Positions 1 to 64,000 of a DNA stretch of 64,000 nucleotides are shown here, one piece after another. Source of the DNA: Acidovorax defluvii (GTDB taxonomy: Bacteria; Pseudomonadota; Gammaproteobacteria; Burkholderiales; Burkholderiaceae_C); NCBI GenBank assembly GCA_003268905.1, contig QLTU01000018.1, positions 1-64,000 on the forward strand, written 5' to 3'. The notes below the pieces were generated by a model. That model did no database searches and had not been told where the DNA came from. It worked only from the letters and a program-made list of their open reading frames with translations. Positions within the stretch are counted from its first letter, which is position 1; every line of letters begins with the position of its first letter. The position numbers and the translations under genes were made by a program.

Positions 1-125
1 GGGGGGCAGACTCCACCCCGATGTGGTTCAGGATGTGGCGGATTTCGGCGCTGTGGGTGATGAAGGCAATGATGCGCATCTGCCCACCGCACATGGGGCA
101 CAGCAGCGGAAATGCCTCGTAGATG
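1..125 (-). mobile_element. IS91-like transposase, C-terminal remnant
   Basis: Reading leftward from about 125 the minus strand encodes RIYEAFPLL, then a zinc-finger-like CPMCGGQMRIIAFITHSA and an HILNHIGVESAP segment. This is typical of the tail of IS91-type transposases that carry CPxCGGQMRIIAF. The frame hits a stop just upstream (near 130-140), so the N-terminal bulk is missing here. The tail runs off the left window edge. It abuts an hsdR fragment directly, so this is a deletion scar, not an intact element. Confidence 0.7.
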
Positions 126-171
126 CGAAGACTCACGGGTCAAAATCCCCTGCATCCTGCATCTGATGCGG

Positions 172-363
172 CTTGGCTACCGCTATCTTTCCCTGAAGGG
201 CGCCACTTGGGACGAAGAAACCAACATCTTTCCAGAGCTTTTCAACGATGCGATTGCCCGGATCAATCCAGACCTGGGTGCAGATGACATCACCCGTCTG
301 CTGACCGACGTCAAACTTCTCCTGGATAACGAAGATCTCGGCAAAGCCTTTTATGACCGGCTT
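172..363 (+). pseudogene. Type I restriction HsdR, N-terminal fragment
   Basis: About 64 codons resemble the N-terminal nuclease-side region of HsdR: LGYRYLSLKGATWDEE at the start, NDAIARINPDLGADDI in the middle, LLLDNEDLGKAFYDRL at the end. A real HsdR is around 1000 residues, so under a tenth is left, with no helicase motifs. The frame is open from 112, but residues before LGYRYL match nothing I recognise and probably come from the junction. The fragment passes into a DUF1016 nuclease fragment near base 360. Confidence 0.6.
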
Positions 364-1152
364 TTCGCCGCGCAACCTCAAGTGCATGCGGTCTTTTGCC
401 CAGGCGTGGCCGGATGATGAATTTGTGCAAGCGGTGCTTGCACAATTGCCCTGGTATCACCAGCTGGCGCTGCTGGACAAGCTCTCCACCCCCGAAACCC
501 GCCGCTGGTATGCGGCCCAAGCCATCCAGCACAACTGGTCGCGCAATGTGTTGGTGATGCAAATCGAAACCCGCTTGCTGGAGCGCAGTGGCTCCGCAGT
601 CACCAACTTCGAAGCGAGTTTGCCCAAGCCTCAGTCCGATTTGGCGCGCGAATCGCTGAAAGACCCTTACCGTTTCGACTTTCTGGGCTTGACCGACGAG
701 GCACAAGAGCGCGAGGTCGAACACGCCTTGGTGAAGCACGTGACGGAATTCCTGCTGGAGCTGGGCGCGGGCTTTGCGTTCGTGGGGCGGCAGGTGATGC
801 TGAATGTAGGCGGCGATGAGTTTTTTATCGACCTGCTGTTCTACCACCTCAAACTGCGCTGCTATGTGGTGATCGAGCTCAAGGGCGGCAAGTTCAAGCC
901 CGAGCATCTGGGGCAATTGGGCTTTTACCTGACGGCGGTGGACATACAGGTCAAGCCGAACAGGACAACCCGACCATCGGCTTGCTGCTGTGCAAGACCA
1001 AAAACAAGGTGGTGGCCGAATACGCGCTGCGGGACACCGCCCAGCCCATTGGCGTGGCGGAATACCAGCTCATTGAATCCCTACCCGCCGCACTGCAAAC
1101 CAGCTTGCCCAGCATCGAGCAAATCGAGAGCGAGCTGGGGGGCGGGGAATGA
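359..1152 (+). pseudogene. DUF1016 (YhcG-type) PD-(D/E)XK nuclease, truncated and frameshifted
   Basis: The reading frame open from 353 gives FSPRNLKCMRSFAQAW, then NWSRNVLVMQIETRLLER, then the nuclease core FFIDLLFYHLKLRCYVVIEL with its D...ELK metal-binding pattern. These are the central and C-terminal parts of DUF1016 proteins; the DUF1016 N-terminal domain is absent. Near base 955 one base appears lost: the frame turns to nonsense, while the next frame continues with NPTIGLLLCKTKNKVVAEYA and RDTAQPIGVAEYQLIES and stops at 1150-1152. Members of this family often lie in defence islands. Here the gene is both decapitated and frameshifted, so it is presumably non-functional. Confidence 0.75.
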
Positions 1153-1218
1153 GCCCGCGCCTTATCCACCGGCTCTTTTTCTGCGCTGGGCTTGGGTGGC
1201 GAGAGAATTCCTAAATAC

Positions 1219-1274
1219 ATAGCTACTAGCGCTTGCTGGATAAGCGCTAGAGGCCAATTTGGCTTAAATTTTTA
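1219..1274 (+). repeat. Palindromic repeat, copy 1
   Basis: Core ATAGCTACTAGCGCTTGCTG followed by GATAAGCGCTAGAGGCC and a T-rich tail. The arms CTAGCGCTT and AAGCGCTAG pair. It ends three bases before the purT stop codon (1278-1280), that is, immediately downstream of purT. First of 13 related copies in the window. Confidence 0.85.
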
Positions 1275-1277
1275 GCA

Positions 1278-2492
1278 TCACGCCTTGCGCGGTTTGACCT
1301 TGGTGGCCGCGAGCTTGGCATGGCCCCGCGCCGTCTCCACATCGCCCGCACGCGCCAGCGCCACGCCCATGCGGCGCCGGGCAAAGCTCTCGGGCTTGCC
1401 AAACAGGCGCAGGTCGGTGCCGGGCACGCGCAGGGCTTCTTCCACCCCGTCGAACACGATGCCTGCGGCCTCCACGCCGCCGTAGATGACGGCGCTGGCG
1501 CCGGGGTTGCGCAGGCTGGTGTCCACCGGCAGGCCGAGGATGGCGCGGGCGTGCAGCTCAAATTCGCTCTGGTGCTGCGTGCACAGCGTGACCAGGCCGG
1601 TGTCGTGCGGGCGTGGGCTCACTTCGCTGAACCAGACCTGGTCGCCCTTCACAAACAGCTCCACCCCGAACACGCCCTGGCCGCCCAGGTTGTCGGTCAC
1701 CGCCTGGGCGATGGCCTTGGCGCGCTCCAGGGCGAGCGGCGACATGGGCTGGGGTTGCCAGCTCTCCACATAGTCGCCGTGCACCTGCAGGTGGCCGATG
1801 GGTTCGCAGAACTGCGTTTGCACGTTGCCGTCGTTGCCCACGGCGCGCACGGTCAGCAGGGTGATTTCGTAGTCGAAATCGACAAAGCCCTCGACGATCA
1901 CGCGCCCGTGGCTCACGCGGCCACCGGCCATGGCGTAGTCCCAGGCCTTTTGCACGTCGGCCGGGCCGTCGATCTTGCTCTGGCCCTTGCCCGAGCTGCT
2001 CATCACGGGCTTGACGATGCAGGGGTAGCCGATGCCAACGCCGTTCTCGCCTTTGATAGCCGCCTGCAGCTCGGCCAGCGAGTCGCAAAATTTATACGGG
2101 CTGGTGGGCAGGCCCAGCGTTTCGGCCGCAAGGCGGCGAATGCCTTCGCGGTCCATCGTCAGGCGCGCGGCGCGGGCCGTGGGGATCACGCGCACCGTGC
2201 CAGCGGCCTCCAGCTCTTCGAGCATGGGGGTGGCGATGGCTTCGATCTCGGGGACCACGAGGTGCGGGCGCTCAGCCTCGATCAGGGCCTTGAGCTGCGC
2301 CGGGTCGCTCATGGCGATGGTGCGCGCGTGGTGCGCCACCTGCTGGCCGGGGGCGTTGTCGTAACGATCGACCGCAAGGGTTTCCACGCCCAGGCGCTGC
2401 AGCGCAATCAGCACTTCCTTGCCCAGCTCGCCCGACCCCAGCAGCATGACTTTGGTGGCATGGGGCGACAAGGGGGTTCCAAGGGTGGTCAT
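1278..2492 (-). CDS. purT: Formate-dependent phosphoribosylglycinamide formyltransferase
   Basis: PurT makes formyl-GAR from GAR, formate and ATP in de novo purine synthesis, replacing the folate-dependent PurN step. The 404-residue product is the usual family length. It has the N-terminal [19 protein letters not shown] nucleotide-binding start, the ATP-grasp region with [16 protein letters not shown] and [16 protein letters not shown], and the C-terminal [14 protein letters not shown] block. The frame is open far upstream to 2795, but conserved sequence begins only at the ATG at 2492, so I place the start there. It is divergent from the ABC-2 permease at 2641, and a palindromic repeat follows its stop codon directly. 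Confidence 0.93.
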
Positions 2493-2640
2493 GGTGGGTG
2501 CTTCAGAAAAAGTGGAAGAAAAATCGAGGCAACGGACGGGGGGTGCGCGCACCGGCCCCGCGTTGGTGGTGACTTTAAGCGATGGTCGCACTCTACTGCC
2601 GGGGCTGTCGTCCGGACGGCCAACATCGCACAATAGGCGC

Positions 2641-3480
2641 ATGTCAACACCCCTCCCATCCGCCTCGGCCACTGCCAGCCCGCTTCCTGCATCCGTGTGG
2701 CGTGCGCCCAGCCTGTCAACCCGCTGGTGGCCGGTGTTTTTGCGCAACCTGCTGGTGTGGCGCAAGCTGGCCATTCGCAGCCTGGTGGGCAACATTGCCG
2801 AGCCGCTGATGTGGCTGGTGGCCTTTGGCTACGGCATGGGCGCACTGGTGGGGCAGATCCATGTGAATGGTCAGGCGGTGCCCTACATCCTGTTTCTGGC
2901 CAGCGGCTCGATCTGCATGAGCGCCATGAACGCGGCGAGTTTTGAGGCGCTGTATTCAGCGTTTTCGCGCATGCATGTGCAAAAAACCTGGGACGGCATC
3001 ATGAACGCGCCCATCAGCCTGGACGATGTGGTGCTGGCCGAAATGCTGTGGGCCGCTTTCAAGGCGCTGTTCACCGTGACCGCCATTTTGGGCGTGATGC
3101 TGGCACTGGACATCAGCCACAGCCCCAAGCTGCTGGTGGCCTGGCCGGTGCTGCTCTTCGTGGGCATCATGTTTTCCAGCATTGCGCTCATCTTCAACGC
3201 GCTGGCCAAGGGCTACGATTTTTTCACCTATTACTTCACGCTGGTGCTCACGCCCATGATGTTTTTGTCAGGCGTGTTCTTCCCGCGCGAGCAGTTGCCG
3301 CCCGTGGTGCGCGCCATTTCCGACTGGCTGCCGCTGACCAATGCGGTCGAGCTGGTGCGGCCGCTTTTCATGGACCAGTGGCCCGACAACGTGAAGCGCC
3401 ACGGGCTGGTGCTGGTGGTCACCACCGTGGCGGCTTTTTGGGTGGCGCTGGCGCTGACGCGCAAGCGCTTCAAGGCTTGA
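2641..3480 (+). CDS. ABC-2 type transporter permease (NodJ-like)
   Basis: This 279-residue inner-membrane protein has about six hydrophobic segments and matches the NodJ/ABC-2 permease family: an N-terminal [20 protein letters not shown], a conserved [20 protein letters not shown] and the [18 protein letters not shown] signature ahead of the last helices. Such permeases work with a separate NodI-like ATPase to export a substrate. No ATPase gene is adjacent, so the partner must be elsewhere. The ATG at 2641 is preferred because upstream residues in the same frame are not conserved-looking. A repeat copy lies just after the stop. Confidence 0.85.
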
Positions 3481-3495
3481 ATTGCTATTAATATA

Positions 3496-3547
3496 ATAGC
3501 TTCTATCGCAAGCTGCATAAGCTCTTGGCGCCAATAATCTCTAAAAA
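3496..3547 (+). repeat. Palindromic repeat, copy 2 (diverged)
   Basis: Starts ATAGCTTCTATCGCAAGCTG, continues CATAAGCTCTTGGCGCCAAT and ends in CTAAAAAT. It is the most degraded copy, but the order of blocks matches the family. It begins 15 bases after the permease stop codon. Confidence 0.6.
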
Positions 3548-3651
3548 TCTGATCCCTGCACCGCATTGGCCAGCCCGCCATGCGCGGTGAAACGGGTGTC
3601 ATATACCGATACGATGATGCCTGTTGTTTCACTTTTCAGAGAGCATTCCAC

Positions 3652-4500
3652 ATGAGCATCACCACAGTTGGCATCATCGGCGCGGGCACCATGGGCAATG
3701 GCATTGCGCAGGCATGCGCGGTCAAGGGCATCAAGGTCGTCATGGTCGACATCTCTGAGGCCGCCGTGCAAAAAGGCCTGGCCACCGTCTCGGGCAGCCT
3801 CGACCGCCTGAAAAAAAAAGAAAAGATCACCCAGGCCGACAAGGACGCAGCCCTGGCGTGCATCCAGACCTCCACCAGCTACGACGACCTGAAGGCCGCC
3901 CAGCTCGTCATCGAGGCCGCCACCGAGAACTACGAACTCAAGCTCAAGATCCTCAAGCAGGTCGACGGCATCGTCGGCCCCGACGTGATCATCGCGTCGA
4001 ACACCTCGTCGATCTCCATCACCAAGCTGGCCGCCGCCACCAGCCGCGCCGACAAGTTCATCGGCATGCACTTCTTCAACCCCGTGCCCATGATGGCGCT
4101 GGTCGAGATCATCCGTGGCCTGCAAACCAGCGACGCCACGCACGACGCCGTCAAGGCCATGGCCGTGGCGCTGGGCAAGAGCCCCATCACCGTGAAGAAC
4201 GCCCCGGGCTTCGTGGTCAACCGCATCCTGGTGCCCATGATCAACGAGGCCTTCTTTGTGCTGGCCGAAGGCCTGGCCACACCCGAAGACATCGACGCCG
4301 GCATGAAGCTGGGCTGCAACCAGCCGATTGGCCCGCTGGCCCTGGCCGACATGGTGGGCCTGGACGTGTGCCTGGCCGTGATGGACGTGTACTTGCAGGA
4401 GTTTGGCGACAGCAAATACCGCGCCTGCCCCCTGCTGCGCGAAATGGTGGCCGCCGGTCGCCTGGGCCGCAAGACGGGCCGTGGCGTTTACAGCTACTGA
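3652..4500 (+). CDS. 3-hydroxybutyryl-CoA / 3-hydroxyacyl-CoA dehydrogenase
   Basis: The product (282 residues) oxidises (S)-3-hydroxyacyl-CoA with NAD, in butyrate or fatty-acid beta-oxidation or in phenylacetate catabolism. The Rossmann fold opens with VGIIGAGTMGNGIAQACA. The catalytic region has SNTSSISIT and MHFFNPVPMMALVEII, whose His is the expected catalytic base; the C-terminal domain has PGFVVNRILVPMINEA and DMVGLDVCLAVMDV. The length is that of the stand-alone bacterial Hbd/PaaH type. Start at the ATG opening MSITTVGIIG; the extra upstream frame from 3580 lacks conservation. The gene stands alone and ends in a good terminator. Exact substrate cannot be told from sequence. Confidence 0.92.
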   Translation: MSITTVGIIGAGTMGNGIAQACAVKGIKVVMVDISEAAVQKGLATVSGSLDRLKKKEKITQADKDAALACIQTSTSYDDLKAAQLVIEAATENYELKLKILKQVDGIVGPDVIIASNTSSISITKLAAATSRADKFIGMHFFNPVPMMALVEIIRGLQTSDATHDAVKAMAVALGKSPITVKNAPGFVVNRILVPMINEAFFVLAEGLATPEDIDAGMKLGCNQPIGPLALADMVGLDVCLAVMDVYLQEFGDSKYRACPLLREMVAAGRLGRKTGRGVYSY

Positions 4501-4535
4501 GCCAACAAGCCCTGCGGTCACGCAAGGCACAGCAC

Positions 4536-4565
4536 AAGGCGCCCGAGGGCGCCTTTTCTTTTTGG
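4536..4565 (+). terminator. Rho-independent terminator after the hydroxyacyl-CoA dehydrogenase gene
   Basis: AAGGCGCCC-GA-GGGCGCCTT forms a GC-rich stem with a tiny loop and is followed by TTCTTTTTG. It lies 36 bases past the stop at 4500, ahead of ohrR. Confidence 0.8.
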
Positions 4566-4612
4566 GCCGCCCGATGTTCTGAAGTCCGTTCTTCAATAGG
4601 GGCTTTTCTTGG

Positions 4613-4632
4613 TTAAATTGCACACAATTTAA
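4613..4632. promoter_or_regulatory. Probable OhrR operator
   Basis: A perfect inverted repeat, TTAAATTG-CACA-CAATTTAA, lies 21 bases before the ohrR ATG. AT-rich palindromes built on AATT are typical of OhrR/MarR-family operators. Its position over the ohrR promoter region suggests that OhrR represses its own gene and, by read-through, ohr. Confidence 0.7.
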
Positions 4633-4653
4633 TTGACAGCAATAATTCAACCC

Positions 4654-5115
4654 ATGCCACGCAAGCTCTCGCCCCTCTCACCCAGCCCCGCCACCCTGCA
4701 ACTGGACAACCAGGTGTGCTTTGCGCTGTATTCCGCCTCGCTGGCCATGACCAAGCTGTACAAGCCGCTGCTGGACGCCATTGGCCTGACCTATCCGCAA
4801 TACCTGGTGATGCTGGTGCTGTGGGAGGGCGACGGCGTCACGGTAAGCGCACTGGGCGAGCGCCTGTATCTGGATTCGGGCACGCTCACCCCGCTGCTCA
4901 AACGGCTCGAAGCCTCGGGCCTGATTGCCCGCCTGCGCGATGCCGAAGACGAGCGGCGCGTGCGCATCAGCCTGACCCCCGCAGGGCGGTTGCTGCGCGA
5001 TGCCGCCGAAAGCATTCCGCCCTGTGTGCTGCAACGCAGCCAGTGCTCGCTGCCCGAGCTGGCAGCACTTACCGGCCAGCTCAAGACACTGCGCGCACGC
5101 CTGAGCGCGCCTTGA
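4654..5115 (+). CDS. ohrR: Organic hydroperoxide sensor-repressor, MarR family
   Basis: OhrR represses ohr until a cysteine is oxidised by organic hydroperoxide. With the ATG at 4654 the protein has 153 residues and the sensing Cys falls at position 22 ([13 protein letters not shown]), the same number as in Xanthomonas OhrR. Tyr36 and Tyr47, which contact that cysteine in the family, are also present. Two more cysteines (124 and 131) near the C-terminus fit the two-cysteine class, which forms an intersubunit disulfide. The winged-helix region contains [20 protein letters not shown] and the wing [17 protein letters not shown] at 4633 is also in frame but would overlap the operator, so I prefer 4654. 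Confidence 0.93.
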
Positions 5116-5182
5116 TCCCATCCACCCCTTTCTGTTCCCACCCCGTCCCGCGCTGCGGGCATTACCCTCAAAGGAAAATTCC

Positions 5183-5599
5183 ATGGCCTCGCTCGAAAAA
5201 GTTCTGTACACCGCCAACGCCCACACCACCGGAGGCCGCGACGGCACCTCGCGCACCGATGACGGCCGCCTGGACATCAAGCTGTCGTCTCCCGGCACGG
5301 CTGGCACCGGCACCAACCCCGAGCAGCTGTTTGCCGCTGGCTATTCGGCCTGCTTCATCGGCGCCATGAAGGCCGTGGCTGGTATGCAAAAAATCACCCT
5401 GCCACAGGACCTGGCCGTTGACGCCAGCGTGGCCCTGGGCAAGGTGGGTGCAGGTTATGGCATCGCCGTGCGCCTGGCCATCAGCCTGCCCGGCATGGAC
5501 CGCAGCGCCGCCCAAGCCCTTGTTGATGCGGCCCACCAGGTGTGCCCCTACTCCAACGCCACGCGCGGCAACATCGACGTGGCGCTGACACTGGTCTGA
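5183..5599 (+). CDS. ohr: Organic hydroperoxide resistance peroxidase
   Basis: Ohr is a thiol peroxidase that reduces fatty-acid and other organic hydroperoxides with lipoyl-dependent recycling. The 138-residue product has the two catalytic cysteines at 57 ([15 protein letters not shown]) and 121 ([14 protein letters not shown]), and the Arg (19) and Glu (47) that shape the active site in the family. A strong AAAGGA ribosome site precedes the ATG. It sits 67 bases downstream of its regulator, ohrR, on the same strand, so both are probably transcribed together and induced by hydroperoxide stress. Confidence 0.95.
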
Positions 5600-5784
5600 A
5601 CCACCGGGGCCGCACCAGCGCGCCGCGTGCGCCGCTGCGGCCCCGTCGCTTGCCAATGGCATCCGGCCTTGCCGCCAGATTTGCCACTCTGCGCGACAAA
5701 ATCGCGCACATCTCTCAGGCGCATGGGTACGTGCAAGCCAGGTCTCAGCCAGACGGGGCATGATGGCGTCTCAAGGAGACATCC

Positions 5785-6552
5785 ATGAAGCTGGCCCTGC
5801 TGTCAGATATTCATTCCAACCGCCAGGCCCTTGACGCGTGCATGAGCCACGCCCGAGCGCAAGGCGCTGAGCGCTTTGCCTGGCTGGGCGATCTGGTGGG
5901 CTATGGCGCCGACCCCGGCTACGTGGTACGGCAGGCCATGGCGCTGGTGGCAGCCGGCCACTGCGTGATTGGTGGCAACCATGACGCCCTGGCCGTGCAC
6001 CCTCCAAAACCCGGTGACCGGGCGGCCAGTACCGTGGCGGCATACGGGGCCCAGTGGACGCACGAACAGCTCACGCCGCAAGAGCGCGCCTTTCTTGCTG
6101 CCCGCCCCCTGGTCGCCGAGATCGGCGGCGTGCTGCTGGCACATGCCAGCGCAGACACCCCCGAGCGCTGGCCTTATTTGGACAACGAAACCGCAGCAGC
6201 GCAATGCCTGGACGCCGCAACCCGGCGCCCCGGCATCTGCCATGTGTTTTGCGGCCATGTGCACCAGCAAACGCTGTACCAGCGCGGCACCTGGCGCGGG
6301 CTCGTGTGCTTTACACCCCAGCCGGGCATGGCCCTTCCGGTGCCGCCACCGCAGCAGTGGGTAGCGACCATCGGCTCGGTAGGCCAGCCGCGCGACGGCG
6401 ACCCGCGTGCCATGTATGCCCTGCTCGACACCGATGTCTGGTTGCTGCGCTTTGAGCGCGTGCCCTACGACCACGGCGCTGCTGCCGCCGCCATTCGCGC
6501 CACAGGCGCCATGCCCGATTACTTTGCCCAACGCCTGCCGCTTGGCCGGTGA
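5785..6552 (+). CDS. Metallophosphoesterase, calcineurin-like
   Basis: A 255-residue cytoplasmic protein with the five metallophosphoesterase blocks in order: LLSDIHSNRQAL (residues 4-15), WLGDLVGYGADPG, IGGNHDALAV, LLAHASAD and CGHVHQQTLY. These supply the Asp, His and Asn ligands of the dinuclear metal site. The family includes phosphodiesterases, protein phosphatases and nucleotidases; the substrate cannot be assigned. A CAAGGAGA ribosome site precedes the ATG. The next thing downstream is a 5' remnant of srkA, so an ancestral phosphoesterase-srkA pairing is possible. Confidence 0.88.
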   Translation: MKLALLSDIHSNRQALDACMSHARAQGAERFAWLGDLVGYGADPGYVVRQAMALVAAGHCVIGGNHDALAVHPPKPGDRAASTVAAYGAQWTHEQLTPQERAFLAARPLVAEIGGVLLAHASADTPERWPYLDNETAAAQCLDAATRRPGICHVFCGHVHQQTLYQRGTWRGLVCFTPQPGMALPVPPPQQWVATIGSVGQPRDGDPRAMYALLDTDVWLLRFERVPYDHGAAAAAIRATGAMPDYFAQRLPLGR

Positions 6553-6718
6553 AGCGTGCCAGCCCCTGCCAGGGCATCGCGCATTCGCCAAGCCCCAAGG
6601 CGTGTGGGGGCGCGGCACGGCCCACAGCCCCCGCATGCAATACGCCGTGACGACACCCGACCGGGGGTATCCGCTGGCCATGCGCCTCCCGCGCTGAACG
6701 GCGGGCTACGATGGCCCG

Positions 6719-6835
6719 ATGAACATTTCCCCAGAAGCGCCTGGCCTGCACCCTTTTTCCACCCTCACACCCGACATGGTGCTGGATGCACTGGCCAGCG
6801 TGCGGCCATCAGAGGCTGCGGCCCTCTCGAACTAG
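6719..6835 (+). pseudogene. 5' stub of srkA (truncated duplicate)
   Basis: The frame from the ATG at 6719 begins MNISPEAPGLHPFSTLTPDM and then VLDALASV, after which it degenerates and stops at 6833-6835. The intact gene at 9522 begins MHHTPDATPLHPFATLTPDV and VLDALASV. Nucleotide identity over the shared stretch ending at 6802 is very high, and about 15 bases before the ATG are also similar. This is the first 28 or so codons of a serine/threonine kinase gene, cut exactly where the chemoreceptor-SOUL block begins. Confidence 0.8.
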
Positions 6836-8421
6836 CTTCGGGTCAGCAGCGCGGGCGATGGTGCGTAAGAAGACTGGTGCGCCGCCCCGGCCAGCTTGAA
6901 GCGCCCCACCAGCCGTTCGAGCACGGCGGCCTGCTCGCTCATGGCACCGGCAGCCGCTGCACTTTCTTCCACCAGCGCCGCGTTCTGCTGGGTCATTTGC
7001 TCCAGCTCGTCCACGGTGGAATTCACCTGCTGCATGTGACTGCTTTGTTCGGCGGAGCTGGCAGAAATCTCCTCGATGATGCCGCTGACGCGCTGCACCG
7101 ACTGCACGATCTCCTGCATGGTCTGCCCGGCGCGGTCCACCAGCGCCGTGCCGGCTTCCACGTTCTCCACCGAGGCGGAGATCAGCGCCTTGACCTCGCG
7201 TGCGGCCTCGGCCGAGCGCCCGGCCAGCGAGCGCACCTCGCTGGCCACCACCGCAAAGCCGCGCCCCTGCTCTCCGGCACGGGCGGCTTCCACGGCCGCG
7301 TTCAGCGCCAGGATGTTGGTCTGAAAGGCAATGCCGTCGATCACGGCAATGATGTCCACAATCTTCTTGGAAGAGTGGTCGATGCGGTGCATGGTCTGCA
7401 CCACCTCGCTCACCGACTGACCGCCGCTTTGCGCCACGGTGTAGGCCGAGGCCGCCAGCGCGTTGGCCTCACGCGCCGAAGTAGCCGACTGGCCCACCAC
7501 GCCGCTGAGGTGGTCCAGTGTGGACGATGCGCGCTGCAGGTTGGCGGCAGTGGCCTCGGTGCGGTTGGACAGATCATGGTTTCCATGGGCGATTTCGACA
7601 CTGGCGGCGCCAATGCTGCCCGCCGAGCGCTGCACCTGCCCCACCAGTTCGGCCAGCGAATTCGACATCTGCGCCAGCGCGCGCAGCACTTCGCCCATCT
7701 CGTCCTGGCGATCGGTGACGATGCGCACCGTCAGGTCGCCCTCGCCAATCGAGCGCGTCACCTGCACGATGTCGGCCAGGGGCTCGGTCACGCTGCGCTG
7801 CACCAGCCGCGTGCCGATGCACACCGCTGCAATGATGATGGCCATGATGCCCGCCACGCCCCACACGGTTTTCAGGCGCTCGTTGACGGCCTTGTCGCGC
7901 AGTTCGGTGGCGCCGCGTTCGGTCAGGCGCACCATGCCCTGCTGCGCGGTCTGCAAGGCTTTGAGCTTGCCCTGGGTGTCGCCCTGGATGTGCGCCTGCA
8001 ACGCGGCTGCGTCGCCCGCAGCCTTGAGCTTTTGCGCAGCATCCAGCGATGCCTTCAGTGCCTGCGCCTGGCTGGTGGCGGCTTCCAGCGCTGCGCGCTC
8101 CATGGTGTCGGTGAGCAGCGCGCTCAGTGACGATTGCACCTGGGTGAGTTCTTGCAGGGCCTGCTCCTGCCCGCCCTGCAACAGGGCCGCCGAAGCCTCA
8201 TCGGACGCCAGTGCCGCCCCCAGGGTGCGCAACGCCTGTGCCTCGACCAGCCCGCGCCAGCGCGACGCCAGCTCCAGCTTGCTTTGCTGGTCGGACTGCT
8301 CCTTGACCGTGATGGCCTGCGACTTCACCGTGCGCACGGCAGAGCCGGTGGACATGAGCACCAGACCGATGCTCAGTGCAATGGCAGGCAGCCATATCTT
8401 GGTTTTGATGCTCAACGCCAT
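6832..8421 (-). CDS. Methyl-accepting chemotaxis protein
   Basis: A 529-residue chemoreceptor. An N-terminal membrane helix (about residues 8-30) is followed by a periplasmic helical sensor of about 150 residues rich in Ala, Gln and Leu, then a second membrane helix (about 188-208). Next come a HAMP domain ([20 protein letters not shown]) and the cytoplasmic signalling domain with its hairpin tip [20 protein letters not shown] and [15 protein letters not shown]. The C-terminus lacks a CheR-binding NWETF-type pentapeptide. The ligand is unknown. No chemotaxis genes are nearby. It is convergent with the srkA stub, overlapping its last bases. Confidence 0.93.
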
Positions 8422-8619
8422 TCGTGCTTTCTACTGTTTCGTGCACGGAATCACATCCGCATGTAACAAAGTACGACATGGCCCAAACGGTGGGGAGCAT
8501 CTGGCCTATTCAGCCTGGAAACCTCCGCTGGATGTGCCCGACAGTGCCGTGATCGGCGTGCCAGGCAAGGTGTGACGACGCAGCGCTCTCCTGTGCGTCA
8601 GTCCACCGTTCGCAAGCGG

Positions 8620-9378
8620 TCAACTGGGGTTTCCAGGTTCTATCTCCAGCATGATCTCGTTGCGCCGAAACATGGGCAGGGTCCACGGCGGGTTGTAGCG
8701 GGCCAGCTGGGGGCTGCCACGGGTCTTGATCTGCTGCGCGGCCAGCCAGGCCACCAGTTCATCGGTGCGCTGCTGGACGATGGCTTCGGTGTTGAACCCC
8801 GAGTAGCTCAACACCGCCCAGGTCTTGGCCGGTACTTCACGCAAGGTCACCGCAGGGTTGTTGGGCCTGGGCAAGGTCGCCAGGGTGTATTGGGCGGGCA
8901 TCACAAAATGCACGCGCCAGCTTTGGGCGCCCTGCAGCGCGGGGAGCGCCTGGCCGGCCTGTGCGCTGGCAGGGGGCAGCGGCTGCAAAGCCACAGGCGC
9001 CGTCATCGCGATGGTCTGCGTTGACGGCGGCGGCGGGCTAACGGGCTCCAGCGCCACGGAGGCCGTCATCGCAATCTTTTCTGCGCCCTTGGCCGGGGCA
9101 GCCCCCGCCGCCACGTTGTTGCCAAAGATGTAGTCGGCGATGGCGCGAAAGCCCTTGTTCGAGGCCGCATCCATATCGCCCGCGACCGTGGTCTCGGCAA
9201 CGATGAACGGCGCATAGCGGCGCAGCTCGATGTGCCCGTGCGTGGACAGTTTTTCGTAAGCAGGTTCTTCAGTGGCCATGGCGGTTTGCCCCCACAGGCC
9301 CAGCGCCAGCGCCAAGGCGACGGCTGTCCTGCGGGGAGGGTTCTCAAGGGTTGAATGGAGAAACAGGTGCATGCGCAT
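8620..9378 (-). CDS. SOUL-family haem-binding protein, exported
   Basis: The product (252 residues) starts with a signal peptide ending near QTAMA, so it is probably periplasmic. The SOUL-domain features are YEKLSTHGHIELRRYAPFIV, SNKGFRAIADYIFGNN, the IAMTAPV signature, and the C-terminal YNPPWTLPMFRRNEIMLEI. The IAMTAPV segment occurs twice in tandem (EKIAMTASVALEPV and TQTIAMTAPVALQPL), which lengthens the loop compared with most relatives. Bacterial SOUL proteins bind haem, but their role is poorly known. I chose the ATG at 9378 because it gives a complete signal peptide. It lies between the chemoreceptor and intact srkA. Confidence 0.88.
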   Translation of the reverse strand: MRMHLFLHSTLENPPRRTAVALALALGLWGQTAMATEEPAYEKLSTHGHIELRRYAPFIVAETTVAGDMDAASNKGFRAIADYIFGNNVAAGAAPAKGAEKIAMTASVALEPVSPPPPSTQTIAMTAPVALQPLPPASAQAGQALPALQGAQSWRVHFVMPAQYTLATLPRPNNPAVTLREVPAKTWAVLSYSGFNTEAIVQQRTDELVAWLAAQQIKTRGSPQLARYNPPWTLPMFRRNEIMLEIEPGNPS

Positions 9379-9521
9379 TGAGCTTTCGTCGCGTGGCAGC
9401 GACCAGACACGGAAGGTCCAGCAGACTGCCAGGGCCGTTGGGGTATTTAGGAATTCCATCACAGAACGAATGGCATGGTGCGCCCGAGGGCAACGCGCAG
9501 CCAGCCAGCGACAATGCCCAG

Positions 9522-10562
9522 ATGCACCACACCCCCGACGCCACGCCACTCCACCCCTTTGCCACACTCACACCCGACGTGGTGCTGGATGCACTGGCCA
9601 GCGTGGGCCTGTATGGCGACGGGCGACTGATGGCGCTGTCATCCTACGAAAACCGCGTCTACCAGGTCACGCTGGAAGACGGCGTGCGCGTGGTCGCCAA
9701 GTTCTACCGGCCAGGCCGCTGGAGCGAGGCCCAGATTCTCGAAGAGCACGCCTTTGCCGCCGAGCTCATGGCCGCCGAGGTTCCGGCCGTTGGCCCGCTG
9801 GTGCTGGCAGGCCGCACGCTGCACCCATTTGGTGGCTTCCAGTTCTCGGTCAGCCCCTGGCGCGGCGGCCGGCAGCCCGAGCTGGACGACTTCGAGGTGC
9901 TCGAATGGATAGGCCGCTTTCTGGCGCGCATCCACACCGTCGGCGCGGCGCGCCCGTTCACGCACCGCCCCGCGCTCGATTGGCAAAGCTTTGGCGCAGA
10001 GCCACGCGACTGGCTGCTGCAGCACGAACTGATCCCGCTCGACGTGCAATCGGCTTGGCGCGATGCCTGCAAGACCGCTCTTGATTTGATAGCTTCCAGC
10101 GCTTTACAGGAAAGCGCTGGAGGCCAATTTCTCTTGAAAGATGCCACCCTGCTGCGCCTGCATGGCGACTGCCACCCCGGCAACATCCTGTGGACGCCAC
10201 TGGACGAATGGGGGCGCGGCGGCCCGCACTTTGTGGACCTGGACGACGCCCGCATGGGCCCGGCCGTGCAGGACCTGTGGATGCTGCTGTCGGGCGACCG
10301 GCGCCAGCGCACCCACCAGCTCGGCGCCCTGATCGACGGTTACGAACAATTCCGCACGTTCGACCGGCGCGAGCTGGCCCTCATCGAGCCGCTGCGCACC
10401 CTTCGCCTGATCCACTACAGCGCCTGGCTGGCCCGCCGCTGGCAAGACCCGATCTTCCCCATCAACTTCCCCTGGTTTGGCAGCAGCGACTACTGGCGTG
10501 GCCAGGTGGATATGCTGCAAGAGCAGATCGAAGCGATGCAGGAAGCGCCGCTGGTGGCCTGA
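9522..10562 (+). CDS. srkA: Stress response serine/threonine protein kinase (YihE/SrkA family)
   Basis: SrkA is an aminoglycoside-phosphotransferase-fold kinase linked to protection from stress-induced death. The 346-residue protein has the expected ALSSYENRVYQVTLEDG start of the N lobe, the catalytic loop LHGDCHPGNILWT (near residue 213) and the metal-binding VDLDDARMGPAVQDLW, followed by a helical tail ending in NFPWFGSSDYWR. Residues about 189-207 are encoded by a palindromic repeat (copy 3) inserted in frame just ahead of the catalytic loop. A duplicate of its first 28 codons sits at 6719. A strong terminator follows about 165 bases downstream. Confidence 0.92.
   Translation: MHHTPDATPLHPFATLTPDVVLDALASVGLYGDGRLMALSSYENRVYQVTLEDGVRVVAKFYRPGRWSEAQILEEHAFAAELMAAEVPAVGPLVLAGRTLHPFGGFQFSVSPWRGGRQPELDDFEVLEWIGRFLARIHTVGAARPFTHRPALDWQSFGAEPRDWLLQHELIPLDVQSAWRDACKTALDLIASSALQESAGGQFLLKDATLLRLHGDCHPGNILWTPLDEWGRGGPHFVDLDDARMGPAVQDLWMLLSGDRRQRTHQLGALIDGYEQFRTFDRRELALIEPLRTLRLIHYSAWLARRWQDPIFPINFPWFGSSDYWRGQVDMLQEQIEAMQEAPLVA
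10089..10140 (+). repeat. Palindromic repeat, copy 3, inside srkA
   Basis: ATAGCTTCCAGCGCTTTACA then GGAAAGCGCTGGAGGCCAAT; the arms CCAGCGCTTT and AAAGCGCTGG pair. It is read in frame as LIASSALQESAGGQFLLK. The copy keeps the palindrome (arm changes are compensatory) but has lost the stop codons present in intergenic copies. Confidence 0.85.
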
Positions 10563-10725
10563 TGCGGACGCGTTCATGCGCCCAGGCGATGCAGCCAAAG
10601 AATGTGACGCAGTAAAGGCCTTGGTGCCAGGCCGTCACGTCGCCCATTGCCGCCAATGCAGTCGCACTGCCGTTCCATCCTGTGCCCCACCCACCCGCAG
10701 GTGCACACCTTGAGGGACGCACCAT

Positions 10726-10768
10726 GAAAAACCCCCGGTGAGGCTTGGCTTCACCGGGGGTTTTTACT
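10726..10768 (+). terminator. Strong rho-independent terminator, probably bidirectional
   Basis: AAAAACCCCCGGTGA pairs perfectly with TCACCGGGGGTTTTT across a 10-base loop. The A-run on one side and the T-run on the other let it serve srkA on the plus strand and htpG on the minus strand. Confidence 0.85.
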
Positions 10769-10777
10769 ATGATTTCA

Positions 10778-10828
10778 ATAGCTGCTAGCGCTTATCCATA
10801 AAGGACTAGAGCCGTTTTTTAATCAAAT
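10778..10828 (+). repeat. Palindromic repeat, copy 4
   Basis: ATAGCTGCTAGCGCTTATCC then ATAAAGGACTAGAGCCGTTT and a TTTAATCAAATCA tail. It ends on the htpG stop codon (10828-10830), so the element lies flush against the 3' end of that gene, next to the terminator. Confidence 0.85.
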
Positions 10829-12786
10829 CAAACCAACAGGGCGTTCACCCGTTTCACATAAGCGGCCGGGTCTTCGGGCATTCCACCTTCGGCCAGCAGC
10901 GCCTGGTCAAACACGATGTGGGCCAGGTCGTCGAAATGCGCTGAGCCTTCCAGCTTCTTGATCAACGCGTGTTCGGCGTTAACTTCCAGCACGGGTTTCA
11001 CCTCGGGCGCACTCTGTCCCGCCTGCTTCAGCATACGCGCCAGTTGCGTGGACATACCGTCGTCCTGCACCACCAGGCAAGCGGGAGAGTCCACCAGCCG
11101 GGTGGTGATACGCACGTCGCTGGCCTTGTCGGCCAAGGCTGCTTTGAGTTTCTCCAGCAGCGGTTTGAAGGTTTCGGCGGCTTCTTCGGCGGCCTTCTTT
11201 TCGGCTTCGTCCTGCAGCTTGCCCAGGTCCACCGCGCCCTTGGCCACGGACTGCAGCGGGGTGCCGTCAAATTCGTTCAGGTAGTTCAGCGACCACTCGT
11301 CCACACGGTCGGTCATCAGCAGAACCTCAATGCCCTTTTTCTTGAAGACTTCGAGTTGCGGGCTGTTTTTGGCTGCAGCCAGGGTGTCGGCGGTGATGTA
11401 GTAGATCGCGTCCTGGCCGTCCTTCATACGGGCCTTGTAGTCGGCGAAACTGACGGTGGCCGTGTCGGACTGGGTGGACGCGTAGCGCAGAAGTTTGGCC
11501 AGGCGGTCGCGGTTGGCGTGGTCTTCGCCCAGGCCTTCCTTGATCACCGCACCAAACTCGGCGTAGAACTGCGCGTATTTACCGTGCTGACTGGTGTCCA
11601 CCTCGGCCGCGTCGGCCTTGTCTACCACATCGGTCACACCGTCTGCCACCACGGCTTCGGGCTTGTCGTTCTTGGCCAGTTGCTCCAGCATGCCCAGCAC
11701 CCGTTTGGTCGAGCCGTCGCGGATGGCGCGCACGTCGCGGCTTTCCTGCAGCAGCTCACGGCTCACGTTGAGCGGCAGATCGCTGGAGTCGATCACACCT
11801 TTGACGAAACGCAGGTAGGTCGGCAGCAGCGCCTCGGCGTCGTCCATGATGAACACACGTTTGACGTAGAGCTTGACACCCGCACTCTTCTCGCGGTTCC
11901 ACAGATCGAACGGGGCTTTGGCCGGGATGTAGAGCAGCTGGGTGTATTCGGTGCTGCCCTCAACGCGGTTGTGGCTCCAGGTGAGTGGGGCCTCGTGGTC
12001 GTGGCTGATGGCCTTGTAGAACTCGGCGTACTGTTCGTCGCTGATGTCTTTCTTGGGGCGCGTCCAAAGTGCGCTGGCCTGGTTGACAGCCTCCCATTCG
12101 CCGGTCTTGACCATGTCACCGGGCTGGTCGTTTTCGCCGTCTTTCCACTCTTCCTTTTCCATCAGGATGGGCAGCGAAATGTGGTCGGCGTATTTGCTGA
12201 TGATGGACTTGAGCTTCCACAGGTTCAGGTAGTCCTCGGCATCCTCGCGCAGGTGCAGCGTAATGCTGGTGCCACGCTGGGCGCGGGTGATCGCTTCCAC
12301 CTCAAAGTCGCCTGCGCCACCGCTGGTCCAGCGTACACCTTGCTCGGCAGGCAGGCCCGCACGGCGCGACTCGACGCTGATCTTGTCGGCCACGATAAAA
12401 CCCGAGTAAAAACCCACCCCAAACTGGCCGATGAGCTGTGCGTCGGCCTTCTGGTCGCCGGAGAGCTTACTCACAAAATCCTTGGTGCCACTCTTGGCGA
12501 TGGTGCCGAGGTTGTCGATGGCTTCCTGCTCGCTCAGGCCAATGCCGTTGTCGGCAATGGTCAACGTGCGGGCGGCTTTGTCGAAGGACACACGCACTTC
12601 CAGGTTGGGCGCGTCCTCCAGCAAGGCGCTGTTGTTCAGCGCCTCGAAGCGCAGCTTGTCGCAGGCGTCCGAGGCGTTGGAGATCAGCTCGCGCAGAAAA
12701 ATCTCTTTGTTGGAATACAGCGCATGGGTGACCAGGTGCAGCAGCTGCGCCACTTCGGCCTGGAAGGAAAGGGTTTGTTTGCTCAT
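10828..12786 (-). CDS. htpG: Molecular chaperone HtpG (Hsp90)
   Basis: Cytosolic ATP-dependent Hsp90 of 652 residues, slightly longer than the E. coli protein. The GHKL ATPase domain shows [45 protein letters not shown] and [14 protein letters not shown]. The middle domain has the [20 protein letters not shown] stretch and the [10 protein letters not shown] segment, whose Arg contacts ATP. The C-terminal dimerisation domain closes the protein. Start is the ATG before [18 protein letters not shown]; the frame is open further upstream but without conservation. It is alone in its transcription unit. Confidence 0.96.
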
Positions 12787-12827
12787 GGTGAACCGGTATG
12801 TTGGGGGATGAAAAACAGCAAAAGGAA

Positions 12828-12850
12828 ACGCCCCTGAGTTAGGGGCGCTT
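12828..12850 (-). terminator. Possible terminator of the fimbrial operon
   Basis: CGCCCCT and AGGGGCG form a 7-bp GC stem around a short loop. On the minus strand it is followed by a TTTCC and TTTTG run rather than an unbroken T tract. It lies between the end of the fimbrial tip gene and htpG, where the leftward operon should stop. Confidence 0.5.
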
Positions 12851-12916
12851 GGCAAAGCTTCAAGGGGGATTATCGGGGCTGGTGACATGGCCACCCGTCT
12901 TACCACACGACACCAC

Positions 12917-13906
12917 TCAATAGCTGAGGGTGACCGTGATGGTGTCGGTGTAGGTTCCAGGTGCCCCCACCGCCTGCACGGGAACCCGGCCATACACGGT
13001 TAACACGGTGGGATTGGTTTGTGTGCTACCAGATCCGTTGACGGTATTGGTGCCGCCTGCAGTGTCATTGCCCCAGCGCTGGGTCCGGCTAGGGTCGCGG
13101 TACAACTCGTAGGCAAGATAGTCGGGCGCTGGGCCCGCCATGCGGCGTTGCCCGGCCACCACTGCATGGAGGCCATCGTTCAGGCCCAGCCTCCAACTGA
13201 GGTTGCCTGGGCATTGCAGGCTGATGGTGGTGGTGGAATCGATGGTGCTACCCAGCGTGCTGGTGCTGCCGAAATCCAAATCGGCAGGTGCACTCATGGA
13301 GATTTGACAGGCGTTGCTCACCTGCGAAGTGGCCATGGCACCGCTCTGGGTAAACGACCCATTGTTAGGGCCGGCCTGGCAGTTGGGAGGATAGCCCCCC
13401 GTACGCCAGGAAAACTGCACCGTGGCCGCCAAGCCCGAATTCTCGTACCCACTCTCAGATACTGGTGTACCCGGGGCCGGCGCATAAGCGCGCGCATAAA
13501 TCGGCTGGGTCCGGGGCAGACTGCTGTTGGCTGGCACCTCGAACTGCCAGTTGAAGTCGCGCCCTGCCGTCGGCAGCTTCTGGGTCCGCGCCGGGTCGGA
13601 AAACAGGTCGTAAAAAGTGTAGTACTGGTTGCCACTACGCCAACCCAGCATACGCCGCCCCGCAGCCGTGGCCGTGGGTGTGCCCTGGGCAGATATCACC
13701 AGACACATCCGCACATAGATGGTGCTGCTGCCACCCCAACAGCCATAGGCGAAGCTGCTGGTGATGTCGGTGGGGCCGCTGTTTTGCAGGGTGCCGAAGT
13801 TAAAAGGCCCAAAACCATTGTTCGAGCAGCCTTGTGCCGCCGCTGGTGCCGACACACAAGCGGCAAGCGCCATCACCCATGCGCCCAGAATATGCTTGAA
13901 ATTCAT
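12917..13906 (-). CDS. Csu-type fimbrial tip protein, two SCPU domains
   Basis: The product (329 residues) has a signal peptide ending SAPAAAQ, then two spore-coat-U-like (SCPU) pilin domains: one starting at [18 protein letters not shown] and a second around [20 protein letters not shown]. The C-terminal [13 protein letters not shown] is the donor-strand-like end seen in SCPU pilins. Two-domain SCPU proteins encoded last in archaic chaperone-usher (Csu) operons act as the tip adhesin (CsuE role). The ATG overlaps the stop of a 50-codon ORF by ATGA. Secreted through the usher at 14052-16457. Confidence 0.88.
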
Positions 13907-14055
13907 ACTTTCTTCTCTCCCAGATCGACCGTCTCGAAGCCCAGATTGGTCATACTTGCCGTGCAGTTCACAGCGGGATGGGCATCATGTACCTGCAAGG
14001 CATCCAGCCAGAAGATGTCCACCAAAGACAACAGCAACGTTTTGGATGAATTCAT
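13903..14055 (-). CDS. Small coupled ORF in the fimbrial operon, possible minor-pilin remnant
   Basis: Fifty codons between usher and tip genes. Its ATG overlaps the usher stop (ATGA at 14052-14055), and its TGA overlaps the ATG of the tip gene (13903-13906), so translation could be coupled across all three. The product starts MNSSKTLLLSLVDIFWLDAL and later reads NCTASMTNLGFETVDLGEKK. The second part resembles the first strand of an SCPU pilin (Cys, then Phe and Val-Asp). A frame shift within the hydrophobic start would give a better signal peptide, so this may be a decayed minor pilin kept for coupling. It could also be a genuine small protein. Confidence 0.45.
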   Translation of the reverse strand: MNSSKTLLLSLVDIFWLDALQVHDAHPAVNCTASMTNLGFETVDLGEKKV

Positions 14056-16457
14056 CGTAAAACCTCCGGGGTGCAGCGCAGGGGCCCGATCTCCGGGATG
14101 CCCTCACCATTTTTGGCATGTTCAAAACGTGCGTGGCACACCCCGGCCGGGGTCTCCACACGCAGAACATTGTGCAGGTCCAGCGTATCGAGGTACACCA
14201 CCCCGTCAAACCCGACCAGCGCGGGCTCACCGGCTTGCCCGTTCACCCGCACCAGGCTGCCCAGCGGCACCGGCTGGCCGGCGGCATCGACCATCACGAC
14301 AGACGCCGCACGGATCGGGGTGATGCCAAACTTCACCAGTGACCCGGCGCGGTCGCTGGGGGTGACCACCGTGTTGACACGGTCAATGCGCACATCGGCG
14401 GGCAGCTGCATCGGGTCAATCGCCACCTGGTTATTTTGGTAGGCATTGATGGGCACCACCAGCAGCATGCCATTGCGGTCGGTAGTGCCGATCAGGCGGT
14501 TTTCCAGCCGCACCGGCACACCGGCCACACCGTCGGCGGACACCACGGCAAACGCGTCGTCGATGCGCCGCGACGCAAACGGCTGCCCACCCATCACCAC
14601 CAGCCCGCCGGTGGCATTGGCATAGGCAAAACGGCTGTCGCCAAACACATTCACCCCCGTGGCCACACGGCCATAACGGCCCAGGAAGTTGACTTCGGCC
14701 TGCCCACCTTTTTCACCGTCACCGAAGCGGGTGCCTGCGCGCCAGCCCACACCGCCCTCGCTCGGCATGGAGCTTTGCACGTCGGCAGTGAACGTGGTGC
14801 GCTGGTTATCGCGCTGCATGCCGGTGCCCACATGGGTGCGCCCGTCAAGCGCCCAGCTGAAACCCACAAACAGGTTGCGCTCGCTGCGTTTGTCCAGGTT
14901 CTGGTTGAAGCTGACGTTAAACGAGGCGGCACGGCCCAGGGACTTGAACCAGTAGGCGCTGGCCAGACGTGTGGCTTCTTCACCCGCAGGCCGCAAATAC
15001 AGATAGCTCAGGCCAAAGTTGCCTGCGTTCTGCGTGCCATAACCCACAAAGGCACGGCCGGTGCCGATGGCCGGCGCACTGCCGTAACGCGACGCCACGT
15101 CACGGTAGTCGCCATGGGTGCGGGTACTGTCCGCACCCAAGTTAAAACTTCCCCTTTGCCAGCTGTAGCCCAGGTTGAGCTGCGAACCGCTGCCGTCGCG
15201 GTGGTTGCTGTGGGCCAACGCACCAGACACCAGCCCCAGGGGGCCGAGCTGCCAGGCACCACCGACACCGGCTTTGGCCAGCCCTTTGGTGGTTTCACCC
15301 TGGGTTTCGAAAGTGAAATTGTTCGTCACGCCGTAACGCCACACCGCAGTGGCGGCGGGATCGTTGCCGTAGTCGAAGGAGCGCAGGCCGTAACTCTGCC
15401 GCACCACACCCAGGTCCACCGACCAGTCACTCAAGCCCGGAGCCAGCAGTTGGCGGGTGTCGAACAGCGAAAAATTGAGCGTGGTGGCGCGGCCAAATGC
15501 GTCGGTCACCACCACCTGCGCGTTGCCCGTGCTGTTGATGTTGGGCAGGGTGTTGATCTGGAACGGCCCAGCGGGCACCTGCCCGCTGTACTGGCGCATG
15601 CCGTTCACAAACAACTCCACATCCGACGGCATGGTGGCCGAGCCCATAAAGGCGGGCACCGGCGCGGTCACACGGTAGGGCTGCAGTGCAAAGTTGCGCG
15701 CCAGCTGGATGCCTCCGATGCGGGTGGCACGCGACCAGGGCAGTGCGCCCGTGAGGGTGTCGCCCACGCGCAGGGTCACCATGTCGTCCTGGAAGGACCG
15801 GCTCCAGGTGGTGTCCAGCCGGGCCGACTGCCCTTGCCAGCCCGCACCGCCGCTGCGCGCTGTCTGCGTGAGTGCGGTGCTGCTCAGCACCGAAGTGCCG
15901 CTGAAGGCGCGCACTTCGGTAAAGGCATTCAGGCTTGACGTATTGCCGCTGCCTTGCGTGCCATACAGGTCGTAGTTGAGCAGCACACCAGGGGAGGCGC
16001 TGGCCTGGGGAGATTTGGCGTTGGGCATACCCACCTGCGTGGTGGGCAGCGACAGCATGGACAAAGGGGCGTTGAGGGCCACTGTCTGGCGTGACGGATT
16101 GAACTGCACCGACACCCCGGGCAAGCTGCCCAGGCGCACGGGGTCGGAGCTGCCTGCCGGCAGCACAAAACCCAGCTGGCGCAGTGCAGACGCACTGGCC
16201 CACAACTCACCGTCGCGCAGGCCAAACTGCACCAGGCCGCGCGGCATGCCGTTCAGGGTCAGATCCAGGTACACATCGGAGCCGCGCGGCCCGGCAAGGC
16301 GGGTGTCACCGGCGTCGGCGATCAACACAGGGGCCATAGCGGCGGCCAGCGTCACAGTGCCAGCAGCATGTGCCGCAGACACCAGCAAACCAGGCAGCAG
16401 CAGTCCCTCAGCGAGGCGAATCGACCGTCGGGATAATTTGCTGCGCTGTCGTGCCAT
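14052..16457 (-). CDS. Outer-membrane usher of Csu-type fimbriae
   Basis: A fimbrial usher of 801 residues (CsuD/FimD role) that forms the outer-membrane pore through which chaperone-bound pilins are assembled. Signal peptide to about residue 32, then an N-terminal domain (DVYLDLTLNGMPRGLVQFGL), the 24-stranded barrel and plug with TRIGGIQLARNFALQPYRV and DVELFVNGMRQYSGQVPAGP. The C-terminal domains contain GMLLVVPINAYQNNQVAIDP and end with C-containing CHARFEHAKNG. The ATG lies inside the chaperone gene (50-base overlap), and the stop overlaps the next ATG, showing tight coupling. Confidence 0.93.
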   Translation of the reverse strand: MARQRSKLSRRSIRLAEGLLLPGLLVSAAHAAGTVTLAAAMAPVLIADAGDTRLAGPRGSDVYLDLTLNGMPRGLVQFGLRDGELWASASALRQLGFVLPAGSSDPVRLGSLPGVSVQFNPSRQTVALNAPLSMLSLPTTQVGMPNAKSPQASASPGVLLNYDLYGTQGSGNTSSLNAFTEVRAFSGTSVLSSTALTQTARSGGAGWQGQSARLDTTWSRSFQDDMVTLRVGDTLTGALPWSRATRIGGIQLARNFALQPYRVTAPVPAFMGSATMPSDVELFVNGMRQYSGQVPAGPFQINTLPNINSTGNAQVVVTDAFGRATTLNFSLFDTRQLLAPGLSDWSVDLGVVRQSYGLRSFDYGNDPAATAVWRYGVTNNFTFETQGETTKGLAKAGVGGAWQLGPLGLVSGALAHSNHRDGSGSQLNLGYSWQRGSFNLGADSTRTHGDYRDVASRYGSAPAIGTGRAFVGYGTQNAGNFGLSYLYLRPAGEEATRLASAYWFKSLGRAASFNVSFNQNLDKRSERNLFVGFSWALDGRTHVGTGMQRDNQRTTFTADVQSSMPSEGGVGWRAGTRFGDGEKGGQAEVNFLGRYGRVATGVNVFGDSRFAYANATGGLVVMGGQPFASRRIDDAFAVVSADGVAGVPVRLENRLIGTTDRNGMLLVVPINAYQNNQVAIDPMQLPADVRIDRVNTVVTPSDRAGSLVKFGITPIRAASVVMVDAAGQPVPLGSLVRVNGQAGEPALVGFDGVVYLDTLDLHNVLRVETPAGVCHARFEHAKNGEGIPEIGPLRCTPEVLR

Positions 16458-17148
16458 TGGTCATGGTTTCCCAGGTGCCACCAGCGCCAAAAGCCGCAGC
16501 AGGCACCTTCAAGGCCCAGCGCATCTGGGCACCAGGCAACACATACCCCAACAGCCCCGGGTGCACCGCAGTACGGACCCCGGCGCTGTCGGTGAAAGAA
16601 ATATCGGCAAGCTGCGCGTGGCTGGCACCACTGTTGGCCACCTCCAGCACGGCCTTGTCGCCGTCACGGCGCAAACCCCAGGTCAGCTGCGGCGCACTGG
16701 GCGGTGCACCGGCGGGCTGCACAAAAATGGGTACCGAGTAGCGCAGCACAAACTGCAGGCCTTTTTTGCCCTGCGTGTCCACCGGCAGCTCATCAATGAT
16801 GACGCGGTAGGCCTCTTGCACGGCACCCGGCCCGCTGGGCGGTGCGCCCGCGCGGATGGCACGGATCAGCTGGCGGCCTTCGGCGGGAAGCTGCAGCATC
16901 GGCGGGCTGACCAGCAGGCCTCGCGAGGGAGTGAGTTTGTCTTCACCCCCCTCCTGCGTCCAGCGGAACACCCGCACCTGCGCGTTCACCACGTTGTCAC
17001 CCGTATTGCTGAGCCACAGACCGTCGGCGGCTTGCGTCGGCGACAGGGTCAGCGTGACGGGGGAGACCTGCAGGCCGCTTGCGAATGCAGCCCCGCCCAT
17101 CAGCAACAGAGTCGAAAGCAGGATGCTTCGCACAGGGAGTGCCTTCAC
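16408..17148 (-). CDS. Periplasmic fimbrial chaperone
   Basis: The 246-residue product has a signal peptide ending GGAAFAS, then two Ig-like domains of the PapD/FimC type (CsuC role). The LQVSPVTLTLSP first strand and the WLSNTGDNVVNAQVRVFRW segment are typical of the archaic class, as is YRVIIDELPV before the inter-domain linker. It caps pilins in the periplasm by donor-strand complementation and hands them to the usher. It starts seven bases after the major pilin stop and overlaps the usher start. Confidence 0.92.
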   Translation of the reverse strand: MKALPVRSILLSTLLLMGGAAFASGLQVSPVTLTLSPTQAADGLWLSNTGDNVVNAQVRVFRWTQEGGEDKLTPSRGLLVSPPMLQLPAEGRQLIRAIRAGAPPSGPGAVQEAYRVIIDELPVDTQGKKGLQFVLRYSVPIFVQPAGAPPSAPQLTWGLRRDGDKAVLEVANSGASHAQLADISFTDSAGVRTAVHPGLLGYVLPGAQMRWALKVPAAAFGAGGTWETMTNGTTAQQIIPTVDSPR

Positions 17149-17155
17149 ACGGAGA

Positions 17156-17662
17156 TCAGTAGGCGACGTTGATGGTTACCGTGTCAACGTAGTCAGCGGG
17201 TGCAGAGTTGGCACTTGGAACGGTTGCGAACACAGGGGTTGACACCGCTGCGCCTGTACCCATACCGGCAACGGTGTTGGTGCCCACAACGCTGCCCCAA
17301 ACAGTAGCCGTCAAGCCAGTTGCCTGACGGAGCTGGTAGTTGACCGTGTCAACGGGCGTAATAACCAAAGAGGTCATGACACCAGCGCCTGCCGTGTTTG
17401 CGTTGGACGGCACCAAAGCGATGGTGTAAGGGGTGCGTTTGGAGCAGGTCACACTGATATTGTTCGTAGCCTGCAAGTCGATGGCACTTGCGTCATGGGT
17501 GCCAAAGTTGATATCCGATGCAGAACCAGCAGTCACGCTGCAGGATTTCTGAACCGTGATCTTGACCTGGAATGTGGCGGTCGCGGGGTTAGGGGCAGCA
17601 AAGGCCGCAACACCACTGGTAGCCAAAACAATCACAGCCAACTTGGAAAAAATATGCTTCAT
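17156..17662 (-). CDS. Major pilin, SCPU-domain protein
   Basis: A small secreted protein (168 residues): signal peptide to AAFAAPNPATA, then one spore-coat-U-like domain with FQVKITVQKSCSVTAG and DINFGTHDASAI, ending VDTVTINVAY as a donor strand. First gene of the leftward operon, in the position of CsuA/B, so probably the shaft subunit. Its start (ATG at 17662) is the first Met before a proper signal peptide. About 300 AT-richer bases upstream carry the operon promoter. Such fimbriae mediate attachment to surfaces and biofilm start-up. Confidence 0.9.
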   Translation of the reverse strand: MKHIFSKLAVIVLATSGVAAFAAPNPATATFQVKITVQKSCSVTAGSASDINFGTHDASAIDLQATNNISVTCSKRTPYTIALVPSNANTAGAGVMTSLVITPVDTVNYQLRQATGLTATVWGSVVGTNTVAGMGTGAAVSTPVFATVPSANSAPADYVDTVTINVAY

Positions 17663-17969
17663 ATCAAAAATCTTTCGTGCGGCACTGCCGCGTGTTGAAC
17701 GGGTCATCTGAAACCGTGGGCCCCGGGCCATTTGCCACCGCTTCAAACGTGTTGAATGATAAATAACTTCAGGCCTTACGCTGCACTGCAACATGTAAAT
17801 TGACCCACAAACAACGGGGAGGTGTGTACTTTTTCACACTTCCCAAGGCTGTTTTTATGGGGCAAAAACATACACACAGCTGTCGCCATATGTATCCAAT
17901 CGTTATTTGCGCTGCACAACCCTGCCCACTGAACTGGCGCTGACAACGGTTGGACGGCGTGAAGCCGGG
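17663..17969 (-). promoter_or_regulatory. Upstream region of the fimbrial operon
   Basis: About 307 bases with no convincing gene. The stretch is richer in A and T than its surroundings, as expected for a fimbrial promoter. It holds an imperfect 10-bp inverted repeat, GGGAGGTGTG and CACACTTCCC (17818-17845), which could be an operator or the end of the preceding pseudouridine-synthase transcript. No -10/-35 pair stands out enough to place a start point. Confidence 0.4.
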
Positions 17970-19106
17970 CTAAAACTGCTCGTGCGGCCCCAGGTACCGC
18001 CAGGCACCAATCGGCAGGTTGCCCAGCACCACCCGTCCGATGCGGATGCGCTTGAGCCCCACCACCTTCAGACCCACCAGTTCGCACATGCGGCGGATCT
18101 GGCGTTTTTTGCCTTCCGTGAGCACAAAGCGCAACTGTTCGGGGTTTTGCCAATCGACCTTGGCGGGCTTGAGCGGCTCGCCGTCAAGGCTCAGACCGTG
18201 GCGCAGGCGCTCCAGCAATTGGGGTGGAAACACGGCCTGCACATTGGTGCTGACAGGGTCGCGCCCGTCAATTTCCTGCAGCGGCGCGGAGCGCTCAGAC
18301 GGATGGCGTGGCAGCGCCTGGCCCGGGGCCTGGTAGACCACTCGCACCAGGTATTCCTTGTCCACGGTGGAGTCCTCGCCAATCAGCTGGCGCGCGACGC
18401 GTCCGTCCTGCGTGAGCACCAGCAGGCCAACCGAGTCAATATCGAGCCGCCCGGCCGGTGCCAGACCGCGCAACTGGGGCGGCGAGAAACGGTTGCGGCT
18501 GGGGTCATCGCGCCAGTGGGTGCGCGGGTTGATCAGCGCCACGGCAGGCGTGTGGCCGTCCTCGGCCTGGCCGCTCACATAGCCCATGGGCTTGTGCAGC
18601 AAGATGGTGACGCGCTGGTCCTGAAAACCCTGCGCGACCTTGTCCACTTCGATGCGGTCGGTGGGCAGCACCTGCACGCCCATCTCGGCCACCTCGCCAT
18701 TGACCTTGACCCAGCCCTGGGCAATCCAGTCGTCGGCCTCGCGCCGCGAGCACAGGCCCAGCTCTGCCATGCGCTTGTTCAAGCGCGATGTGGCCATGCC
18801 GGTTGCTCCGCCCGCACCGCCTGCAGCGCCTTTGCCAGCAGGCGGCGAGCGCACGGGCGCCTGGCGGACCGGCGCAACAAACCCGGCGGACGCCGTGCGG
18901 TAGTTGGGTGGCGCAGGGCCTCTTGCGGGCCGCGCCGGTGCGGGGCCCCGCGCGGGCGCGGCGGGAGCCCGGGGGCTGGCCTTGGCCGCCACCGCGGAAA
19001 GCCGCAACACCGGGCGGGCGGCGGGCGCAGCTGCGGCTGGATCACTCGGCTGGGAGACAGAAGCAGCGGCAGGGCCAGCTGGCGGACGGGAACGGGAAGA
19101 AGACAT
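17970..19106 (-). CDS. Large-subunit rRNA pseudouridine synthase (RluB/RluF family)
   Basis: The first 110 or so of 378 residues are a low-complexity tail of Ala, Pro, Ser and Arg (repeated [15 protein letters not shown]), then an S4 RNA-binding domain ([20 protein letters not shown]). The catalytic domain carries [17 protein letters not shown] with the Asp that attacks uridine, and the [16 protein letters not shown] motif. The enzyme isomerises a specific uridine of 23S rRNA; RluF-like is my best guess because of the LNKRMAELG opening. An in-frame start at 19142 would add 12 residues; I prefer 19106. Confidence 0.87.
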
Positions 19107-19172
19107 GGCGGGTATTTTCGCCTGTGGAGCCAGACGGTCCAATGAAAATCAGCCAGCGTTGCCAGAAACCGA

Positions 19173-21516
19173 TCAGAGCGGTGAAGCTTCCCCCTGGCGG
19201 GCTTGCCAGGCCAGAAAGTCGTCGACCGGCAGGGGCAGCGCGATGTGGTAACCCTGCGCCTCATCGCACGCCAGGGTGCGCAGGCGCACCAAAATGGCAG
19301 CGGTTTCCACGCCTTCGGCCACCACGGTGAGGCCCAGGTTGTGTGCCAGGTCGATGGTGGAGCGCACGATCATGGCGTCGTCCTCGCCTGCCTCCATGCC
19401 CATGACAAAGGATTTGTCGATCTTGAGCTCGTCCACCGGCAGGCGTTTGAGGTAGGCCAGCGACGAATAGCCGGTTCCAAAATCATCAATCGACAGCTTG
19501 AACCCCTGCTCCGACAGGCGGTTGAGCATGGCCTCGGCGCGCTGGGGGTCGTCCATGATGGCGCTTTCGGTGATCTCCAGGCAAAACGCACTGGCCTGCA
19601 CGCCGTGGCGGGCCAGAATGCCCGCCAGCCGGGTGCTGAGCTCGGGGTCCAGCAAATCCCGTGTGGACAGGTTGACCGACACGCGCAGCGGCAGGTGCCG
19701 CGCCTGGGGCGAAGCCAGCAAGCGGGCGACCTCTTCAAAGACCCACAGCGTGAGCTGGCGCACGAACCCCGTCTGCTCGGCAAACGGAATGAAGTTGACG
19801 GGAGGAACCAGCCCGCGCTGCGGATGCTGCCAGCGCACCAGGGCCTCGGCCGCCAGCCCCGGCTGGCCGTGCAGCGCAACCTTGGGCTGCAGGTACAGGC
19901 GCAGTTCGTTGTGCTCCACGGCCCGGCGCAGCTCGGACAGCAACGACAGGGTTTGCGCGCTCGCCAGATCAAAGCCGGGGTCGTATCGCAGCGCCCCGCT
20001 GAGCTGGCGCTTGGCCGCATACATGGCAATCTCGGAACGGCTGAGCAGGGTGTCGGCATCGTCGGCGTCGTCCGGCCAGCACGCAATGCCGATACCGGCG
20101 CTCAGATCCACACTTTGGTCTTCAAAGACCAGCGGCTCTTCGAACGAGCGGTGGATGCGGCGCGCCACCTCGTGGGCTGCAGCGGCATCGGCCCCTTGCA
20201 GCAACACGGCAAACTCGTTGCCGCCCATGCGGGCCACCATGTCCTGCGGTGCGCCCACCTGCTCGCGCAGCCGGCCCGCCACCGCCTGCAGCAGCCGGTC
20301 GCCAAAGGCATAGCCGAGCACATCGTTCACATGCTTGAACCGATCGAGGTCCAGGGTCAGCACAGCCAGCGCTTGTGGCACGCCCACATTGGCGGAGGTG
20401 GCGGCCACCACGGCTGCACGAAAACGCTCGCGGTTGGGCAGCCCCGTGAGGCGATCCCAAAAGGCCAGCCTCCGAATCTCGCTTTGCTGCGCGCCGATAT
20501 CGACCCGCATCTTGTCAAACGAGCGCGCCAGATTGCCGATTTCATCGGCGCGGTCGGTGTGCTCCATCGGCACGTCATATTCGCCGCGGGACAATCGCCG
20601 TGTGGCGGCCAGCAGCGAGCGCAAAGGGGTCGTCACACGCTGTGCCATCACGCCATTGCCCAAGGCAAACAGCAGCACACCGGCCACCGTGATGATGGCC
20701 AGCAACACCTGCAACTGGCGATAGGGCGCAACGACCTCGTCCACCGAGCGCAGCAACAGCGCCTGCACATCGCCCCCGACCGTGTCCAGAGGACTGGCGC
20801 GTGCCAGCAAGACCCCTTGATCGGTGTCGAGCTCGCCTGTGGGGATGCCCTGGCGGCGCAGCATCGCCAGCGGGGCGGCGGGCAAGGTGCTCACCGGCAC
20901 GGACAGCACGCCATCCTCGCCTTTCACCAGCAGCGCCACATGCACCGACAGCAACTGCCGCATTTCGTCCGCCAGGGGCTGGCTGACGGGAAACCCCATC
21001 AACACCCAACCGATGACCACCGGCGCCCGCATGGGCACCATGACAAACTGGTAGGGCACGCCACCGATCACGGCCATGCGGCTGCCCTGCGGCTGGCTGG
21101 CCAGCAGCGGCGCCACCTGCCGCACAGCGGCCTGGAAATCGCGTGCGCCGCCGGATGCGCTTAGCGAACGCAGGTTCAATCGGGTGTCCAGCAGCGCCGT
21201 CACCTCGGCGCCGATCCGGCTGCCATGGTTCTCCAGCACCGACTGGATGGTTTCCTCGTCATCCGAGTTCACTGCCGAGCGGAACCCGTAGTCGGCCGCC
21301 AGCAAGGCCGAGCCCTGGCGCAGCTTCTCTGCGTTCTGGTCAAGCAGCCGCCGCCAGACGGTTTCGTCGGTGTCGAGTTCGCGCGCGATCTGGCTGCGGG
21401 CGTTGCGGTCGATGGTGGTGCGCCCCTACGGCCTGTTCGGCACGCACGATCAGCAGCAGCAGCGACATGCCCACCAGCGGCACGATGAGGCTGCGCCGCA
21501 GCACAGACAGCTTCAA
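19173..21516 (-). pseudogene. GGDEF-EAL signalling protein with N-terminal frameshift
   Basis: A c-di-GMP protein of about 780 residues if restored. From a TTG at 21516 (TTGA overlap with the preceding gene) the frame gives LRRSLIVPLVGMSLLLLI, a membrane anchor. Near 21420-21430 it slips: the continuation ARSQIARELDTDETVW and QGSALLAADYGFRSAV is in another frame, with a TAG between, so the halves are separate unless this is a sequence error. The remainder has a periplasmic sensor, second membrane helix, HAMP, a GGDEF domain with altered GGNEF and no RxxD inhibitory site, and an EAL domain with intact AEALVRWQ, DDFGTGYSSLAYLKR and EGVET. If expressed it is more likely a phosphodiesterase than a cyclase. 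Confidence 0.8.
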
Positions 21517-22196
21517 GGCTGCAACCCCTGCATGCGCACAGTCACCTCAGCAGTGCCGGTGGCAGGCACGATCAGCGCCTGCTCCAGTGCGGGCGCGCCC
21601 ACGGGTAAGCGGGTGTGCCAGGTGCGCAGGCGGTAACTGCCAGCCGGTACGTCGTCGATCTGTGCCTTGCCCGTGGCCGCAAGGGACTGGGCGTAATAGG
21701 GGGTGTCCACCACCAGAATCCAGCCGACCATCTGGTCATGGATGTTGCAGCCCAGCACCACCACGCCGGGTCGATCGAACAGCACGGGGTTGGCCGGTGT
21801 GCCGGTGTAGAGCTTGAGCTCGAACTTCTTGGCCGGTGAGAACGAATACACATGGTGGCGCACCGTGTCGTGGTTGGGGAAGCGCACCTCGGAGCCCACC
21901 GGTACCACCAGCACTTCGGGCACAAACTGCTTTTTTTGCTGCGCCATCTCCAGCGCCGCCAGGGGGCGCACCTGGCGGCGCGCTTGTGCCGACTCCAGAA
22001 ACACCACGGCATCGCCCACGGGTTTGCCGGCCGCGTCCAGCACCTCGATCTGCACGGTGGCGGCATGCGCCGTCCCGGCCTGGCCCCATGTCAGGCACAG
22101 CACACATGCCATGCCGCAGGCCGTGCCGAGCGCAGGCGGCATCCAGGCGCGCACCAAGCCAATGCTTCGCTCCAGCCACACCGCAAGCATGGTCAT
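21513..22196 (-). CDS. Cupredoxin-like periplasmic protein (methylamine-utilisation type)
   Basis: Product of 227 residues: a signal/anchor region to about residue 45, then a plastocyanin-like fold. Likely copper ligands are the His of FPNHDTVRHHVYSF and Cys, His and Met of VVLGCNIHDQMVGWI, the classic blue-copper arrangement. A C-terminal PAGSYRLRTWHTRLP segment follows. Proteins of this type are often annotated as methylamine utilisation proteins but usually have no link to methylamine. Here the ATG overlaps the stop of the DUF4394 gene (ATGA) and its stop overlaps the GGDEF-EAL start. Three gene products in one coupled operon suggest a redox- or copper-related input into c-di-GMP signalling (inference). 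Confidence 0.85.
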   Translation of the reverse strand: MTMLAVWLERSIGLVRAWMPPALGTACGMACVLCLTWGQAGTAHAATVQIEVLDAAGKPVGDAVVFLESAQARRQVRPLAALEMAQQKKQFVPEVLVVPVGSEVRFPNHDTVRHHVYSFSPAKKFELKLYTGTPANPVLFDRPGVVVLGCNIHDQMVGWILVVDTPYYAQSLAATGKAQIDDVPAGSYRLRTWHTRLPVGAPALEQALIVPATGTAEVTVRMQGLQP

Positions 22197-23086
22197 GGTT
22201 CGATCGCCACGCCAATCAGCGCGCTGCCGTCACCCACCTGGCCGAGATCGGTGGCACGGCCCGTGGCCAGGTCTACGCGGTGCAGGCGGGTGCGTGGCTC
22301 GGAAGCCGTGCGCACCGCGATCAGGGCCGTGTTGGCAACGTCAGAAATGTCAAAGGCCACATCGGTCAACGCCCCCAGGCCCAGCGCGCCGACGGTGCGC
22401 AGCTGGCCGGTGTTGGGCGAGACGACGGGCACCGCGCCCTCGAGCGAGCCCTGCATGACCAGGGCGCCCCGTGCGCGATCAATGGCGTAGTTGGTGGTGA
22501 TCGTTTCATCGCGGGTGTTGTAGGTGTAGGCGGCCCCCGCAATGTCGGGCGCGCTGCCAAAGTTGACATCGCCCACCACGTAGCGCAACGCCCAATCGGG
22601 CTGCCCCCCGTCGCGGGTGGCATCGCCGTCCACCATGGCACCGGTGTCCGGGTGCAGGCGCAGGTTGTGGCCGGAGGGCGTTACCACGCGAATGCGGTCC
22701 ACCGTGGGGTTGAAATCGAAACCGATCACCGCGCCGTCCAAAGGCAGTGCCACAGTCACCGCACCCACCGGGCTCAGCACGCCGTTGGCACGATCCACCC
22801 GGTAAAGCTGCCCGGACCTGGACAGTGCATAGAGCACGCCACGCGCCACCCGAAAATCGATGCCGATCAGCGCATCGCCCGGGGCCAAGCCGGTGAGCGG
22901 CTTGCGCTCTATCACCCGGCTCGGCTGCGCTGCCTCCAAACGGAGCAGCTCGTGAGAGCCGGAGATGGCATAAACCATTTCCGGGCCCGTGCCAGCCTGC
23001 GGCTGGGCCAAGCCTGCGCATCCCGCCAACATCCACAGGGCGGCAAACCCCACCAGCAAGCGCTGCTTGCGACAAAACAGAGGCAT
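22193..23086 (-). CDS. DUF4394 lipoprotein
   Basis: A 297-residue protein with a lipoprotein signal (LWMLAGCAG), so probably membrane anchored. The rest is DUF4394, a beta-propeller-like domain: VYAISGSHELLRLEAAQP, IGIDFRVARGVLYALSRSGQ, IGFDFNPTVDRIRVVTPSGH and RLHPDTGAMVDGDATRDGG. Its molecular role is unknown. A GGGAG ribosome site lies seven bases before the ATG at 23086, which is why I prefer it to the in-frame GTG at 23101. First gene of the cupredoxin / GGDEF-EAL operon; its stop overlaps the next ATG. Confidence 0.85.
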   Translation of the reverse strand: MPLFCRKQRLLVGFAALWMLAGCAGLAQPQAGTGPEMVYAISGSHELLRLEAAQPSRVIERKPLTGLAPGDALIGIDFRVARGVLYALSRSGQLYRVDRANGVLSPVGAVTVALPLDGAVIGFDFNPTVDRIRVVTPSGHNLRLHPDTGAMVDGDATRDGGQPDWALRYVVGDVNFGSAPDIAGAAYTYNTRDETITTNYAIDRARGALVMQGSLEGAVPVVSPNTGQLRTVGALGLGALTDVAFDISDVANTALIAVRTASEPRTRLHRVDLATGRATDLGQVGDGSALIGVAIEP

Positions 23087-23183
23087 CAAAAACTCCCACA
23101 CATGTAACTGGTTTATACCCTACGCCACCTACCACCGTGGCGGCGCAGCGCAACATGCAATTTCAAAACAAATATCATTTTTT

Positions 23184-23232
23184 ATAGCACGTAGCGCTTA
23201 ACACATAAGGGTTACAGCCATATTTAGCCTAT
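23184..23232 (+). repeat. Palindromic repeat, copy 5
   Basis: ATAGCACGTAGCGCTTAACA then CATAAGGGTTACAGCCATAT. It lies in the gap between the DUF4394 gene start and the Crp/Fnr gene end; the right arm is diverged. The rest of this 258-base gap holds no gene I can support. Confidence 0.7.
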
Positions 23233-23344
23233 AAATAAATGCGACAGACCCCGCCATGCGTGTGCGTCCGGCCCCCAACAGAGCCGCCCTATTTGTAACA
23301 GTGCCATGACGCAAAAAGCGTCCGCACAGCAGGCCAGGGCCCTG

Positions 23345-24067
23345 TCAAACGTCTTTGCACTGAAAGATGCTGGACCGCAACGCAGAAAGCTCCAGCACCC
23401 GCAGCCCGCCGTACTCAATGCGGATGGCCCCTTGCTGTTCGAGCGCAGCCAGGGCCTCATTGACGCGCTGGCGCGACAGCCCCACCAGGTAAGCCAGCTC
23501 CTGCTGCGTGATGCGCAGCACCTCGCCCACATTGGGGTAAAGCACGGGGTTGAACAACGAGGCCAGGCTGCGTGCCACCCGCACATCGGGGTTGTTCAGC
23601 CGGTCGATCTCGCGCGCCGCAATGAACTGCCCCAGGCGTTCATTGAGCTGGTTCATCACAAAGCGGTTGAAGCCGATGGAGTGGTCGAGCAGCCAGTGAA
23701 AGGTGTCGATCGGCAGTCCCGCCACCACACTTTTGCGCAGGGCCTGGATGTTGTAGCGGTAGGGCTCGCGCTTGAGCGCGGTGCCCTCGCCAAACCAGCC
23801 GCCGGGAGGCACGCCAGTGAAAGTCATGGTCTGGCCCTGGGCGTTGTCGCTGCTCATCTTGAGCAGGCCCTCCACCACGCCAAACCAATAAGTCACCGGC
23901 CGCCCGAGACGGCAGACATAGTCCCCCGCTTTCGCGTCGCCCACCAGCAAGGAGGCCACGGCGCGTTCACGCTCGGCGGGCTGCAACGGCATCAGCCAGG
24001 GAATGCCGCCCAGCTCGGCCTCTGTGGGCGGGCGACGGCGCTGGTGCAAGGACAGATCGTGGGTCAT
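23345..24067 (-). CDS. Crp/Fnr-family transcriptional regulator
   Basis: The product has 240 residues. An N-terminal cyclic-nucleotide-binding-like beta barrel (about 25-140) includes VGDAKAGDYVCRLGRPVTYW and GGWFGEGTALKREP. The C-terminal HTH_Crp domain carries ITQQELAYLVGLSRQRVNEA and LAALEQQGAIRIEYGGL. No cluster of four cysteines is present, so it is not an FNR-type oxygen sensor; the effector is unknown. It is transcribed divergently from the binding-protein gene at 24213 and faces an operator-like site that recurs before the CoA-ligase operon, so it is the obvious candidate regulator of both. Confidence 0.87.
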   Translation of the reverse strand: MTHDLSLHQRRRPPTEAELGGIPWLMPLQPAERERAVASLLVGDAKAGDYVCRLGRPVTYWFGVVEGLLKMSSDNAQGQTMTFTGVPPGGWFGEGTALKREPYRYNIQALRKSVVAGLPIDTFHWLLDHSIGFNRFVMNQLNERLGQFIAAREIDRLNNPDVRVARSLASLFNPVLYPNVGEVLRITQQELAYLVGLSRQRVNEALAALEQQGAIRIEYGGLRVLELSALRSSIFQCKDV

Positions 24068-24123
24068 GCGCGATTCTTCGGGGCGATGGAGACTCGGGTT
24101 TTAGGGGAATACCACGAGCCGAA

Positions 24124-24141
24124 TTGTCGTCATAAAGACAA
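24124..24141. promoter_or_regulatory. Operator-like inverted repeat, copy A
   Basis: TTGTC-GTCATAAA-GACAA, 5-bp arms with an 8-base spacer, between the divergent Crp/Fnr and binding-protein genes. The same pattern AATTGTCGTC-NN-AAAGACA recurs at 25440-25458 before the CoA-ligase gene. Confidence 0.6.
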
Positions 24142-24212
24142 AAAAATGCCAATCCTCGCCGGATGATGGCCCCCGTTGGGAGCATCGCTCCCTGATTTCC
24201 AAGGACCAGCCG

Positions 24213-25397
24213 GTGAAACATCCCATCCGTTCGAGCGCTTCGCAGGCCACAGGCCGCCCCGTTACCCATCTGGCCCGCCGCAAGCTGCTGGCGATGGCCG
24301 CGACGCTGCCCTGGCTGGGGGCAGGCAGCGTGCGGGCACAGGAGGGTTCGATCAAGATCGCCCAGTCCACCGCGCTCAGCGGCCCGCTGGCCGACCTGGG
24401 CTCGGCCATGCACCAGGGCGCCAAGGCCGCCTTTGCCGCCATCAACGCCAAGGGCGGAGTGCAAGGCCGCACCATCGAACTCGCCACACTCGACGATGCC
24501 TACGAAGTGCCCAAGGCACTGGCCAACGTCGACCGATTTCTGGCCGACAGCAGCTACTTTGCCCTGTTCAACTGCATGGGCACCCCCATGATCGACGCGA
24601 TGCTACCCAAGGTGATCGAGAGCGGCATCCCTTTCTTTGCGCCGTTCACAGGGGCCCAGCTGAGCCGCACCAAGACCGCCCGCAATGTTTTCAACATCCG
24701 GGCAAGCTATGCCGACGAGGCCGAAAAACTGGTGCAGCACCTGTCCACGATCGGCATCCAGCGCATTGGCATCGTTTACCAGAACAACTCGTTCGGCAAG
24801 GAGGTATTCGACTCGGCCCGGCAATCCATGAGCCGACTCAAACTGCCGGAAGCCGCCGCTGTGACGGTTGAAAACAACGCCTCGGACGCAGGCGCTGCGG
24901 CGGCCAAGCTCGCAGAGGCCAACCCCGAAGCCGTCGTGATTGGCCTGGCGGGCAAGCCCACACTGGAGTTTGTGAAAGCGTTTCGAGCCCTCCGGCGCGG
25001 TGTAACGCTGTATGCACTGTCTGTCATGGGAACCCCTGCCACCGTGAAAGCGCTGGGAGCGGATGCGACGGGCATGGCAATTTCTCAGGTGGTGCCTCTG
25101 CCGTCGAACGTGGTCACACCGGTGGTGCGTGACTTCCAGGCGGCATGGAAAGCATCAGGCGCCACGGCAGAGCCTTCGCACCTGGCGCTGGAGGGATACA
25201 TCAACGCCCGTGTGTTTGCCGAGGCGCTGCAGCGCGCCGGGCGCAATCCAACGCGCGCCGCTTTTATCGACGCCACCTGGAACTTGAAAAAGTGGGATCT
25301 GGGAGGCTTCGAGATCAACGCCACCACACCCGACCGCAATGCATCGCGCTTTGTGGAACTGACGCTGGTGGGACGAGATGGGCGCTTCATCCGATAG
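24213..25397 (+). CDS. ABC transporter substrate-binding protein (Leu/Ile/Val-type)
   Basis: Periplasmic binding protein of 394 residues, Peripla_BP_6 family. A twin-arginine-like leader (LARRKLLAMAATLPWL) ends at VRAQ. The mature part has IKIAQSTALSGPLADLGSAM, INAKGGVQGRTIELATLDDA and the hinge region IGIVYQNNSFGKEVFDSAR. The GTG start at 24213 is supported by an AAGGA site. No permease is in the same transcript, but the Liv-type cassette begins 165 bases downstream. A paralogue lies at 50791. The ligand is unknown; it may be an alternative binding protein for that importer. Confidence 0.88.
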   Translation: MKHPIRSSASQATGRPVTHLARRKLLAMAATLPWLGAGSVRAQEGSIKIAQSTALSGPLADLGSAMHQGAKAAFAAINAKGGVQGRTIELATLDDAYEVPKALANVDRFLADSSYFALFNCMGTPMIDAMLPKVIESGIPFFAPFTGAQLSRTKTARNVFNIRASYADEAEKLVQHLSTIGIQRIGIVYQNNSFGKEVFDSARQSMSRLKLPEAAAVTVENNASDAGAAAAKLAEANPEAVVIGLAGKPTLEFVKAFRALRRGVTLYALSVMGTPATVKALGADATGMAISQVVPLPSNVVTPVVRDFQAAWKASGATAEPSHLALEGYINARVFAEALQRAGRNPTRAAFIDATWNLKKWDLGGFEINATTPDRNASRFVELTLVGRDGRFIR

Positions 25398-25441
25398 CCC
25401 GTGGCAACGAGGGTTCAACCCCATGAGGACTTTCCCGTAAA

Positions 25442-25459
25442 TTGTCGTCCGAAAGACAT
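25442..25459. promoter_or_regulatory. Operator-like inverted repeat, copy B
   Basis: TTGTC-GTCCGAAA-GACAT, matching copy A in sequence and spacing apart from one arm base and two spacer bases. It lies about 100 bases before the CoA-ligase start, where it could control the whole transport operon. Confidence 0.55.
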
Positions 25460-25561
25460 GACAACGTCAAAGTCAGTCCTAGCATGGAGTCCAAAGCGCT
25501 GCCACAAGGCCGCGCACCCGGCAGTCACCGGGCTGACACCTCATTAATATTAGGAACCGGA

Positions 25562-27496
25562 ATGAAGACCACGTTCCCGCAACTGCTGCTCAAGCATGCT
25601 GCCGAGCGCCCCACGGCCCCGGCACTGCGCGAAAAAGAATACGGCATCTGGCAAACATGGACCTGGAAGGATGCCGCCCAGACCGTGCGCCATCTGGGCT
25701 GCGGTCTGCTCGCCCTGGGCTTCCAGCGCGGCCAGAACCTGGCCCTGGTGGGCGACAACCGCCCCCACCTCTATATGAGCATGGTGGCCGTGCAGAGCAT
25801 TGGCGGCGTACCCATTCCCCTTTACCAGGATGCCGTGGCCTCTGAAATGGCCTTTGTGATGGAGGACGCCGAAGTCCAGTTCCTGTTCGCCGAGAACCAG
25901 GAACAGGTCGACAAACTGCTGGAAGTGCGCGAAACCGTGCCCGGCATGGCACACATCATTTACGACGATCCGCGCGGCCTGCGCAACTACGACCAGCCCG
26001 GCCTGATCAGCACCGAAAAACTCAAGGAACTGGGTGCCGAGTGGGACCGCACCCACGCAGGTGTCTGGGATGCCCAGGTTGCACAGAACAGGCCCGACGA
26101 CGTGTCTGTCATCCTCTACACCTCGGGCACCACCGGCAAGCCCAAGGGCGTGTGCCAGACGCACGCGAGCTTCATCGGCTCGGCCCAGGGCGGCGTCGAG
26201 GTGGACGGACTCAATCCCAAAGACAACGTGATCTCCTACCTGCCGCCGGCCTGGGTGGGTGACCACCTGTTCTCGCTGGCCCAGTGGCTGGTGGCGGGCT
26301 TCACCATCAATTGCCCCGAGTCGGCCGCCACCATATCGATCGACCTGCGCGAAATTGGCCCCACCTATTACTTCGCGCCGCCGCGCGTGTTTGAAGGCAT
26401 GCTCACCTCCGTCTCCATCCGCATGGAAGACGCAGCCCCCTTCAAGCGCTGGATGTACTCCAAAGCCATGGACCTGGCCCGGCGCGTGGGCTCTGACATC
26501 CTTGACGGCAAGCCTGTGGGCCTCATGGACCGGCTGATGTACACGCTGGGCGACGTCACCATCTACGGGCCGCTGCGCAACGTGATGGGCCTGTCGCGCA
26601 TTCGCGTGGCCTACACGGCCGGCGCCGCCATCGGCCCCGATTTGTTCCGCTTCTTCCGCTCCATCGGCATCAACCTCAAGCAGCTCTACGGCCAGACCGA
26701 GACCTGCGCCTATGTGTGCATCCAGAAAAACGGCCAGGTCAAGCTCAACACCGTGGGCCAGGCCGCGCCCGGCATTGAACTGAAGATTGCTGACAACGGC
26801 GAGGTGCTGGTCAAGGGCGTGTCGGTGCTCAAGGAGTACTACAAGCGCCCCGACGCCACGGCCGAGGTCATCGACGCCAATGGCTACTTCCACACGGGCG
26901 ATGCCGGCGTGCTCGACCAGGACGGCCACCTGCGCATCATCGACCGCGCCAAAGACGTGGGCAAGCTCACCGGCGGCGCCATGTTCGCGCCCAACTACAT
27001 CGAGAACAAGCTCAAGTTCTTCCCGCAGGTCAAGGAAGCCGTGTGCTTCGGCCATGGCAAAGACCAGGTCTGCGCCTTCATCAACATCGACTACGAGGCC
27101 GTGGGCAACTGGGCCGAGCGCCAGGGCCTGCCCTATGGCGGCTATGTGGACCTGGCCTCCAAGCCCCAGGTGCTGCAGCTCATTGCCGAGTGCATCGGCC
27201 AGGTCAATGAAGGCCTGGCGGGCGAGCCCGGCATGTCCGACACGCAGGTGGCGCGCTTCCTGGTGCTGCACAAGGAACTCGACCCCGACGACGACGAACT
27301 GACCCGCACCCGCAAAGTGCGCCGCGGCTTCATCGCTCAGAAGTACGGCGTGCTGGTGGATGCGCTCTACGGCGGGCGCACCGAACAATTCATCGAAACC
27401 CAGGTCAAGTTCGAGGATGGCCGCACCGGCAGCGTCAGCGCCACGCTGCAAATCCTCGACGCCAAGATCCATGCGCCTGCCAAGGTCGGTGCCTGA
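25562..27496 (+). CDS. AMP-forming long-chain acyl/aryl-CoA ligase
   Basis: A 644-residue adenylate-forming enzyme that turns a carboxylic acid into its CoA thioester. Motifs: P-loop SVILYTSGTTGKPKGVCQTH, A5-like LKQLYGQTETCAYVCI, A7 GYFHTGDAGVLDQDGHLRII and A8 RAKDVGKLTGGAMFAPNYIE. The overall pattern is that of the large ACSL-like class often encoded with Liv-type transporters in Burkholderiales. The ATG at 25562 has an AGGAA site; the frame is open back to 25442 with an ATG at 25484, but that part is not conserved-looking. First gene of the importer operon. Confidence 0.9.
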   Translation: MKTTFPQLLLKHAAERPTAPALREKEYGIWQTWTWKDAAQTVRHLGCGLLALGFQRGQNLALVGDNRPHLYMSMVAVQSIGGVPIPLYQDAVASEMAFVMEDAEVQFLFAENQEQVDKLLEVRETVPGMAHIIYDDPRGLRNYDQPGLISTEKLKELGAEWDRTHAGVWDAQVAQNRPDDVSVILYTSGTTGKPKGVCQTHASFIGSAQGGVEVDGLNPKDNVISYLPPAWVGDHLFSLAQWLVAGFTINCPESAATISIDLREIGPTYYFAPPRVFEGMLTSVSIRMEDAAPFKRWMYSKAMDLARRVGSDILDGKPVGLMDRLMYTLGDVTIYGPLRNVMGLSRIRVAYTAGAAIGPDLFRFFRSIGINLKQLYGQTETCAYVCIQKNGQVKLNTVGQAAPGIELKIADNGEVLVKGVSVLKEYYKRPDATAEVIDANGYFHTGDAGVLDQDGHLRIIDRAKDVGKLTGGAMFAPNYIENKLKFFPQVKEAVCFGHGKDQVCAFINIDYEAVGNWAERQGLPYGGYVDLASKPQVLQLIAECIGQVNEGLAGEPGMSDTQVARFLVLHKELDPDDDELTRTRKVRRGFIAQKYGVLVDALYGGRTEQFIETQVKFEDGRTGSVSATLQILDAKIHAPAKVGA

Positions 27497-27514
27497 GACA
27501 CCGGAAAGCACCCC

Positions 27515-28300
27515 ATGACCCAGAAAAAGATTGGCGACGTCATCCTGGACGTCAAAAACATCAGCCTGCGCTTTGGCGGCGTGAAGGCCCTGACCGACAT
27601 CTCGTTCAACGTGCGCGAGCATGAGATCCGCTCCATCATCGGACCCAACGGCGCCGGCAAGAGCTCCATGCTCAACTGCATCAACGGCGTCTACACGCCC
27701 TCGGAGGGCTCCATTACCTTCCGTGGCAAGACGTTCGACCACATGAACAGCCGCCAGGTGGCCGAGATGGGTGTGGCTCGCACCTTTCAGAACCTGGCGC
27801 TGTTCAAGGGCATGAGCGTGATCGACAACATCATGTCGGGGCGCAACCTCAAGATCAAGAGCAACCTGTTCATGCAGGCGCTGCGCTGGGGCCCGGCAGA
27901 GCGCGAGGAAATCGCACACCGCGAGAAGGTTGAGCACATCATCGACTTCCTCGAAATTCAGGCCTTCCGCAAGACCCCCGTGGGCCAATTGCCCTACGGC
28001 CTGCAAAAGCGCGTGGACCTGGGCAGGGCCCTGGCCATGGAGCCGCAGGTGCTGCTGCTTGATGAGCCCATGGCCGGCATGAACGTGGAAGAAAAGCAGG
28101 ACATGTGCCGCTTCATCCTGGACGTGAACGACGAGTTCGGCACCACCATCGTCCTGATCGAGCACGACATGGGCGTGGTGATGGACATCTCCGACCGCGT
28201 GGTGGTTCTGGACTACGGCAAGAAGATTGGCGACGGCGCGCCGCAGGAAGTCCGCGACAACGAAGACGTGATCCGCGCCTATCTGGGCACCAGCCACTGA
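27515..28300 (+). CDS. Liv-type ABC transporter ATPase (LivG class)
   Basis: Cytoplasmic ATPase subunit, 261 residues. Walker A is IGPNGAGKSS (about 42-51), the signature is degenerate LPYGLQKRVDLGRAL, Walker B is VLLLDEPMAGM and the switch is IEHDMGVVMDI. The extended region between Walker A and the signature is typical of LivG. It starts 18 bases after the CoA-ligase stop, so the two are co-transcribed. It pairs with the LivF-class ATPase at 32217. Confidence 0.93.
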   Translation: MTQKKIGDVILDVKNISLRFGGVKALTDISFNVREHEIRSIIGPNGAGKSSMLNCINGVYTPSEGSITFRGKTFDHMNSRQVAEMGVARTFQNLALFKGMSVIDNIMSGRNLKIKSNLFMQALRWGPAEREEIAHREKVEHIIDFLEIQAFRKTPVGQLPYGLQKRVDLGRALAMEPQVLLLDEPMAGMNVEEKQDMCRFILDVNDEFGTTIVLIEHDMGVVMDISDRVVVLDYGKKIGDGAPQEVRDNEDVIRAYLGTSH

Positions 28301-28330
28301 AAGCCTATGACCCCCACGCTTGTCACTTCG

Positions 28331-28398
28331 TGTACTGCGCTGCCCCCCGAGGGGGCCTCGGTCGCCTTGGGGCGGCCCGGCGCCGACCGACTTTGAAC
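28331..28398 (+). repeat. GC-rich intergenic hairpin repeat between livG- and livH-type genes
   Basis: The gap holds GCCCCCCGAGGGGGC (28342-28356), a compact GC hairpin, then CCTTGGGGCGGCCCGGCGCC. Very similar GC-rich blocks occur at 32000-32100 and 33040-33106 in the same operon. I associate such blocks with Comamonadaceae intergenic repeats. They are likely to affect transcript processing or attenuation. Confidence 0.5.
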
Positions 28399-28409
28399 GG
28401 AACAAACAA

Positions 28410-29339
28410 ATGGCATTCTTTCTTGAAACACTGATTGGCGGCCTCATGGCCGGCATGCTCTATTCGCTGGTGGCCCTCGGCTTCGTGCTGATCTACAAGG
28501 CCTCGGGCGTTTTCAACTTCGCGCAAGGAGCGATGGTGCTGTTCGCAGCGCTGGCCATGGCCCGGTTTGCCGAGTGGATTCCCCAATGGACCGGCATCGA
28601 CAACATGATCGTTGCCAACCTGCTGGCCTTCGTGATCGCGGGCATCTGCATGTTTGCAGTGGCCTGGCTCATTGAGCGCCTGGTGCTGCGCCACCTGGTC
28701 AACCAGGAAGGCGCCACGCTGCTCATGGCGACGCTGGGCATCACCTACTTTCTTGAAGGCCTGGGCCAGACGTTTTTTGGCAGCGACATCTACAAGATCG
28801 ACGTCGGCATGCCCAAGGAGCCCGTGTTCCTGCTCGAATCGATGTTCGAGGGCGGTGTGCTGGTGAACAAGGAAGACGTGATCGCCGCCGGCATTGCGGC
28901 CGCGCTGGTGGTGATATTGAGCATCTTCTTCCAGAAGACCAAGACCGGCCGCGCCCTGCGCGCCGTGGCCGACGACCACCAGGCGGCGCAATCCATCGGC
29001 ATTCCGCTCAACCGCATCTGGGTCATCGTCTGGTGTGTGGCGGGTGTCGTGGCCCTGGTGGCCGGGATGATCTGGGGCTCCAAGCTGGGTGTGCAGTTCT
29101 CGCTGACCACCGTGGCGCTGCGCGCCCTGCCGGTGGTGATTTTGGGCGGCCTGACCTCGGTGCCCGGCGCCATCATCGGCGGCCTGATCATCGGTGTGGG
29201 CGAGAAGCTCTCCGAGGTGTACCTGGGCCCGTTCGTGGGCGGTGGCATCGAAATCTGGTTTGCCTATGTGCTGGCCCTGGTGTTCCTGCTGTTCCGCCCG
29301 CAAGGTCTGTTCGGCGAGAAGATCATCGATCGCGTATGA
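28410..29339 (+). CDS. Liv-type ABC transporter permease (LivH class)
   Basis: An inner-membrane permease of 309 residues with about eight hydrophobic helices. Family landmarks are GGLMAGMLYSLVALGFVLIY at the N-terminus, ASGVFNFAQGAMVLF, the EAA-like cytoplasmic loop TKTGRALRAVADDHQAAQSI and ILGGLTSVPGAIIGGL near the end. I take the ATG at 28410 because earlier in-frame sequence derives from the GC-rich repeat. The stop codon lies within a perfect inverted repeat. Confidence 0.93.
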   Translation: MAFFLETLIGGLMAGMLYSLVALGFVLIYKASGVFNFAQGAMVLFAALAMARFAEWIPQWTGIDNMIVANLLAFVIAGICMFAVAWLIERLVLRHLVNQEGATLLMATLGITYFLEGLGQTFFGSDIYKIDVGMPKEPVFLLESMFEGGVLVNKEDVIAAGIAAALVVILSIFFQKTKTGRALRAVADDHQAAQSIGIPLNRIWVIVWCVAGVVALVAGMIWGSKLGVQFSLTTVALRALPVVILGGLTSVPGAIIGGLIIGVGEKLSEVYLGPFVGGGIEIWFAYVLALVFLLFRPQGLFGEKIIDRV

Positions 29340-29427
29340 CATACGCGATCAACCCGCAGGGTTCTTCGCCGCAGGCGAAGAATGATCTTCCGGCGAGGGC
29401 ACGCAGTGCCCGCAGCCAAAAGATCAT
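29328..29427 (+). repeat. Cluster of three hairpins between permease genes
   Basis: First, GATCGCGTATG and CATACGCGATC form a perfect 11-bp inverted repeat (29328-29350) around the livH-type stop codon. Second, TTCTTCGCC-GCA-GGCGAAGAA (29362-29382). Third, ATGATCTT (29382) and AAGATCAT (29420-29427) enclose GGGCAC-GCA-GTGCCC (29397-29411). Together they fill the 118-base gap; no T tract follows, so these are not classical terminators. Confidence 0.75.
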
Positions 29428-29457
29428 CGCCCTTGGTTGAAAGTTTAGGAGTAAATA

Positions 29458-30534
29458 ATGTTCTACCGCGAAAACGGCCAGTTCAAGACCAGCTACCGGG
29501 CGGACCAGCAGGTCTTCCCGATCGCACAGGACCGCATCGCCATTGCCCTGCTGCTGGCGGTGGCCTTCCTGGTGGTGCCCATGCTGGCCACCGATTATTT
29601 TTACCGCGCCATCCTGATTCCGCTGGTCATCATGTCGATGGCGGCCCTGGGCGTGAACATCCTTGTGGGCTACTGTGGCCAGATCTCGCTGGGTTCGGGC
29701 GCCTTCATGGCCGTGGGCGCTTACGGGGCCTTCAACTTCTTCGTGCGTTTCCCCGGCATGCCCTTGATTCCAGCGCTGATCCTGGGCGGACTGTGCGCCA
29801 CGTTCTTCGGCATCCTGTTCGGCCTGCCCAGCCTGCGCGTCAAGGGCCTATACCTCGCGGTGGCCACGCTGGCCGCGCAGTTCTTCAGCGACTGGATGTT
29901 CCTGCGCATCAAGTGGTTCACCAACAATTCCGATTCGGGCTCGGTGTCGGTGAACAACCTGCAGGTCTTTGGCATACCCATCGACAGCGCCATGAGCAAG
30001 TACATCTTCTGCCTGGCGCTGCTGGTGGTGGTGGCCATGCTGGCAAAGAACCTGGTGCGCGGCGCCATCGGCCGTGAATGGATGGCCATTCGCGACATGG
30101 ACGTGGCTGCTGCGGTGATCGGCATCCGCCCCATGTATGCCAAGCTCAGCGCGTTCGCGGTCAGCTCCTTCATTGTCGGCATGGCCGGTGCACTGTGGGC
30201 CTTCGTGCACCTGAGCTCGTGGGAGCCGGCAGCGTTTTCTGTCGAAATCTCGTTCCGCCTGCTGTTCATGGTGATCATCGGCGGCATGGGTTCCATCATG
30301 GGCGCGTTCTTTGGCGCTGCCTTCATCGTGGTACTGCCCATTTTCCTGAACCAGTTTCTCCCGGCACTGGCCTCAACGTTTGGATTTGACATTTCCACGG
30401 CGGCGGTGTCGCACGCCGAATTGATGATTTTTGGCGCCCTGATCGTCTGGTTCCTGATTGTCGAACCCCATGGACTGGCAAAGCTGTGGTCCATCGGCAA
30501 GCAGAAGATGCGCCTGTGGCCGTTCCCACACTGA
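29458..30534 (+). CDS. Liv-type ABC transporter permease (LivM class)
   Basis: Second inner-membrane permease, 358 residues, about ten hydrophobic helices. LivM features are ALGVNILVGYCGQISLGSGA, GLPSLRVKGLYLAVATLAAQ, the coupling loop AIGREWMAIRDMDVAAAVIG and VIIGGMGSIMGAFFGAAFIV. A TAGGAG ribosome site precedes the ATG. It forms the channel with the LivH-class subunit. Confidence 0.93.
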   Translation: MFYRENGQFKTSYRADQQVFPIAQDRIAIALLLAVAFLVVPMLATDYFYRAILIPLVIMSMAALGVNILVGYCGQISLGSGAFMAVGAYGAFNFFVRFPGMPLIPALILGGLCATFFGILFGLPSLRVKGLYLAVATLAAQFFSDWMFLRIKWFTNNSDSGSVSVNNLQVFGIPIDSAMSKYIFCLALLVVVAMLAKNLVRGAIGREWMAIRDMDVAAAVIGIRPMYAKLSAFAVSSFIVGMAGALWAFVHLSSWEPAAFSVEISFRLLFMVIIGGMGSIMGAFFGAAFIVVLPIFLNQFLPALASTFGFDISTAAVSHAELMIFGALIVWFLIVEPHGLAKLWSIGKQKMRLWPFPH

Positions 30535-30656
30535 TACCCGCCACTGCAGGAAACCACTTACACGCAATTCCGGATACCGGCAGCCCTGATGGGCGCGTCC
30601 ACTACCCATTTCGCATTTCCCCCGCGCTTCAATACTTTCATTCAAAGGAGACATCC

Positions 30657-31985
30657 ATGAAGCTTTCGAAACTTGTGATTGCCGCAGCCGCCGTGGCCGC
30701 CTGTGCATCGTCGCTGAGCACCAGCGCTTTCGCACAGGCCAAGGAGCAGTTCTTCCCGCTCCTGTCCTACCGCACCGGCCCCTACGCGCCCAACGGCACG
30801 CCCTGGGCCAACGGCAAGCAGGACTACATCAAGATGATCAACGCCCGCGATGGCGGCATCAACGGAGTGAAGATCGCCTTTGAAGAGTGCGAAACCGGCT
30901 ATGCGACCGACCGTGGTGTGGAATGCTACGAGCGCCTCAAGAGCCGCCCGGGCGTCGCCATGTTCGATCCGCAATCGACCGGTATCACCTTCGCCCTGAC
31001 CGAAAAAGCCCCTGCCGACAAGATCCCGCTGATGACGCTGGGCTATGGCCTGTCGGTTTCGCAGGACGGCATGGCATTCAAGTGGAACTTCCCGCTGATG
31101 GGCAGCTATTGGACGGGCGCCGACATTTTGCTGCAGCACATTGGCAAGGGCCTGGGCGGCATGGACAAGCTCAAGGGCAAGAAAGTCACCCTCGTGTACC
31201 ACGACAGTCCGTTCGGCAAAGAGCCCATCCCGCTGATGCAGGAACGCGCCAAGATGCACGGCTTCGAGCTGCAGATGCTGCCTGTGACTGCCCCTGGCGT
31301 CGAACAGAAGGCCACCTGGCTGCAGGTGCGCCAGAGCCGCCCCGACTACGTGCTGCTCTGGGGCTGGGGTGTGATGAACTCCACCGCCCTGAAGGAAGCC
31401 CAGGCGACGGGTTACCCACGCGAGAAGATGTATGGCGTGTGGTGGGCCGGTGCTGAACCCGATGTGCGCGACGTGGGCGAAGGTGCCAAGGGTTACCACG
31501 CACTGGCGCTCAATGGCTCGGGACAGCAGCCCAAGGTGATCCAGGACATCCTCAAGAACGTGCACGACAAGGGTCAGGGCACGGGTCCCAAGGACGAAGT
31601 GGGCTCGGTGCTGTACACCCGTGGCGTGATCATCCAGATGCTGAGCATCGAAGCCGTGCGCCGCGCGCAGGAACGCTTCGGCAAAGGCAAGGTCATGACC
31701 GGCGAACAAGTGCGCTGGGGCATGGAAAACCTGGCCCTCGACCAGAAGAAGCTGGACGCCCTGGGCTTCAACAACGTCATGCGCCCCATCTCCACCAGCT
31801 GCGCCGACCACATGGGTTCGACCTGGGCCCGGGTGCAAACCTGGGACGGAAAGAAGTGGGACGTTGGTGCCGACTGGTACCAGGCGGACGAGCAGATCCT
31901 CAAGCCCATGGTCAAGGCTGGCTCTGAGAAGTATCTGGCCGACAAGAAGATGACGCGCCGCGATGCGGCGGACTGCCAGTCTTGA
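30657..31985 (+). CDS. ABC transporter substrate-binding protein of the Liv-type cassette
   Basis: A periplasmic binding protein of 442 residues, larger than classical LivK. The signal peptide ends LSTSAFAQ. The mature protein opens AKEQFFPLLSYRTGPYAPNG and includes INARDGGINGVKIAFEECET, VTLVYHDSPFGKEPIPLMQE and a C-terminal Cys pair region (ISTSCADHMGS and RRDAADCQS). This class is regularly encoded with CoA ligases and may bind aromatic or other carboxylates rather than amino acids (inference). Strong AAAGGAG site before the ATG. Presumed main receptor for the importer. Confidence 0.9.
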   Translation: MKLSKLVIAAAAVAACASSLSTSAFAQAKEQFFPLLSYRTGPYAPNGTPWANGKQDYIKMINARDGGINGVKIAFEECETGYATDRGVECYERLKSRPGVAMFDPQSTGITFALTEKAPADKIPLMTLGYGLSVSQDGMAFKWNFPLMGSYWTGADILLQHIGKGLGGMDKLKGKKVTLVYHDSPFGKEPIPLMQERAKMHGFELQMLPVTAPGVEQKATWLQVRQSRPDYVLLWGWGVMNSTALKEAQATGYPREKMYGVWWAGAEPDVRDVGEGAKGYHALALNGSGQQPKVIQDILKNVHDKGQGTGPKDEVGSVLYTRGVIIQMLSIEAVRRAQERFGKGKVMTGEQVRWGMENLALDQKKLDALGFNNVMRPISTSCADHMGSTWARVQTWDGKKWDVGADWYQADEQILKPMVKAGSEKYLADKKMTRRDAADCQS

Positions 31986-32003
31986 TTCGGTTCATCCCCC
32001 TGA

Positions 32004-32061
32004 GGCGCTTTCGCGCCTTCCCCCTTCTCTCGAATCGCTGCGCGATTCGGGAAGGGGGACG
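32004..32061 (+). repeat. Hairpin repeat after the binding-protein gene
   Basis: AGGCGC-TTT-CGCGCCT and then CCCCCTTC...GAAGGGGG enclosing CGAATCG-CTG-CGCGATTCG (32020-32060). A long stable stem lies 20-75 bases after the stop codon; such a structure can protect the abundant binding-protein mRNA and lower read-through into livF. Confidence 0.65.
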
Positions 32062-32156
32062 CCACCGGCGCGGCGGGGCGGCCCTTGCGCGGTGGCCCTG
32101 GCCTGAGCCGCGCCAGATCAACGGCTGACTACGAAGCGGTTGCCCTCGGGCAGCCG

Positions 32157-32198
32157 CCAATTGAAAGGGCTGGCATTGCCGCCAACCCTTTCGATTGG
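32157..32198 (+). repeat. Inverted repeat just before the livF-type gene
   Basis: CCAATTGAAAGGG (32157-32169) and CCCTTTCGATTGG (32186-32198) pair with one wobble, and TGGC/GCCA extends the stem inward. It ends 19 bases before the ATG, close enough to influence translation start. Confidence 0.65.
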
Positions 32199-32216
32199 CA
32201 AAGCGAAGGCAACACA

Positions 32217-33026
32217 ATGGACTCCAAAAACATCGTTCTGAACGTCAACGGCATCGAGGTCATATACAACCACGTGATCCTCGTGCTCAAGGGTGTCTCG
32301 CTGCAGGTGCCCGAGGGCAGCATCGTCGCCATCCTGGGCGGCAATGGCGCCGGCAAGACCACCACGTTGCGCGCCGTCTCCAACCTGCTCAAGGGTGAAC
32401 GGGGCGAGGTCACCAAGGGCAATATCGATCTGCGCGGCGAGCGCATCGAGAACCTCTCCCCCGCCGATCTGGTCAAGCGCGGCGTGGTGCAGGTGATGGA
32501 AGGGCGTCATTGCTTTGCCCACCTCACCATCGAGGAAAACCTGCTCACCGGCTCCTACACGCGGTCGAGCAAGGCCGAGATCGCTGCCAACCTGGAAAAG
32601 GTCTACAACTATTTTCCGCGCCTCAAGACGCGCCGCACCTCGCAGGCGGCCTACACCTCAGGGGGCGAGCAGCAGATGTGTGCCATTGGCCGCGCCCTGA
32701 TGACCAACCCCAGCATGGTGCTGCTCGACGAGCCGTCCATGGGCCTGGCGCCCCAGATCGTGGAAGAGGTGTTCAACATCGTCAAGGACCTGAACACCAA
32801 GGAGAAAGTGACCTTTCTTCTGGCCGAGCAGAACACCAACATGGCACTGAAGTACTCCGACTACGGCTACATCATGGAATCGGGCCGCATTGTGATGGAC
32901 GGTCCATCCTCCGACCTCGCCAGCAACGAAGACGTGAAGGAGTTCTACCTGGGCGTGGGCGGTGGTGAGCGCAAGAGCTTCAAGGACGTCAAGAGCTACA
33001 AGCGCCGCAAGCGCTGGTTGGCTTAA
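32217..33026 (+). CDS. Liv-type ABC transporter ATPase (LivF class)
   Basis: Second ATPase of the importer, 269 residues. Walker A is LGGNGAGKTTTLRAVSNLLK, the Q-loop region VVQVMEGRHCFAHLTIEENL is typical of LivF, the signature is YTSGGEQQMCAIGRAL, and Walker B is MVLLDEPSMGLAPQIVEEVF. The C-terminal tail is unusually basic (SFKDVKSYKRRKRWLA). The in-frame upstream extension from 32085 runs through repeat DNA and is not used. Confidence 0.93.
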   Translation: MDSKNIVLNVNGIEVIYNHVILVLKGVSLQVPEGSIVAILGGNGAGKTTTLRAVSNLLKGERGEVTKGNIDLRGERIENLSPADLVKRGVVQVMEGRHCFAHLTIEENLLTGSYTRSSKAEIAANLEKVYNYFPRLKTRRTSQAAYTSGGEQQMCAIGRALMTNPSMVLLDEPSMGLAPQIVEEVFNIVKDLNTKEKVTFLLAEQNTNMALKYSDYGYIMESGRIVMDGPSSDLASNEDVKEFYLGVGGGERKSFKDVKSYKRRKRWLA

Positions 33027-33039
33027 GGAGCCCTCTGTG

Positions 33040-33106
33040 GCACTGCGCGCCTTCCCCCTCAGGGGGACGCACCCGGTGGCCTGGCAAAGCCAGTTCCACG
33101 GGTGCG
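33040..33106 (+). repeat. GC-rich hairpin repeat after the livF-type gene
   Basis: CCCCCTCAGGGGG (33050-33066), then CGCACCCGGTGGCCTGGC-AAA-GCCAGTTCCACGGGTGCG (33068-33106, imperfect long stem). Same repeat style as in the livG-livH gap. Confidence 0.6.
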
Positions 33107-33182
33107 CTGGCGATCGCCGCGCCGGGATTCAAGGCAGCGCCCTTTGTTGATCTCAGTTCAAAACGTTTTCGCTCTTAATTTG

Positions 33183-33233
33183 ATAGCTGCTTGCGCTTTA
33201 TAGATAAGCGCTAGAGGCATTTTTGACTCAAAC
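33183..33233 (+). repeat. Palindromic repeat, copy 6
   Basis: ATAGCTGCTTGCGCTTTATA then GATAAGCGCTAGAGGCATTT and the ACTCAAA end. A near-consensus copy, 20 bases before the start of the PaaK-like ligase gene, so it lies in the 5' untranslated region of that gene or between two transcripts. Confidence 0.85.
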
Positions 33234-33253
33234 CTACCCAAAGGAACCCAGGC

Positions 33254-34501
33254 ATGAGCACGTTCTATGACGCCTTGGAAACGCGCAGCCCAGCAGAGCG
33301 TGAAGCGGCGCTGATGGCGGCGCTGCCGCAGCAAATCGCCCATGCCCAGAAGGCATCGCCCGCATTTGCCAGCATTCTGGCGGGGGTGGATGCCGGGTCC
33401 GTCACCAGCCGCGAGGCGCTGGCTGCGCTGCCGGTCACACGCAAGCACGAGCTGCTGGAGCGCCAGCAGGCTGGCCGCGCCACCAACGTGTTTGGCGGCT
33501 TCAGCGCGCTGGGCTTTGGGCCGGGCATGACGCGCGTGTTTGCCAGCCCTGGAACCATCTACGAGCCCGAGGGCACGCGGCCCGATTACTGGCGCATGGC
33601 GCGGGCCATCCACGCTGCAGGCTTTCGGCCCGGCGAGTTGATACACAACAGCTTCAGCTACCACTTCGTGCCCGCAGGCTCCATGATGGAAACCGGCGCG
33701 CATGCGCTGGGCTGCACGGTCTTCCCCGGCGGCACGGGCCAGACCGAGCAGCAGGTGCTGGCCATGGCCGAACTGCAGCCTGCGGGCTACATCGGCACGC
33801 CCAGCTTCCTCAAAATCATTATCGAGAAAGCTGCTGAGCTGGGCGTGCCCCTGCCGAGCGTGAAAAAGGCCCTGGTCTCTGGCGAGGCGTTTCCACCCAG
33901 CCTGCGCGACTGGTTCGCCGACCGCGGCATCGCCGGCTACCAGTGCTACGCCACGGCCGATCTGGGGCTGATTGCCTATGAGACCACGGCACGCGAAGGC
34001 CTGGTGCTGGACGAAGGGGTGATCGTCGAGATCGTGCGCCCCGGTACGGGAGATCCGGTGCCGGAGGGCGAGGTGGGGGAAGTCGTGGTGACCACCCTGA
34101 ACCCCGACTACCCGCTGATCCGTTTTGGCACCGGCGACCTGTCTGCCGTAATGCCCGGCATGTGCCCCACCGGCCGCACCAACACGCGCATCAAGGGCTG
34201 GATGGGGCGTGCCGACCAGACCACCAAGGTGCGGGGCATGTTCGTGCACCCGGGCCAGGTTGCCGACATTGCCCGGCGGTTTCCACAGGTGCTGCGGGCC
34301 AGGCTGGTGGTCAGCGGCGAAATGGCCAACGACGAGATGGTGCTGCAGGTCGAGACGCACGAAACCGCCGAGGGCCTGGCGCAACAGCTGGCCGAGGTCA
34401 CCCGCGAAGTGACCAAGCTGCGCAGCGAAGTGCAAATGGTGGCCCCAGGCTCCCTGCCCAACGACGGCCGCGTCATTGAAGACGCACGCAGCTATCGCTG
34501 A
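33254..34501 (+). CDS. PaaK-like CoA ligase family protein
   Basis: The product has 415 residues and resembles phenylacetate-CoA ligases: VFPGGTGQTEQQVLAMAELQ, PAGYIGTPSFLKIIIEKAAE, KKALVSGEAFPPSLRDWF, YATADLGLIAYET and a C-terminal GRADQTTKVRGMFVHPGQVA. The usual Ser/Thr/Gly-rich P-loop (SSGTTGKP in PaaK) is replaced by FASPGTIYEPEG, so its adenylation chemistry may differ or it may use another nucleotide-binding mode. The strong context is the upstream importer and CoA ligase. An AAAGGAA site precedes the ATG. Confidence 0.82.
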   Translation: MSTFYDALETRSPAEREAALMAALPQQIAHAQKASPAFASILAGVDAGSVTSREALAALPVTRKHELLERQQAGRATNVFGGFSALGFGPGMTRVFASPGTIYEPEGTRPDYWRMARAIHAAGFRPGELIHNSFSYHFVPAGSMMETGAHALGCTVFPGGTGQTEQQVLAMAELQPAGYIGTPSFLKIIIEKAAELGVPLPSVKKALVSGEAFPPSLRDWFADRGIAGYQCYATADLGLIAYETTAREGLVLDEGVIVEIVRPGTGDPVPEGEVGEVVVTTLNPDYPLIRFGTGDLSAVMPGMCPTGRTNTRIKGWMGRADQTTKVRGMFVHPGQVADIARRFPQVLRARLVVSGEMANDEMVLQVETHETAEGLAQQLAEVTREVTKLRSEVQMVAPGSLPNDGRVIEDARSYR

Positions 34502-34613
34502 AATGCCACACCGGGGCTGGCGCGGTTTGCTCCAGTGCAAAAACCCGGTGGTGGATCGCGCGCAGGGAGTGCAAAGTTTGCCTAGCGTTTACCCTGATTT
34601 TGCTATTTTATTG

Positions 34614-34665
34614 ATAGCATAATGCGCTTACCACATAAGCGCTAGGTGGTGATATTAATAAAATT
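34614..34665 (+). repeat. Palindromic repeat, copy 7
   Basis: ATAGCATAATGCGCTTACCA then CATAAGCGCTAGGTGGTGAT, in the 250-base gap before the first TctC gene. It is preceded by TGCTAT...ATAGCA, an extra small inverted repeat. Confidence 0.75.
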
Positions 34666-34751
34666 CATCCCTGACAAGCGCTAAGTGATTTCCTCAATAC
34701 ACCCCTTGGGAGGGCTCGCTATCATGGCGCGTCCAAGTACAGGAGCCTTTC

Positions 34752-35738
34752 ATGAAAAAAATGCCGAAACTCGCACTGATTGCCATCGCTGCGGCCGCCT
34801 CGCTGGGTGCCCACGCCCAGGATTACCCCGCCAAGGACAAGACCGTCACTCTGGTGGTGCCCTTCACTGCAGGCGGCCCTACGGACCGCGTAGCGCGTGA
34901 CCTGGCCGAAGCCTTGCGCAAGCCGCTGGGCGTTACCGTGGTCGTGGACAACACGGCAGGTGCAGGCAGCTCGATCGGTGCAGCCCGCGTGGCCCGCGCC
35001 ACCCCCGATGGCTACACCCTGCTGCTCAACCACATCGGCATGTCCACCATGCCTGCGCTGTATCGCAAGCTGTCGTTCAGCGTGCCCAACGATTTCGAAT
35101 ACCTGGGCATGGTCAACGATGTACCCATGACCCTGATCGCACGGCCCAACATCCCTGCGAACAACATGAAGGAGCTCACCGGCTGGATCGCCCAGAACAA
35201 GGGCAAGATCAATCTGGGCAATGCAGGCCTGGGCGCTGCGTCCCACCTGTGCGGCCTGATGTTCCAGAACGCAATGCAGGTCGAAATGACCACGGTGCCC
35301 TACAAGGGCACGGCGCCCGCCATCACCGACCTGATTGGCGGCCAGATCGACCTGCTGTGCGATCAGACCACCAACACCACTTCGCAGATTGAAGGCAAGA
35401 AGGTCAAGGCCTTTGCCGTGACCACCTCCAAGCGACTCACCACCCCCGCACTCAAGGACCTGCCCACGCTGGCCGAATCGGGGCTGAAGAACTTTGAAGT
35501 GACCATCTGGCACGGCCTGTATGCACCCAAGGGCACGCCAGCGGCCATCGTGACCAAGATCAACGATGCCCTCAAGCTTGCCTTGAAAGACCCCGAATTC
35601 ATCAAGAAGCAGGAGGGTCTGGGCGCCGTGGTGGTAACGGACAAGCGCATCGAGCCCGCAGAGCACAAGAAGTTTGTTCAGGCTGAAATCGACAAGTGGG
35701 GCGCCGTCATCAAGGGCGCTGGCACCTACGCCGACTGA
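34752..35738 (+). CDS. Tripartite tricarboxylate transporter binding protein (TctC/Bug)
   Basis: A 328-residue periplasmic binding protein. Signal peptide ends LGAHAQDYPAK. Family marks: VTLVVPFTAGGPTDRVARDL, the VVVDNTAGAGSSIGAARVAR stretch and ATPDGYTLLLNHIG, then FEVTIWHGLYAPKGTPAAIV near the C-terminus. Bug proteins bind carboxylates or related small molecules; Burkholderiales carry dozens as orphans. No TctAB permease is adjacent. An AGGAGCC site precedes the ATG, and a strong terminator follows. Confidence 0.92.
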   Translation: MKKMPKLALIAIAAAASLGAHAQDYPAKDKTVTLVVPFTAGGPTDRVARDLAEALRKPLGVTVVVDNTAGAGSSIGAARVARATPDGYTLLLNHIGMSTMPALYRKLSFSVPNDFEYLGMVNDVPMTLIARPNIPANNMKELTGWIAQNKGKINLGNAGLGAASHLCGLMFQNAMQVEMTTVPYKGTAPAITDLIGGQIDLLCDQTTNTTSQIEGKKVKAFAVTTSKRLTTPALKDLPTLAESGLKNFEVTIWHGLYAPKGTPAAIVTKINDALKLALKDPEFIKKQEGLGAVVVTDKRIEPAEHKKFVQAEIDKWGAVIKGAGTYAD

Positions 35739-35768
35739 GCCCCAGCGGTTTTCCACCGCGCCGCTGTC

Positions 35769-35803
35769 AGCCGCCTGCCCTCTGGGGCCAGGCGGCTTTT
35801 TTC
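35769..35803 (+). terminator. Rho-independent terminator after the first TctC gene
   Basis: AGCCGCCTG and CAGGCGGCT form a 9-bp stem over an 11-base loop, followed by TTTTTTC. It separates the two TctC genes. Confidence 0.85.
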
Positions 35804-35928
35804 ATGGGGAATGCCCGCAACACCACCGCCTGGGGCTGCGTGAGCACAGCAGTGTGCTTGGGGTTATCCACCTGCACCGCCCGGCACAGGGCGCGTAGAA
35901 CCAAGGGGTCTTCACAGAAAGGAACACC

Positions 35929-36954
35929 ATGACCCCACGCATCAACACCTTCCGTCGCCGCAGCCTTGCCACCGTGGCGGCTGTCACGTTCGGCTGCACA
36001 TTCGCGGTGCTGCCATCCGCGCATGCCCAGGGCGTTTGGCCCACCAAGCCGGTGCGCATCGTCGTGCCCTTTGCGCCCGGTGGCACTACCGACATCCTGG
36101 CGCGTGCGCTGGTGCCGGACCTTAGCCGTGCGTTTGGCCAGCAGTTCATCGTGGACAACCGGGCGGGCGCCGGAGGCAACGTGGGCGCAGAGATCGTGGC
36201 CCGGGCGCCCGGCGATGGCTACACCCTGCTGATGGGGACCGTGGGAACGCACGGAATCAACCGGGCCCTTTACGCCAAGCTGCCCTACGACCCCATCAAG
36301 GACTTTGCCCCGGTGACGCTGGTGGCTGCGGTGCCCAATGTAATGGTGATGAATGCCGACAAGGCCATGGCGTTGGGCGTGAAAAACGTGCAGGACTTCA
36401 TCCGCGTGGCCAAAGCCAGCCCGGGAAAGATGAACATGGCGTCCAGCGGCAACGGCACGTCCATCCATCTGGCGGGAGAACTGTTCAAGAGCATGACAGG
36501 TACCTACATGCTGCACCTGCCGTACCGAGGTTCAGGGCCGGCGCTGATGGACATGGTGGCGGGCAATGCCGATGTAATGTTTGACAACCTGCCATCGTCC
36601 ATGGCGCAGATCAAGGCAGGCAAGCTGACCGCGCTGGCGGTGACCAGTGGCGAGCGCTCTGCCGCGCTGCCCGACGTGCCCACGGTGGAGCAGGCTGGGG
36701 GCCCCGCGCTCAAGGGCTATGAGGCGAGTTCATGGTTTGGCCTGCTGGCGCCTGCAGGAACGCCACCCGACATCGTCAACCGCATTCAGCAGGAAGTGGC
36801 CAAGGCCCTGGCATCACCGGCCATGAAAGAGCGGCTGCTGGCGCAGGGGGCCATCCCCGGAGGCAACACCCCCGCCGAGTTCACCCGGCATATCGACAAT
36901 GAGCACCGCAAATGGGCGGGCGTGGTGAAAGCCTCGGGCGCAAAGGTCGATTGA
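35929..36954 (+). CDS. Tripartite tricarboxylate transporter binding protein (TctC/Bug), second
   Basis: A paralogue of 341 residues with a twin-arginine-like leader ([14 protein letters not shown]) ending SAHAQ. The family core is [40 protein letters not shown] and [16 protein letters not shown], and the C-terminal [20 protein letters not shown]. Orphan like its neighbour, with its own AAAGGAA ribosome site and a terminator before it, so it is separately transcribed. The ligand is unknown. Confidence 0.92.
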
Positions 36955-36979
36955 GGACTGCGCAAAACCAGGGGTCGCT

Positions 36980-37294
36980 TCAGGCGCCCCACACCACGTC
37001 GTGCTCTTGCGCCACAGAACGGCGCAGCATTTCAAGAAACGGCGCCGCGCGCTGGTGCAGGCGCACGGTGTCCGGGCGCTCGACGGCCTCATCGTCCGTC
37101 GGCTCCTGCGCATCGGTTAGCGCCTCGTCGGCCGCAACAGCGGCTTGCAGCGCAGCCATGGCCGCCGGAATCTGTGCGGCCGTGATGATGCCGGTGGGAC
37201 CGGGCGTCTTGCCGATAATCTGAAGGATCTGGCGCCCGTGGGGTTCGAGCATGATCAGATCGGGAGCGGAGCGGGACTTGAATTTGTAGAGCAT
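36980..37294 (-). CDS. DUF1840 protein
   Basis: A small acidic protein of 104 residues opening MLYKFKSRSAPDLIMLEPHG and containing ILQIIGKTPGPTGIITAAQI, the recognisable core of DUF1840, then a variable Ala/Asp/Glu-rich middle and RAAPFLEMLRRSVAQEHDVV. The family is found mainly in Beta- and Gammaproteobacteria and has no known function. Its start overlaps the end of the cfa gene by 40 bases on the same strand, so the two are probably co-transcribed and translationally coupled. Confidence 0.85.
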   Translation of the reverse strand: MLYKFKSRSAPDLIMLEPHGRQILQIIGKTPGPTGIITAAQIPAAMAALQAAVAADEALTDAQEPTDDEAVERPDTVRLHQRAAPFLEMLRRSVAQEHDVVWGA

Positions 37295-38571
37295 GACGTG
37301 GGTGCCTCGGTGTAGATGTGGTCGCGCGTGAACGGATAAACCGATTGTGCCCCCGTCAACGTGCCAGAGCCCATGTTGCCATCGGGGTGCACTGCCAGCA
37401 TCTGGTGCAGTGCCATCCAGCCGCGCTCAAACCCCAGGGCACTGCCCGCCAGATACAGCCGGTAGGCGCGCAATGCCTTGTCTGCCCGCTCCGGCCCCGT
37501 CTGCGCCAGCAGCACCTGGCGTGCAGGTTCCAGCGCGGCTTCCAGCGCGTCCGACCAGGCCCACAGCGTGCGGGCGTAATGGGGGCGCAGATTTTCGGTG
37601 TCCACCATCTCCAGCCCGGCCTGCGCCATGTCGTGCAACACGGCACTGGCGTGCAGTAACTCGCCGCCCGGAAAGATGTATTGCTCGATGAAATCGCCCA
37701 TGCCGGCGCCCAGTTGCGCGTTGTCCACACCACCGGCGGTGATGCCGTGGTTGAGCAGCAGCCCGCCGGGGTGCAAGAGGTTTCGCACGGTGGCGAAGTA
37801 GGCGCTCATCTTCGCCCGCCCCACATGCTCGAACATGCCCACGGATGCCACCTTGTCGAAAGGCTTTTCGGCCTGGAGTTCACGGTAGTCGCACAGGTGC
37901 GCGCGCACCCGCCCCGCGAGCCCGCGTGCCGCTATGAGTTGCTGCACATGCGCATGCTGGTTGCGCGATACCGTGATGCCCGTCGCATCCACACCATAGT
38001 GCTCCGCAGCCCACAGCAGCAGGGCACCCCAGCCGGCGCCTATGTCCAGAAAACGCTCACCCGGCTGAAGACGCAGCTTGCGGCAGACCAGATCCAGCTT
38101 GGCCTCCTGCGCGCGCGCCAGCGTCATGGTGGGGTCGCGAAAATAGGCACACGAATACACCCTGAGCGGGTCCAGCCAAAGCGCATAAAAATCATCCGAC
38201 AGGTCGTAGTGAAACTGCACCTGGCGCGCATCCTGCGGCACGGAGTGCACCGCCATCGATCGCGCACGCGCCAGCACCTGGCGCCACCAGTGATGGCGCG
38301 AGTCCTGCACCGGGTTGCGCGCCAGCAGCCCGGCGGCAGCGGCCATCAGTGCGCGCATGCTGCCTTCCAGCGCCACCTTGCCCTCGACAATCGCCGCACC
38401 GACCTTGCCAATTTCCCCCGAGGCCAGGGCCACCAGCGCCATGCGGTACCGAAACCGCAAAGTTACGGCCGCGTCACGCGCACCCAGCTGCTGCCCCGCA
38501 GGCAGCTGAACCGCCATGCGGACCGGCAGCGTCTGAAGACGCCCTTCCAGTATGTGCAGCAAGTGCTTCAT
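37255..38571 (-). CDS. cfa: Cyclopropane-fatty-acyl-phospholipid synthase
   Basis: A 438-residue SAM-dependent methyltransferase that adds a methylene bridge to unsaturated acyl chains in membrane phospholipids. The N-terminal lipid-interacting domain leads to HYDLSDDFYALWLDPLRVYS, the SAM-binding FLDIGAGWGALLLWAAEHYG, the ITVSRNQHAHVQQLI segment and the catalytic VGMFEHVGRAKMSAYF, followed by ITAGGVDNAQLGAGMGDFIE and YIFPGGELL. The C-terminus extends past the conserved region with a Ser/Pro-rich tail that overlaps the DUF1840 start. Confidence 0.9.
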   Translation of the reverse strand: MKHLLHILEGRLQTLPVRMAVQLPAGQQLGARDAAVTLRFRYRMALVALASGEIGKVGAAIVEGKVALEGSMRALMAAAAGLLARNPVQDSRHHWWRQVLARARSMAVHSVPQDARQVQFHYDLSDDFYALWLDPLRVYSCAYFRDPTMTLARAQEAKLDLVCRKLRLQPGERFLDIGAGWGALLLWAAEHYGVDATGITVSRNQHAHVQQLIAARGLAGRVRAHLCDYRELQAEKPFDKVASVGMFEHVGRAKMSAYFATVRNLLHPGGLLLNHGITAGGVDNAQLGAGMGDFIEQYIFPGGELLHASAVLHDMAQAGLEMVDTENLRPHYARTLWAWSDALEAALEPARQVLLAQTGPERADKALRAYRLYLAGSALGFERGWMALHQMLAVHPDGNMGSGTLTGAQSVYPFTRDHIYTEAPTSCSTNSSPAPLPI

Positions 38572-38909
38572 GGTTGCGCATTCTTGAAGTTGCCATCCGG
38601 CGCGTCAACACGCCATCAGCGCATCAAGGGAAAGCGCCACTCAGCGGCTCAGCCCCGCCTGTGGCCAGCAGCAGGCCTCTCGCCGCCCTCCCGTTGGAGG
38701 GGCACGGGTCTGAAACCCGTTTTTGGCGCAGCAAAGGTTCGATCTACTTACCTTTGGTTTCTGCGTTCCTGCGTACCCAAGCATTCGCGCCTGCATCCTC
38801 AACGCCCCGGTGAATCCCGGCAACCCTGCAGTGCATCGAAAGTACCGACCGATCGCCACCAGCACGTCAACTTTGCCGGGCAGCGCGCACCGCGCCCACC
38901 CGGCAAACG
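38572..38909. other. Intergenic region with no supported gene
   Basis: About 338 bases between cfa and the EamA gene. Short frames exist on both strands, but none has family features or a good ribosome site. It contains ACGGGTCTGAAACCCGT (near 38703-38719), a hairpin followed by TTTTGG on the plus strand. I suspect repeat DNA typical of the lineage but cannot show it. Confidence 0.4.
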
Positions 38910-39875
38910 TCAGGCAGGGGGCCGCTGCACCTCACAGGCCGGGTGTGGGGCCACACGCCACCATTTCACCCACCAGACCCGCATCGCCGAGCCATACAGA
39001 ATGAATGCCAGCGCAGCTCCCACCAGCGGTAGCGCAGCGAACACCCAGCCCGTCAATCGCTCGCCCCCCATGCCCACACCAACCAACAGAGCCACGGCCG
39101 GATTCACAAACGAATAGCTGCCAGCCAAAGCAGCCGAGGTGTTTTGCAACAGCCATAGGTAGGCATTGAGCGCAACCAGGGTTCCAAAGACCAGCAGATA
39201 CACCCAGGCCACCCACGAGGCGGCACTCACCTGCGCCAGTGCACCCAGGGGCTCCACCCACAAGGCCACGCCCAAACCCATGGCACCTCCCGTGAGCCAT
39301 TGCGCTGCTGAAGCCATGGCGGGCGCCGGCAACAACAATTTGCGCGAGGCGTAGGAGCCGACGCTCCAGCACAGCGGCGCACCAAAGGCCAGCAGCGCAC
39401 CGAGCCAGGTGGCCGAGAAATCTCCCTCCAGCGCCAGCAGCAGGGCACCGGCCACGCCCAGCGCCAGCCCGATCCAGCTCGTGGATGGCACCCGCTCGCC
39501 GCCCCAGCGCGACCACAGCGCCAGCCACATGGGCATGGTGGTGACCACGGTGGCCATCAGGCCCGAACCGATGCCCAGCTTTTGCGCAAAGCCGATCAGG
39601 TTCATGGCCAGAAACACCATCAGCCCGCCAACCAGGGCCGAGTTGCGCCACTGATGCGCCGTTGGCAGCGCATGTCCCTGCATGAGCGCGATCAGCAGCA
39701 TCACGCCACCGGCGCACAGGAAGCGGATCGCGTTCATCAGCAGGGGCGGCATGGTCTGCAGTGCGATGCCAATGGCGAAATACGTGGTGCCCCACACCAC
39801 ATAGACCAGCAGCAAGGCCACCGCAACGGCCCAGGTGCGCTGCACACGGGCTTGCGCATTGAAAATTGCCGGCAT
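38910..39875 (-). CDS. EamA-family (DMT) exporter, YedA-like
   Basis: Ten-helix inner-membrane transporter of 321 residues made of two EamA repeats. The first opens YVVWGTTYFAIGIALQTMPP and FLCAGGVMLLIALMQG; the second contains FGAPLCWSVGSYASRKLLLP and SYSFVNPAVALLVGVGMGGE. Related proteins export amino acids or metabolites. It is divergent from an Lrp-type regulator 70 bases away, a classic arrangement for regulator-controlled amino-acid export. Confidence 0.9.
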   Translation of the reverse strand: MPAIFNAQARVQRTWAVAVALLLVYVVWGTTYFAIGIALQTMPPLLMNAIRFLCAGGVMLLIALMQGHALPTAHQWRNSALVGGLMVFLAMNLIGFAQKLGIGSGLMATVVTTMPMWLALWSRWGGERVPSTSWIGLALGVAGALLLALEGDFSATWLGALLAFGAPLCWSVGSYASRKLLLPAPAMASAAQWLTGGAMGLGVALWVEPLGALAQVSAASWVAWVYLLVFGTLVALNAYLWLLQNTSAALAGSYSFVNPAVALLVGVGMGGERLTGWVFAALPLVGAALAFILYGSAMRVWWVKWWRVAPHPACEVQRPPA

Positions 39876-39945
39876 ATTCTTCCCCTTACCGAATAATTTA
39901 TGGAAATCACAAGGTTTTCGGAATTTTTACCAGAAGTTAGCCGTC
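39876..39945. promoter_or_regulatory. Divergent promoter between EamA exporter and Lrp regulator
   Basis: Seventy AT-rich bases carry both promoters. CCGAATAA (39889-39896) and GTTTTCGG (39914-39921) form an imperfect inverted repeat that could be the Lrp operator; the CCGAA/TTCGG ends are exact. Confidence 0.4.
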
Positions 39946-40434
39946 ATGCAAGCAAATATTCAGACAGATGACATGGACGCCAGAATAATTTCGGCGCTTG
40001 GCGCGGATGGCCGGCGTTCCTATGCCGACGTGGGGACTGAAGTGGGGTTGTCCACCGCTGCCGTGCATGAGCGCGTGAAGAAGCTGCTCGACAAAGGGGT
40101 AATCCGTCGCTTCTCGATCAGCGTGGCCCCGGAGCGGGTGGGGCTGAACTTCACGGCTTTCGTGGCCATCCGCAACGACGGCGGCATCCACTGCCGTGAC
40201 GTGGCACCGCGTCTGCGTGCCATGCCGCAGGTGCAAGAGCTGCACAGTGTGGCGGGCGAATACGACTTTTTGGCCAAAGTGCGCACCACCCATGCGCGCG
40301 CGCTGGAGGATGTGCTGTACGAGATCAAGGCCATTGCGGGCGTGGCACGCACCACCAGCACCGTGGTGCTCAACACCGAGTTTGAAGACCGCCCGCTGGA
40401 CCTGGGCTGGGTGAATGGAGACAAAGGCGGCTGA
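39946..40434 (+). CDS. Lrp/AsnC-family transcriptional regulator
   Basis: The product has 162 residues: an N-terminal helix-turn-helix (DARIISALGADGRRSYADVG, then STAAVHERVKKLLDKGVIRR) and a C-terminal RAM ligand-binding domain (NFTAFVAIRNDGGIHCRDVA, LHSVAGEYDFLAKVRTTHAR). It probably senses an amino acid and controls the divergent EamA exporter. The ATG at 39946 gives a normal N-terminal length; the longer frame from 39835 would overlap the divergent gene. Downstream of it lies DUF1045. Confidence 0.92.
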   Translation: MQANIQTDDMDARIISALGADGRRSYADVGTEVGLSTAAVHERVKKLLDKGVIRRFSISVAPERVGLNFTAFVAIRNDGGIHCRDVAPRLRAMPQVQELHSVAGEYDFLAKVRTTHARALEDVLYEIKAIAGVARTTSTVVLNTEFEDRPLDLGWVNGDKGG

Positions 40435-40486
40435 GCAATGCGACCACTGCCCGCGCCCCGTTTGCACCCCGCACCACAATCCCGCC

Positions 40487-41212
40487 ATGCACCACAGCAC
40501 GCCCTCCGCCGCCCACCGCTACGCGGTGTCTTACGCACCCAACCCTGGCAGCCTGGGCTGGCTGGCCGGAAGCCACTGGATGGGCCGCTGCGCCGCACTG
40601 CTGCAGCCCCTGCAGCAACCAGAGATTGAGGGCGTGAGCCCGCAAGACCTGCTGCAGCTGACCGCTGCGCCACGCATCCATGGCTGGCATGCCGCACTCA
40701 TGGCTCCGTTTGCGCTGGCTGTCGGCACCGACTGGGTCACGCTGCACCACGAAGTTCAAACGGTGGCACACAGCCTGGAACCGGTGGTTTTGCCACCCCT
40801 GCATGTGGAGCGCATCGACGACTTTCTGGCGCTCGTACCGCTCGCCTCCCCCGCTGCCAATGCGCTCATCCACAAGGCTGCCGCACGGTGCATGACCCAG
40901 CTGCAACCGCTGGCAGCGCCGCCGTCCGACGCCGGTTTGGCCCATCAGCAGTCCGCAGACCTGACGCACCGGCAGGCCCAATTGCTGCAGCACCCAAGCC
41001 ACCCGCTCAAGCTGGATGAGTACCGGTTTTACCTGCCCATCACCGGCCCCCTGCAACAGGTGGACGCCCAGACACAGGCCCTGGTGTTCGACGCCGCACA
41101 GGAGTTCTTCTCCGACCTGCCCCCGCTGCGTTTCAACAGCCTGGCGCTGTTCGCCCAGCCGGCACCGGGCACGGATTTCGTGCTGCTGGACCACCTGGAG
41201 ATGGCGCGCTAA
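40487..41212 (+). CDS. DUF1045 protein, degenerate 2H-phosphoesterase-like
   Basis: A 241-residue product resembling DUF1045, known from phosphonate-metabolism gene sets and belonging to the 2H phosphoesterase superfamily. The RYAVSYAPNPGSLGWLAGSH start and first active-site half HGWHAALMAPFALAV fit. The second half, normally FRFHMTLTG, is YRFYLPITGPLQQV, so its His and Thr are lost. Phosphodiesterase activity is therefore doubtful. No phosphonate genes are nearby. It starts 53 bases after the Lrp gene on the same strand. Confidence 0.7.
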   Translation: MHHSTPSAAHRYAVSYAPNPGSLGWLAGSHWMGRCAALLQPLQQPEIEGVSPQDLLQLTAAPRIHGWHAALMAPFALAVGTDWVTLHHEVQTVAHSLEPVVLPPLHVERIDDFLALVPLASPAANALIHKAAARCMTQLQPLAAPPSDAGLAHQQSADLTHRQAQLLQHPSHPLKLDEYRFYLPITGPLQQVDAQTQALVFDAAQEFFSDLPPLRFNSLALFAQPAPGTDFVLLDHLEMAR

Positions 41213-41348
41213 CAGTCGCCCCTGCAAGCCGCCTGATCATGGCTACCATCTTGCCGTCGCTGCACAGGCCCGCGCCCCGCGCGGCGGATCCATTCACGCC
41301 CCGACCTGCCAGCGCCTGAAGCTGCACTCCCCCACCACCGACCCAGCC

Positions 41349-41771
41349 ATGCCCCGCATCACCATCTATCACAACCCCCAATGCGGTACGTCCCGCAACA
41401 CCCTGGCCATGATCCGCAACAGCGGCGCCGAGCCCGAGGTCATCGAATATCTGAAGACCCCACCCGACCGCGCCACGCTGCTAGCACTGATTGCGACCAC
41501 CGGCCAGCCAGTGATCAACGCAGTGCGGACCAAGGAAGCGCTGTTCACAGAACTGCACCTGGGCGCCCCTGGCGTGACCGACACGCAGCTCATTGACGCC
41601 ATGCTGGCCCACCCCGTCCTCATCAACCGTCCCATCGTCGTCACGCCGCTGGGCACGCGGCTGTGTCGCCCGTCCGAGCAGGTGCTGGACATCCTGCCCG
41701 CACCGCAGAAGGGAGCCTTCACCAAGGAGGACGGTGAAGTGGTCATCGATGCCAAAGGCCGACGCGCCTGA
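41349..41771 (+). CDS. arsC: Arsenate reductase, glutaredoxin-dependent type
   Basis: ArsC reduces arsenate to arsenite with glutathione and glutaredoxin. The product has 140 residues. Catalytic Cys12 lies in IYHNPQCGTSRNTLAMIRNS, and two of the arginines that hold arsenate occur in LINRPIVVTPLGTRLCRPSE. Start is the ATG giving MPRITIYHNPQC; longer in-frame sequence upstream belongs to another gene's shadow. The MFS permease begins 60 bases downstream, suggesting reduction and efflux in one transcript. No ArsR regulator or ArsB is visible here. Confidence 0.93.
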   Translation: MPRITIYHNPQCGTSRNTLAMIRNSGAEPEVIEYLKTPPDRATLLALIATTGQPVINAVRTKEALFTELHLGAPGVTDTQLIDAMLAHPVLINRPIVVTPLGTRLCRPSEQVLDILPAPQKGAFTKEDGEVVIDAKGRRA

Positions 41772-41831
41772 CGCACCGCCCGCAGCACACCCTCGCACCC
41801 CCCGTCTGCACACCGTGCCGCACAACCTGTC

Positions 41832-43061
41832 ATGAGGCCATCGTCCCAACGCTGGACCGTGGCACGCCTGGGCTGCGCGCAAACGCTGGCCTGGGCCTCG
41901 ACCTACTACCTGCCCGCCATGCTGGCGGTACCCATGGCGCGCGACCTGGGCGTGGCAACGTCCATGGTGTTTGCCGCGTTCTCGCTGGCGCTCATCGTGT
42001 CGGCCTTGCTGGGGCCGCTGGCGGGCCGGGCGATTGACCGGCACGGCGGCCGCCCGGTGCTGGTCGGCACCAATCTGTGGTTTGCCGCCAGCCTGGCGGG
42101 CATGGGCATGGCTCAGGGCCCCGTGGGGTTGTTCGCGGCCTGGGCGCTGATGGGCGTGGCCATGGGCTCGGGCCTGTACGAAGCGGCCTTTGCCACGCTG
42201 GTGCGTCTGTACGGCCAGGGCGCACGCGGGGCCATCACCGGCATCACCCTGATTGCGGGTTTTGCGAGCACCGTGGGCTGGCCGCTGTCGGCCTGGATGG
42301 AATTGCAATGGGGCTGGCGTGGCGCATGTTTTGGCTGGGCGGCCTTGCACCTGCTGGTGGGCTTGCCACTCAATGGCGGATTGCCCGGCATCGAGAACGC
42401 GGCAACCGGGCAGAATGCACCGGCACCGGCACCGGCACCGGCACCGGCACCGGCACCGGCCTCGGAGAAAGCCACGCAGGCATTGCCGACGCCTGCGGCC
42501 TCCGACGCGCCCCACGCGCTGCGCACTGCGGTGTTGCTGTCGTTTGTCTTTGCCGTGACCTGGTTCACCAGCACGGCCATGGCTGCCCACCTGCCGCGCG
42601 TGCTGCAGGCCAGCGGCACATCACTGCAGGCGGCGGTGGCCATCGCAGCGCTGGTGGGCCCCGCCCAGGTGGTGGCACGCCTGCTGGAGTTTGGCCTGTT
42701 GAGTCGCCTGCACCCGCTGCTGTCGGCCCAGCTGGCCGCCGCTGCTCACCCGGTGGGCGCGGCCATCCTGATGGTGGTGGGCGCCCCGGCAGCGGCGGTG
42801 TTCACCGTGCTGCACGGCGCGGGCAATGGCATCCTGACCATCGCCAAGGGCACGCTGCCGTTGGCGTTTTTCGGCCCGGCGGGCTACGGCGAACGCCAGG
42901 GCCTGATGATGGCACCCGCCCGCGTGGCGCAGGCCTTTGCGCCGCTGCTGTTTGGACTGCTGATCGATGGCGTGGGCGCTGCGGCCTTGTGGGTTACCTC
43001 CCTGCTGGGTGTGGCGGCGCTGGCGGCGTTGTGGATGCTGCGGCCGGTAGTGCGGCAATAG
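41832..43061 (+). CDS. MFS transporter, possible arsenical efflux permease
   Basis: A 12-helix major-facilitator protein of 409 residues. It opens with LGCAQTLAWASTYYLPAMLA and has the loop-2 motif GPLAGRAIDRHGGRPVLVGT. The central cytoplasmic loop carries a run of Ala-Pro dipeptides encoded by a hexanucleotide repeat. Its position just after arsC makes an ArsK-like role (efflux of trivalent arsenicals) plausible, but general MFS similarity alone cannot establish this. It ends before a convergent zinc-ribbon membrane protein gene. Confidence 0.85.
   Translation: MRPSSQRWTVARLGCAQTLAWASTYYLPAMLAVPMARDLGVATSMVFAAFSLALIVSALLGPLAGRAIDRHGGRPVLVGTNLWFAASLAGMGMAQGPVGLFAAWALMGVAMGSGLYEAAFATLVRLYGQGARGAITGITLIAGFASTVGWPLSAWMELQWGWRGACFGWAALHLLVGLPLNGGLPGIENAATGQNAPAPAPAPAPAPAPASEKATQALPTPAASDAPHALRTAVLLSFVFAVTWFTSTAMAAHLPRVLQASGTSLQAAVAIAALVGPAQVVARLLEFGLLSRLHPLLSAQLAAAAHPVGAAILMVVGAPAAAVFTVLHGAGNGILTIAKGTLPLAFFGPAGYGERQGLMMAPARVAQAFAPLLFGLLIDGVGAAALWVTSLLGVAALAALWMLRPVVRQ
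42418..42460 (+). repeat. Hexanucleotide tandem repeat (CACCGG)7 in the MFS gene
   Basis: Seven perfect CACCGG units encode alternating Ala and Pro in the loop between the two halves of the transporter. The unit length is a multiple of three, so copy-number change alters linker length without shifting the frame. Confidence 0.95.
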
Positions 43062-43110
43062 TCGCTGGCACCCCGGGCCTGTCGCACCCTGATCCGCCCG
43101 TCTGCCAAGG

Positions 43111-43470
43111 TCAGCCCAGGAACGCCATTACTGCCGAAACAAGCGCAGCCGCCCAGCCCACACGGCGCGCAGTTTGTGCGGTCTTTCTCTCTGTCGGAAA
43201 CAGCTCGCACCGGCGCCACATCCACACATTGCCCAAACCCGCCACCAGCAAGCCAGCCACCACAATCCCAACGGACGCAAACGCCGCGCCCAGCACCAGG
43301 CCACCGATCGGCGTCATCCAGGTGAACACGCCAATGGCGTTGGCCGTGCTGGCCAGCACATGCGACAGCCCGCCGCAGTCACTGCATTGCGCAGGGCCCT
43401 CTCGCGTGGACCAGCGAAGCGCTGCGTTGCTGACGCCGGGCTGCTGGCAATGGGGGCAAACGTGCTTCAT
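43111..43470 (-). CDS. Small zinc-ribbon membrane protein, unknown function
   Basis: The product (119 residues) begins MKHVCPHCQQPGVS, with a second CSDCGG pair at about residues 31-34, a four-cysteine zinc ribbon. Two hydrophobic helices follow (around IGGLVLGAAFASVGIVVAGL and WAAALVSAVMAFLG). I do not recognise a named family with confidence; DUFs of this shape are common in Burkholderiales. The ATG at 43470 puts the zinc ribbon at the N-terminus; the longer frame from 43539 overlaps tag. It is transcribed with tag, 55 bases downstream. Confidence 0.7.
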   Translation of the reverse strand: MKHVCPHCQQPGVSNAALRWSTREGPAQCSDCGGLSHVLASTANAIGVFTWMTPIGGLVLGAAFASVGIVVAGLLVAGLGNVWMWRRCELFPTERKTAQTARRVGWAAALVSAVMAFLG

Positions 43471-43525
43471 GCGGGCAGGGCCGGTCGGCGGCGCAGCCTG
43501 GCATGTCGGCCGTACAGCACGGTCT

Positions 43526-44185
43526 TCACGGCACCACAAACTTTGCCCGCGCCTTCAAGGCCAGGGTGCGCGCATGGCAACCTTCCAGATGGTCGTTCAC
43601 CAGCCCCATGGCCTGCATGAAGGCATACACCGTGGTGGGCCCCACAAAACTCCAGCCGCGCTTTTTCAGGTCTTTGGCCAGGGCTATGGACGCGGGCGAC
43701 GTGGACAGGGTGCGCGCCACCTCGCGCGTGATGCGACCGGGCCGGTCGGCGGCCGCAGGCTCATGGCGCCACACGTAGTGCGCCAGCGAACCAAACTCGC
43801 GGCGCAGCTCCAGCACGCGCCGCGCATTGTTGATGGTGGACTCGATCTTGCCCCGGTGACGCACGATGGCTGCGTCCTGCACCAGGCGCTCCACGTCGCT
43901 CGCACCCAAGGCCGCGACCTGCTCCGCATCGAAGTGGGAAAACGCCGCACGAAAGCCCTCGCGCTTGTTCAGGATGGTGAGCCAGCTCAGGCCCGACTGA
44001 AAGCCCTCCAGACACAGCTTCTCGAACAGGCGTCGGTCGTCTGCCACGGGGAAACCCCATTCATGGTCGTGGTAGTGGCGATAGCCAGGGGTGGCCTGGC
44101 ACCAGCTGCAGCGCGGGCAACCGGCGTCATCCACACACAGGCCCGTGGGCACATCGGCGGTCGGCTCGGGAACAACGTGGGTCAT
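43526..44185 (-). CDS. tag: DNA-3-methyladenine glycosylase I
   Basis: Tag excises 3-methyladenine from alkylated DNA. The protein has 219 residues, about 30 more than E. coli Tag because of an N-terminal extension. The zinc and active-site landmarks are PRCSWCQATPGYRHYHDHEW, then LCLEGFQSGLSWLTILNKRE and the C-terminal SFVGPTTVYAFMQAMGLVND with HLEGCH. The ATG at 44185 is chosen because the longer frame (to 44329) runs into the promoter region of the divergent aminopeptidase. Confidence 0.93.
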   Translation of the reverse strand: MTHVVPEPTADVPTGLCVDDAGCPRCSWCQATPGYRHYHDHEWGFPVADDRRLFEKLCLEGFQSGLSWLTILNKREGFRAAFSHFDAEQVAALGASDVERLVQDAAIVRHRGKIESTINNARRVLELRREFGSLAHYVWRHEPAAADRPGRITREVARTLSTSPASIALAKDLKKRGWSFVGPTTVYAFMQAMGLVNDHLEGCHARTLALKARAKFVVP

Positions 44186-44307
44186 GGTGCATTCTAGGGA
44201 TGACCTGCACGCGCACAACCCCGTATCCGTTTCGCAGAAACTGGTGGGCAAGCCCTGCCCGGGCCTTGTGTCTACACTGCAGACTCCCCCTTTTTGGCCC
44301 TGCCGAC

Positions 44308-45456
44308 ATGCCCCCTTCGTTTCTGCCACGCCTTGCCCTGCTCTGCCTCATGGTGCTGGCACTGCCGGGATGCGCCAGCCACGGCAGCACGCTCGGGTAC
44401 TACTGGCAATCCGTGCGTGGGCACCTGCAGATCATGCAGGCGGCCGAGCCCATCGACCAGTGGATCACCCGCACCGACACCACCCCCGCACTGCGCGAGC
44501 GCCTGCACCTGGCCCAGCGCGCCCGCGCCTTTGCCGTGGCCGAGCTGGGCCTGCCCGACAACGCCAGCTACCGCCGCTATGCAGACCTCAAGCGCCCCGC
44601 CGCCGTGTGGAACGTAGTGGCCGCGCCGCCCTACGCGCTCACGCTGCACACCTGGTGCTTTCCGGTCACGGGCTGCATTGGCTACCGCGGTTACTTCGCC
44701 GAAGCCGATGCCCGGGCCGAGGCCGCACAACTGGCACAGCAAGGCCTGGAAGTCGAGGTGTATGGCGTGCCCGCCTACTCCACCCTGGGTTACATGAACT
44801 GGGCGGGCGGCGACCCGCTGCTCAGCACGTTCATCGCCTGGCCCGAGGGCGAGTTTGTGCGCCTGCTGTTCCACGAGCTGGCGCACCAGGTGGTCTATGC
44901 ACCGGGCGACACACTGTTCAACGAATCGTTTGCCACGGCGGTAGAGCGGTTGGGCAGCGCGCAGTGGCTGGCGACCCAATCCACACCACAGGCCCGCCAG
45001 GCTTTTGCCGAAAGCAGCGCGCGGCGCAATGCCTTCCGCGCCCTGACGCGCGCCACCCGGGAGAAGCTGGCTGCGATTTATAAGCAAAAACAGGCTCCAG
45101 CCCATGACAGTAAAGCGCTAGCAGCTATGAAAACAGAAGCAATGCAATCCTTTCGAAGCGACTACGCCGCGCTGCGGGCCGGCTGGCTGGAGGCCCCCAG
45201 CGATCGCCCCACCGCCATGAATGCCGCGCAGCTGGCGGGTTATGACCGCTGGGTGGCCCATGCCAACAACGCCAGCTTTGCCGCACAGGCCGCCTACGAC
45301 GAACTGGTGCCCGCGTTCGAAGCCCTTTTCGCGCGTGAGGGCCGCCAGTGGCCCCGGTTTTATGATGCTGTCAGACAACTGGCAAAACAGCCCGAAACGC
45401 AACGCCACCAGAGCCTGCGCGCACCATCACCCCCCAAGGAGTCCCCCGGTGCCTGA
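44308..45456 (+). CDS. Lipoprotein aminopeptidase (HEXXH metallopeptidase)
   Basis: A 382-residue protein with a lipoprotein signal peptide (MVLALPGCASHG). It belongs to the predicted aminopeptidase family often found in Proteobacteria: TLGYYWQSVRGHLQIMQAAE near the start, then the zinc site LLFHELAHQVVYAPGDTLFN (near residue 189) with a downstream NESFATAVE glutamate. A palindromic repeat (copy 8) is read in frame at about residues 257-274, encoding QAPAHDSKALAAMK. It overlaps the next gene by 8 bases. Confidence 0.85.
   Translation: MPPSFLPRLALLCLMVLALPGCASHGSTLGYYWQSVRGHLQIMQAAEPIDQWITRTDTTPALRERLHLAQRARAFAVAELGLPDNASYRRYADLKRPAAVWNVVAAPPYALTLHTWCFPVTGCIGYRGYFAEADARAEAAQLAQQGLEVEVYGVPAYSTLGYMNWAGGDPLLSTFIAWPEGEFVRLLFHELAHQVVYAPGDTLFNESFATAVERLGSAQWLATQSTPQARQAFAESSARRNAFRALTRATREKLAAIYKQKQAPAHDSKALAAMKTEAMQSFRSDYAALRAGWLEAPSDRPTAMNAAQLAGYDRWVAHANNASFAAQAAYDELVPAFEALFAREGRQWPRFYDAVRQLAKQPETQRHQSLRAPSPPKESPGA
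45075..45128 (-). repeat. Palindromic repeat, copy 8, inside the aminopeptidase gene
   Basis: On the minus strand it reads ATAGCTGCTAGCGCTTTACT, then CATGGGCTGGAGCC and a T-rich end; the right palindrome arm is weak. It runs antisense to the gene and encodes QAPAHDSKALAAMK, in the same frame as copy 13 at the start of the EamA gene at 60442-61371. Confidence 0.8.
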
Positions 45457-45850
45457 CATCCACATCCACCGCGAACACCACCTGGGCTTCCAAGAAGCCC
45501 GCAAGGTCGGCGTGTCCTGGGCCGAAAAGGCCGAAAAAAAATTCGACATGGACTGCAGCTATGAAGAAGGCGATACGCAGGACACCCTGTATTTCAGCCG
45601 TGCCGGCGTGAAAGGCACCCTGCTGGTGGATGCCCACCAGTTTGAAATGAGGGCCGCGCTGGGCTTCCTGTTTGGAGCCTTCAAGGAGCGCATCGAAGCA
45701 GAAATCGGCGAGCAGCTCGATGCACTGCTCAACGCCCCCCGCCCCGCTGCGCACATGGCACCGGCAACCCAAAAGAAACCGGCCAAGGCCGTCAAAGACA
45801 GCACCACGGCCCGCCGCGCGCCCGCCAAGGCTGCGGCCCGCAAAGCCTGA
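45449..45850 (+). CDS. Polyhydroxyalkanoic acid system family protein
   Basis: The product has 133 residues and begins MPDIHIHREHHLGFQEARKV from a GTG start preceded by AAGGAGT. VSWAEKAEKKFDMDCSYEEG and the RAALGFLFGAFKERIEAEIG stretch are the conserved core of the PHA granule region family (PF09650-like). A 40-residue Lys/Ala/Pro-rich tail (KKPAKAVKD, ARRAPAKAAARKA) recalls the DNA-binding tails of phasins such as PhaF. Function in the family is inferred from clusters with PHA genes; none are nearby. It overlaps the aminopeptidase stop. Confidence 0.8.
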   Translation: MPDIHIHREHHLGFQEARKVGVSWAEKAEKKFDMDCSYEEGDTQDTLYFSRAGVKGTLLVDAHQFEMRAALGFLFGAFKERIEAEIGEQLDALLNAPRPAAHMAPATQKKPAKAVKDSTTARRAPAKAAARKA

Positions 45851-45851
45851 A

Positions 45852-46571
45852 ATGACAGCACCGCACACACCGCCGTCCGCCACCACACCGGCCGGGACAA
45901 CGCCCGCCTACGAAACGCTGTCCGCCCTGCTGCACACCCGCTACAGCTGCCGCGCTTTCCTGCCGCAGGCGCTGGACCGCGCCACCATCGACCGCATCCT
46001 TGCCGCCGCGCAGCGCACGGCCTCATGGTGCAATGCGCAGCCCTGGCAGCTCACCATTGCCAGCGGTGCCACGCTGGCGCGCCTGCGCAGCGCCCTGCAG
46101 GCCCATGTGGCCGCCGAGTCCCCGGCGCCCGACCTGCCCTGGCCGCGTGAATACCGGGGCGTCTACCAGGAGCGGCGCCGCGAATGCGGCTGGGGCCTTT
46201 ACGAAGCCCTGGGCATTCCCAAGGGCGACCGCGAGGCCTCGGCACGGCAGGCCGCCCAAAACTTCACCATGTTCGGTGCGCCGCATGTGGCCGTCGTCAC
46301 CAGCGACGAGGCCCTGGGCGTGTATGGCGCGGTGGACTGCGGCGCCTACGTTGGCAACTTTTTGCTGGCCGCCCACAGCCTGGGCGTGGCGACCATTGCG
46401 CAAGCCGCGCTGGCCGCCTACCCCAGTGTTCTGCGCGAGGCTCTGGGCATTGCGCAAGACCGCAGCATCGTGTGCGGCATCTCGTTCGGCCTGGCCGACA
46501 CGGCGCATGCGGCCAACGGGTTTCGCACGCAGCGGGCCGCCCCGGGCGACAGCGTGACCTGGCGCGACTGA
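45852..46571 (+). CDS. Nitroreductase family protein
   Basis: Flavin-dependent oxidoreductase of 239 residues. FMN-binding signatures are LLHTRYSCRAFLPQALDRAT and AAAQRTASWCNAQPWQLTI at the start, and the C-terminal GISFGLADTAHAANGFRTQR. Length and pattern fit NfnB-like reductases acting on nitroaromatics or quinones. It starts right after the PHA-protein stop (two bases apart), so it is likely the last gene of that operon and ends at a strong terminator. Confidence 0.9.
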   Translation: MTAPHTPPSATTPAGTTPAYETLSALLHTRYSCRAFLPQALDRATIDRILAAAQRTASWCNAQPWQLTIASGATLARLRSALQAHVAAESPAPDLPWPREYRGVYQERRRECGWGLYEALGIPKGDREASARQAAQNFTMFGAPHVAVVTSDEALGVYGAVDCGAYVGNFLLAAHSLGVATIAQAALAAYPSVLREALGIAQDRSIVCGISFGLADTAHAANGFRTQRAAPGDSVTWRD

Positions 46572-46604
46572 CGCACTTTGGGAAGCACTGCGCGCCGCAT
46601 CGGC

Positions 46605-46641
46605 CCATGAAAAAAGCGGCATGAAGCCGCTTTTTTCATGG
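46605..46641. terminator. Bidirectional terminator between nitroreductase and ACBP genes
   Basis: CCATGAAAAAAGCGGC and GCCGCTTTTTTCATGG pair perfectly over a 5-base loop, giving U tracts in both directions between convergent genes. Confidence 0.9.
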
Positions 46642-46655
46642 ACGTGACCTGCGCT

Positions 46656-46910
46656 TCAGCTGAGCGATTCAATCAGGTCGATGTACTGCTGCTTGGCAGC
46701 ATCCAGACCGGTGCCCTTGAGCTTTTCCCATGCGTCCCACTTGGCGCGACCCACCACATCGGAGAAGCTGGGCTTCTTTTCGGTGTTGTCGCCCGCCGTG
46801 GCCTGCTTGTACAGCGCATAGATCTTCAGCAGCGTGACGTTATCGGGACGCTCGCTGAGGTTTTTGGAATTGGCCACAGCGGCTTCGAAAGTGGCGTTCA
46901 GGTCGGCCAT
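46656..46910 (-). CDS. Acyl-CoA-binding protein
   Basis: An 84-residue protein of the ACBP family, a four-helix bundle that carries medium- and long-chain acyl-CoA. MADLNATFEAAVANSKNL, then LLKIYALYKQATAGDN with the conserved YxxYKQA acyl-CoA contact and KWDAWEKLKGTGLDAAKQQY match well. ACBP is widespread in eukaryotes and patchy in bacteria; Burkholderiales often keep one copy. It is monocistronic. Confidence 0.95.
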   Translation of the reverse strand: MADLNATFEAAVANSKNLSERPDNVTLLKIYALYKQATAGDNTEKKPSFSDVVGRAKWDAWEKLKGTGLDAAKQQYIDLIESLS

Positions 46911-46978
46911 GTCGTTGGTCCTTGATGGAAAAGTTGGGTAGAGAACGGTGTCGGCAAAAATTTGCTGCGCTGTATCTT

Positions 46979-47091
46979 ATTGATCCGGCAGGCTTTATTC
47001 GTAAACCTTGCTCGGGCTGAGGTGTCGAAGCCCCTCGACGGGCTCAAGTTGAACGGCATCGGGACTCTGCAATAAACCGTGCCGGATCAAT
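46979..47091. repeat. 113-bp inverted-repeat element with nested GACGGGCTCA-type hairpin
   Basis: Ends are 21-bp inverted repeats with two mismatches: ATTGATCCGGCAGGCTTTAT(T) and AATAAACCGTGCCGGATCAA(T). Inside is GGCTGAGGTGTCGAAG...CTCGACGGGCTCAAG, which matches the widespread proteobacterial intergenic palindrome. It fills most of the 197-base gap between the ACBP and M14 genes. It is non-coding and could be a MITE-like unit. Confidence 0.75.
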
Positions 47092-47108
47092 AGAACGTAT
47101 TCACGCTC

Positions 47109-48209
47109 TCAGGGCCGCTTCAGTCCCTGCACCGCCTGGAACATCGACTGCCGCGCCTGGCTGATGATCTGACCCTTCCAGGCGTCGGTGTCGGTGTAGA
47201 ACGCGGACAGCATCTGTGCCTTGATCTGCGCGGCCTGTGCGGCGGGGGCCTGTGGGTGGAGATAAAGCCAGTGCTCGGCACGCAGGGCCTGCAGCACGTC
47301 CTGCAATGGCTGCGTGCCGTATTCCATGGCAATGCCGGTGAACTCGGCCTGGGGGCATTCGTCCAGGATGGCGGTCCACATCAGCCCGGTAAGAAAGGCC
47401 GAGGTGGACGAACCGTCGTAGATGGAAGTGACGGGCGTGGCGCCGTCGCCCGCCCACCAGTGGCGCGCGCGCTGCACGGCGGCGGCATCGTCAGGCCCGC
47501 AGTAGATGCGCTCGCCCAGGCCACTGGGTCCCAGGCCTGTATGCAGATCAATCCAGCCCACGCGCGATGCCCGGCGGCCATGCTGGCGCAGCACGGCGCG
47601 CAGCGTCTGGTTGCTCCAGGTCGGTGCCGTGCCGCCGAAGTACAGACCCTGGGCAAACTCGTGCTGCCCGCGCGTGATGGCCGCCTGCCAGGCGGCTGCG
47701 CCATGCGTGGCGATGTAGGCCTGCACCGCCTGCACGTTGTCCGCCTGCGGCGGCCACGCATGGGGCAGCAGCAGCGGTGCCACTTCGCGGTAAGCGGCGT
47801 TGACGGGAAGTGGCTGGCTGAAGTCGTGGAAATTGCGGTTCAGGTCCACGTTCTCGTGCGTGGTGCGGCGCAGGTGCGAAAACCCATAGGGGTTGAGCGC
47901 ATGGATGTACAGCACGGCCACGCCTTGGGCGTGCGCCAGGTCGCGCCACTCCTGGTCGTGCAGCGCAAACACCTGCACGCCACTGCCGCAAAACCCCTCC
48001 ACGCCATGGCAGCCGCTGCTCACGATGAGCAGCTTGTCCGCGTCAGGTGGGCCATCCCGCACCACGTCCATGGCCAGGTCTTCGCCATCGCGCCCCAGCA
48101 AAGGATGGCGGTGCGATTCGATCGGCAGGCTGGCCGTGGCGGCGGCCTCCAGGAACTGCGTGCGTGCACGCGCGTAGGTGGGAGCAAACGCCTGGACGAT
48201 ACCGATCAT
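47109..48209 (-). CDS. M14-family metallopeptidase (DUF2817)
   Basis: Zinc carboxypeptidase-like hydrolase of 366 residues. The first metal site is VSSGCHGVEGFCGSG (HxxE) and the second His is in GWIDLHTGLGPSG. The HALNPYGFSHLRRTTHENVD and DLNRNF segment is diagnostic for DUF2817. Substrates in this subgroup are not known; N-acyl amino acids or peptides are possible. No signal peptide. Upstream on the same strand is an M20D amidohydrolase, which suggests a joint role in peptide or acyl-amino-acid salvage (inference). Confidence 0.85.
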   Translation of the reverse strand: MIGIVQAFAPTYARARTQFLEAAATASLPIESHRHPLLGRDGEDLAMDVVRDGPPDADKLLIVSSGCHGVEGFCGSGVQVFALHDQEWRDLAHAQGVAVLYIHALNPYGFSHLRRTTHENVDLNRNFHDFSQPLPVNAAYREVAPLLLPHAWPPQADNVQAVQAYIATHGAAAWQAAITRGQHEFAQGLYFGGTAPTWSNQTLRAVLRQHGRRASRVGWIDLHTGLGPSGLGERIYCGPDDAAAVQRARHWWAGDGATPVTSIYDGSSTSAFLTGLMWTAILDECPQAEFTGIAMEYGTQPLQDVLQALRAEHWLYLHPQAPAAQAAQIKAQMLSAFYTDTDAWKGQIISQARQSMFQAVQGLKRP

Positions 48210-48324
48210 GGTGTTTCCTGAACAGATGGCAAAAGGAGCGTGCGCGGTGGTGCCGCCTGAGAACTCGCGCCCGATTCGTGAAGATGCCCAGCGTCCCGGC
48301 TGCCTTGCACCGGCCAGTCGCCGG

Positions 48325-49530
48325 TCAATCGCGGGCCTGCGCCAGCCATTCTTCGGCCAGCCGCACCCAATAGGTGGCGCCCAGCGGAATCAGGTCGTCA
48401 TTGAAGTCGTAGCTCGGGTTGTGCAGCGTGCAGGGGCCGCCGCCGTGGCCCAGGTCGCGGTGCCCGCCGTCGCCGTTGGCAATAAAGCAGTAGGCGCCGG
48501 GCCGGGCCTGCAGCATGAAGGCGAAGTCTTCGGCGCCCATGGTGGGTTCTTGCACCAGCACGTTGGCCTCGCCCACGATGCTGGCCATCACCTTGCGCGC
48601 AAAGTCGGCCTCGGCAGCCGAATTCACGGTGGGCGGGTAGTTGCGCACAAACTCGAAATCGCAAGTGGCTTCATGCGCGGCGCAGGTGTGTTCGGCCACC
48701 TGTTTCATGCGCGCCTCGATCATGTCCAGCACCTCCAGCGTGAAGGTGCGCACGGTGCCCTGCAACTCGCAACTGTCGGGTACCACGTTGGTAGCCTCGC
48801 CCGTGTGGATCATGGTGACCGAGATCACGCCCGCATCCACCGGCTTCTTGTTGCGGCTGATGATGGTCTGAAAGGCCTGCACCATTTGGCAGGCAATGGG
48901 CACCGGGTCGATGCCGGTGTGCGGCATGGCGGCGTGGCCACCCTTGCCGTGGATGGTGATCTTGAACTCGTTGCTGGAAGCCATCACCGGTCCCGGGCTC
49001 ACGGCAAACTGGCCCATCTTCATACCCGGCCAGTTGTGCATGCCGAACACCGCCTGCATGGGAAATTGCTCCAACAGGCCGTCCTCGATCATCACGCGCG
49101 CGCCGCCGCCGCCCTCTTCCGCTGGCTGAAAGATCAGGTACACGGTGCCATCGAAATTGCGGTGTTTCGCAAAGTGCTGCGCCGCCGCCAGCAGCATGGC
49201 CGTGTGCCCATCGTGGCCGCAGGCGTGCATCTTGCCGTGGTGCTGGCTCGCATGGGCAAAGGTGTTGAACTCCTGCATGGGCAGCGCGTCCATGTCGGCG
49301 CGCAGGCCGATGGCACGGCCGCTGGCGCCGCCGTCCCGCCCCTTGACGATGCCGACCACGCCGGTCTTGCCCAGCCCCCGGTGGATGGGAATGCCCCATT
49401 CGGTGAGCTTTTGTGCCACCACATCGGCGGTGCGCACTTCTTCAAAACACAGCTCGGGGTGGGCGTGAATGTCCCGGCGCACTGCGGCAATACCGGCGGC
49501 CTGGGTGACGATGGAATCAATAACGTTCAT
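48325..49530 (-). CDS. M20D amidohydrolase (hippurate hydrolase-like)
   Basis: The protein has 401 residues. Metal ligands appear in HACGHDGHTAMLLAAAQHFA, FQPAEEGGGGARVMIEDGLL and a late HNPSYDFNDDLIPLGATYWV. DIHAHPELCFEEVRTADVVA at the N-terminus is the M20D hallmark. Enzymes of this group cleave N-acyl amino acids such as hippurate or acetylated amino acids. The second of two close ATGs is chosen (49530) because AAGGA lies about nine bases before it. Divergent from argE. Confidence 0.92.
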   Translation of the reverse strand: MNVIDSIVTQAAGIAAVRRDIHAHPELCFEEVRTADVVAQKLTEWGIPIHRGLGKTGVVGIVKGRDGGASGRAIGLRADMDALPMQEFNTFAHASQHHGKMHACGHDGHTAMLLAAAQHFAKHRNFDGTVYLIFQPAEEGGGGARVMIEDGLLEQFPMQAVFGMHNWPGMKMGQFAVSPGPVMASSNEFKITIHGKGGHAAMPHTGIDPVPIACQMVQAFQTIISRNKKPVDAGVISVTMIHTGEATNVVPDSCELQGTVRTFTLEVLDMIEARMKQVAEHTCAAHEATCDFEFVRNYPPTVNSAAEADFARKVMASIVGEANVLVQEPTMGAEDFAFMLQARPGAYCFIANGDGGHRDLGHGGGPCTLHNPSYDFNDDLIPLGATYWVRLAEEWLAQARD

Positions 49531-49607
49531 GATGTGCATCCTTACGAATTCACAGTCTAGCCCGGCTTGCAGATGGCCGCCCACCCGAACGTTGACGCCC
49601 CCACGCC

Positions 49608-50765
49608 ATGATTTCACCCCACGCCCTGGAACTTGCGCAAACCCTGGTGCGCATGAACACCGTCAGCCACCGCTCCAACCTGGAGCTGATTCATTTCATC
49701 CGCGACCATCTGGCCCGGCTGGGCGTGCAAAGCCGCCTGACCTGGAACGCCGATAAAACCAAGGCCAACCTGTTTGCCACGCTGGGCGAAGGCAAGCCCG
49801 GCGGGGTCATCCTGTCGGGCCACACCGACACCGTGCCCTGGGACGGACAGGACTGGAGCATGGACCCGCTGGGCGCCGTGGTGCAGGACGGCAGGCTTTT
49901 TGGCCGTGGCAGCGCTGACATGAAGGCCTTCATTGGCATCGCCCTCTCGCAGGCCGAACAGTTTTTGAACAGCGACGCCCCCTTTGCCGTGCACTTTGCC
50001 TTCACCTACGAAGAAGAGATCGGCTGCTTTGGCGTGAAGGAGCTGATTGCCGACCTGCGCGACGCAGGCATCCAGCCCCTGGCCTGCATCGTGGGGGAAC
50101 CCACCAGCATGGTGCCCGCCATCGCACACAAGGGCGTGTACCGCTACAGATGCTGCGTGCGCGGCAAGGAGGCGCACTCGTCGCTGACACCGCAATCGGT
50201 CAACGCCATCGAAATGGCGGCCCGCGTGGTGGGCCGGGTGCGCGACATGGCCGAGGGGTTCGAGCGCAACGAGCCGCGCTTTGCGGGCTTTGACGTGCCG
50301 TTCTCCACGGCCAGCGTGGGCCAGTTTCACGGCGGCATCGCCGACAACGTGGTGCCGCGCGATGCCGAGTTTCGCTACGAGTTTCGCAACCTGCCCACCG
50401 CTAACGCCGCCCAGATGCAGGCCGAGGTGGTGGCCTACGCCCAGGCGCTGGAGCCGGCCATGAAGACGGTGGCGCCCGCGGCAGGTTTCAGCTTCGAGAC
50501 CATCTGCGAAATCCCCAGTTTTCTGGGCAGCAAGGACGATGCCGTAACGCGCCTGGCGCAAGAGCTCACCGGCGAGAAAGGCACCACGCTGGTGGCCTTT
50601 GGCACCGAGGCCGGCCTTTTCAAGAACGTCGGCATTCCCACCGTGGTGTGCGGCCCCGGCAGCATTCAGCAGGCGCACCAGCCCGATGAATTTGTGAGCC
50701 TGGAACAGTTGGCGCGCTGCGAGGCGTTCATGCAGGGACTGGCGCGCACGCGCGCCTTGGGCTGA
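49608..50765 (+). CDS. argE: Acetylornithine deacetylase
   Basis: ArgE hydrolyses N-acetylornithine in arginine synthesis. The product has 385 residues. M20 motifs: LSGHTDTVPWDGQDWSMDPL, GRGSADMKAFIGIALSQAEQ, the catalytic FTYEEEIGCFGVKELI and the C-terminal AFGTEAGLFKNVGIPTVVCG. The dimerisation domain lies around residues 175-285. The divergent partner is another M20 hydrolase of a different subgroup. The match is to the ArgE clade by motif spacing; a general M20 N-deacylase is the alternative. Confidence 0.88.
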   Translation: MISPHALELAQTLVRMNTVSHRSNLELIHFIRDHLARLGVQSRLTWNADKTKANLFATLGEGKPGGVILSGHTDTVPWDGQDWSMDPLGAVVQDGRLFGRGSADMKAFIGIALSQAEQFLNSDAPFAVHFAFTYEEEIGCFGVKELIADLRDAGIQPLACIVGEPTSMVPAIAHKGVYRYRCCVRGKEAHSSLTPQSVNAIEMAARVVGRVRDMAEGFERNEPRFAGFDVPFSTASVGQFHGGIADNVVPRDAEFRYEFRNLPTANAAQMQAEVVAYAQALEPAMKTVAPAAGFSFETICEIPSFLGSKDDAVTRLAQELTGEKGTTLVAFGTEAGLFKNVGIPTVVCGPGSIQQAHQPDEFVSLEQLARCEAFMQGLARTRALG

Positions 50766-50790
50766 AAGAACACCCGCCGCGCTGGCGGAG

Positions 50791-51939
50791 TCAGGTTCTG
50801 ACGCGGCCGTCGCCGGTGAGCATCGACATTTCCACAAAACTCGATGCCGTGTGGTCCGAGCTGCGGAAAGACACCGGGAACCCGGAAATCACCTGCGACC
50901 CCAGGGATTCCATGCCTGCGATGAAGCTGTCGTGGCTGAGCTTGCCACCGGCCAGCGCCGGACGCAGGCCTTCGGTGAAAACGCGGGCTGCCAGGTACCC
51001 TTCCAGGCTGGAATAGTTGGCCTGCACCTTGTCGCCGCCCTTCTTGATGGCCTCCAGAAACTCGCGTGTGATCTGGCGTGAGGGCTGGTAGGGTGAGGGC
51101 ACCACCTGCGACACCACCACACCTGCACCGTCCTTGCCCAGCTCGTCGGCCAGCGCCTGCGTGCCCACAAACGACACGTTATAGAACGTGCCACGAAAGC
51201 CCGCCTTGCGCGCAGCGCGCACAAACGCAGCACTGGCCCCATAGGACGAAATCTGCACCACGGCGTCGGGCATGGCGGGCACCAGCTTGTCCACGGCGGC
51301 CTTCACGTCGGTGGTATTGCGCTCCACCGTGGCTGTGGCTACGGGCGCAAGCTTGAGATCGGCGAGCGCCTTGGTCACGCCATCCAGCCCCGCCTTGCCA
51401 TAGGCATCGTTCTGGTAGAACACAGCGATCTTCTTGAGCCCCAGGTTGGTGAGCTGGCGCACGATGTGCGCGGTTTCGTCGTAGTACGAAGCGCGCACAT
51501 GAAAAATCAGGCGGTTGAAGGGCTGGCGCAGCGCCTCAGCCCCGGTGAAGGGGCCAAAAAACGGCACTTTGGCCTGGGTGAAAATCGGCAGCGCCGCGAG
51601 GCTGGTAGGGGTGCCGATGTAGCCAAACAGCGCAAACACGTCGTCGGCTATCAGCTTTCTGGTGTTTTCGGCGCAGCGGTCGGGCTCGTAGCCGTCGTCC
51701 ATGGTGCGGATTTCCACCGTGCGCCGGCCCACGCCGCCCTGGGCATTGAGGCGGTCAAAAAAGAGCTTGGCGCCCAGGTTGAACTGGATGCCCAACTGGG
51801 CCGAAGGGCCGGTGAAGGGCGCCGACTGCCCCAGCACGATACGGCCTTCGCCTTGCGCCTGTGCCAGATTGAAGCCTCCCAGCGCTGCCGCGCCCAAGCC
51901 TACTGAAAATTGTCTGCGCCCTATTGCCTTTTGGTTCAT
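50791..51939 (-). CDS. ABC transporter substrate-binding protein (Leu/Ile/Val-type), orphan
   Basis: The product has 382 residues, with a twin-arginine-like leader (GRRQFSVGLGAAALGG) ending NLAQAQ. Peripla_BP_6 features are IVLGQSAPFTGPSAQLGIQF, RTVEIRTMDDGYEPDRCAEN and KIAVFYQNDAYGKAGLDGVT. It closely resembles the binding protein at 24213 (the YQNxxxGK hinge and overall layout are shared), so the two are paralogues. No transporter subunits are nearby; it may feed a remote Liv-type importer. Confidence 0.9.
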   Translation of the reverse strand: MNQKAIGRRQFSVGLGAAALGGFNLAQAQGEGRIVLGQSAPFTGPSAQLGIQFNLGAKLFFDRLNAQGGVGRRTVEIRTMDDGYEPDRCAENTRKLIADDVFALFGYIGTPTSLAALPIFTQAKVPFFGPFTGAEALRQPFNRLIFHVRASYYDETAHIVRQLTNLGLKKIAVFYQNDAYGKAGLDGVTKALADLKLAPVATATVERNTTDVKAAVDKLVPAMPDAVVQISSYGASAAFVRAARKAGFRGTFYNVSFVGTQALADELGKDGAGVVVSQVVPSPYQPSRQITREFLEAIKKGGDKVQANYSSLEGYLAARVFTEGLRPALAGGKLSHDSFIAGMESLGSQVISGFPVSFRSSDHTASSFVEMSMLTGDGRVRT

Positions 51940-52063
51940 GGTGAAATCTCTGCTCTTGTGAACCGAGTGCGCCCCCCGGTGCTGCCGGTAGGCAGCCTTC
52001 CTGGACAGGGCACAAGGTATGCACTTTATTACCTATCCTGCAGTTTACCGACCGACCCACCGA

Positions 52064-54166
52064 ATGCCCTCGCCATCTGCCGCCAATTCCCTGCCGTCTG
52101 CCCCCTTGCAGGTGCGTGGAGCCTGCCCGCACGACTGCCCCGACACCTGCGCCCTGCTCACCACGGTGGAAAACAGCGTGGCCACCCGCGTGCAGGGCAA
52201 CCCCGACCACCCGCACACCGATGGCGTGCTGTGCACCAAGGTCTCCCGCTACACCGAGCGCAGCTACCACCCCGAGCGCATCCTCACGCCCCTCAAGCGC
52301 ACGGGCCCCAAGGGCAGCGGCCAGTTCGCACCGGTGGGCTGGGACGAGGCCCTGAGCGACATCGCCCAACGCCTGCAGACCATCGCCGCCCGCGCCCCTG
52401 AAGCCATCCTGCCCTACAGCTATGCAGGCACCATGGGCATGGTGCAGGGCGAGAGCATGGACCGGCGGTTTTTCCACCGCCTGGGCGCCTCGCAACTGGA
52501 CCGCACCATCTGCGCGTCGGCCGGTGCCGAAGCCCTGGTGCAAACGCTGGGCGGCAAGGTGGGCATGAAGGTGGAGTTTTTTGCGCAGGCAAAGCTCATC
52601 CTGATCTGGGGCAGCAATTCGATTGGCAGCAACCTGCATTTCTGGCGCTATGCGCAGCAGGCCAAACGCAACGGCGCACGGCTGGTATGCATCGACCCGC
52701 GCAAGACCGAAACCGCCGACAAGTGCCACGAGCACATTGCCCTCTACCCCGGCACCGATGCCGCGCTGGCCCTGGCACTGATGCACGAGCTGATCAAGAA
52801 CGACTGGCTGGACCACGACTACATCGCCCGCCACACGCTGGGCTGGGAGCAGTTGCGAGAACGCGCCCTGCAGTGGCCGCCCGAACGCGCAGCCGAGGTG
52901 TGCGGCATTCCGGTGGAGCAGATCCGCCAGCTGGCCCGCGACTATGGCACCACCCAGCCCGCCGCCATTCGCCTGAACTACGGCATGCAGCGCGTGCGCG
53001 GCGGCGGCAATGCCGTGCGCGCCGTGGCCTGCCTGCCAGCGCTCACCGGCGCCTGGCGCCACCGCGCGGGCGGCATGTTGCTGTCCAGCTCAGGCCAGTT
53101 TCCGGCGCAGCGCGCAGCGTTGCAGCGGCCCGACCTGATGCCTGCGCGCACGCCACGCACGCTCAACATGGTGCAAATTGGTGACGACCTGCTGCGCGAG
53201 GCCTCGCCCGCTTTCGGGCCCCGCGTCGAGGCCCTGGTGGTTTACAACAGCAACCCGGTGGCCGTGGCGCCCGATTCCGGCAAGGTGGTGCAGGGCTTTG
53301 TGCGCGAAGACCTGTTCACCGTGGTGCTGGAGCATTTTCAGACGGACACGGCCGACTACGCCGATTTCATCCTGCCCGCCACCACGCAGCTCGAACACTG
53401 GGACGTGCACCTGGCCTATGGCCACACCGATGTGTTGCTCAACCGCCCCGCCATCGCACCCCAGGGCCAGGCGCGCAGCAATGCGCAGATCTTCCGTGAC
53501 CTGGCTGCGCGCATGGGTTTCACCGAGCCCTGCTTTGCCGACAGCGACGAAGCGCTGTGCCGACAGGCCTTTGGCGATGCGGTGGACTTTGCCCTGCTCG
53601 AAACCCAGGGCTTTGCCACGCTGGCGCTGCCCGACGCGCCGTTTGCCGAAGGCGGTTTTGCCACGCCCAGCGGAAAGTGCGAATTTTTCAGCGCCCGCCT
53701 GGCCGCGCAGGGCTTGGACGGCCTGCCCGACCACCTGCCCAACCACGAGCTGCAGGGCAGCCCGGCACACTACCCGCTGGCCATGATTTCCCCGCCAGCG
53801 CGCAATTTTTTGAACTCCACCTTTGTGAACGTGCAAAGCCTGCGCGACATCGAAGGCCGCCCCGTGCTGGAGATCCACCCCGACGACGCACTGGCGCGCG
53901 GCATTGGTGACGGCGCCGTGGTGCGCGTGTTCAACGACCGCGGCAGCTACCGCTGCCACGCTGCGGTGTCGCTGCGCGCGCGGCCCGGCGTAGTCAACGG
54001 CCTGGGCATCTGGTGGCGCAAGCTGGGGCTCGACGGCACCAACGTAAACCAGCTCACCAGCCAGGCGCTGACCGACATGGGCCGGGCGCCCACGTTTTAT
54101 GACTGCCTGGTGCAAGTGCAGGCCTGTGCCCCGCACGAGGCAGCGGGCACCCCACACGCGGCTTGA
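52064..54166 (+). CDS. Molybdopterin-dependent oxidoreductase with [4Fe-4S] cluster
   Basis: A 700-residue DMSO-reductase-family protein. The N-terminal cluster-binding cysteines are CPHDCPDTCALLTT followed by GVLCTKV about 27 residues later. Next come the molybdopterin-binding blocks (YAGTMGMVQGESMDRRFFHR, IWGSNSIGSNLHFWRYA, CIDPRKTETADKCHEH) and a C-terminal dinucleotide domain (FLNSTFVNVQSLRDIEGRPV). No signal peptide is seen, so it is cytoplasmic. No partner electron-transfer subunit is adjacent. Substrate unknown. I take the ATG at 52064; an in-frame ATG at 52019 would add 15 residues. Confidence 0.88.
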   Translation: MPSPSAANSLPSAPLQVRGACPHDCPDTCALLTTVENSVATRVQGNPDHPHTDGVLCTKVSRYTERSYHPERILTPLKRTGPKGSGQFAPVGWDEALSDIAQRLQTIAARAPEAILPYSYAGTMGMVQGESMDRRFFHRLGASQLDRTICASAGAEALVQTLGGKVGMKVEFFAQAKLILIWGSNSIGSNLHFWRYAQQAKRNGARLVCIDPRKTETADKCHEHIALYPGTDAALALALMHELIKNDWLDHDYIARHTLGWEQLRERALQWPPERAAEVCGIPVEQIRQLARDYGTTQPAAIRLNYGMQRVRGGGNAVRAVACLPALTGAWRHRAGGMLLSSSGQFPAQRAALQRPDLMPARTPRTLNMVQIGDDLLREASPAFGPRVEALVVYNSNPVAVAPDSGKVVQGFVREDLFTVVLEHFQTDTADYADFILPATTQLEHWDVHLAYGHTDVLLNRPAIAPQGQARSNAQIFRDLAARMGFTEPCFADSDEALCRQAFGDAVDFALLETQGFATLALPDAPFAEGGFATPSGKCEFFSARLAAQGLDGLPDHLPNHELQGSPAHYPLAMISPPARNFLNSTFVNVQSLRDIEGRPVLEIHPDDALARGIGDGAVVRVFNDRGSYRCHAAVSLRARPGVVNGLGIWWRKLGLDGTNVNQLTSQALTDMGRAPTFYDCLVQVQACAPHEAAGTPHAA

Positions 54167-54217
54167 TCAATAAGGTGCTTTGCACACCAGGATCATTCGA
54201 ATACCGCTTCAAAAATA

Positions 54218-54270
54218 ATAGCTGCTCGCGCTTATCAGATAAGCGCTAGCAGCCTTTTTTACTTAAAAAT
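54218..54270 (+). repeat. Palindromic repeat, copy 9
   Basis: ATAGCTGCTCGCGCTTATCA then GATAAGCGCTAGCAGCCTTT; the arms GCGCTTATC and GATAAGCGC pair perfectly, extended by GCTGCT/AGCAGC with a mismatch. It lies between convergent genes and could act as a terminator, being followed by TTTTTTACTTAAAA. Confidence 0.9.
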
Positions 54271-54339
54271 CAGCGCCCAGCGCCCAGCGCCAGACACCCT
54301 GCTGGCGCTCCTGCCTGCAGGCACCCGGCGCTTCGCGCG

Positions 54340-55020
54340 TCAGCCCAGCTTTTTCAGCAGCGCATGCGCCGCGGGCTCCGATGACGCGGGGTTTTGCCCC
54401 GTGATCAGCAGCCCGTCGGTGATCGCATAAGGCTGCCAGTCGCCCAGCTTGGCGTAGTGACCGCCGTTGGCCTTGAGCATGTCTTCCACCAGAAACGGCA
54501 CCACCTCCGTCAACCCCACGGCGGCTTCCTCGGTATTGGTGAAGCCGGTCACGTTTTTGCCCTTGACCACCGGCTGGCCGTCCTTGCCCTTGGGGTGGCG
54601 CAGCACGGCGGGTGCGTGGCACACGGCGGCCACGGGCTTGCCGGCGTTCAGCGTGGCCTCGATCAGCGCGATGGAGTGCGCGTCTTCAGCCAGGTCCCAC
54701 AGCGGGCCATGGCCGCCGGGGTAGAACACTGCGTCGTAGTCGGCTGCATTCACGTCGGCCAGGCGCTGGGTGCTGGCCAGCTGCTTTTGTGCAGCCGCAT
54801 CGGCCTTGAAGCGGCGCGTGGCGTCGGTCTGCGCGCCGGGGTCGTCGCTTTTGGGGTCCAGCGGCGGCTGGCCGCCCTGGGGCGATGCCAGCGTCACGTC
54901 CGCGCCCGCGTCCTTGAACACGTAGTACGGTGCGGCAAACTCTTCCAGCCAGAAGCCGGTTTTGGCACCGGTGTTGCCCAGCTGGTCGTGGGAGGTGAGA
55001 ACCATCAATATCTTTGGCAT
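54340..55020 (-). CDS. DJ-1/PfpI-family protein, Hsp31-like
   Basis: The product has 226 residues: MPKILMVLTSHDQLGNTGAK, GFWLEEFAAPYYVFKDAG, the DYDAVFYPGGHGPLWDLAED strand and the nucleophile elbow PVAAVCHAPAVLRHPKGKDG with the reactive Cys. These are features of Hsp31-type glyoxalase III / deglycase proteins, which handle methylglyoxal and related damage. Last gene of the leftward tetR - yqhD-like operon, 77 bases after the reductase, which fits electrophile detoxification. Confidence 0.9.
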   Translation of the reverse strand: MPKILMVLTSHDQLGNTGAKTGFWLEEFAAPYYVFKDAGADVTLASPQGGQPPLDPKSDDPGAQTDATRRFKADAAAQKQLASTQRLADVNAADYDAVFYPGGHGPLWDLAEDAHSIALIEATLNAGKPVAAVCHAPAVLRHPKGKDGQPVVKGKNVTGFTNTEEAAVGLTEVVPFLVEDMLKANGGHYAKLGDWQPYAITDGLLITGQNPASSEPAAHALLKKLG

Positions 55021-55097
55021 GCAATGTCCTTTGGAGTGATCTTGTGGCCGGGCCGCATGGGCGCAACGATGCGCCAATGCCCCGGCCGCCAGCGTGC

Positions 55098-56258
55098 TTA
55101 CAGTGCCGCTTCGAGGATGCGGCGGCTCACGGCGGGCGTCACCTCGCGTTGCTCGCCCAGTTGCACCATGCCGTGCGCTTCGAGCTGCGCCACCACGGTG
55201 TCGATGGCCTCGGCGCCCAGGCCGTAGCCCGACAGGCGTGTGGCGATGCCCATGCTTTCAAAGAAGGCGCGCGTGCGCTCGATGGCAGCGGTGATGCGTT
55301 CATCGTCAGTGCCGGTGGTGATGCCCCACACGCGCTCGCCGTATTGCAGCAGCTTTTCACGCTTGGGCACGCGGCGTTCGTTGAGCAATGCGGGCAGCAC
55401 GATGGCCAGGGTGCGCGCGTGGTCGATGTTGTGCAGCGCCGTCAGCTCGTGACCGATCATGTGCGTGGCCCAGTCTTGCGGCACGCCCGCACCAATCAGG
55501 CCGTTGAGCGCCATGGTGGCGGCCCACATCAGGTTGGCGCGGTCGTCGTACACGGGTTCGGTTGCCGTCAGCAGGCGCGGACCGATCTCGATCAGTGTCT
55601 GCAAAATGCCTTCGGCAAAGCGGTCTTGCACAGGTGCGTTGACCGGGTAGGTCAGGTACTGCTCTACGGTGTGCACAAACGCATCCACCACGCCGTTGGC
55701 CAGCTGCTGGGGTGGCAGCGTGTAGGTTTTGGTGGGGTCGAGCACCGAGAACAGCGGGTAGGTGTGCACGCTGCTGAAGGCCAGCTTGGCGCCCTTGCCG
55801 CGGTGCGTGATGACGCTGCCATTGTTCATTTCGGAGCCCGTGGCGGGCAGCGTGAGGACGGCGCCAAACGGCACGACCTGCGCGATGTTGCGCCCGCGCT
55901 TTTCGAGGATGGCCCAGGCGTCGCCTTCAAAGTGCACGGCAGCGGCGATGAATTTCACCGCGTCGATCACCGAGCCACCGCCCACGGCGAGCAGAAAATC
56001 AAAGCCGCCGCTGCGCACCTGATCCACGGCTTTCATCGAGGTTTCGAAGCTCGGGTTGGGTTCGATGCCGCTGAAGGTGGCGTGCTGGCGCTCGCCCAGT
56101 GCGGCGCGCACTTCGGCCAGCGTGCCGGTCTTTTCGGCGCTGGCGCCACCGACCAGGATCAGCACCTTGGCGGCGGCGGGCACCAGCTTGGCCAGTTCGG
56201 CCACACGGCCCTTGCCGAAAGCGATGTGGGTGGGGTTGTGAAAGTCAAAATTCAGCAT
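55098..56258 (-). CDS. Iron/zinc-dependent alcohol dehydrogenase, YqhD-like
   Basis: A 386-residue group III alcohol dehydrogenase of the YqhD type, which reduces short aldehydes with NADPH. The N-terminal MLNFDFHNPTHIAFGKGRVA is characteristic; the cofactor domain has FLLAVGGGSVIDAVKFIAAA and LTLPATGSEMNNGSVITHR; the metal site is NGVVDAFVHTVEQYL and HMIGHELTALHNIDHARTL. In E. coli YqhD protects against lipid-peroxidation aldehydes and methylglyoxal. It lies between a NemR-like TetR regulator and a DJ-1 protein. Confidence 0.93.
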   Translation of the reverse strand: MLNFDFHNPTHIAFGKGRVAELAKLVPAAAKVLILVGGASAEKTGTLAEVRAALGERQHATFSGIEPNPSFETSMKAVDQVRSGGFDFLLAVGGGSVIDAVKFIAAAVHFEGDAWAILEKRGRNIAQVVPFGAVLTLPATGSEMNNGSVITHRGKGAKLAFSSVHTYPLFSVLDPTKTYTLPPQQLANGVVDAFVHTVEQYLTYPVNAPVQDRFAEGILQTLIEIGPRLLTATEPVYDDRANLMWAATMALNGLIGAGVPQDWATHMIGHELTALHNIDHARTLAIVLPALLNERRVPKREKLLQYGERVWGITTGTDDERITAAIERTRAFFESMGIATRLSGYGLGAEAIDTVVAQLEAHGMVQLGEQREVTPAVSRRILEAAL

Positions 56259-56378
56259 GGCAGTCCTTCGGGGGTTGAGTGGGAGACGGTGATCGCAGGG
56301 TTGCCGCAAAAGGAGCCGGCGCGCGAGGAAGCGTCAGTGGGGTGAAAACAAGGTGTGCCAGAACGCATGGGCCGTCTT

Positions 56379-57023
56379 TCAGGCGGGTGCCATGTCCAGC
56401 AGCTGCTCGGTGCTTTTCAGGGCATGTTCGAACGCCGTGCCATCGCGGCGCAGTTTGGCCAGCAGGCTGGCGCCCAGCCACAGCTCGTACAAGGTCAGGG
56501 CCAGGGCCGCCGTGTCGGCACGGGCCGGCACCGCGCCCTCGTTCTGGCATTGCTGCAGGCACAGGGCGATGCGCTGAACGATGTCGTCGGTGCCCCGGCG
56601 CAGCGCCAGACGCATGGGCTCGGACATGTCGGCCACCTCGGCGCTGAGCTTGACGATGAGGCACCGGGCGCCTGCGGCTTCGGTGTCGCAGCCCTCTTCG
56701 GCTGCGTCGGCCGGGGCGATGCCGCACTGCGACACGTTCCAGTAAGACCAGTAGCGCATCAGCCGCGCCCGCGCCGGCGTGCCGGCATCGTCGGGCTGCA
56801 GCAGCGCATCAAGCTGCGCCAGGTAGCGCTCCAGGTACTGCGCCAGCAGCGCCTCGCCGAAGCGCTCCTTGCTGCCGAAGTAGTGGTAGAACGAGCCTTT
56901 GGGCACGCCGGCCGCCGCCAGGATTTCGGCCAGGCCCACACCCACAAAGCCTTTGGCGGCAATCAGCCGCTCGCCGCAGCGCAGGATGTGGTGTTTGACG
57001 GGGGGTTGCTGTTCGGTGGTCAC
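56379..57023 (-). CDS. TetR-family regulator, NemR/AcuR-like
   Basis: The product has 214 residues and starts at GTG. The N-terminal DNA-binding part is HHILRCGERLIAAKGFVGVG then LAEILAAAGVPKGSFYHYFG and SKERFGEALLAQYLERYLAQ, the NemR/AcuR subfamily pattern. Several cysteines occur in the middle (VSQCGIAPAD, EEGCDTEAAGARCLIVK), candidates for electrophile sensing as in NemR. A TAGAC-N5-GTCTA operator lies 20 bases upstream, so it is autoregulated and controls the YqhD- and DJ-1-like genes after it. Confidence 0.88.
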   Translation of the reverse strand: MTTEQQPPVKHHILRCGERLIAAKGFVGVGLAEILAAAGVPKGSFYHYFGSKERFGEALLAQYLERYLAQLDALLQPDDAGTPARARLMRYWSYWNVSQCGIAPADAAEEGCDTEAAGARCLIVKLSAEVADMSEPMRLALRRGTDDIVQRIALCLQQCQNEGAVPARADTAALALTLYELWLGASLLAKLRRDGTAFEHALKSTEQLLDMAPA

Positions 57024-57042
57024 GGGTGCATTGTGCCGCCAT

Positions 57043-57057
57043 TAGACCGGTCGTCTA
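57043..57057. promoter_or_regulatory. NemR/AcuR-type TetR operator
   Basis: TAGAC-CGGTC-GTCTA, perfect 5-bp arms, 20 bases before the tetR GTG. It matches the general TAGAC(C)...(G)GTCTA pattern of operators for this TetR subgroup. Confidence 0.8.
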
Positions 57058-57186
57058 GTTACCCCCGAGACACACCCTTGCCATTCATGTGGCCTTTTCA
57101 CCGGTGCGCTCTGGCGTCGCGTGCGCCTCAGGTAGCCATGTGGTTCCCGGGTACCCGCCAAGCGGCAGCCAGCGCAGGTGACAGGG

Positions 57187-57214
57187 TGCTGCACTGCACC
57201 GGTGCACTGCAGCA
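57187..57214. repeat. 28-bp near-perfect palindrome next to repeat copy 10
   Basis: TGCTGCACTGCACC and GGTGCACTGCAGCA match as reverse complements at 13 of 14 positions, with no spacer. It lies 14 bases before repeat copy 10, in the gap where the NUDIX gene has been lost. Confidence 0.75.
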
Positions 57215-57228
57215 TTGCTATTATTTTA

Positions 57229-57278
57229 ATAGCTTATAACGCTTTATCCATAACCACTACAGGCACTTTTCAAAATCC
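57229..57278 (+). repeat. Palindromic repeat, copy 10
   Basis: ATAGCTTATAACGCTTTATC then CATAACCACTACAGGCACTT and CAAAATCC. The arms are weakened. It covers the premature end of the NUDIX remnant, whose last codons and stop lie within it. Confidence 0.75.
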
Positions 57279-57408
57279 CGGTCGCCACCGACCCCACGGC
57301 CTGCCCCGCCACCCACAGGGGCTGACGCGCTTGCGCGGGCGGCTGATGGGCAGCTGCGCGGGCCGTGGCCAGCCATTCGGCGGCAGACGCTTTGGCGGCC
57401 AGCGTCAC
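57244..57408 (-). pseudogene. Truncated NUDIX hydrolase, N-terminal (DUF4743-like) remnant
   Basis: A 54-codon frame starting with GTG that overlaps the stop of the quinone oxidoreductase gene (GTGA at 57405-57408). The product contains AAEWLATARAAAHQPPAQAR and QPLWVAGQAVGSVATGILKS, which resembles the N-terminal DUF4743 domain of NUDIX hydrolases (WLA..ARAAAHQPP..PLWVAG..VGSV pattern). Everything after about residue 48, including the whole NUDIX box, is gone; the frame runs into repeat copy 10 and stops. Tight overlap with the upstream gene shows it was once a normal operon member. Confidence 0.6.
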
Positions 57409-58388
57409 AGCGTGAGGATGGTCGAGCCGGTGGTCTTGCGCGCTTCCAGGTCGCGGTGCGCCTGCTGCACCTCGGCGAGCGGATAGCGCTGGTCGATGTG
57501 GATCTTCACCCGCCCGCTGGCCACCACGGCAAACAGGTCGTCGGCCATGGCCTGGGTGCTCTCGCGCGTGGCGATGTGGCTAAACAGCGTCTGGCGTGTG
57601 ACGTAAAGCGAGCCCTTGGCACCCAGCGAACCGGGCGCAAACGGCGCCACGGGGCCCGAGGCATTGCCGAAGCTGGCCATCAGGCCAAACGGGCGCAGGC
57701 ATTCCAGCGACTTGTCCCAGGTGTCCTTGCCCACCGAGTCGTACACCACCTTCACGCCCTGGCCTGCGGTGATTTCTTTCACGCGCGCCGCAAAGTCTTC
57801 GGTGGCGTAGTTGATGGCGTGGGCCGCGCCATTGGCCAGCGCCAGCTGGCACTTGGCATCGGTGCCAGCGGTGGCGATGAGCTGCAGCCCCAGCACCTTG
57901 GCCCACTGGCAGGCGATCAGGCCCACACCTCCGGCGGCGGCATGGAACAGCACATGGTCGCCGGGCTGCAGCCCCTCCACCGGCAGCGTCTTTTTCAGCA
58001 GGTATTGCGCCGTGAGGCCCTTGAGCATCATGGCCGCGCCGGTCTCGAAGCTGATGGCGTCGGGCAGCTTGCACACGCATTTGGCGGGCATCACGCGCGC
58101 CTCGCAATAGGCACCGGGCGGCTGGCTGGCATAGGCGGCGCGGTCGCCCACCTTCAGGTGCGTGACGCCTTCGCCCACGGCTTCGACCACACCGGCGGCC
58201 TCCATGCCGATGGTGGCGGGCAGGTTAAGCGGGTACAGACCCGTGCGGTGGTACACATCGATGAAGTTCAGGCCGATGGCGTGGTGCCGGATGCGGATTT
58301 CACCCGGCCCGGGCTCACCCACGGCCACGTCAACCAGGTGAAGTTCTTCGGCGCCACCGGGCTGGCGGATCTGGACTGCAAGGCTCAT
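57405..58388 (-). CDS. NADPH:quinone oxidoreductase, zeta-crystallin type
   Basis: A zinc-free medium-chain reductase of 327 residues that transfers electrons from NADPH to quinones. Landmarks are HHAIGLNFIDVYHRTGLYPL and PATIGMEAAGVVEAVGEGVT, the coenzyme loop GDHVLFHAAAGGVGLIACQW and VVYDSVGKDTWDKSLECLRP near the C-terminal half. Start at the ATG before SLAVQIRQPGGAEELHLVDV; the long upstream frame to 58742 is a shadow of the divergent gene. It was followed by a NUDIX gene now truncated. Confidence 0.93.
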   Translation of the reverse strand: MSLAVQIRQPGGAEELHLVDVAVGEPGPGEIRIRHHAIGLNFIDVYHRTGLYPLNLPATIGMEAAGVVEAVGEGVTHLKVGDRAAYASQPPGAYCEARVMPAKCVCKLPDAISFETGAAMMLKGLTAQYLLKKTLPVEGLQPGDHVLFHAAAGGVGLIACQWAKVLGLQLIATAGTDAKCQLALANGAAHAINYATEDFAARVKEITAGQGVKVVYDSVGKDTWDKSLECLRPFGLMASFGNASGPVAPFAPGSLGAKGSLYVTRQTLFSHIATRESTQAMADDLFAVVASGRVKIHIDQRYPLAEVQQAHRDLEARKTTGSTILTL

Positions 58389-58481
58389 GAAAACGGTCTC
58401 CTGTAATGGATGCGACAAGGGGGCTGTCATCCTGCCATCAATCTGCAAGCCTCGCTGGGGCCCCACCGTTACAGTGACGGC

Positions 58482-59381
58482 ATGACTCAACGACTGACGC
58501 CCGGCACGGTGGCGCTGCTGGTGACGGCGCCGCTGCTGTGGGCCGGCAATGCCGTGGTGGGCCGCCTGGTTCATGACCTGGTGCCGCCCATCACCCTCAA
58601 TTTTTTGCGCTGGGCGCTGGCCCTGGCACTGCTGTTGCCGCTCACGCACCGCGTGCTGCGCCCGGACAGCCCGCTGTGGCCGCACTGGCGGCGCTATGCG
58701 CTGCTGGGGCTGCTGGGGGTGGGCCTGTACAACGCACTGCAATACTTGGCGCTGCAGACCTCCACACCCATCAACGTGACGCTGGTGGGCTCCAGCATGC
58801 CGGTGTGGATGCTGGCGGTGGGCGCGCTGTTTTTTGGCGTAGCCGTCACGCGTCGGCAGCTGGCGGGCGCGGCCCTGTCAATGATCGGCGTGCTCACCGT
58901 GCTCAGCCGGGGCGAGTGGAGCCAGCTGCTGGCGCTGCGCCTGGTGGCGGGCGATCTGTTCATGCTGCTGGCCACGATTTCGTGGTCGTTCTACAGCTGG
59001 CTGCTGGTGCGCACCAGCGAGCCCGCCAGCGTGCGCGGCGACTGGGCCGCCTTTCTGACAGGGCAGATGGTGTTTGGCCTGGCCTGGTCGGGCGTCTTTG
59101 CCAGCGCCGAGTGGGCCACGGGGCACACGCACATTGCATGGGGCTGGCCGCTGGTGGCGGCGCTGCTGTTCATCGCCATCGGTCCGGCGCTGGTGGCCTA
59201 CCGCTGCTGGGGCATCGGGGTGCAGCGGGCCGGGCCGGCGGTGGCCGGGTTCTTCTCCAACCTGACGCCGCTGTTTGCGGCCCTGCTGTCGGCCGCGTTT
59301 CTGGGCGAAGCACCGAGCGGCTACCACGCCGTGGCGTTTGCACTGATCGTGGGCGGAATTGTGGTGTCGTCGCGGCGCTGA
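58482..59381 (+). CDS. EamA-family (DMT) transporter
   Basis: Inner-membrane protein of 299 residues with ten helices in two EamA repeats. First repeat: LLVTAPLLWAGNAVVGRLVH, LNFLRWALALALLLPL and YLALQTSTPINVTLVGSSMP. Second repeat: LLATISWSFYSWLLVRTSEP and the AGPAVAGFFSNLTPLFAALL stretch. Exported substrate unknown. Divergent from the quinone reductase, and followed directly by repeat copy 11. Confidence 0.92.
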   Translation: MTQRLTPGTVALLVTAPLLWAGNAVVGRLVHDLVPPITLNFLRWALALALLLPLTHRVLRPDSPLWPHWRRYALLGLLGVGLYNALQYLALQTSTPINVTLVGSSMPVWMLAVGALFFGVAVTRRQLAGAALSMIGVLTVLSRGEWSQLLALRLVAGDLFMLLATISWSFYSWLLVRTSEPASVRGDWAAFLTGQMVFGLAWSGVFASAEWATGHTHIAWGWPLVAALLFIAIGPALVAYRCWGIGVQRAGPAVAGFFSNLTPLFAALLSAAFLGEAPSGYHAVAFALIVGGIVVSSRR

Positions 59382-59385
59382 AGGT

Positions 59386-59436
59386 TTTTTAATCAAAACA
59401 GCCGCCCGCGCTTTGTGGACAAGCGCAAGCAGCTAT
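59386..59436 (-). repeat. Palindromic repeat, copy 11
   Basis: On the minus strand: ATAGCTGCTTGCGCTTGTCC then ACAAAGCGCGGGCGGCTGTT and TTGATTAAAAAA. It starts four bases after the EamA stop codon and lies before the convergent SDR gene end. Confidence 0.85.
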
Positions 59437-59475
59437 CAAAAACTAAGCGCCATCACACAGCGCCATGCAACGCCG

Positions 59476-60306
59476 TCAGAACGTGCCGGGGTAGGCGCCG
59501 CCGTCGGCCAGCACATTCTGGCCCGTCATGTAACCCGCATGCACGCTGCACAGGAACGCGCAGATGGCGCCAAACTCTTCGGGGTTGCCAAAGCGGCCGG
59601 CCGGGATCTGCGCCTGCTGGGCGCGGCGCACGTCGTCCAGGCTTTTGCCGGACTTGGTGGCCGCAGCGCCCAGCGTGGTGGCAAGGCGGTCGGTGTCGAA
59701 CTTGCCCGGCAGCAGGTTGTTCAGGGTGACGCCCTGCGATGCCAGCTTGCTGCGCGCGGCGCCTGCCACAAACCCGGTGAGCCCGCTGCGTGCGCCGTTG
59801 GACAGCCCCAGGATGTCAATCGGCGCCTTCACCGCGCTGGAGGTGATGTTGACCACACGGCCAAAGCCCCGCGCAGCCATGCCGTCCACCGTGGCCTTGA
59901 TGAGCTCGATGGGGGTGAGCATGTTGGCGTCCACCGCCCTGATCCAGGCGTCGCGGTCCCAGTCGCGGAAATCGCCCGTGGGTGGGCCACCCGCGTTGGT
60001 CACCACAATGTCAAAGTCGCGCCCCGGCCCGCCGGGCACGGCAAAAACAGCGGCCCGCCCCTCGGGGGTGGTGATATCGGCGGCCACCGCCAGCACCACG
60101 GGTTTGGTGCCATTTTGGCTTCTGGCGCTTGCTGCGTCTGCGCCAGCAGCTATTAATTGAGAAGCAGCCACCTGCAATGCATCGGCGTTGCGCGCGTTGA
60201 TGACCACGTTCACGCCCTCGCGCACCAGCGCCTGCGCGCAACCAAACCCCAGCCCCTTGCTGGCGCCACACACCAGCGCCCACTTGCCCGCGATTCCCAG
60301 ATCCAT
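59476..60306 (-). CDS. Short-chain dehydrogenase/reductase family protein
   Basis: A Rossmann-fold protein of 276 residues: GKWALVCGASKGLGFGCAQ near the N-terminus and DIVVTNAGGPPTGDFRDWDR as expected for an SDR. The catalytic stretch is INITSSAVKAPIDILGLSNGAR, where the usual Tyr of YxxxK is replaced (LSNGARSG), as in a subgroup of SDRs whose activity is uncertain. Residues about 52-67 (SQLIAAGADAASARSQ) are encoded by repeat copy 12, inserted in frame after the second beta-strand. The C-terminal FGAICAFLCSVHAGYMTGQN block is intact. Confidence 0.88.
   Translation of the reverse strand: MDLGIAGKWALVCGASKGLGFGCAQALVREGVNVVINARNADALQVAASQLIAAGADAASARSQNGTKPVVLAVAADITTPEGRAAVFAVPGGPGRDFDIVVTNAGGPPTGDFRDWDRDAWIRAVDANMLTPIELIKATVDGMAARGFGRVVNITSSAVKAPIDILGLSNGARSGLTGFVAGAARSKLASQGVTLNNLLPGKFDTDRLATTLGAAATKSGKSLDDVRRAQQAQIPAGRFGNPEEFGAICAFLCSVHAGYMTGQNVLADGGAYPGTF
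60107..60153 (-). repeat. Palindromic repeat, copy 12, inside the SDR gene
   Basis: Coding-strand sequence ATAGCTGCTGGCGCAGACGC then AGCAAGCGCCAGAAGCCAAA. It is translated as LIAAGADAASARSQNGTK, the same frame as copy 3 in srkA (LIASSALQESAGGQFLLK). It has lost the TAA of the consensus loop. Confidence 0.8.
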
Positions 60307-60441
60307 AAAAACTCCCGATTGCTGGCCGCAACACGCAGCCGTTTCAAATTATCAGTGGGGCCTGCACGGGCGACAGAACTGGCCCGGCGGTGCCCCCACG
60401 GCGCGGTTGGTTGCCCCGGCGGGTGGGGCGCCCGTGGAGCG

Positions 60442-61371
60442 TCAGCGCACCGGCTGGCGCGACATGCGCGTGAACACGAAGATGCCCGCAATCACCAGCG
60501 CAGTGCCCGCCGCCACCCACAGCGTGAAGGGCTCACCCAGAATCCACACCCCCATGAGGATGGTGGACAGCGGACCCACCATGCCGGTCTGGGCCGCCAT
60601 GCCCGCGCCAATGCGCTCGATGGCCATCATCACCATGAGCACCGGCGCCGCGGTGCACAGCGTGGCATTGAGCACCGACAGCCAGATCACCTCGGGCGCC
60701 ACCACCGCCGCGCTCAGGGGCCGCAGCAGCACAAACTGCAGCAGGCAGCACAGGCAGGCCACCGTGGTGGCCAGGCCCACCAGCCGCAACGAGCCGATGC
60801 GCTTGACCATCTCGCCGCTGTAAACAAGGTAGATGGCATAGCTGACGGCGCTCAGAAACACCAGCAGCGCGCCCCAGGCCGCATCAGCGCCCTGCAGCCG
60901 GGCCTCCAGGCCAAACACCAGCACCACGCCGCAGTAACTGATGGCCATGCCCAGCGCCTGGCCCCAGCGGATGCTGCGGCCATACAGCACCCAGCCCAGC
61001 ATCATCACCAGCGTGGGGTTGAGGTACAGGATGAGCCGCTCCAGGCTGGCGCTGATGTAGGCCAGCCCGGCAAAATCCAGAAAGCTGGCCAAGTAGTAGC
61101 CCGTGACACCCAGGCCTGCCACGCCCAGCCAGTCGCGGCGCGACAAAGGCGGCTTGCCCCGGCTGGCCCACCACGCCATCACGGCAAAAATGGGCAGCGC
61201 AAACAGCATGCGGTACATGATGAGCGTGACCGCATCCACGCCATGGCGGTAGGCCAGCTTGACGATGATGGCCTTGCCGCTGAAGGCGATGGCGCCGAAC
61301 AGCGCCAGCAATAAACCAGTTGCTACATTTTTTCTAGCTGCTTGCGCTTGCTGTGATTGGGCTGTAGGCAC
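60442..61371 (-). CDS. EamA-family (DMT) transporter with repeat-derived N-terminus
   Basis: The 309-residue permease has two EamA repeats: LLALFGAIAFSGKAIIVKLA, VTLIMYRMLFALPIFAVMAW and LAYISASLERLILYLNPTLV, then FLSAVSYAIYLVYSGEMVKR, LSVLNATLCTAAPVLMVMMA and GPLSTILMGVWILGEPFTLW. The only workable start is GTG at 61371, which lies in repeat copy 13; residues 1-13 (MPTAQSQQAQAAR) come from the repeat. No other Met, Val or Leu start codon occurs before the first helix. Substrate unknown. Confidence 0.87.
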   Translation of the reverse strand: MPTAQSQQAQAARKNVATGLLLALFGAIAFSGKAIIVKLAYRHGVDAVTLIMYRMLFALPIFAVMAWWASRGKPPLSRRDWLGVAGLGVTGYYLASFLDFAGLAYISASLERLILYLNPTLVMMLGWVLYGRSIRWGQALGMAISYCGVVLVFGLEARLQGADAAWGALLVFLSAVSYAIYLVYSGEMVKRIGSLRLVGLATTVACLCCLLQFVLLRPLSAAVVAPEVIWLSVLNATLCTAAPVLMVMMAIERIGAGMAAQTGMVGPLSTILMGVWILGEPFTLWVAAGTALVIAGIFVFTRMSRQPVR

Positions 61372-61385
61372 TTTTTATTCAAACT
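61334..61385 (+). repeat. Palindromic repeat, copy 13, at the start of an EamA gene
   Basis: CTAGCTGCTTGCGCTTGCTG then GATTGGGCTGTAGGCACTTT and ATTCAAA. Antisense to the gene. It contributes the GTG start codon and first dozen codons, in the same frame used by copy 8. Confidence 0.8.
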
Positions 61386-61398
61386 CACGCCAACGCAT

Positions 61399-63021
61399 TC
61401 AAAACCCGGCCGCCAGGCCGTCGCGGCGCGCATCGCTGGCAGCCAGGTAGCCATGCACCTTGGGGTCGCCCATGCGCCAGATGAACTGGCCCGCGCCAAA
61501 GTCCTGGTAAGAGTCCTGCAGCACGTCGATGCGGTGGCCCAGCGCCTGCAAGCCCTGCACGGTGGCGGGCTGCATCGACGCCTCGACGTTGATCGACAGC
61601 CCCGCATTGAAGCGCCAGCGCGGCGCGTCGCAGGCCATCTGCGGGTTCTGGCCGTGGTCGAGCATGCGCACCAGTGTCTGCAGGTGGCCCTGGGGCTGCA
61701 TGTTGGCGCCCATCACGCCATAGCTCATGACGGGCTGCCCGTCCTTCGTGACAAAGGCTGGAATGATGGTGTGAAACGGCCGCTTGCCCGGCGCCACCAG
61801 ATTGGCCCGGTTGGCACCTGCCGGGTCGGTGCTGAACCCGAAGCCCCGGTTTTGCAGGCTGATGCCGAACGTGGGCTCCACGCAGCCCGAGCCAAAGCCG
61901 GTGAAGTTGCTCTGGATGAAGCTCACCATCATGCCGTTCTCGTCGGCCGCTGTGAGGTAGATGGTGCCGCCCTTAACCGGGTTGCCCGCCCCAAAATCCT
62001 GCGCCTGGTTCATGCGGATGAGTCTGGCACGGGAAGCGAGGTAGCCGTCATCGAGCATTTGCGCGGGGGTCACCTCCATCCAAGAAGGCTCGGCCACATA
62101 GCGGTACACATCGGCAAACGCCAGCTTCATGGCCTCGATCTGCAGGTGCTGGGCCTCGGGCCCGTCCACCGGCAGGCTGGCCAGGTCAAACTGCTCCAGG
62201 ATGCCCAGCGCAATCAGGGCGGCAATGCCCTGGCCGCTGGGCGGAATCTCGTGCAACGTGTAGCCCCGGTAGTTGCGGGCAATGGGCGTCACCCATTCGG
62301 GCCGGTGCGCGCCCAGGTCCGCCAGGCTGAGGCTGCCGCCGTGGGCCTGCGCAAAGGCAGCCATGGCCTGGGCGATTTCGCCGGTGTAAAAGGCCTCGCC
62401 GCGCGTGGCACCAATGGCGCGCAAGGCGCGCGCGGCGGCCGGAAACTGGAACAGCTCGCCCACCTGCGGCGCGCGCCCCCAGGGCATGAAGCTCTGCGCA
62501 AAGCCGGGCTGCGACTGCAGCTCGGGCACGGCGGCCGCCCATTTCTGCTGCACCACCACGGGCACCAGGTAGCCACGCTCGGCGATCTCGATGGCGGGTG
62601 CCATGAGGTCGGCAAACGGCAGCTTGCCAAAGCGCTCTGACAGCGCCACCCAAGCGCTCACGGCGCCGGGCACGGTGACAGAGTCGATGCCGCGTTTGGG
62701 CGGCGTGGCCGCACCGGTGCCGTAGCGGCGATGAAAATACTCCGGCGTCCACGCCTGCGGTGCGCGGCCCGACGCATTCAAGCCATGCAGCGCCTTCCCG
62801 TCCCACAAGATGCAGAACGCATCGCTGCCCAGGCCGTTACTGACTGGCTCACACAGCGTCATGGCGGCGGCGGCGGCCACGGCGGCATCCACCGCATTGC
62901 CGCCCTGCTGCAACATGCGCAGACCCGCCTGCGCGCCCAGCGGGTGCGAGGTGGAACAGAGGTTGCGCGCAAACACCGGCAGGCGGGTGCTGGCATAAGA
63001 GGGGGTGTAGCTGAATGGCAT
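61399..63021 (-). CDS. Gamma-glutamyltransferase family hydrolase
   Basis: A 540-residue Ntn-hydrolase of the GGT superfamily. No signal peptide is evident (N-terminus MPFSYTPSYASTRLPVFA), so it resembles the cytoplasmic YwrD-like branch. STSHPLGAQAGLRMLQQGGN and AVDAAVAAAAAMTLCEPVSN start the large subunit. The autoprocessing Thr is predicted in NPVKGGTIYLTAADENGMMV, followed by SFIQSNFTGFGSGCV of the small subunit. It may act on glutathione or gamma-glutamyl and acyl amides. It lies 28 bases from the EamA start region and is followed by DUF3422 on the upstream side. Confidence 0.92.
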   Translation of the reverse strand: MPFSYTPSYASTRLPVFARNLCSTSHPLGAQAGLRMLQQGGNAVDAAVAAAAAMTLCEPVSNGLGSDAFCILWDGKALHGLNASGRAPQAWTPEYFHRRYGTGAATPPKRGIDSVTVPGAVSAWVALSERFGKLPFADLMAPAIEIAERGYLVPVVVQQKWAAAVPELQSQPGFAQSFMPWGRAPQVGELFQFPAAARALRAIGATRGEAFYTGEIAQAMAAFAQAHGGSLSLADLGAHRPEWVTPIARNYRGYTLHEIPPSGQGIAALIALGILEQFDLASLPVDGPEAQHLQIEAMKLAFADVYRYVAEPSWMEVTPAQMLDDGYLASRARLIRMNQAQDFGAGNPVKGGTIYLTAADENGMMVSFIQSNFTGFGSGCVEPTFGISLQNRGFGFSTDPAGANRANLVAPGKRPFHTIIPAFVTKDGQPVMSYGVMGANMQPQGHLQTLVRMLDHGQNPQMACDAPRWRFNAGLSINVEASMQPATVQGLQALGHRIDVLQDSYQDFGAGQFIWRMGDPKVHGYLAASDARRDGLAAGF

Positions 63022-63067
63022 GCGGCCATTATCGGCCGCATGCCTGCGGCCCGCCGAGGGCGCAGGC

Positions 63068-64000
63068 TCAGTGCGCGCGGAACATCCTGCGGTGCAGGCG
63101 GCGCAGCGACCACCACACGCCGAACGCCACCACCGGAATCGCCACCGCCGCCGTGGTCTCGGGCGACAGCGGCCAGCCCGGCTTTTGCGCGCCCTTGGCC
63201 AGGTAGCTGACCAGCCCGACGATGTAGTAGGTGATGGCCGCCACCGAGAGGCCCTCCACCGTGGACTGCAGCTTGAGCTGCAGGTCCTGGCGCTGGTTCA
63301 TGGTGGTCAGCAGCGCCTGGCTGCTTTGCTGCTGCTCGATTTCGACGCGGGTGCGCAGCAGGTTGCTCATGCGCGAGACGCGCTGCGACAGCGCGTCCTG
63401 GCGCCGCGTGGCCCACTCGCAGGTGCTGCGCGCGGGCGTGAGCCGGCGGTCCATGAATTCGCGAATGGTCTGCATGCCCGCCAGGCGCGATTCGGCGATG
63501 TCCTGGATGCGGCGGTCCACCAGTTCAAAGTAGGCACTGCTGGCCGAAAACCGGGAATGCGTGGCGGCATACTGGCTTTCCACCTGCCCGGCCAGCCGTG
63601 TCAGGCGGTCGAGCAGCGCGGGCTCGGCATCGCGGTTGGCGGTGCGGATGGCATCGGCCAGCTCGCGCTCGGCAAAGGCCAGCACATTGGCGGCATCGCG
63701 GGCTGCGGGCAGGCCCAGCAGGGCGGCCATGCGGTAGGTTTCGATCTCCAGCAGGCGCTGCACCAGGCGCCCCAGGCGGCGCGGCGTCATGCCGCCCGCC
63801 AGCAGCACCATGCGCGAAAAACCGTCGGCATGGATGGCGAAGTCGGTGTACAGCTCGCCATGCCCGTCGGCCACGGTGGAAGCCACGAGCGTGTCCTCGT
63901 GCAGCACATGCTTGACCAGCGAGCCCGAGCCAAACTGGTGCGTGGGCAGCACCCACAGGTTCAGGCTGCACAGGCACTGGCCCGGCAGGGCGGCCAGCCA
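63068..64000 (-). CDS. DUF3422 protein, 5' end outside the window
   Basis: The frame is open to the right edge, so the N-terminus is missing; 310 codons are visible. Conserved parts are FAIHADGFSRMVLLAGGMTP, RRLGRLVQRLLEIETYRMAA, SRFSASSAYFELVDRRIQDI and TVEGLSVAAITYYIVGLVSY. Two C-terminal hydrophobic helices show a membrane anchor, preceded by long coiled-coil-like helices. DUF3422 is described as an integral membrane family of unknown function. It ends 47 bases before the gamma-glutamyltransferase start on the same strand. Confidence 0.88.
   Translation of the reverse strand, partial: WLAALPGQCLCSLNLWVLPTHQFGSGSLVKHVLHEDTLVASTVADGHGELYTDFAIHADGFSRMVLLAGGMTPRRLGRLVQRLLEIETYRMAALLGLPAARDAANVLAFAERELADAIRTANRDAEPALLDRLTRLAGQVESQYAATHSRFSASSAYFELVDRRIQDIAESRLAGMQTIREFMDRRLTPARSTCEWATRRQDALSQRVSRMSNLLRTRVEIEQQQSSQALLTTMNQRQDLQLKLQSTVEGLSVAAITYYIVGLVSYLAKGAQKPGWPLSPETTAAVAIPVVAFGVWWSLRRLHRRMFRAH

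What the first reader, a model, noticed from the sequence alone, without database searches (positions are those of the whole stretch)
6700..9606. Duplicated srkA start flanking a chemoreceptor-SOUL block
The first 28 codons of srkA and some leader sequence occur twice, at 6719 and 9522, as direct repeats about 2.8 kb apart. The truncated copy ends at 6802, and the block between contains an MCP and a SOUL gene on the opposite strand. The copies differ at the very N-terminus, so the event is not recent. This looks like an insertion by homologous exchange with a relative carrying a different srkA neighbourhood.
Basis: partly seen in the sequence, partly recalled or inferred. Interest (0 to 1): 0.6.

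Follow-up and report, generated by a model that had tools for sequence, protein, structure and literature searches.

The report
Recombination scar with a chimeric srkA
A bacterium appears to have taken up a relative's chemoreceptor and heme-protein genes by recombining inside one kinase gene, which left a hybrid full-length copy of the kinase gene and a short broken stub of the old one; it is a clear fossil of an ordinary process.

Summary
The repeat is real: 6705-6802 and 9508-9605 match at 76 of 98 positions; the next best place on that strand has 47. Six of 47 mapped genomes, among them G065 and G032, sisters of this genome in an rpoB+gyrB tree of nine, carry phosphoesterase-[Ser/Thr kinase with Usp domain]-srkA without chemoreceptor or SOUL gene; three carry the chemoreceptor divergently beside srkA. 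The stub's first 41 nt differ from the resident type by 2 and from the full copy by 16; the last 43 nt differ between the copies by 2, from each of 124 relative rows by at least 5. The full srkA is not resident-like at its 5' end but is from about 9630 on. The resident kinase-Usp gene is now a decayed remnant. No donor holding the whole block was found. The kind of event is known.

The parts
5183..5599 (+). OsmC-like gene, resident left flank
   Evidence: Pfam OsmC E 1.1e-17; over 4750-5499, 85-94% DNA identity to G065/G032/G061/G019 against 67-80% to G071/G007/G062/G072
5785..6552 (+). metallophosphoesterase gene, resident
   Evidence: Pfam Metallophos_2 E 2.1e-14; 84-85% protein identity in G065, G032, G061, G019, G012 and (partial) G027
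6553..6706 (+). decayed start of the resident Ser/Thr kinase-Usp gene, fused to the srkA leader by an internal deletion; short shared run GGCGGG at the junction (about 6700-6706)
   Evidence: alignments to the G065 kinase start and to the G065 srkA leader; the genome search finds, as orthologue, only a remnant at 6599-6772 with one TGA
6719..6802 (+). srkA stub: first 28 codons, 5' part of the resident type
   Evidence: first 41 nt: 2 differences to G065 and to G012, 16 to the full copy
6705..6802 (+). left copy of the direct repeat
6803..6831 (.). 29 nt between the stub and the MCP stop codon; joint at 6802/6803 read as non-homologous
   Evidence: no clear similarity by eye to the DNA downstream of the MCP in G071 or G007
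6832..8421 (-). methyl-accepting chemotaxis protein gene, acquired
   Evidence: MCPsignal E 5.1e-53 and HAMP; orthologue next to srkA at 90% protein identity in G071, G007, G062
8422..8482 (-). MCP leader shared with G071
   Evidence: the G071 alignment runs to 8482; 27 nt at 96%
8620..9378 (-). SOUL heme-binding family gene, start taken at ATG 9378
   Evidence: Pfam SOUL E 1.1e-42; in 1 of 47 genus genomes, its own; best relatives 73-75% in other genera
9508..9605 (+). right copy of the direct repeat
9522..10562 (+). intact srkA read as chimeric: non-resident 5' end, resident-like remainder
   Evidence: NCBIfam NF008738 (PRK11768) equivalog, 500.6 bits over a cut-off of 194; informative sites; tree of 9630 onward
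9549..9628 (+). interval inferred to hold the homologous crossover
   Evidence: strict sites: 9539-9547 five donor-type in a row, 9560 resident, 9569 donor, then 9629 and all four later ones resident

Best explanation
The ancestor carried MarR-OsmC-phosphoesterase-kinase/Usp-srkA. DNA from a relative in which an MCP gene (with SOUL inserted beside it) lies divergently upstream of srkA entered the cell. It recombined homologously within the first codons of srkA, and its other end, just past the MCP stop codon, was joined without homology after codon 28 of the resident gene. The result is srkA codons 1-28 as a stub, about 2.8 kb of cargo, and a full srkA with donor 5' end and resident 3' part. 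The topology that fits best is a single crossover of a circularised fragment of about 2803 bp holding MCP-SOUL-srkA codons 1-28: it explains the abrupt right edge of the repeat, the mirrored mosaic of the two copies and the near-identical tract they share. Shown: two allele types of the srkA start, two neighbourhoods in relatives, the repeat, the mosaic. Inferred: the route of entry, the circle, the order of events, the donor, and that SOUL came in the same step. Consequence (inferred): srkA now sits behind a donor leader instead of behind the phosphoesterase-kinase pair, whose kinase gene is lost. The confidence covers the exchange with one homologous and one non-homologous junction, whichever the topology; between circle and linear end I lean about 60 to 40.
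For: Resident neighbourhood in 6 of 47 genomes and MCP-srkA in 3 of 47. G000 groups with G065 and G032, 100/100, in an rpoB+gyrB tree of nine genomes; both have the resident arrangement. Stub 5' end resident-like, full 5' end not. Strict informative sites: before 9600, 6 donor, 3 resident, 1 neither; after, 5 of 5 resident. srkA from 9630 on is sister to G065 (99/98) in a tree of 47 rows. Of 12 genomes compared in 250-nt windows, only G071, G007 and G062 align over 7000-8499, at 84-94%. The copies share 41 of 43 nt at 6760-6802/9563-9605, while each of 124 relative rows (a few genomes occur twice) differs from either copy by 5 or more. Natural transformation is reported in the earthworm symbiont Verminephrobacter (PMC4212676, listing and start of abstract; that it is of the same family is recalled).
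Against: Over the first 41 nt the full copy is closest not to the MCP-srkA genomes (9 differences to G007, G062 and G071) but to G072 (7), which has no MCP hit beside srkA. With looser site criteria the part after 9600 is less clean: 10 resident, 7 donor, 2 neither, four of the donor sites at 10096-10134, around a palindromic repeat. In the 3' tree G071 is the next neighbour of G000+G065 (98/92), so a donor-derived 3' part is not fully excluded. No genome with MCP-SOUL-srkA was found, so the donor is unseen. The 43-nt tract could be later conversion or chance. The repeat is short for a crossover.
Confidence: 0.8

Rival explanations
1. Sub-case of the above (its probability lies inside the 0.8): homology-facilitated illegitimate recombination of a linear fragment, with the homologous crossover in srkA beyond codon 28 and the illegitimate end joined at codon 28. 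Same kind of donor and product, different topology.
For: This is the described kind of event (PMC3240628, passages; proposed for Vibrio effector loci in PMC5361080, passages). A crossover at 9606-9628 would satisfy the strict site list.
Against: PMC3240628 says that a deletion of a size similar to the insertion is generally observed; by the strict site list at most about 24 nt of srkA were lost here against a gain of about 2.8 kb. It leaves the 2-of-43 similarity of the copies, against 5 or more to each of 124 relative rows, to chance or later conversion.
Confidence: 0.33
2. The direction is reversed: the MCP-srkA side is native and MarR-OsmC-phosphoesterase-stub is the incoming segment.
For: Window 3664-4500 is 91.5% identical to G071, whose arrangement is MCP-srkA, while 4601-5600 is only 76.3% identical to it.
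Against: 3750-4499 is equally close to G065 (88-96%). G000 groups with G065 and G032, both of resident arrangement, and G071 is the most distant genome compared in rpoB (85.1%) and gyrB (84.9%).
Confidence: 0.06
3. The stub is an internal tandem duplication of the own srkA start, with MCP and SOUL inserted later by other means.
For: The last 43 nt of the copies are nearly identical.
Against: The first 41 nt differ at 16 positions while the stub differs at 2 from G065 and from G012; the MCP has a ready source in relatives with MCP-srkA.
Confidence: 0.05
4. A mobile element with site-specific integration that restores the 5' end of its target gene.
For: An element that replaces the end of its target would leave a stub and a restored gene (general knowledge; no call).
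Against: The named gene families between the copies are MCP and SOUL only; no integrase or transposase was recognised there (the smaller overlapping ORFs were not searched). The repeat is 78% overall, unlike an attachment site. No plasmid record holds 80% of the block in one place.
Confidence: 0.03
5. Assembly or binning chimera.
For: The genome is in 83 contigs and the arrangement was found in no second assembly.
Against: Both flanks are resident-like; 98-nt copies 78% alike would not normally confuse an assembler (inference).
Confidence: 0.03

Closest known systems
Homology-facilitated illegitimate recombination (Streptococcus pneumoniae, Acinetobacter baylyi, Pseudomonas stutzeri; PMC3240628, passages)
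   Same: one homologous junction in a shared gene, one non-homologous junction, net gain of foreign genes
   Different: by the strict sites hardly any resident DNA lost, and a stub of the anchor gene kept as a direct repeat; the usual 3-10 bp microhomology cannot be tested without the donor
Single-crossover (Campbell-type) integration of circularised linear DNA (one of the two fates of linear DNA named for E. coli in PMC3240628, passages)
   Same: direct repeats at both edges of the insert, each a resident/donor hybrid
   Different: the homology would be only about 98 nt, and the circle is inferred
Displaced immunity-gene arrays at Vibrio type VI loci (PMC5361080, passages)
   Same: incoming block anchored in a conserved stretch, old genes left beside it; the authors suggest homology-facilitated illegitimate recombination
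   Different: what is left here is a broken stub of the anchor gene, not an intact gene; no toxin or immunity gene was recognised; one event

Membership tests
Lateral exchange with a relative having a different neighbourhood | relatives without the block at the same place | tested here: met
   6 of 47 genomes with phosphoesterase-kinase-srkA and no MCP/SOUL
Lateral exchange with a relative having a different neighbourhood | relatives with a block gene next to the same anchor gene | tested here: met
   MCP divergent from srkA in G007, G062, G071, 3 of 47; SOUL not with them (genome-wide for G007 and G062; around srkA only for G071)
Lateral exchange with a relative having a different neighbourhood | a sequenced donor with the whole block MCP-SOUL-srkA | tested here: not met
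   SOUL in 1 of 47 genus genomes, the own one; six SOUL neighbourhoods from other genera show no srkA or MCP hit; metagenome contigs were not open
Homology-facilitated illegitimate recombination | homologous junction at one end | tested here: met
   switch to resident-like srkA between 9547 and 9629 by the strict sites; looser criteria are less clean
Homology-facilitated illegitimate recombination | non-homologous junction at the other end, usually with 3-10 bp microhomology | tested here: inconclusive
   abrupt end of similarity at 6802; donor sequence beyond the MCP unknown
Homology-facilitated illegitimate recombination | deletion of resident DNA of similar size | tested here: not met
   by the strict sites at most about 24 nt of srkA lost; the kinase deletion of 1.3-1.4 kb lies on the other side of the stub
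Single-crossover integration of a circle | direct repeats bounding the insert, each hybrid, crossover inside the repeat | tested here: inconclusive
   repeat and mosaic seen; crossover placed at 9549-9628 while the repeat ends at 9605
Site-specific mobile element | integrase or transposase in the insert | tested here: not met
   the two Pfam-named ORFs are MCP and SOUL; other ORFs there overlap them and were not searched
SrkA (YihE)-type kinase | equivalog model above its cut-off | tested here: met
   NF008738 500.6 bits, cut-off 194; that this model is SrkA/YihE is recalled, its description reads serine/threonine protein kinase

The most novel reading that the evidence does not exclude
The srkA gene serves as a recurrent anchor at which small, perhaps circularised, fragments from relatives integrate by a single crossover in this genus, moving genes such as the MCP together with an end of srkA; the window (5' stub) and G028 (3' stub) would be two snapshots, and G007/G062 and G071 earlier, cleaned-up products.
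Probability: 0.12. Interest if true: 0.5.

Novelty: new member of a known kind. Interest (0 to 1): 0.28.

Why it matters
It is an unusually legible record of how one homologous and one non-homologous junction can add genes between species: both allele types, two neighbourhoods and a hybrid gene can be read. It also warns that a repeat whose copies differ at one end need not be old. For the organism it means that srkA has changed its upstream context and that the kinase-Usp gene once beside it is lost. It opens no long-standing question.

Tried and rejected
Reversed direction (left flank incoming), suggested by the 91.5% match of 3664-4500 to G071, was set aside after the rpoB/gyrB tree. A crossover at about 9750 was my first reading, from 250-nt windows; 80-nt windows and the site list moved it to 9549-9628, because G065 is out of line with the other resident genomes at 9682-9761. 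A plasmid source was not found (1766 records match, 0 hold 80% of the block in one place; the 15 listed rows lie over MCP parts only). Six SOUL neighbourhoods in other genera gave no link to srkA or MCP. A sigma-70 promoter scan of 6500-10800 found nothing near the srkA starts. Literature: no paper with Acidovorax, srkA and chemotaxis together; a search on truncated copies and chimeric genes gave three papers that, by title and start of abstract, are unrelated.

Errors and cut-offs of mine: the 3-hydroxyacyl dehydrogenase query was read in the wrong frame and is not used. The second tree mixed strands and is replaced. In one search weak hits were hidden before counting (MCP under 300 bits, MarR under 90, the dehydrogenase under 150, kinase under 80, everything more than 5 kb downstream). 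In one search, 2 of 126 loci were left out because they begin too close to the srkA start, 60 of 124 rows were printed, a few genomes occur twice, and the comparison is ungapped (G019 is one codon out of register). The 128 loci also include a few genomes twice. Of the stretches those from other contigs of G000 were not used.
Full report
Observation. The window holds two copies of the start of srkA in direct orientation, 6705-6802 and 9508-9605 (98 nt, 78%, spacing 2803). The match, 76 of 98, stands far above the next best place on the + strand of the 64 kb (47; mean 26, sd 4.7). The right copy begins an intact gene of 346 codons that scores 500.6 bits against NF008738 (cut-off 194). The left copy has 28 codons and stops being similar at 6802. 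Between lie an MCP gene (MCPsignal, HAMP) and a SOUL gene, both on the - strand.

Relatives. The window is contig C18 of a genome (G000) of 4.1 Mb in 83 contigs; the named records with the most similar srkA include Giesbergeria and Acidovorax assemblies. I mapped the srkA neighbourhood in 47 genomes: 45 of the same genus with a srkA match (G003 gave none), plus G071 and G072, reached through loci. Six (G065, G032, G061, G019, G012, G027) have phosphoesterase, then a 478-codon Ser/Thr kinase with a C-terminal Usp domain, then srkA 36-225 nt further on. Twenty-three have phosphoesterase and kinase with more than 1.2 kb between kinase and srkA. Three (G007, G062, G071) have the MCP divergent from srkA, 89-94 nt away; G007 and G062 are nearly identical in srkA, so these are two lineages. 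In the other 15 no phosphoesterase, kinase or MCP hit above my cut-offs was seen upstream, in some because the contig ends. None of the 47 has SOUL there. SOUL occurs in 1 of 47 genus genomes, the own one, and in 61 of 399 genomes drawn from the family at E 1e-15, the own one included, at 75% identity at best. Six of those other SOUL neighbourhoods gave no srkA or MCP hit.

Which side is resident. In an rpoB+gyrB tree of nine genomes G000 groups with G065 and G032 (100/100), both of the phosphoesterase-kinase-srkA type. Sliding identity over 12 genomes shows OsmC and phosphoesterase like that clade, and 7000-8499 alignable only to G071, G007 and G062. So the left flank and the stub are read as resident, and MCP-SOUL-srkA 5' end as the arrival. 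G071, a metagenome-assembled genome, deserves caution: its rpoB and gyrB are 84-87% identical to all others compared, while parts of its srkA contig (MCP, srkA, 3664-4500) are 88-92% identical to the window. The MCP-srkA arrangement does not rest on it, since G007 (single contig) and G062 share it.

Fine structure. Over the first 41 nt the stub differs from G065 and G012 by 2 and from the full copy by 16. The full copy there is nearest to G072 (7 differences), then to G007, G062 and G071 (9 each), against 14-21 to the six resident genomes; G072 has no MCP beside srkA, so this end does not name the donor. Over the last 43 nt the two copies differ by 2, whereas each of 124 relative rows differs from either copy by at least 5. 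At sites where the six resident genomes agree and the three MCP-srkA genomes agree on another base, the full copy has 6 donor, 3 resident and 1 other state before 9600, and 5 of 5 resident after. With looser criteria the later part gives 10 resident, 7 donor, 2 other, four of the donor sites at 10096-10134, around a palindromic repeat. A tree of srkA from 9630 on (47 rows) puts G000 beside G065 (99/98), with G071 next (98/92) and G007/G062 in another part. The full gene is therefore best read as a hybrid with its junction at 9549-9628.

The lost kinase. Window 6553-6706 aligns to the start of the kinase-Usp gene and then, through a short shared GGCGGG, to the srkA leader. A search of G000 finds no intact orthologue, only this remnant (46% identical over 57 residues, with a TGA); its other matches are 21-39% identical. 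This deletion, 1.3-1.4 kb by comparison with four relatives, is a second event; its order relative to the exchange is unknown.

Mechanism. One homologous crossover in the srkA start and one non-homologous joint after codon 28 explain the arrangement. If a linear end had been joined, one expects resident DNA to be lost (PMC3240628, passages); by the strict sites hardly any is. If a fragment of about 2803 bp ending at srkA codon 28 was circularised and integrated by a single crossover in the shared tract, the repeat, its abrupt edge, the mirrored mosaic and the near-identity of the tract all follow. I favour the circle at roughly 60 to 40 among these two. Both remain inferences.

Parallel. In 128 loci (1.8 Mb) searched for a second piece of their own srkA at E 1e-4, pieces that reach towards an end of the coding part occur in two: the window, and G028, where 243 nt near the 3' end recur at 96% identity 1.4 kb downstream, with an ORF between. 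The other hits are 25-73 nt long; the longest, in L094, match an internal stretch in both orientations and look like a dispersed repeat; L089 has repeats of the leader only. Two cases do not make a hot spot.

Verdict. It is an ordinary kind of event, recorded with unusual clarity.

Noticed in passing
L041 (G028), about 1.4 kb downstream of srkA: 243 nt near the end of srkA recur at 96% identity, with an ORF of 375 codons on the - strand between (its C-terminus resembles an IPTL-CTERM signal; name recalled): a mirror image of the window's 5' stub.
   Followed up: partly
window 31994-32117: A stretch of about 120 nt has copies elsewhere at about 85-93% identity in at least 10 of the 12 genomes searched; the list was cut.
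   Followed up: no
window 10092-10124 and about 1219-1268: A palindromic repeat (AGCGCT core) lies inside the srkA coding sequence; a piece similar to that part of srkA occurs at about 1219-1268, and relatives have comparable matches.
   Followed up: no
L068 / G071 contig C5: This metagenome-assembled genome has rpoB and gyrB 84-87% identical to all relatives compared, but parts of its srkA contig are 88-92% identical to the window: lateral transfer or mis-binning.
   Followed up: partly
window 12917-16457, - strand: Two ORFs (329 and 801 codons) that read like a spore-coat-U-type subunit and an usher of a chaperone-usher cluster; naming recalled, not tested.
   Followed up: no
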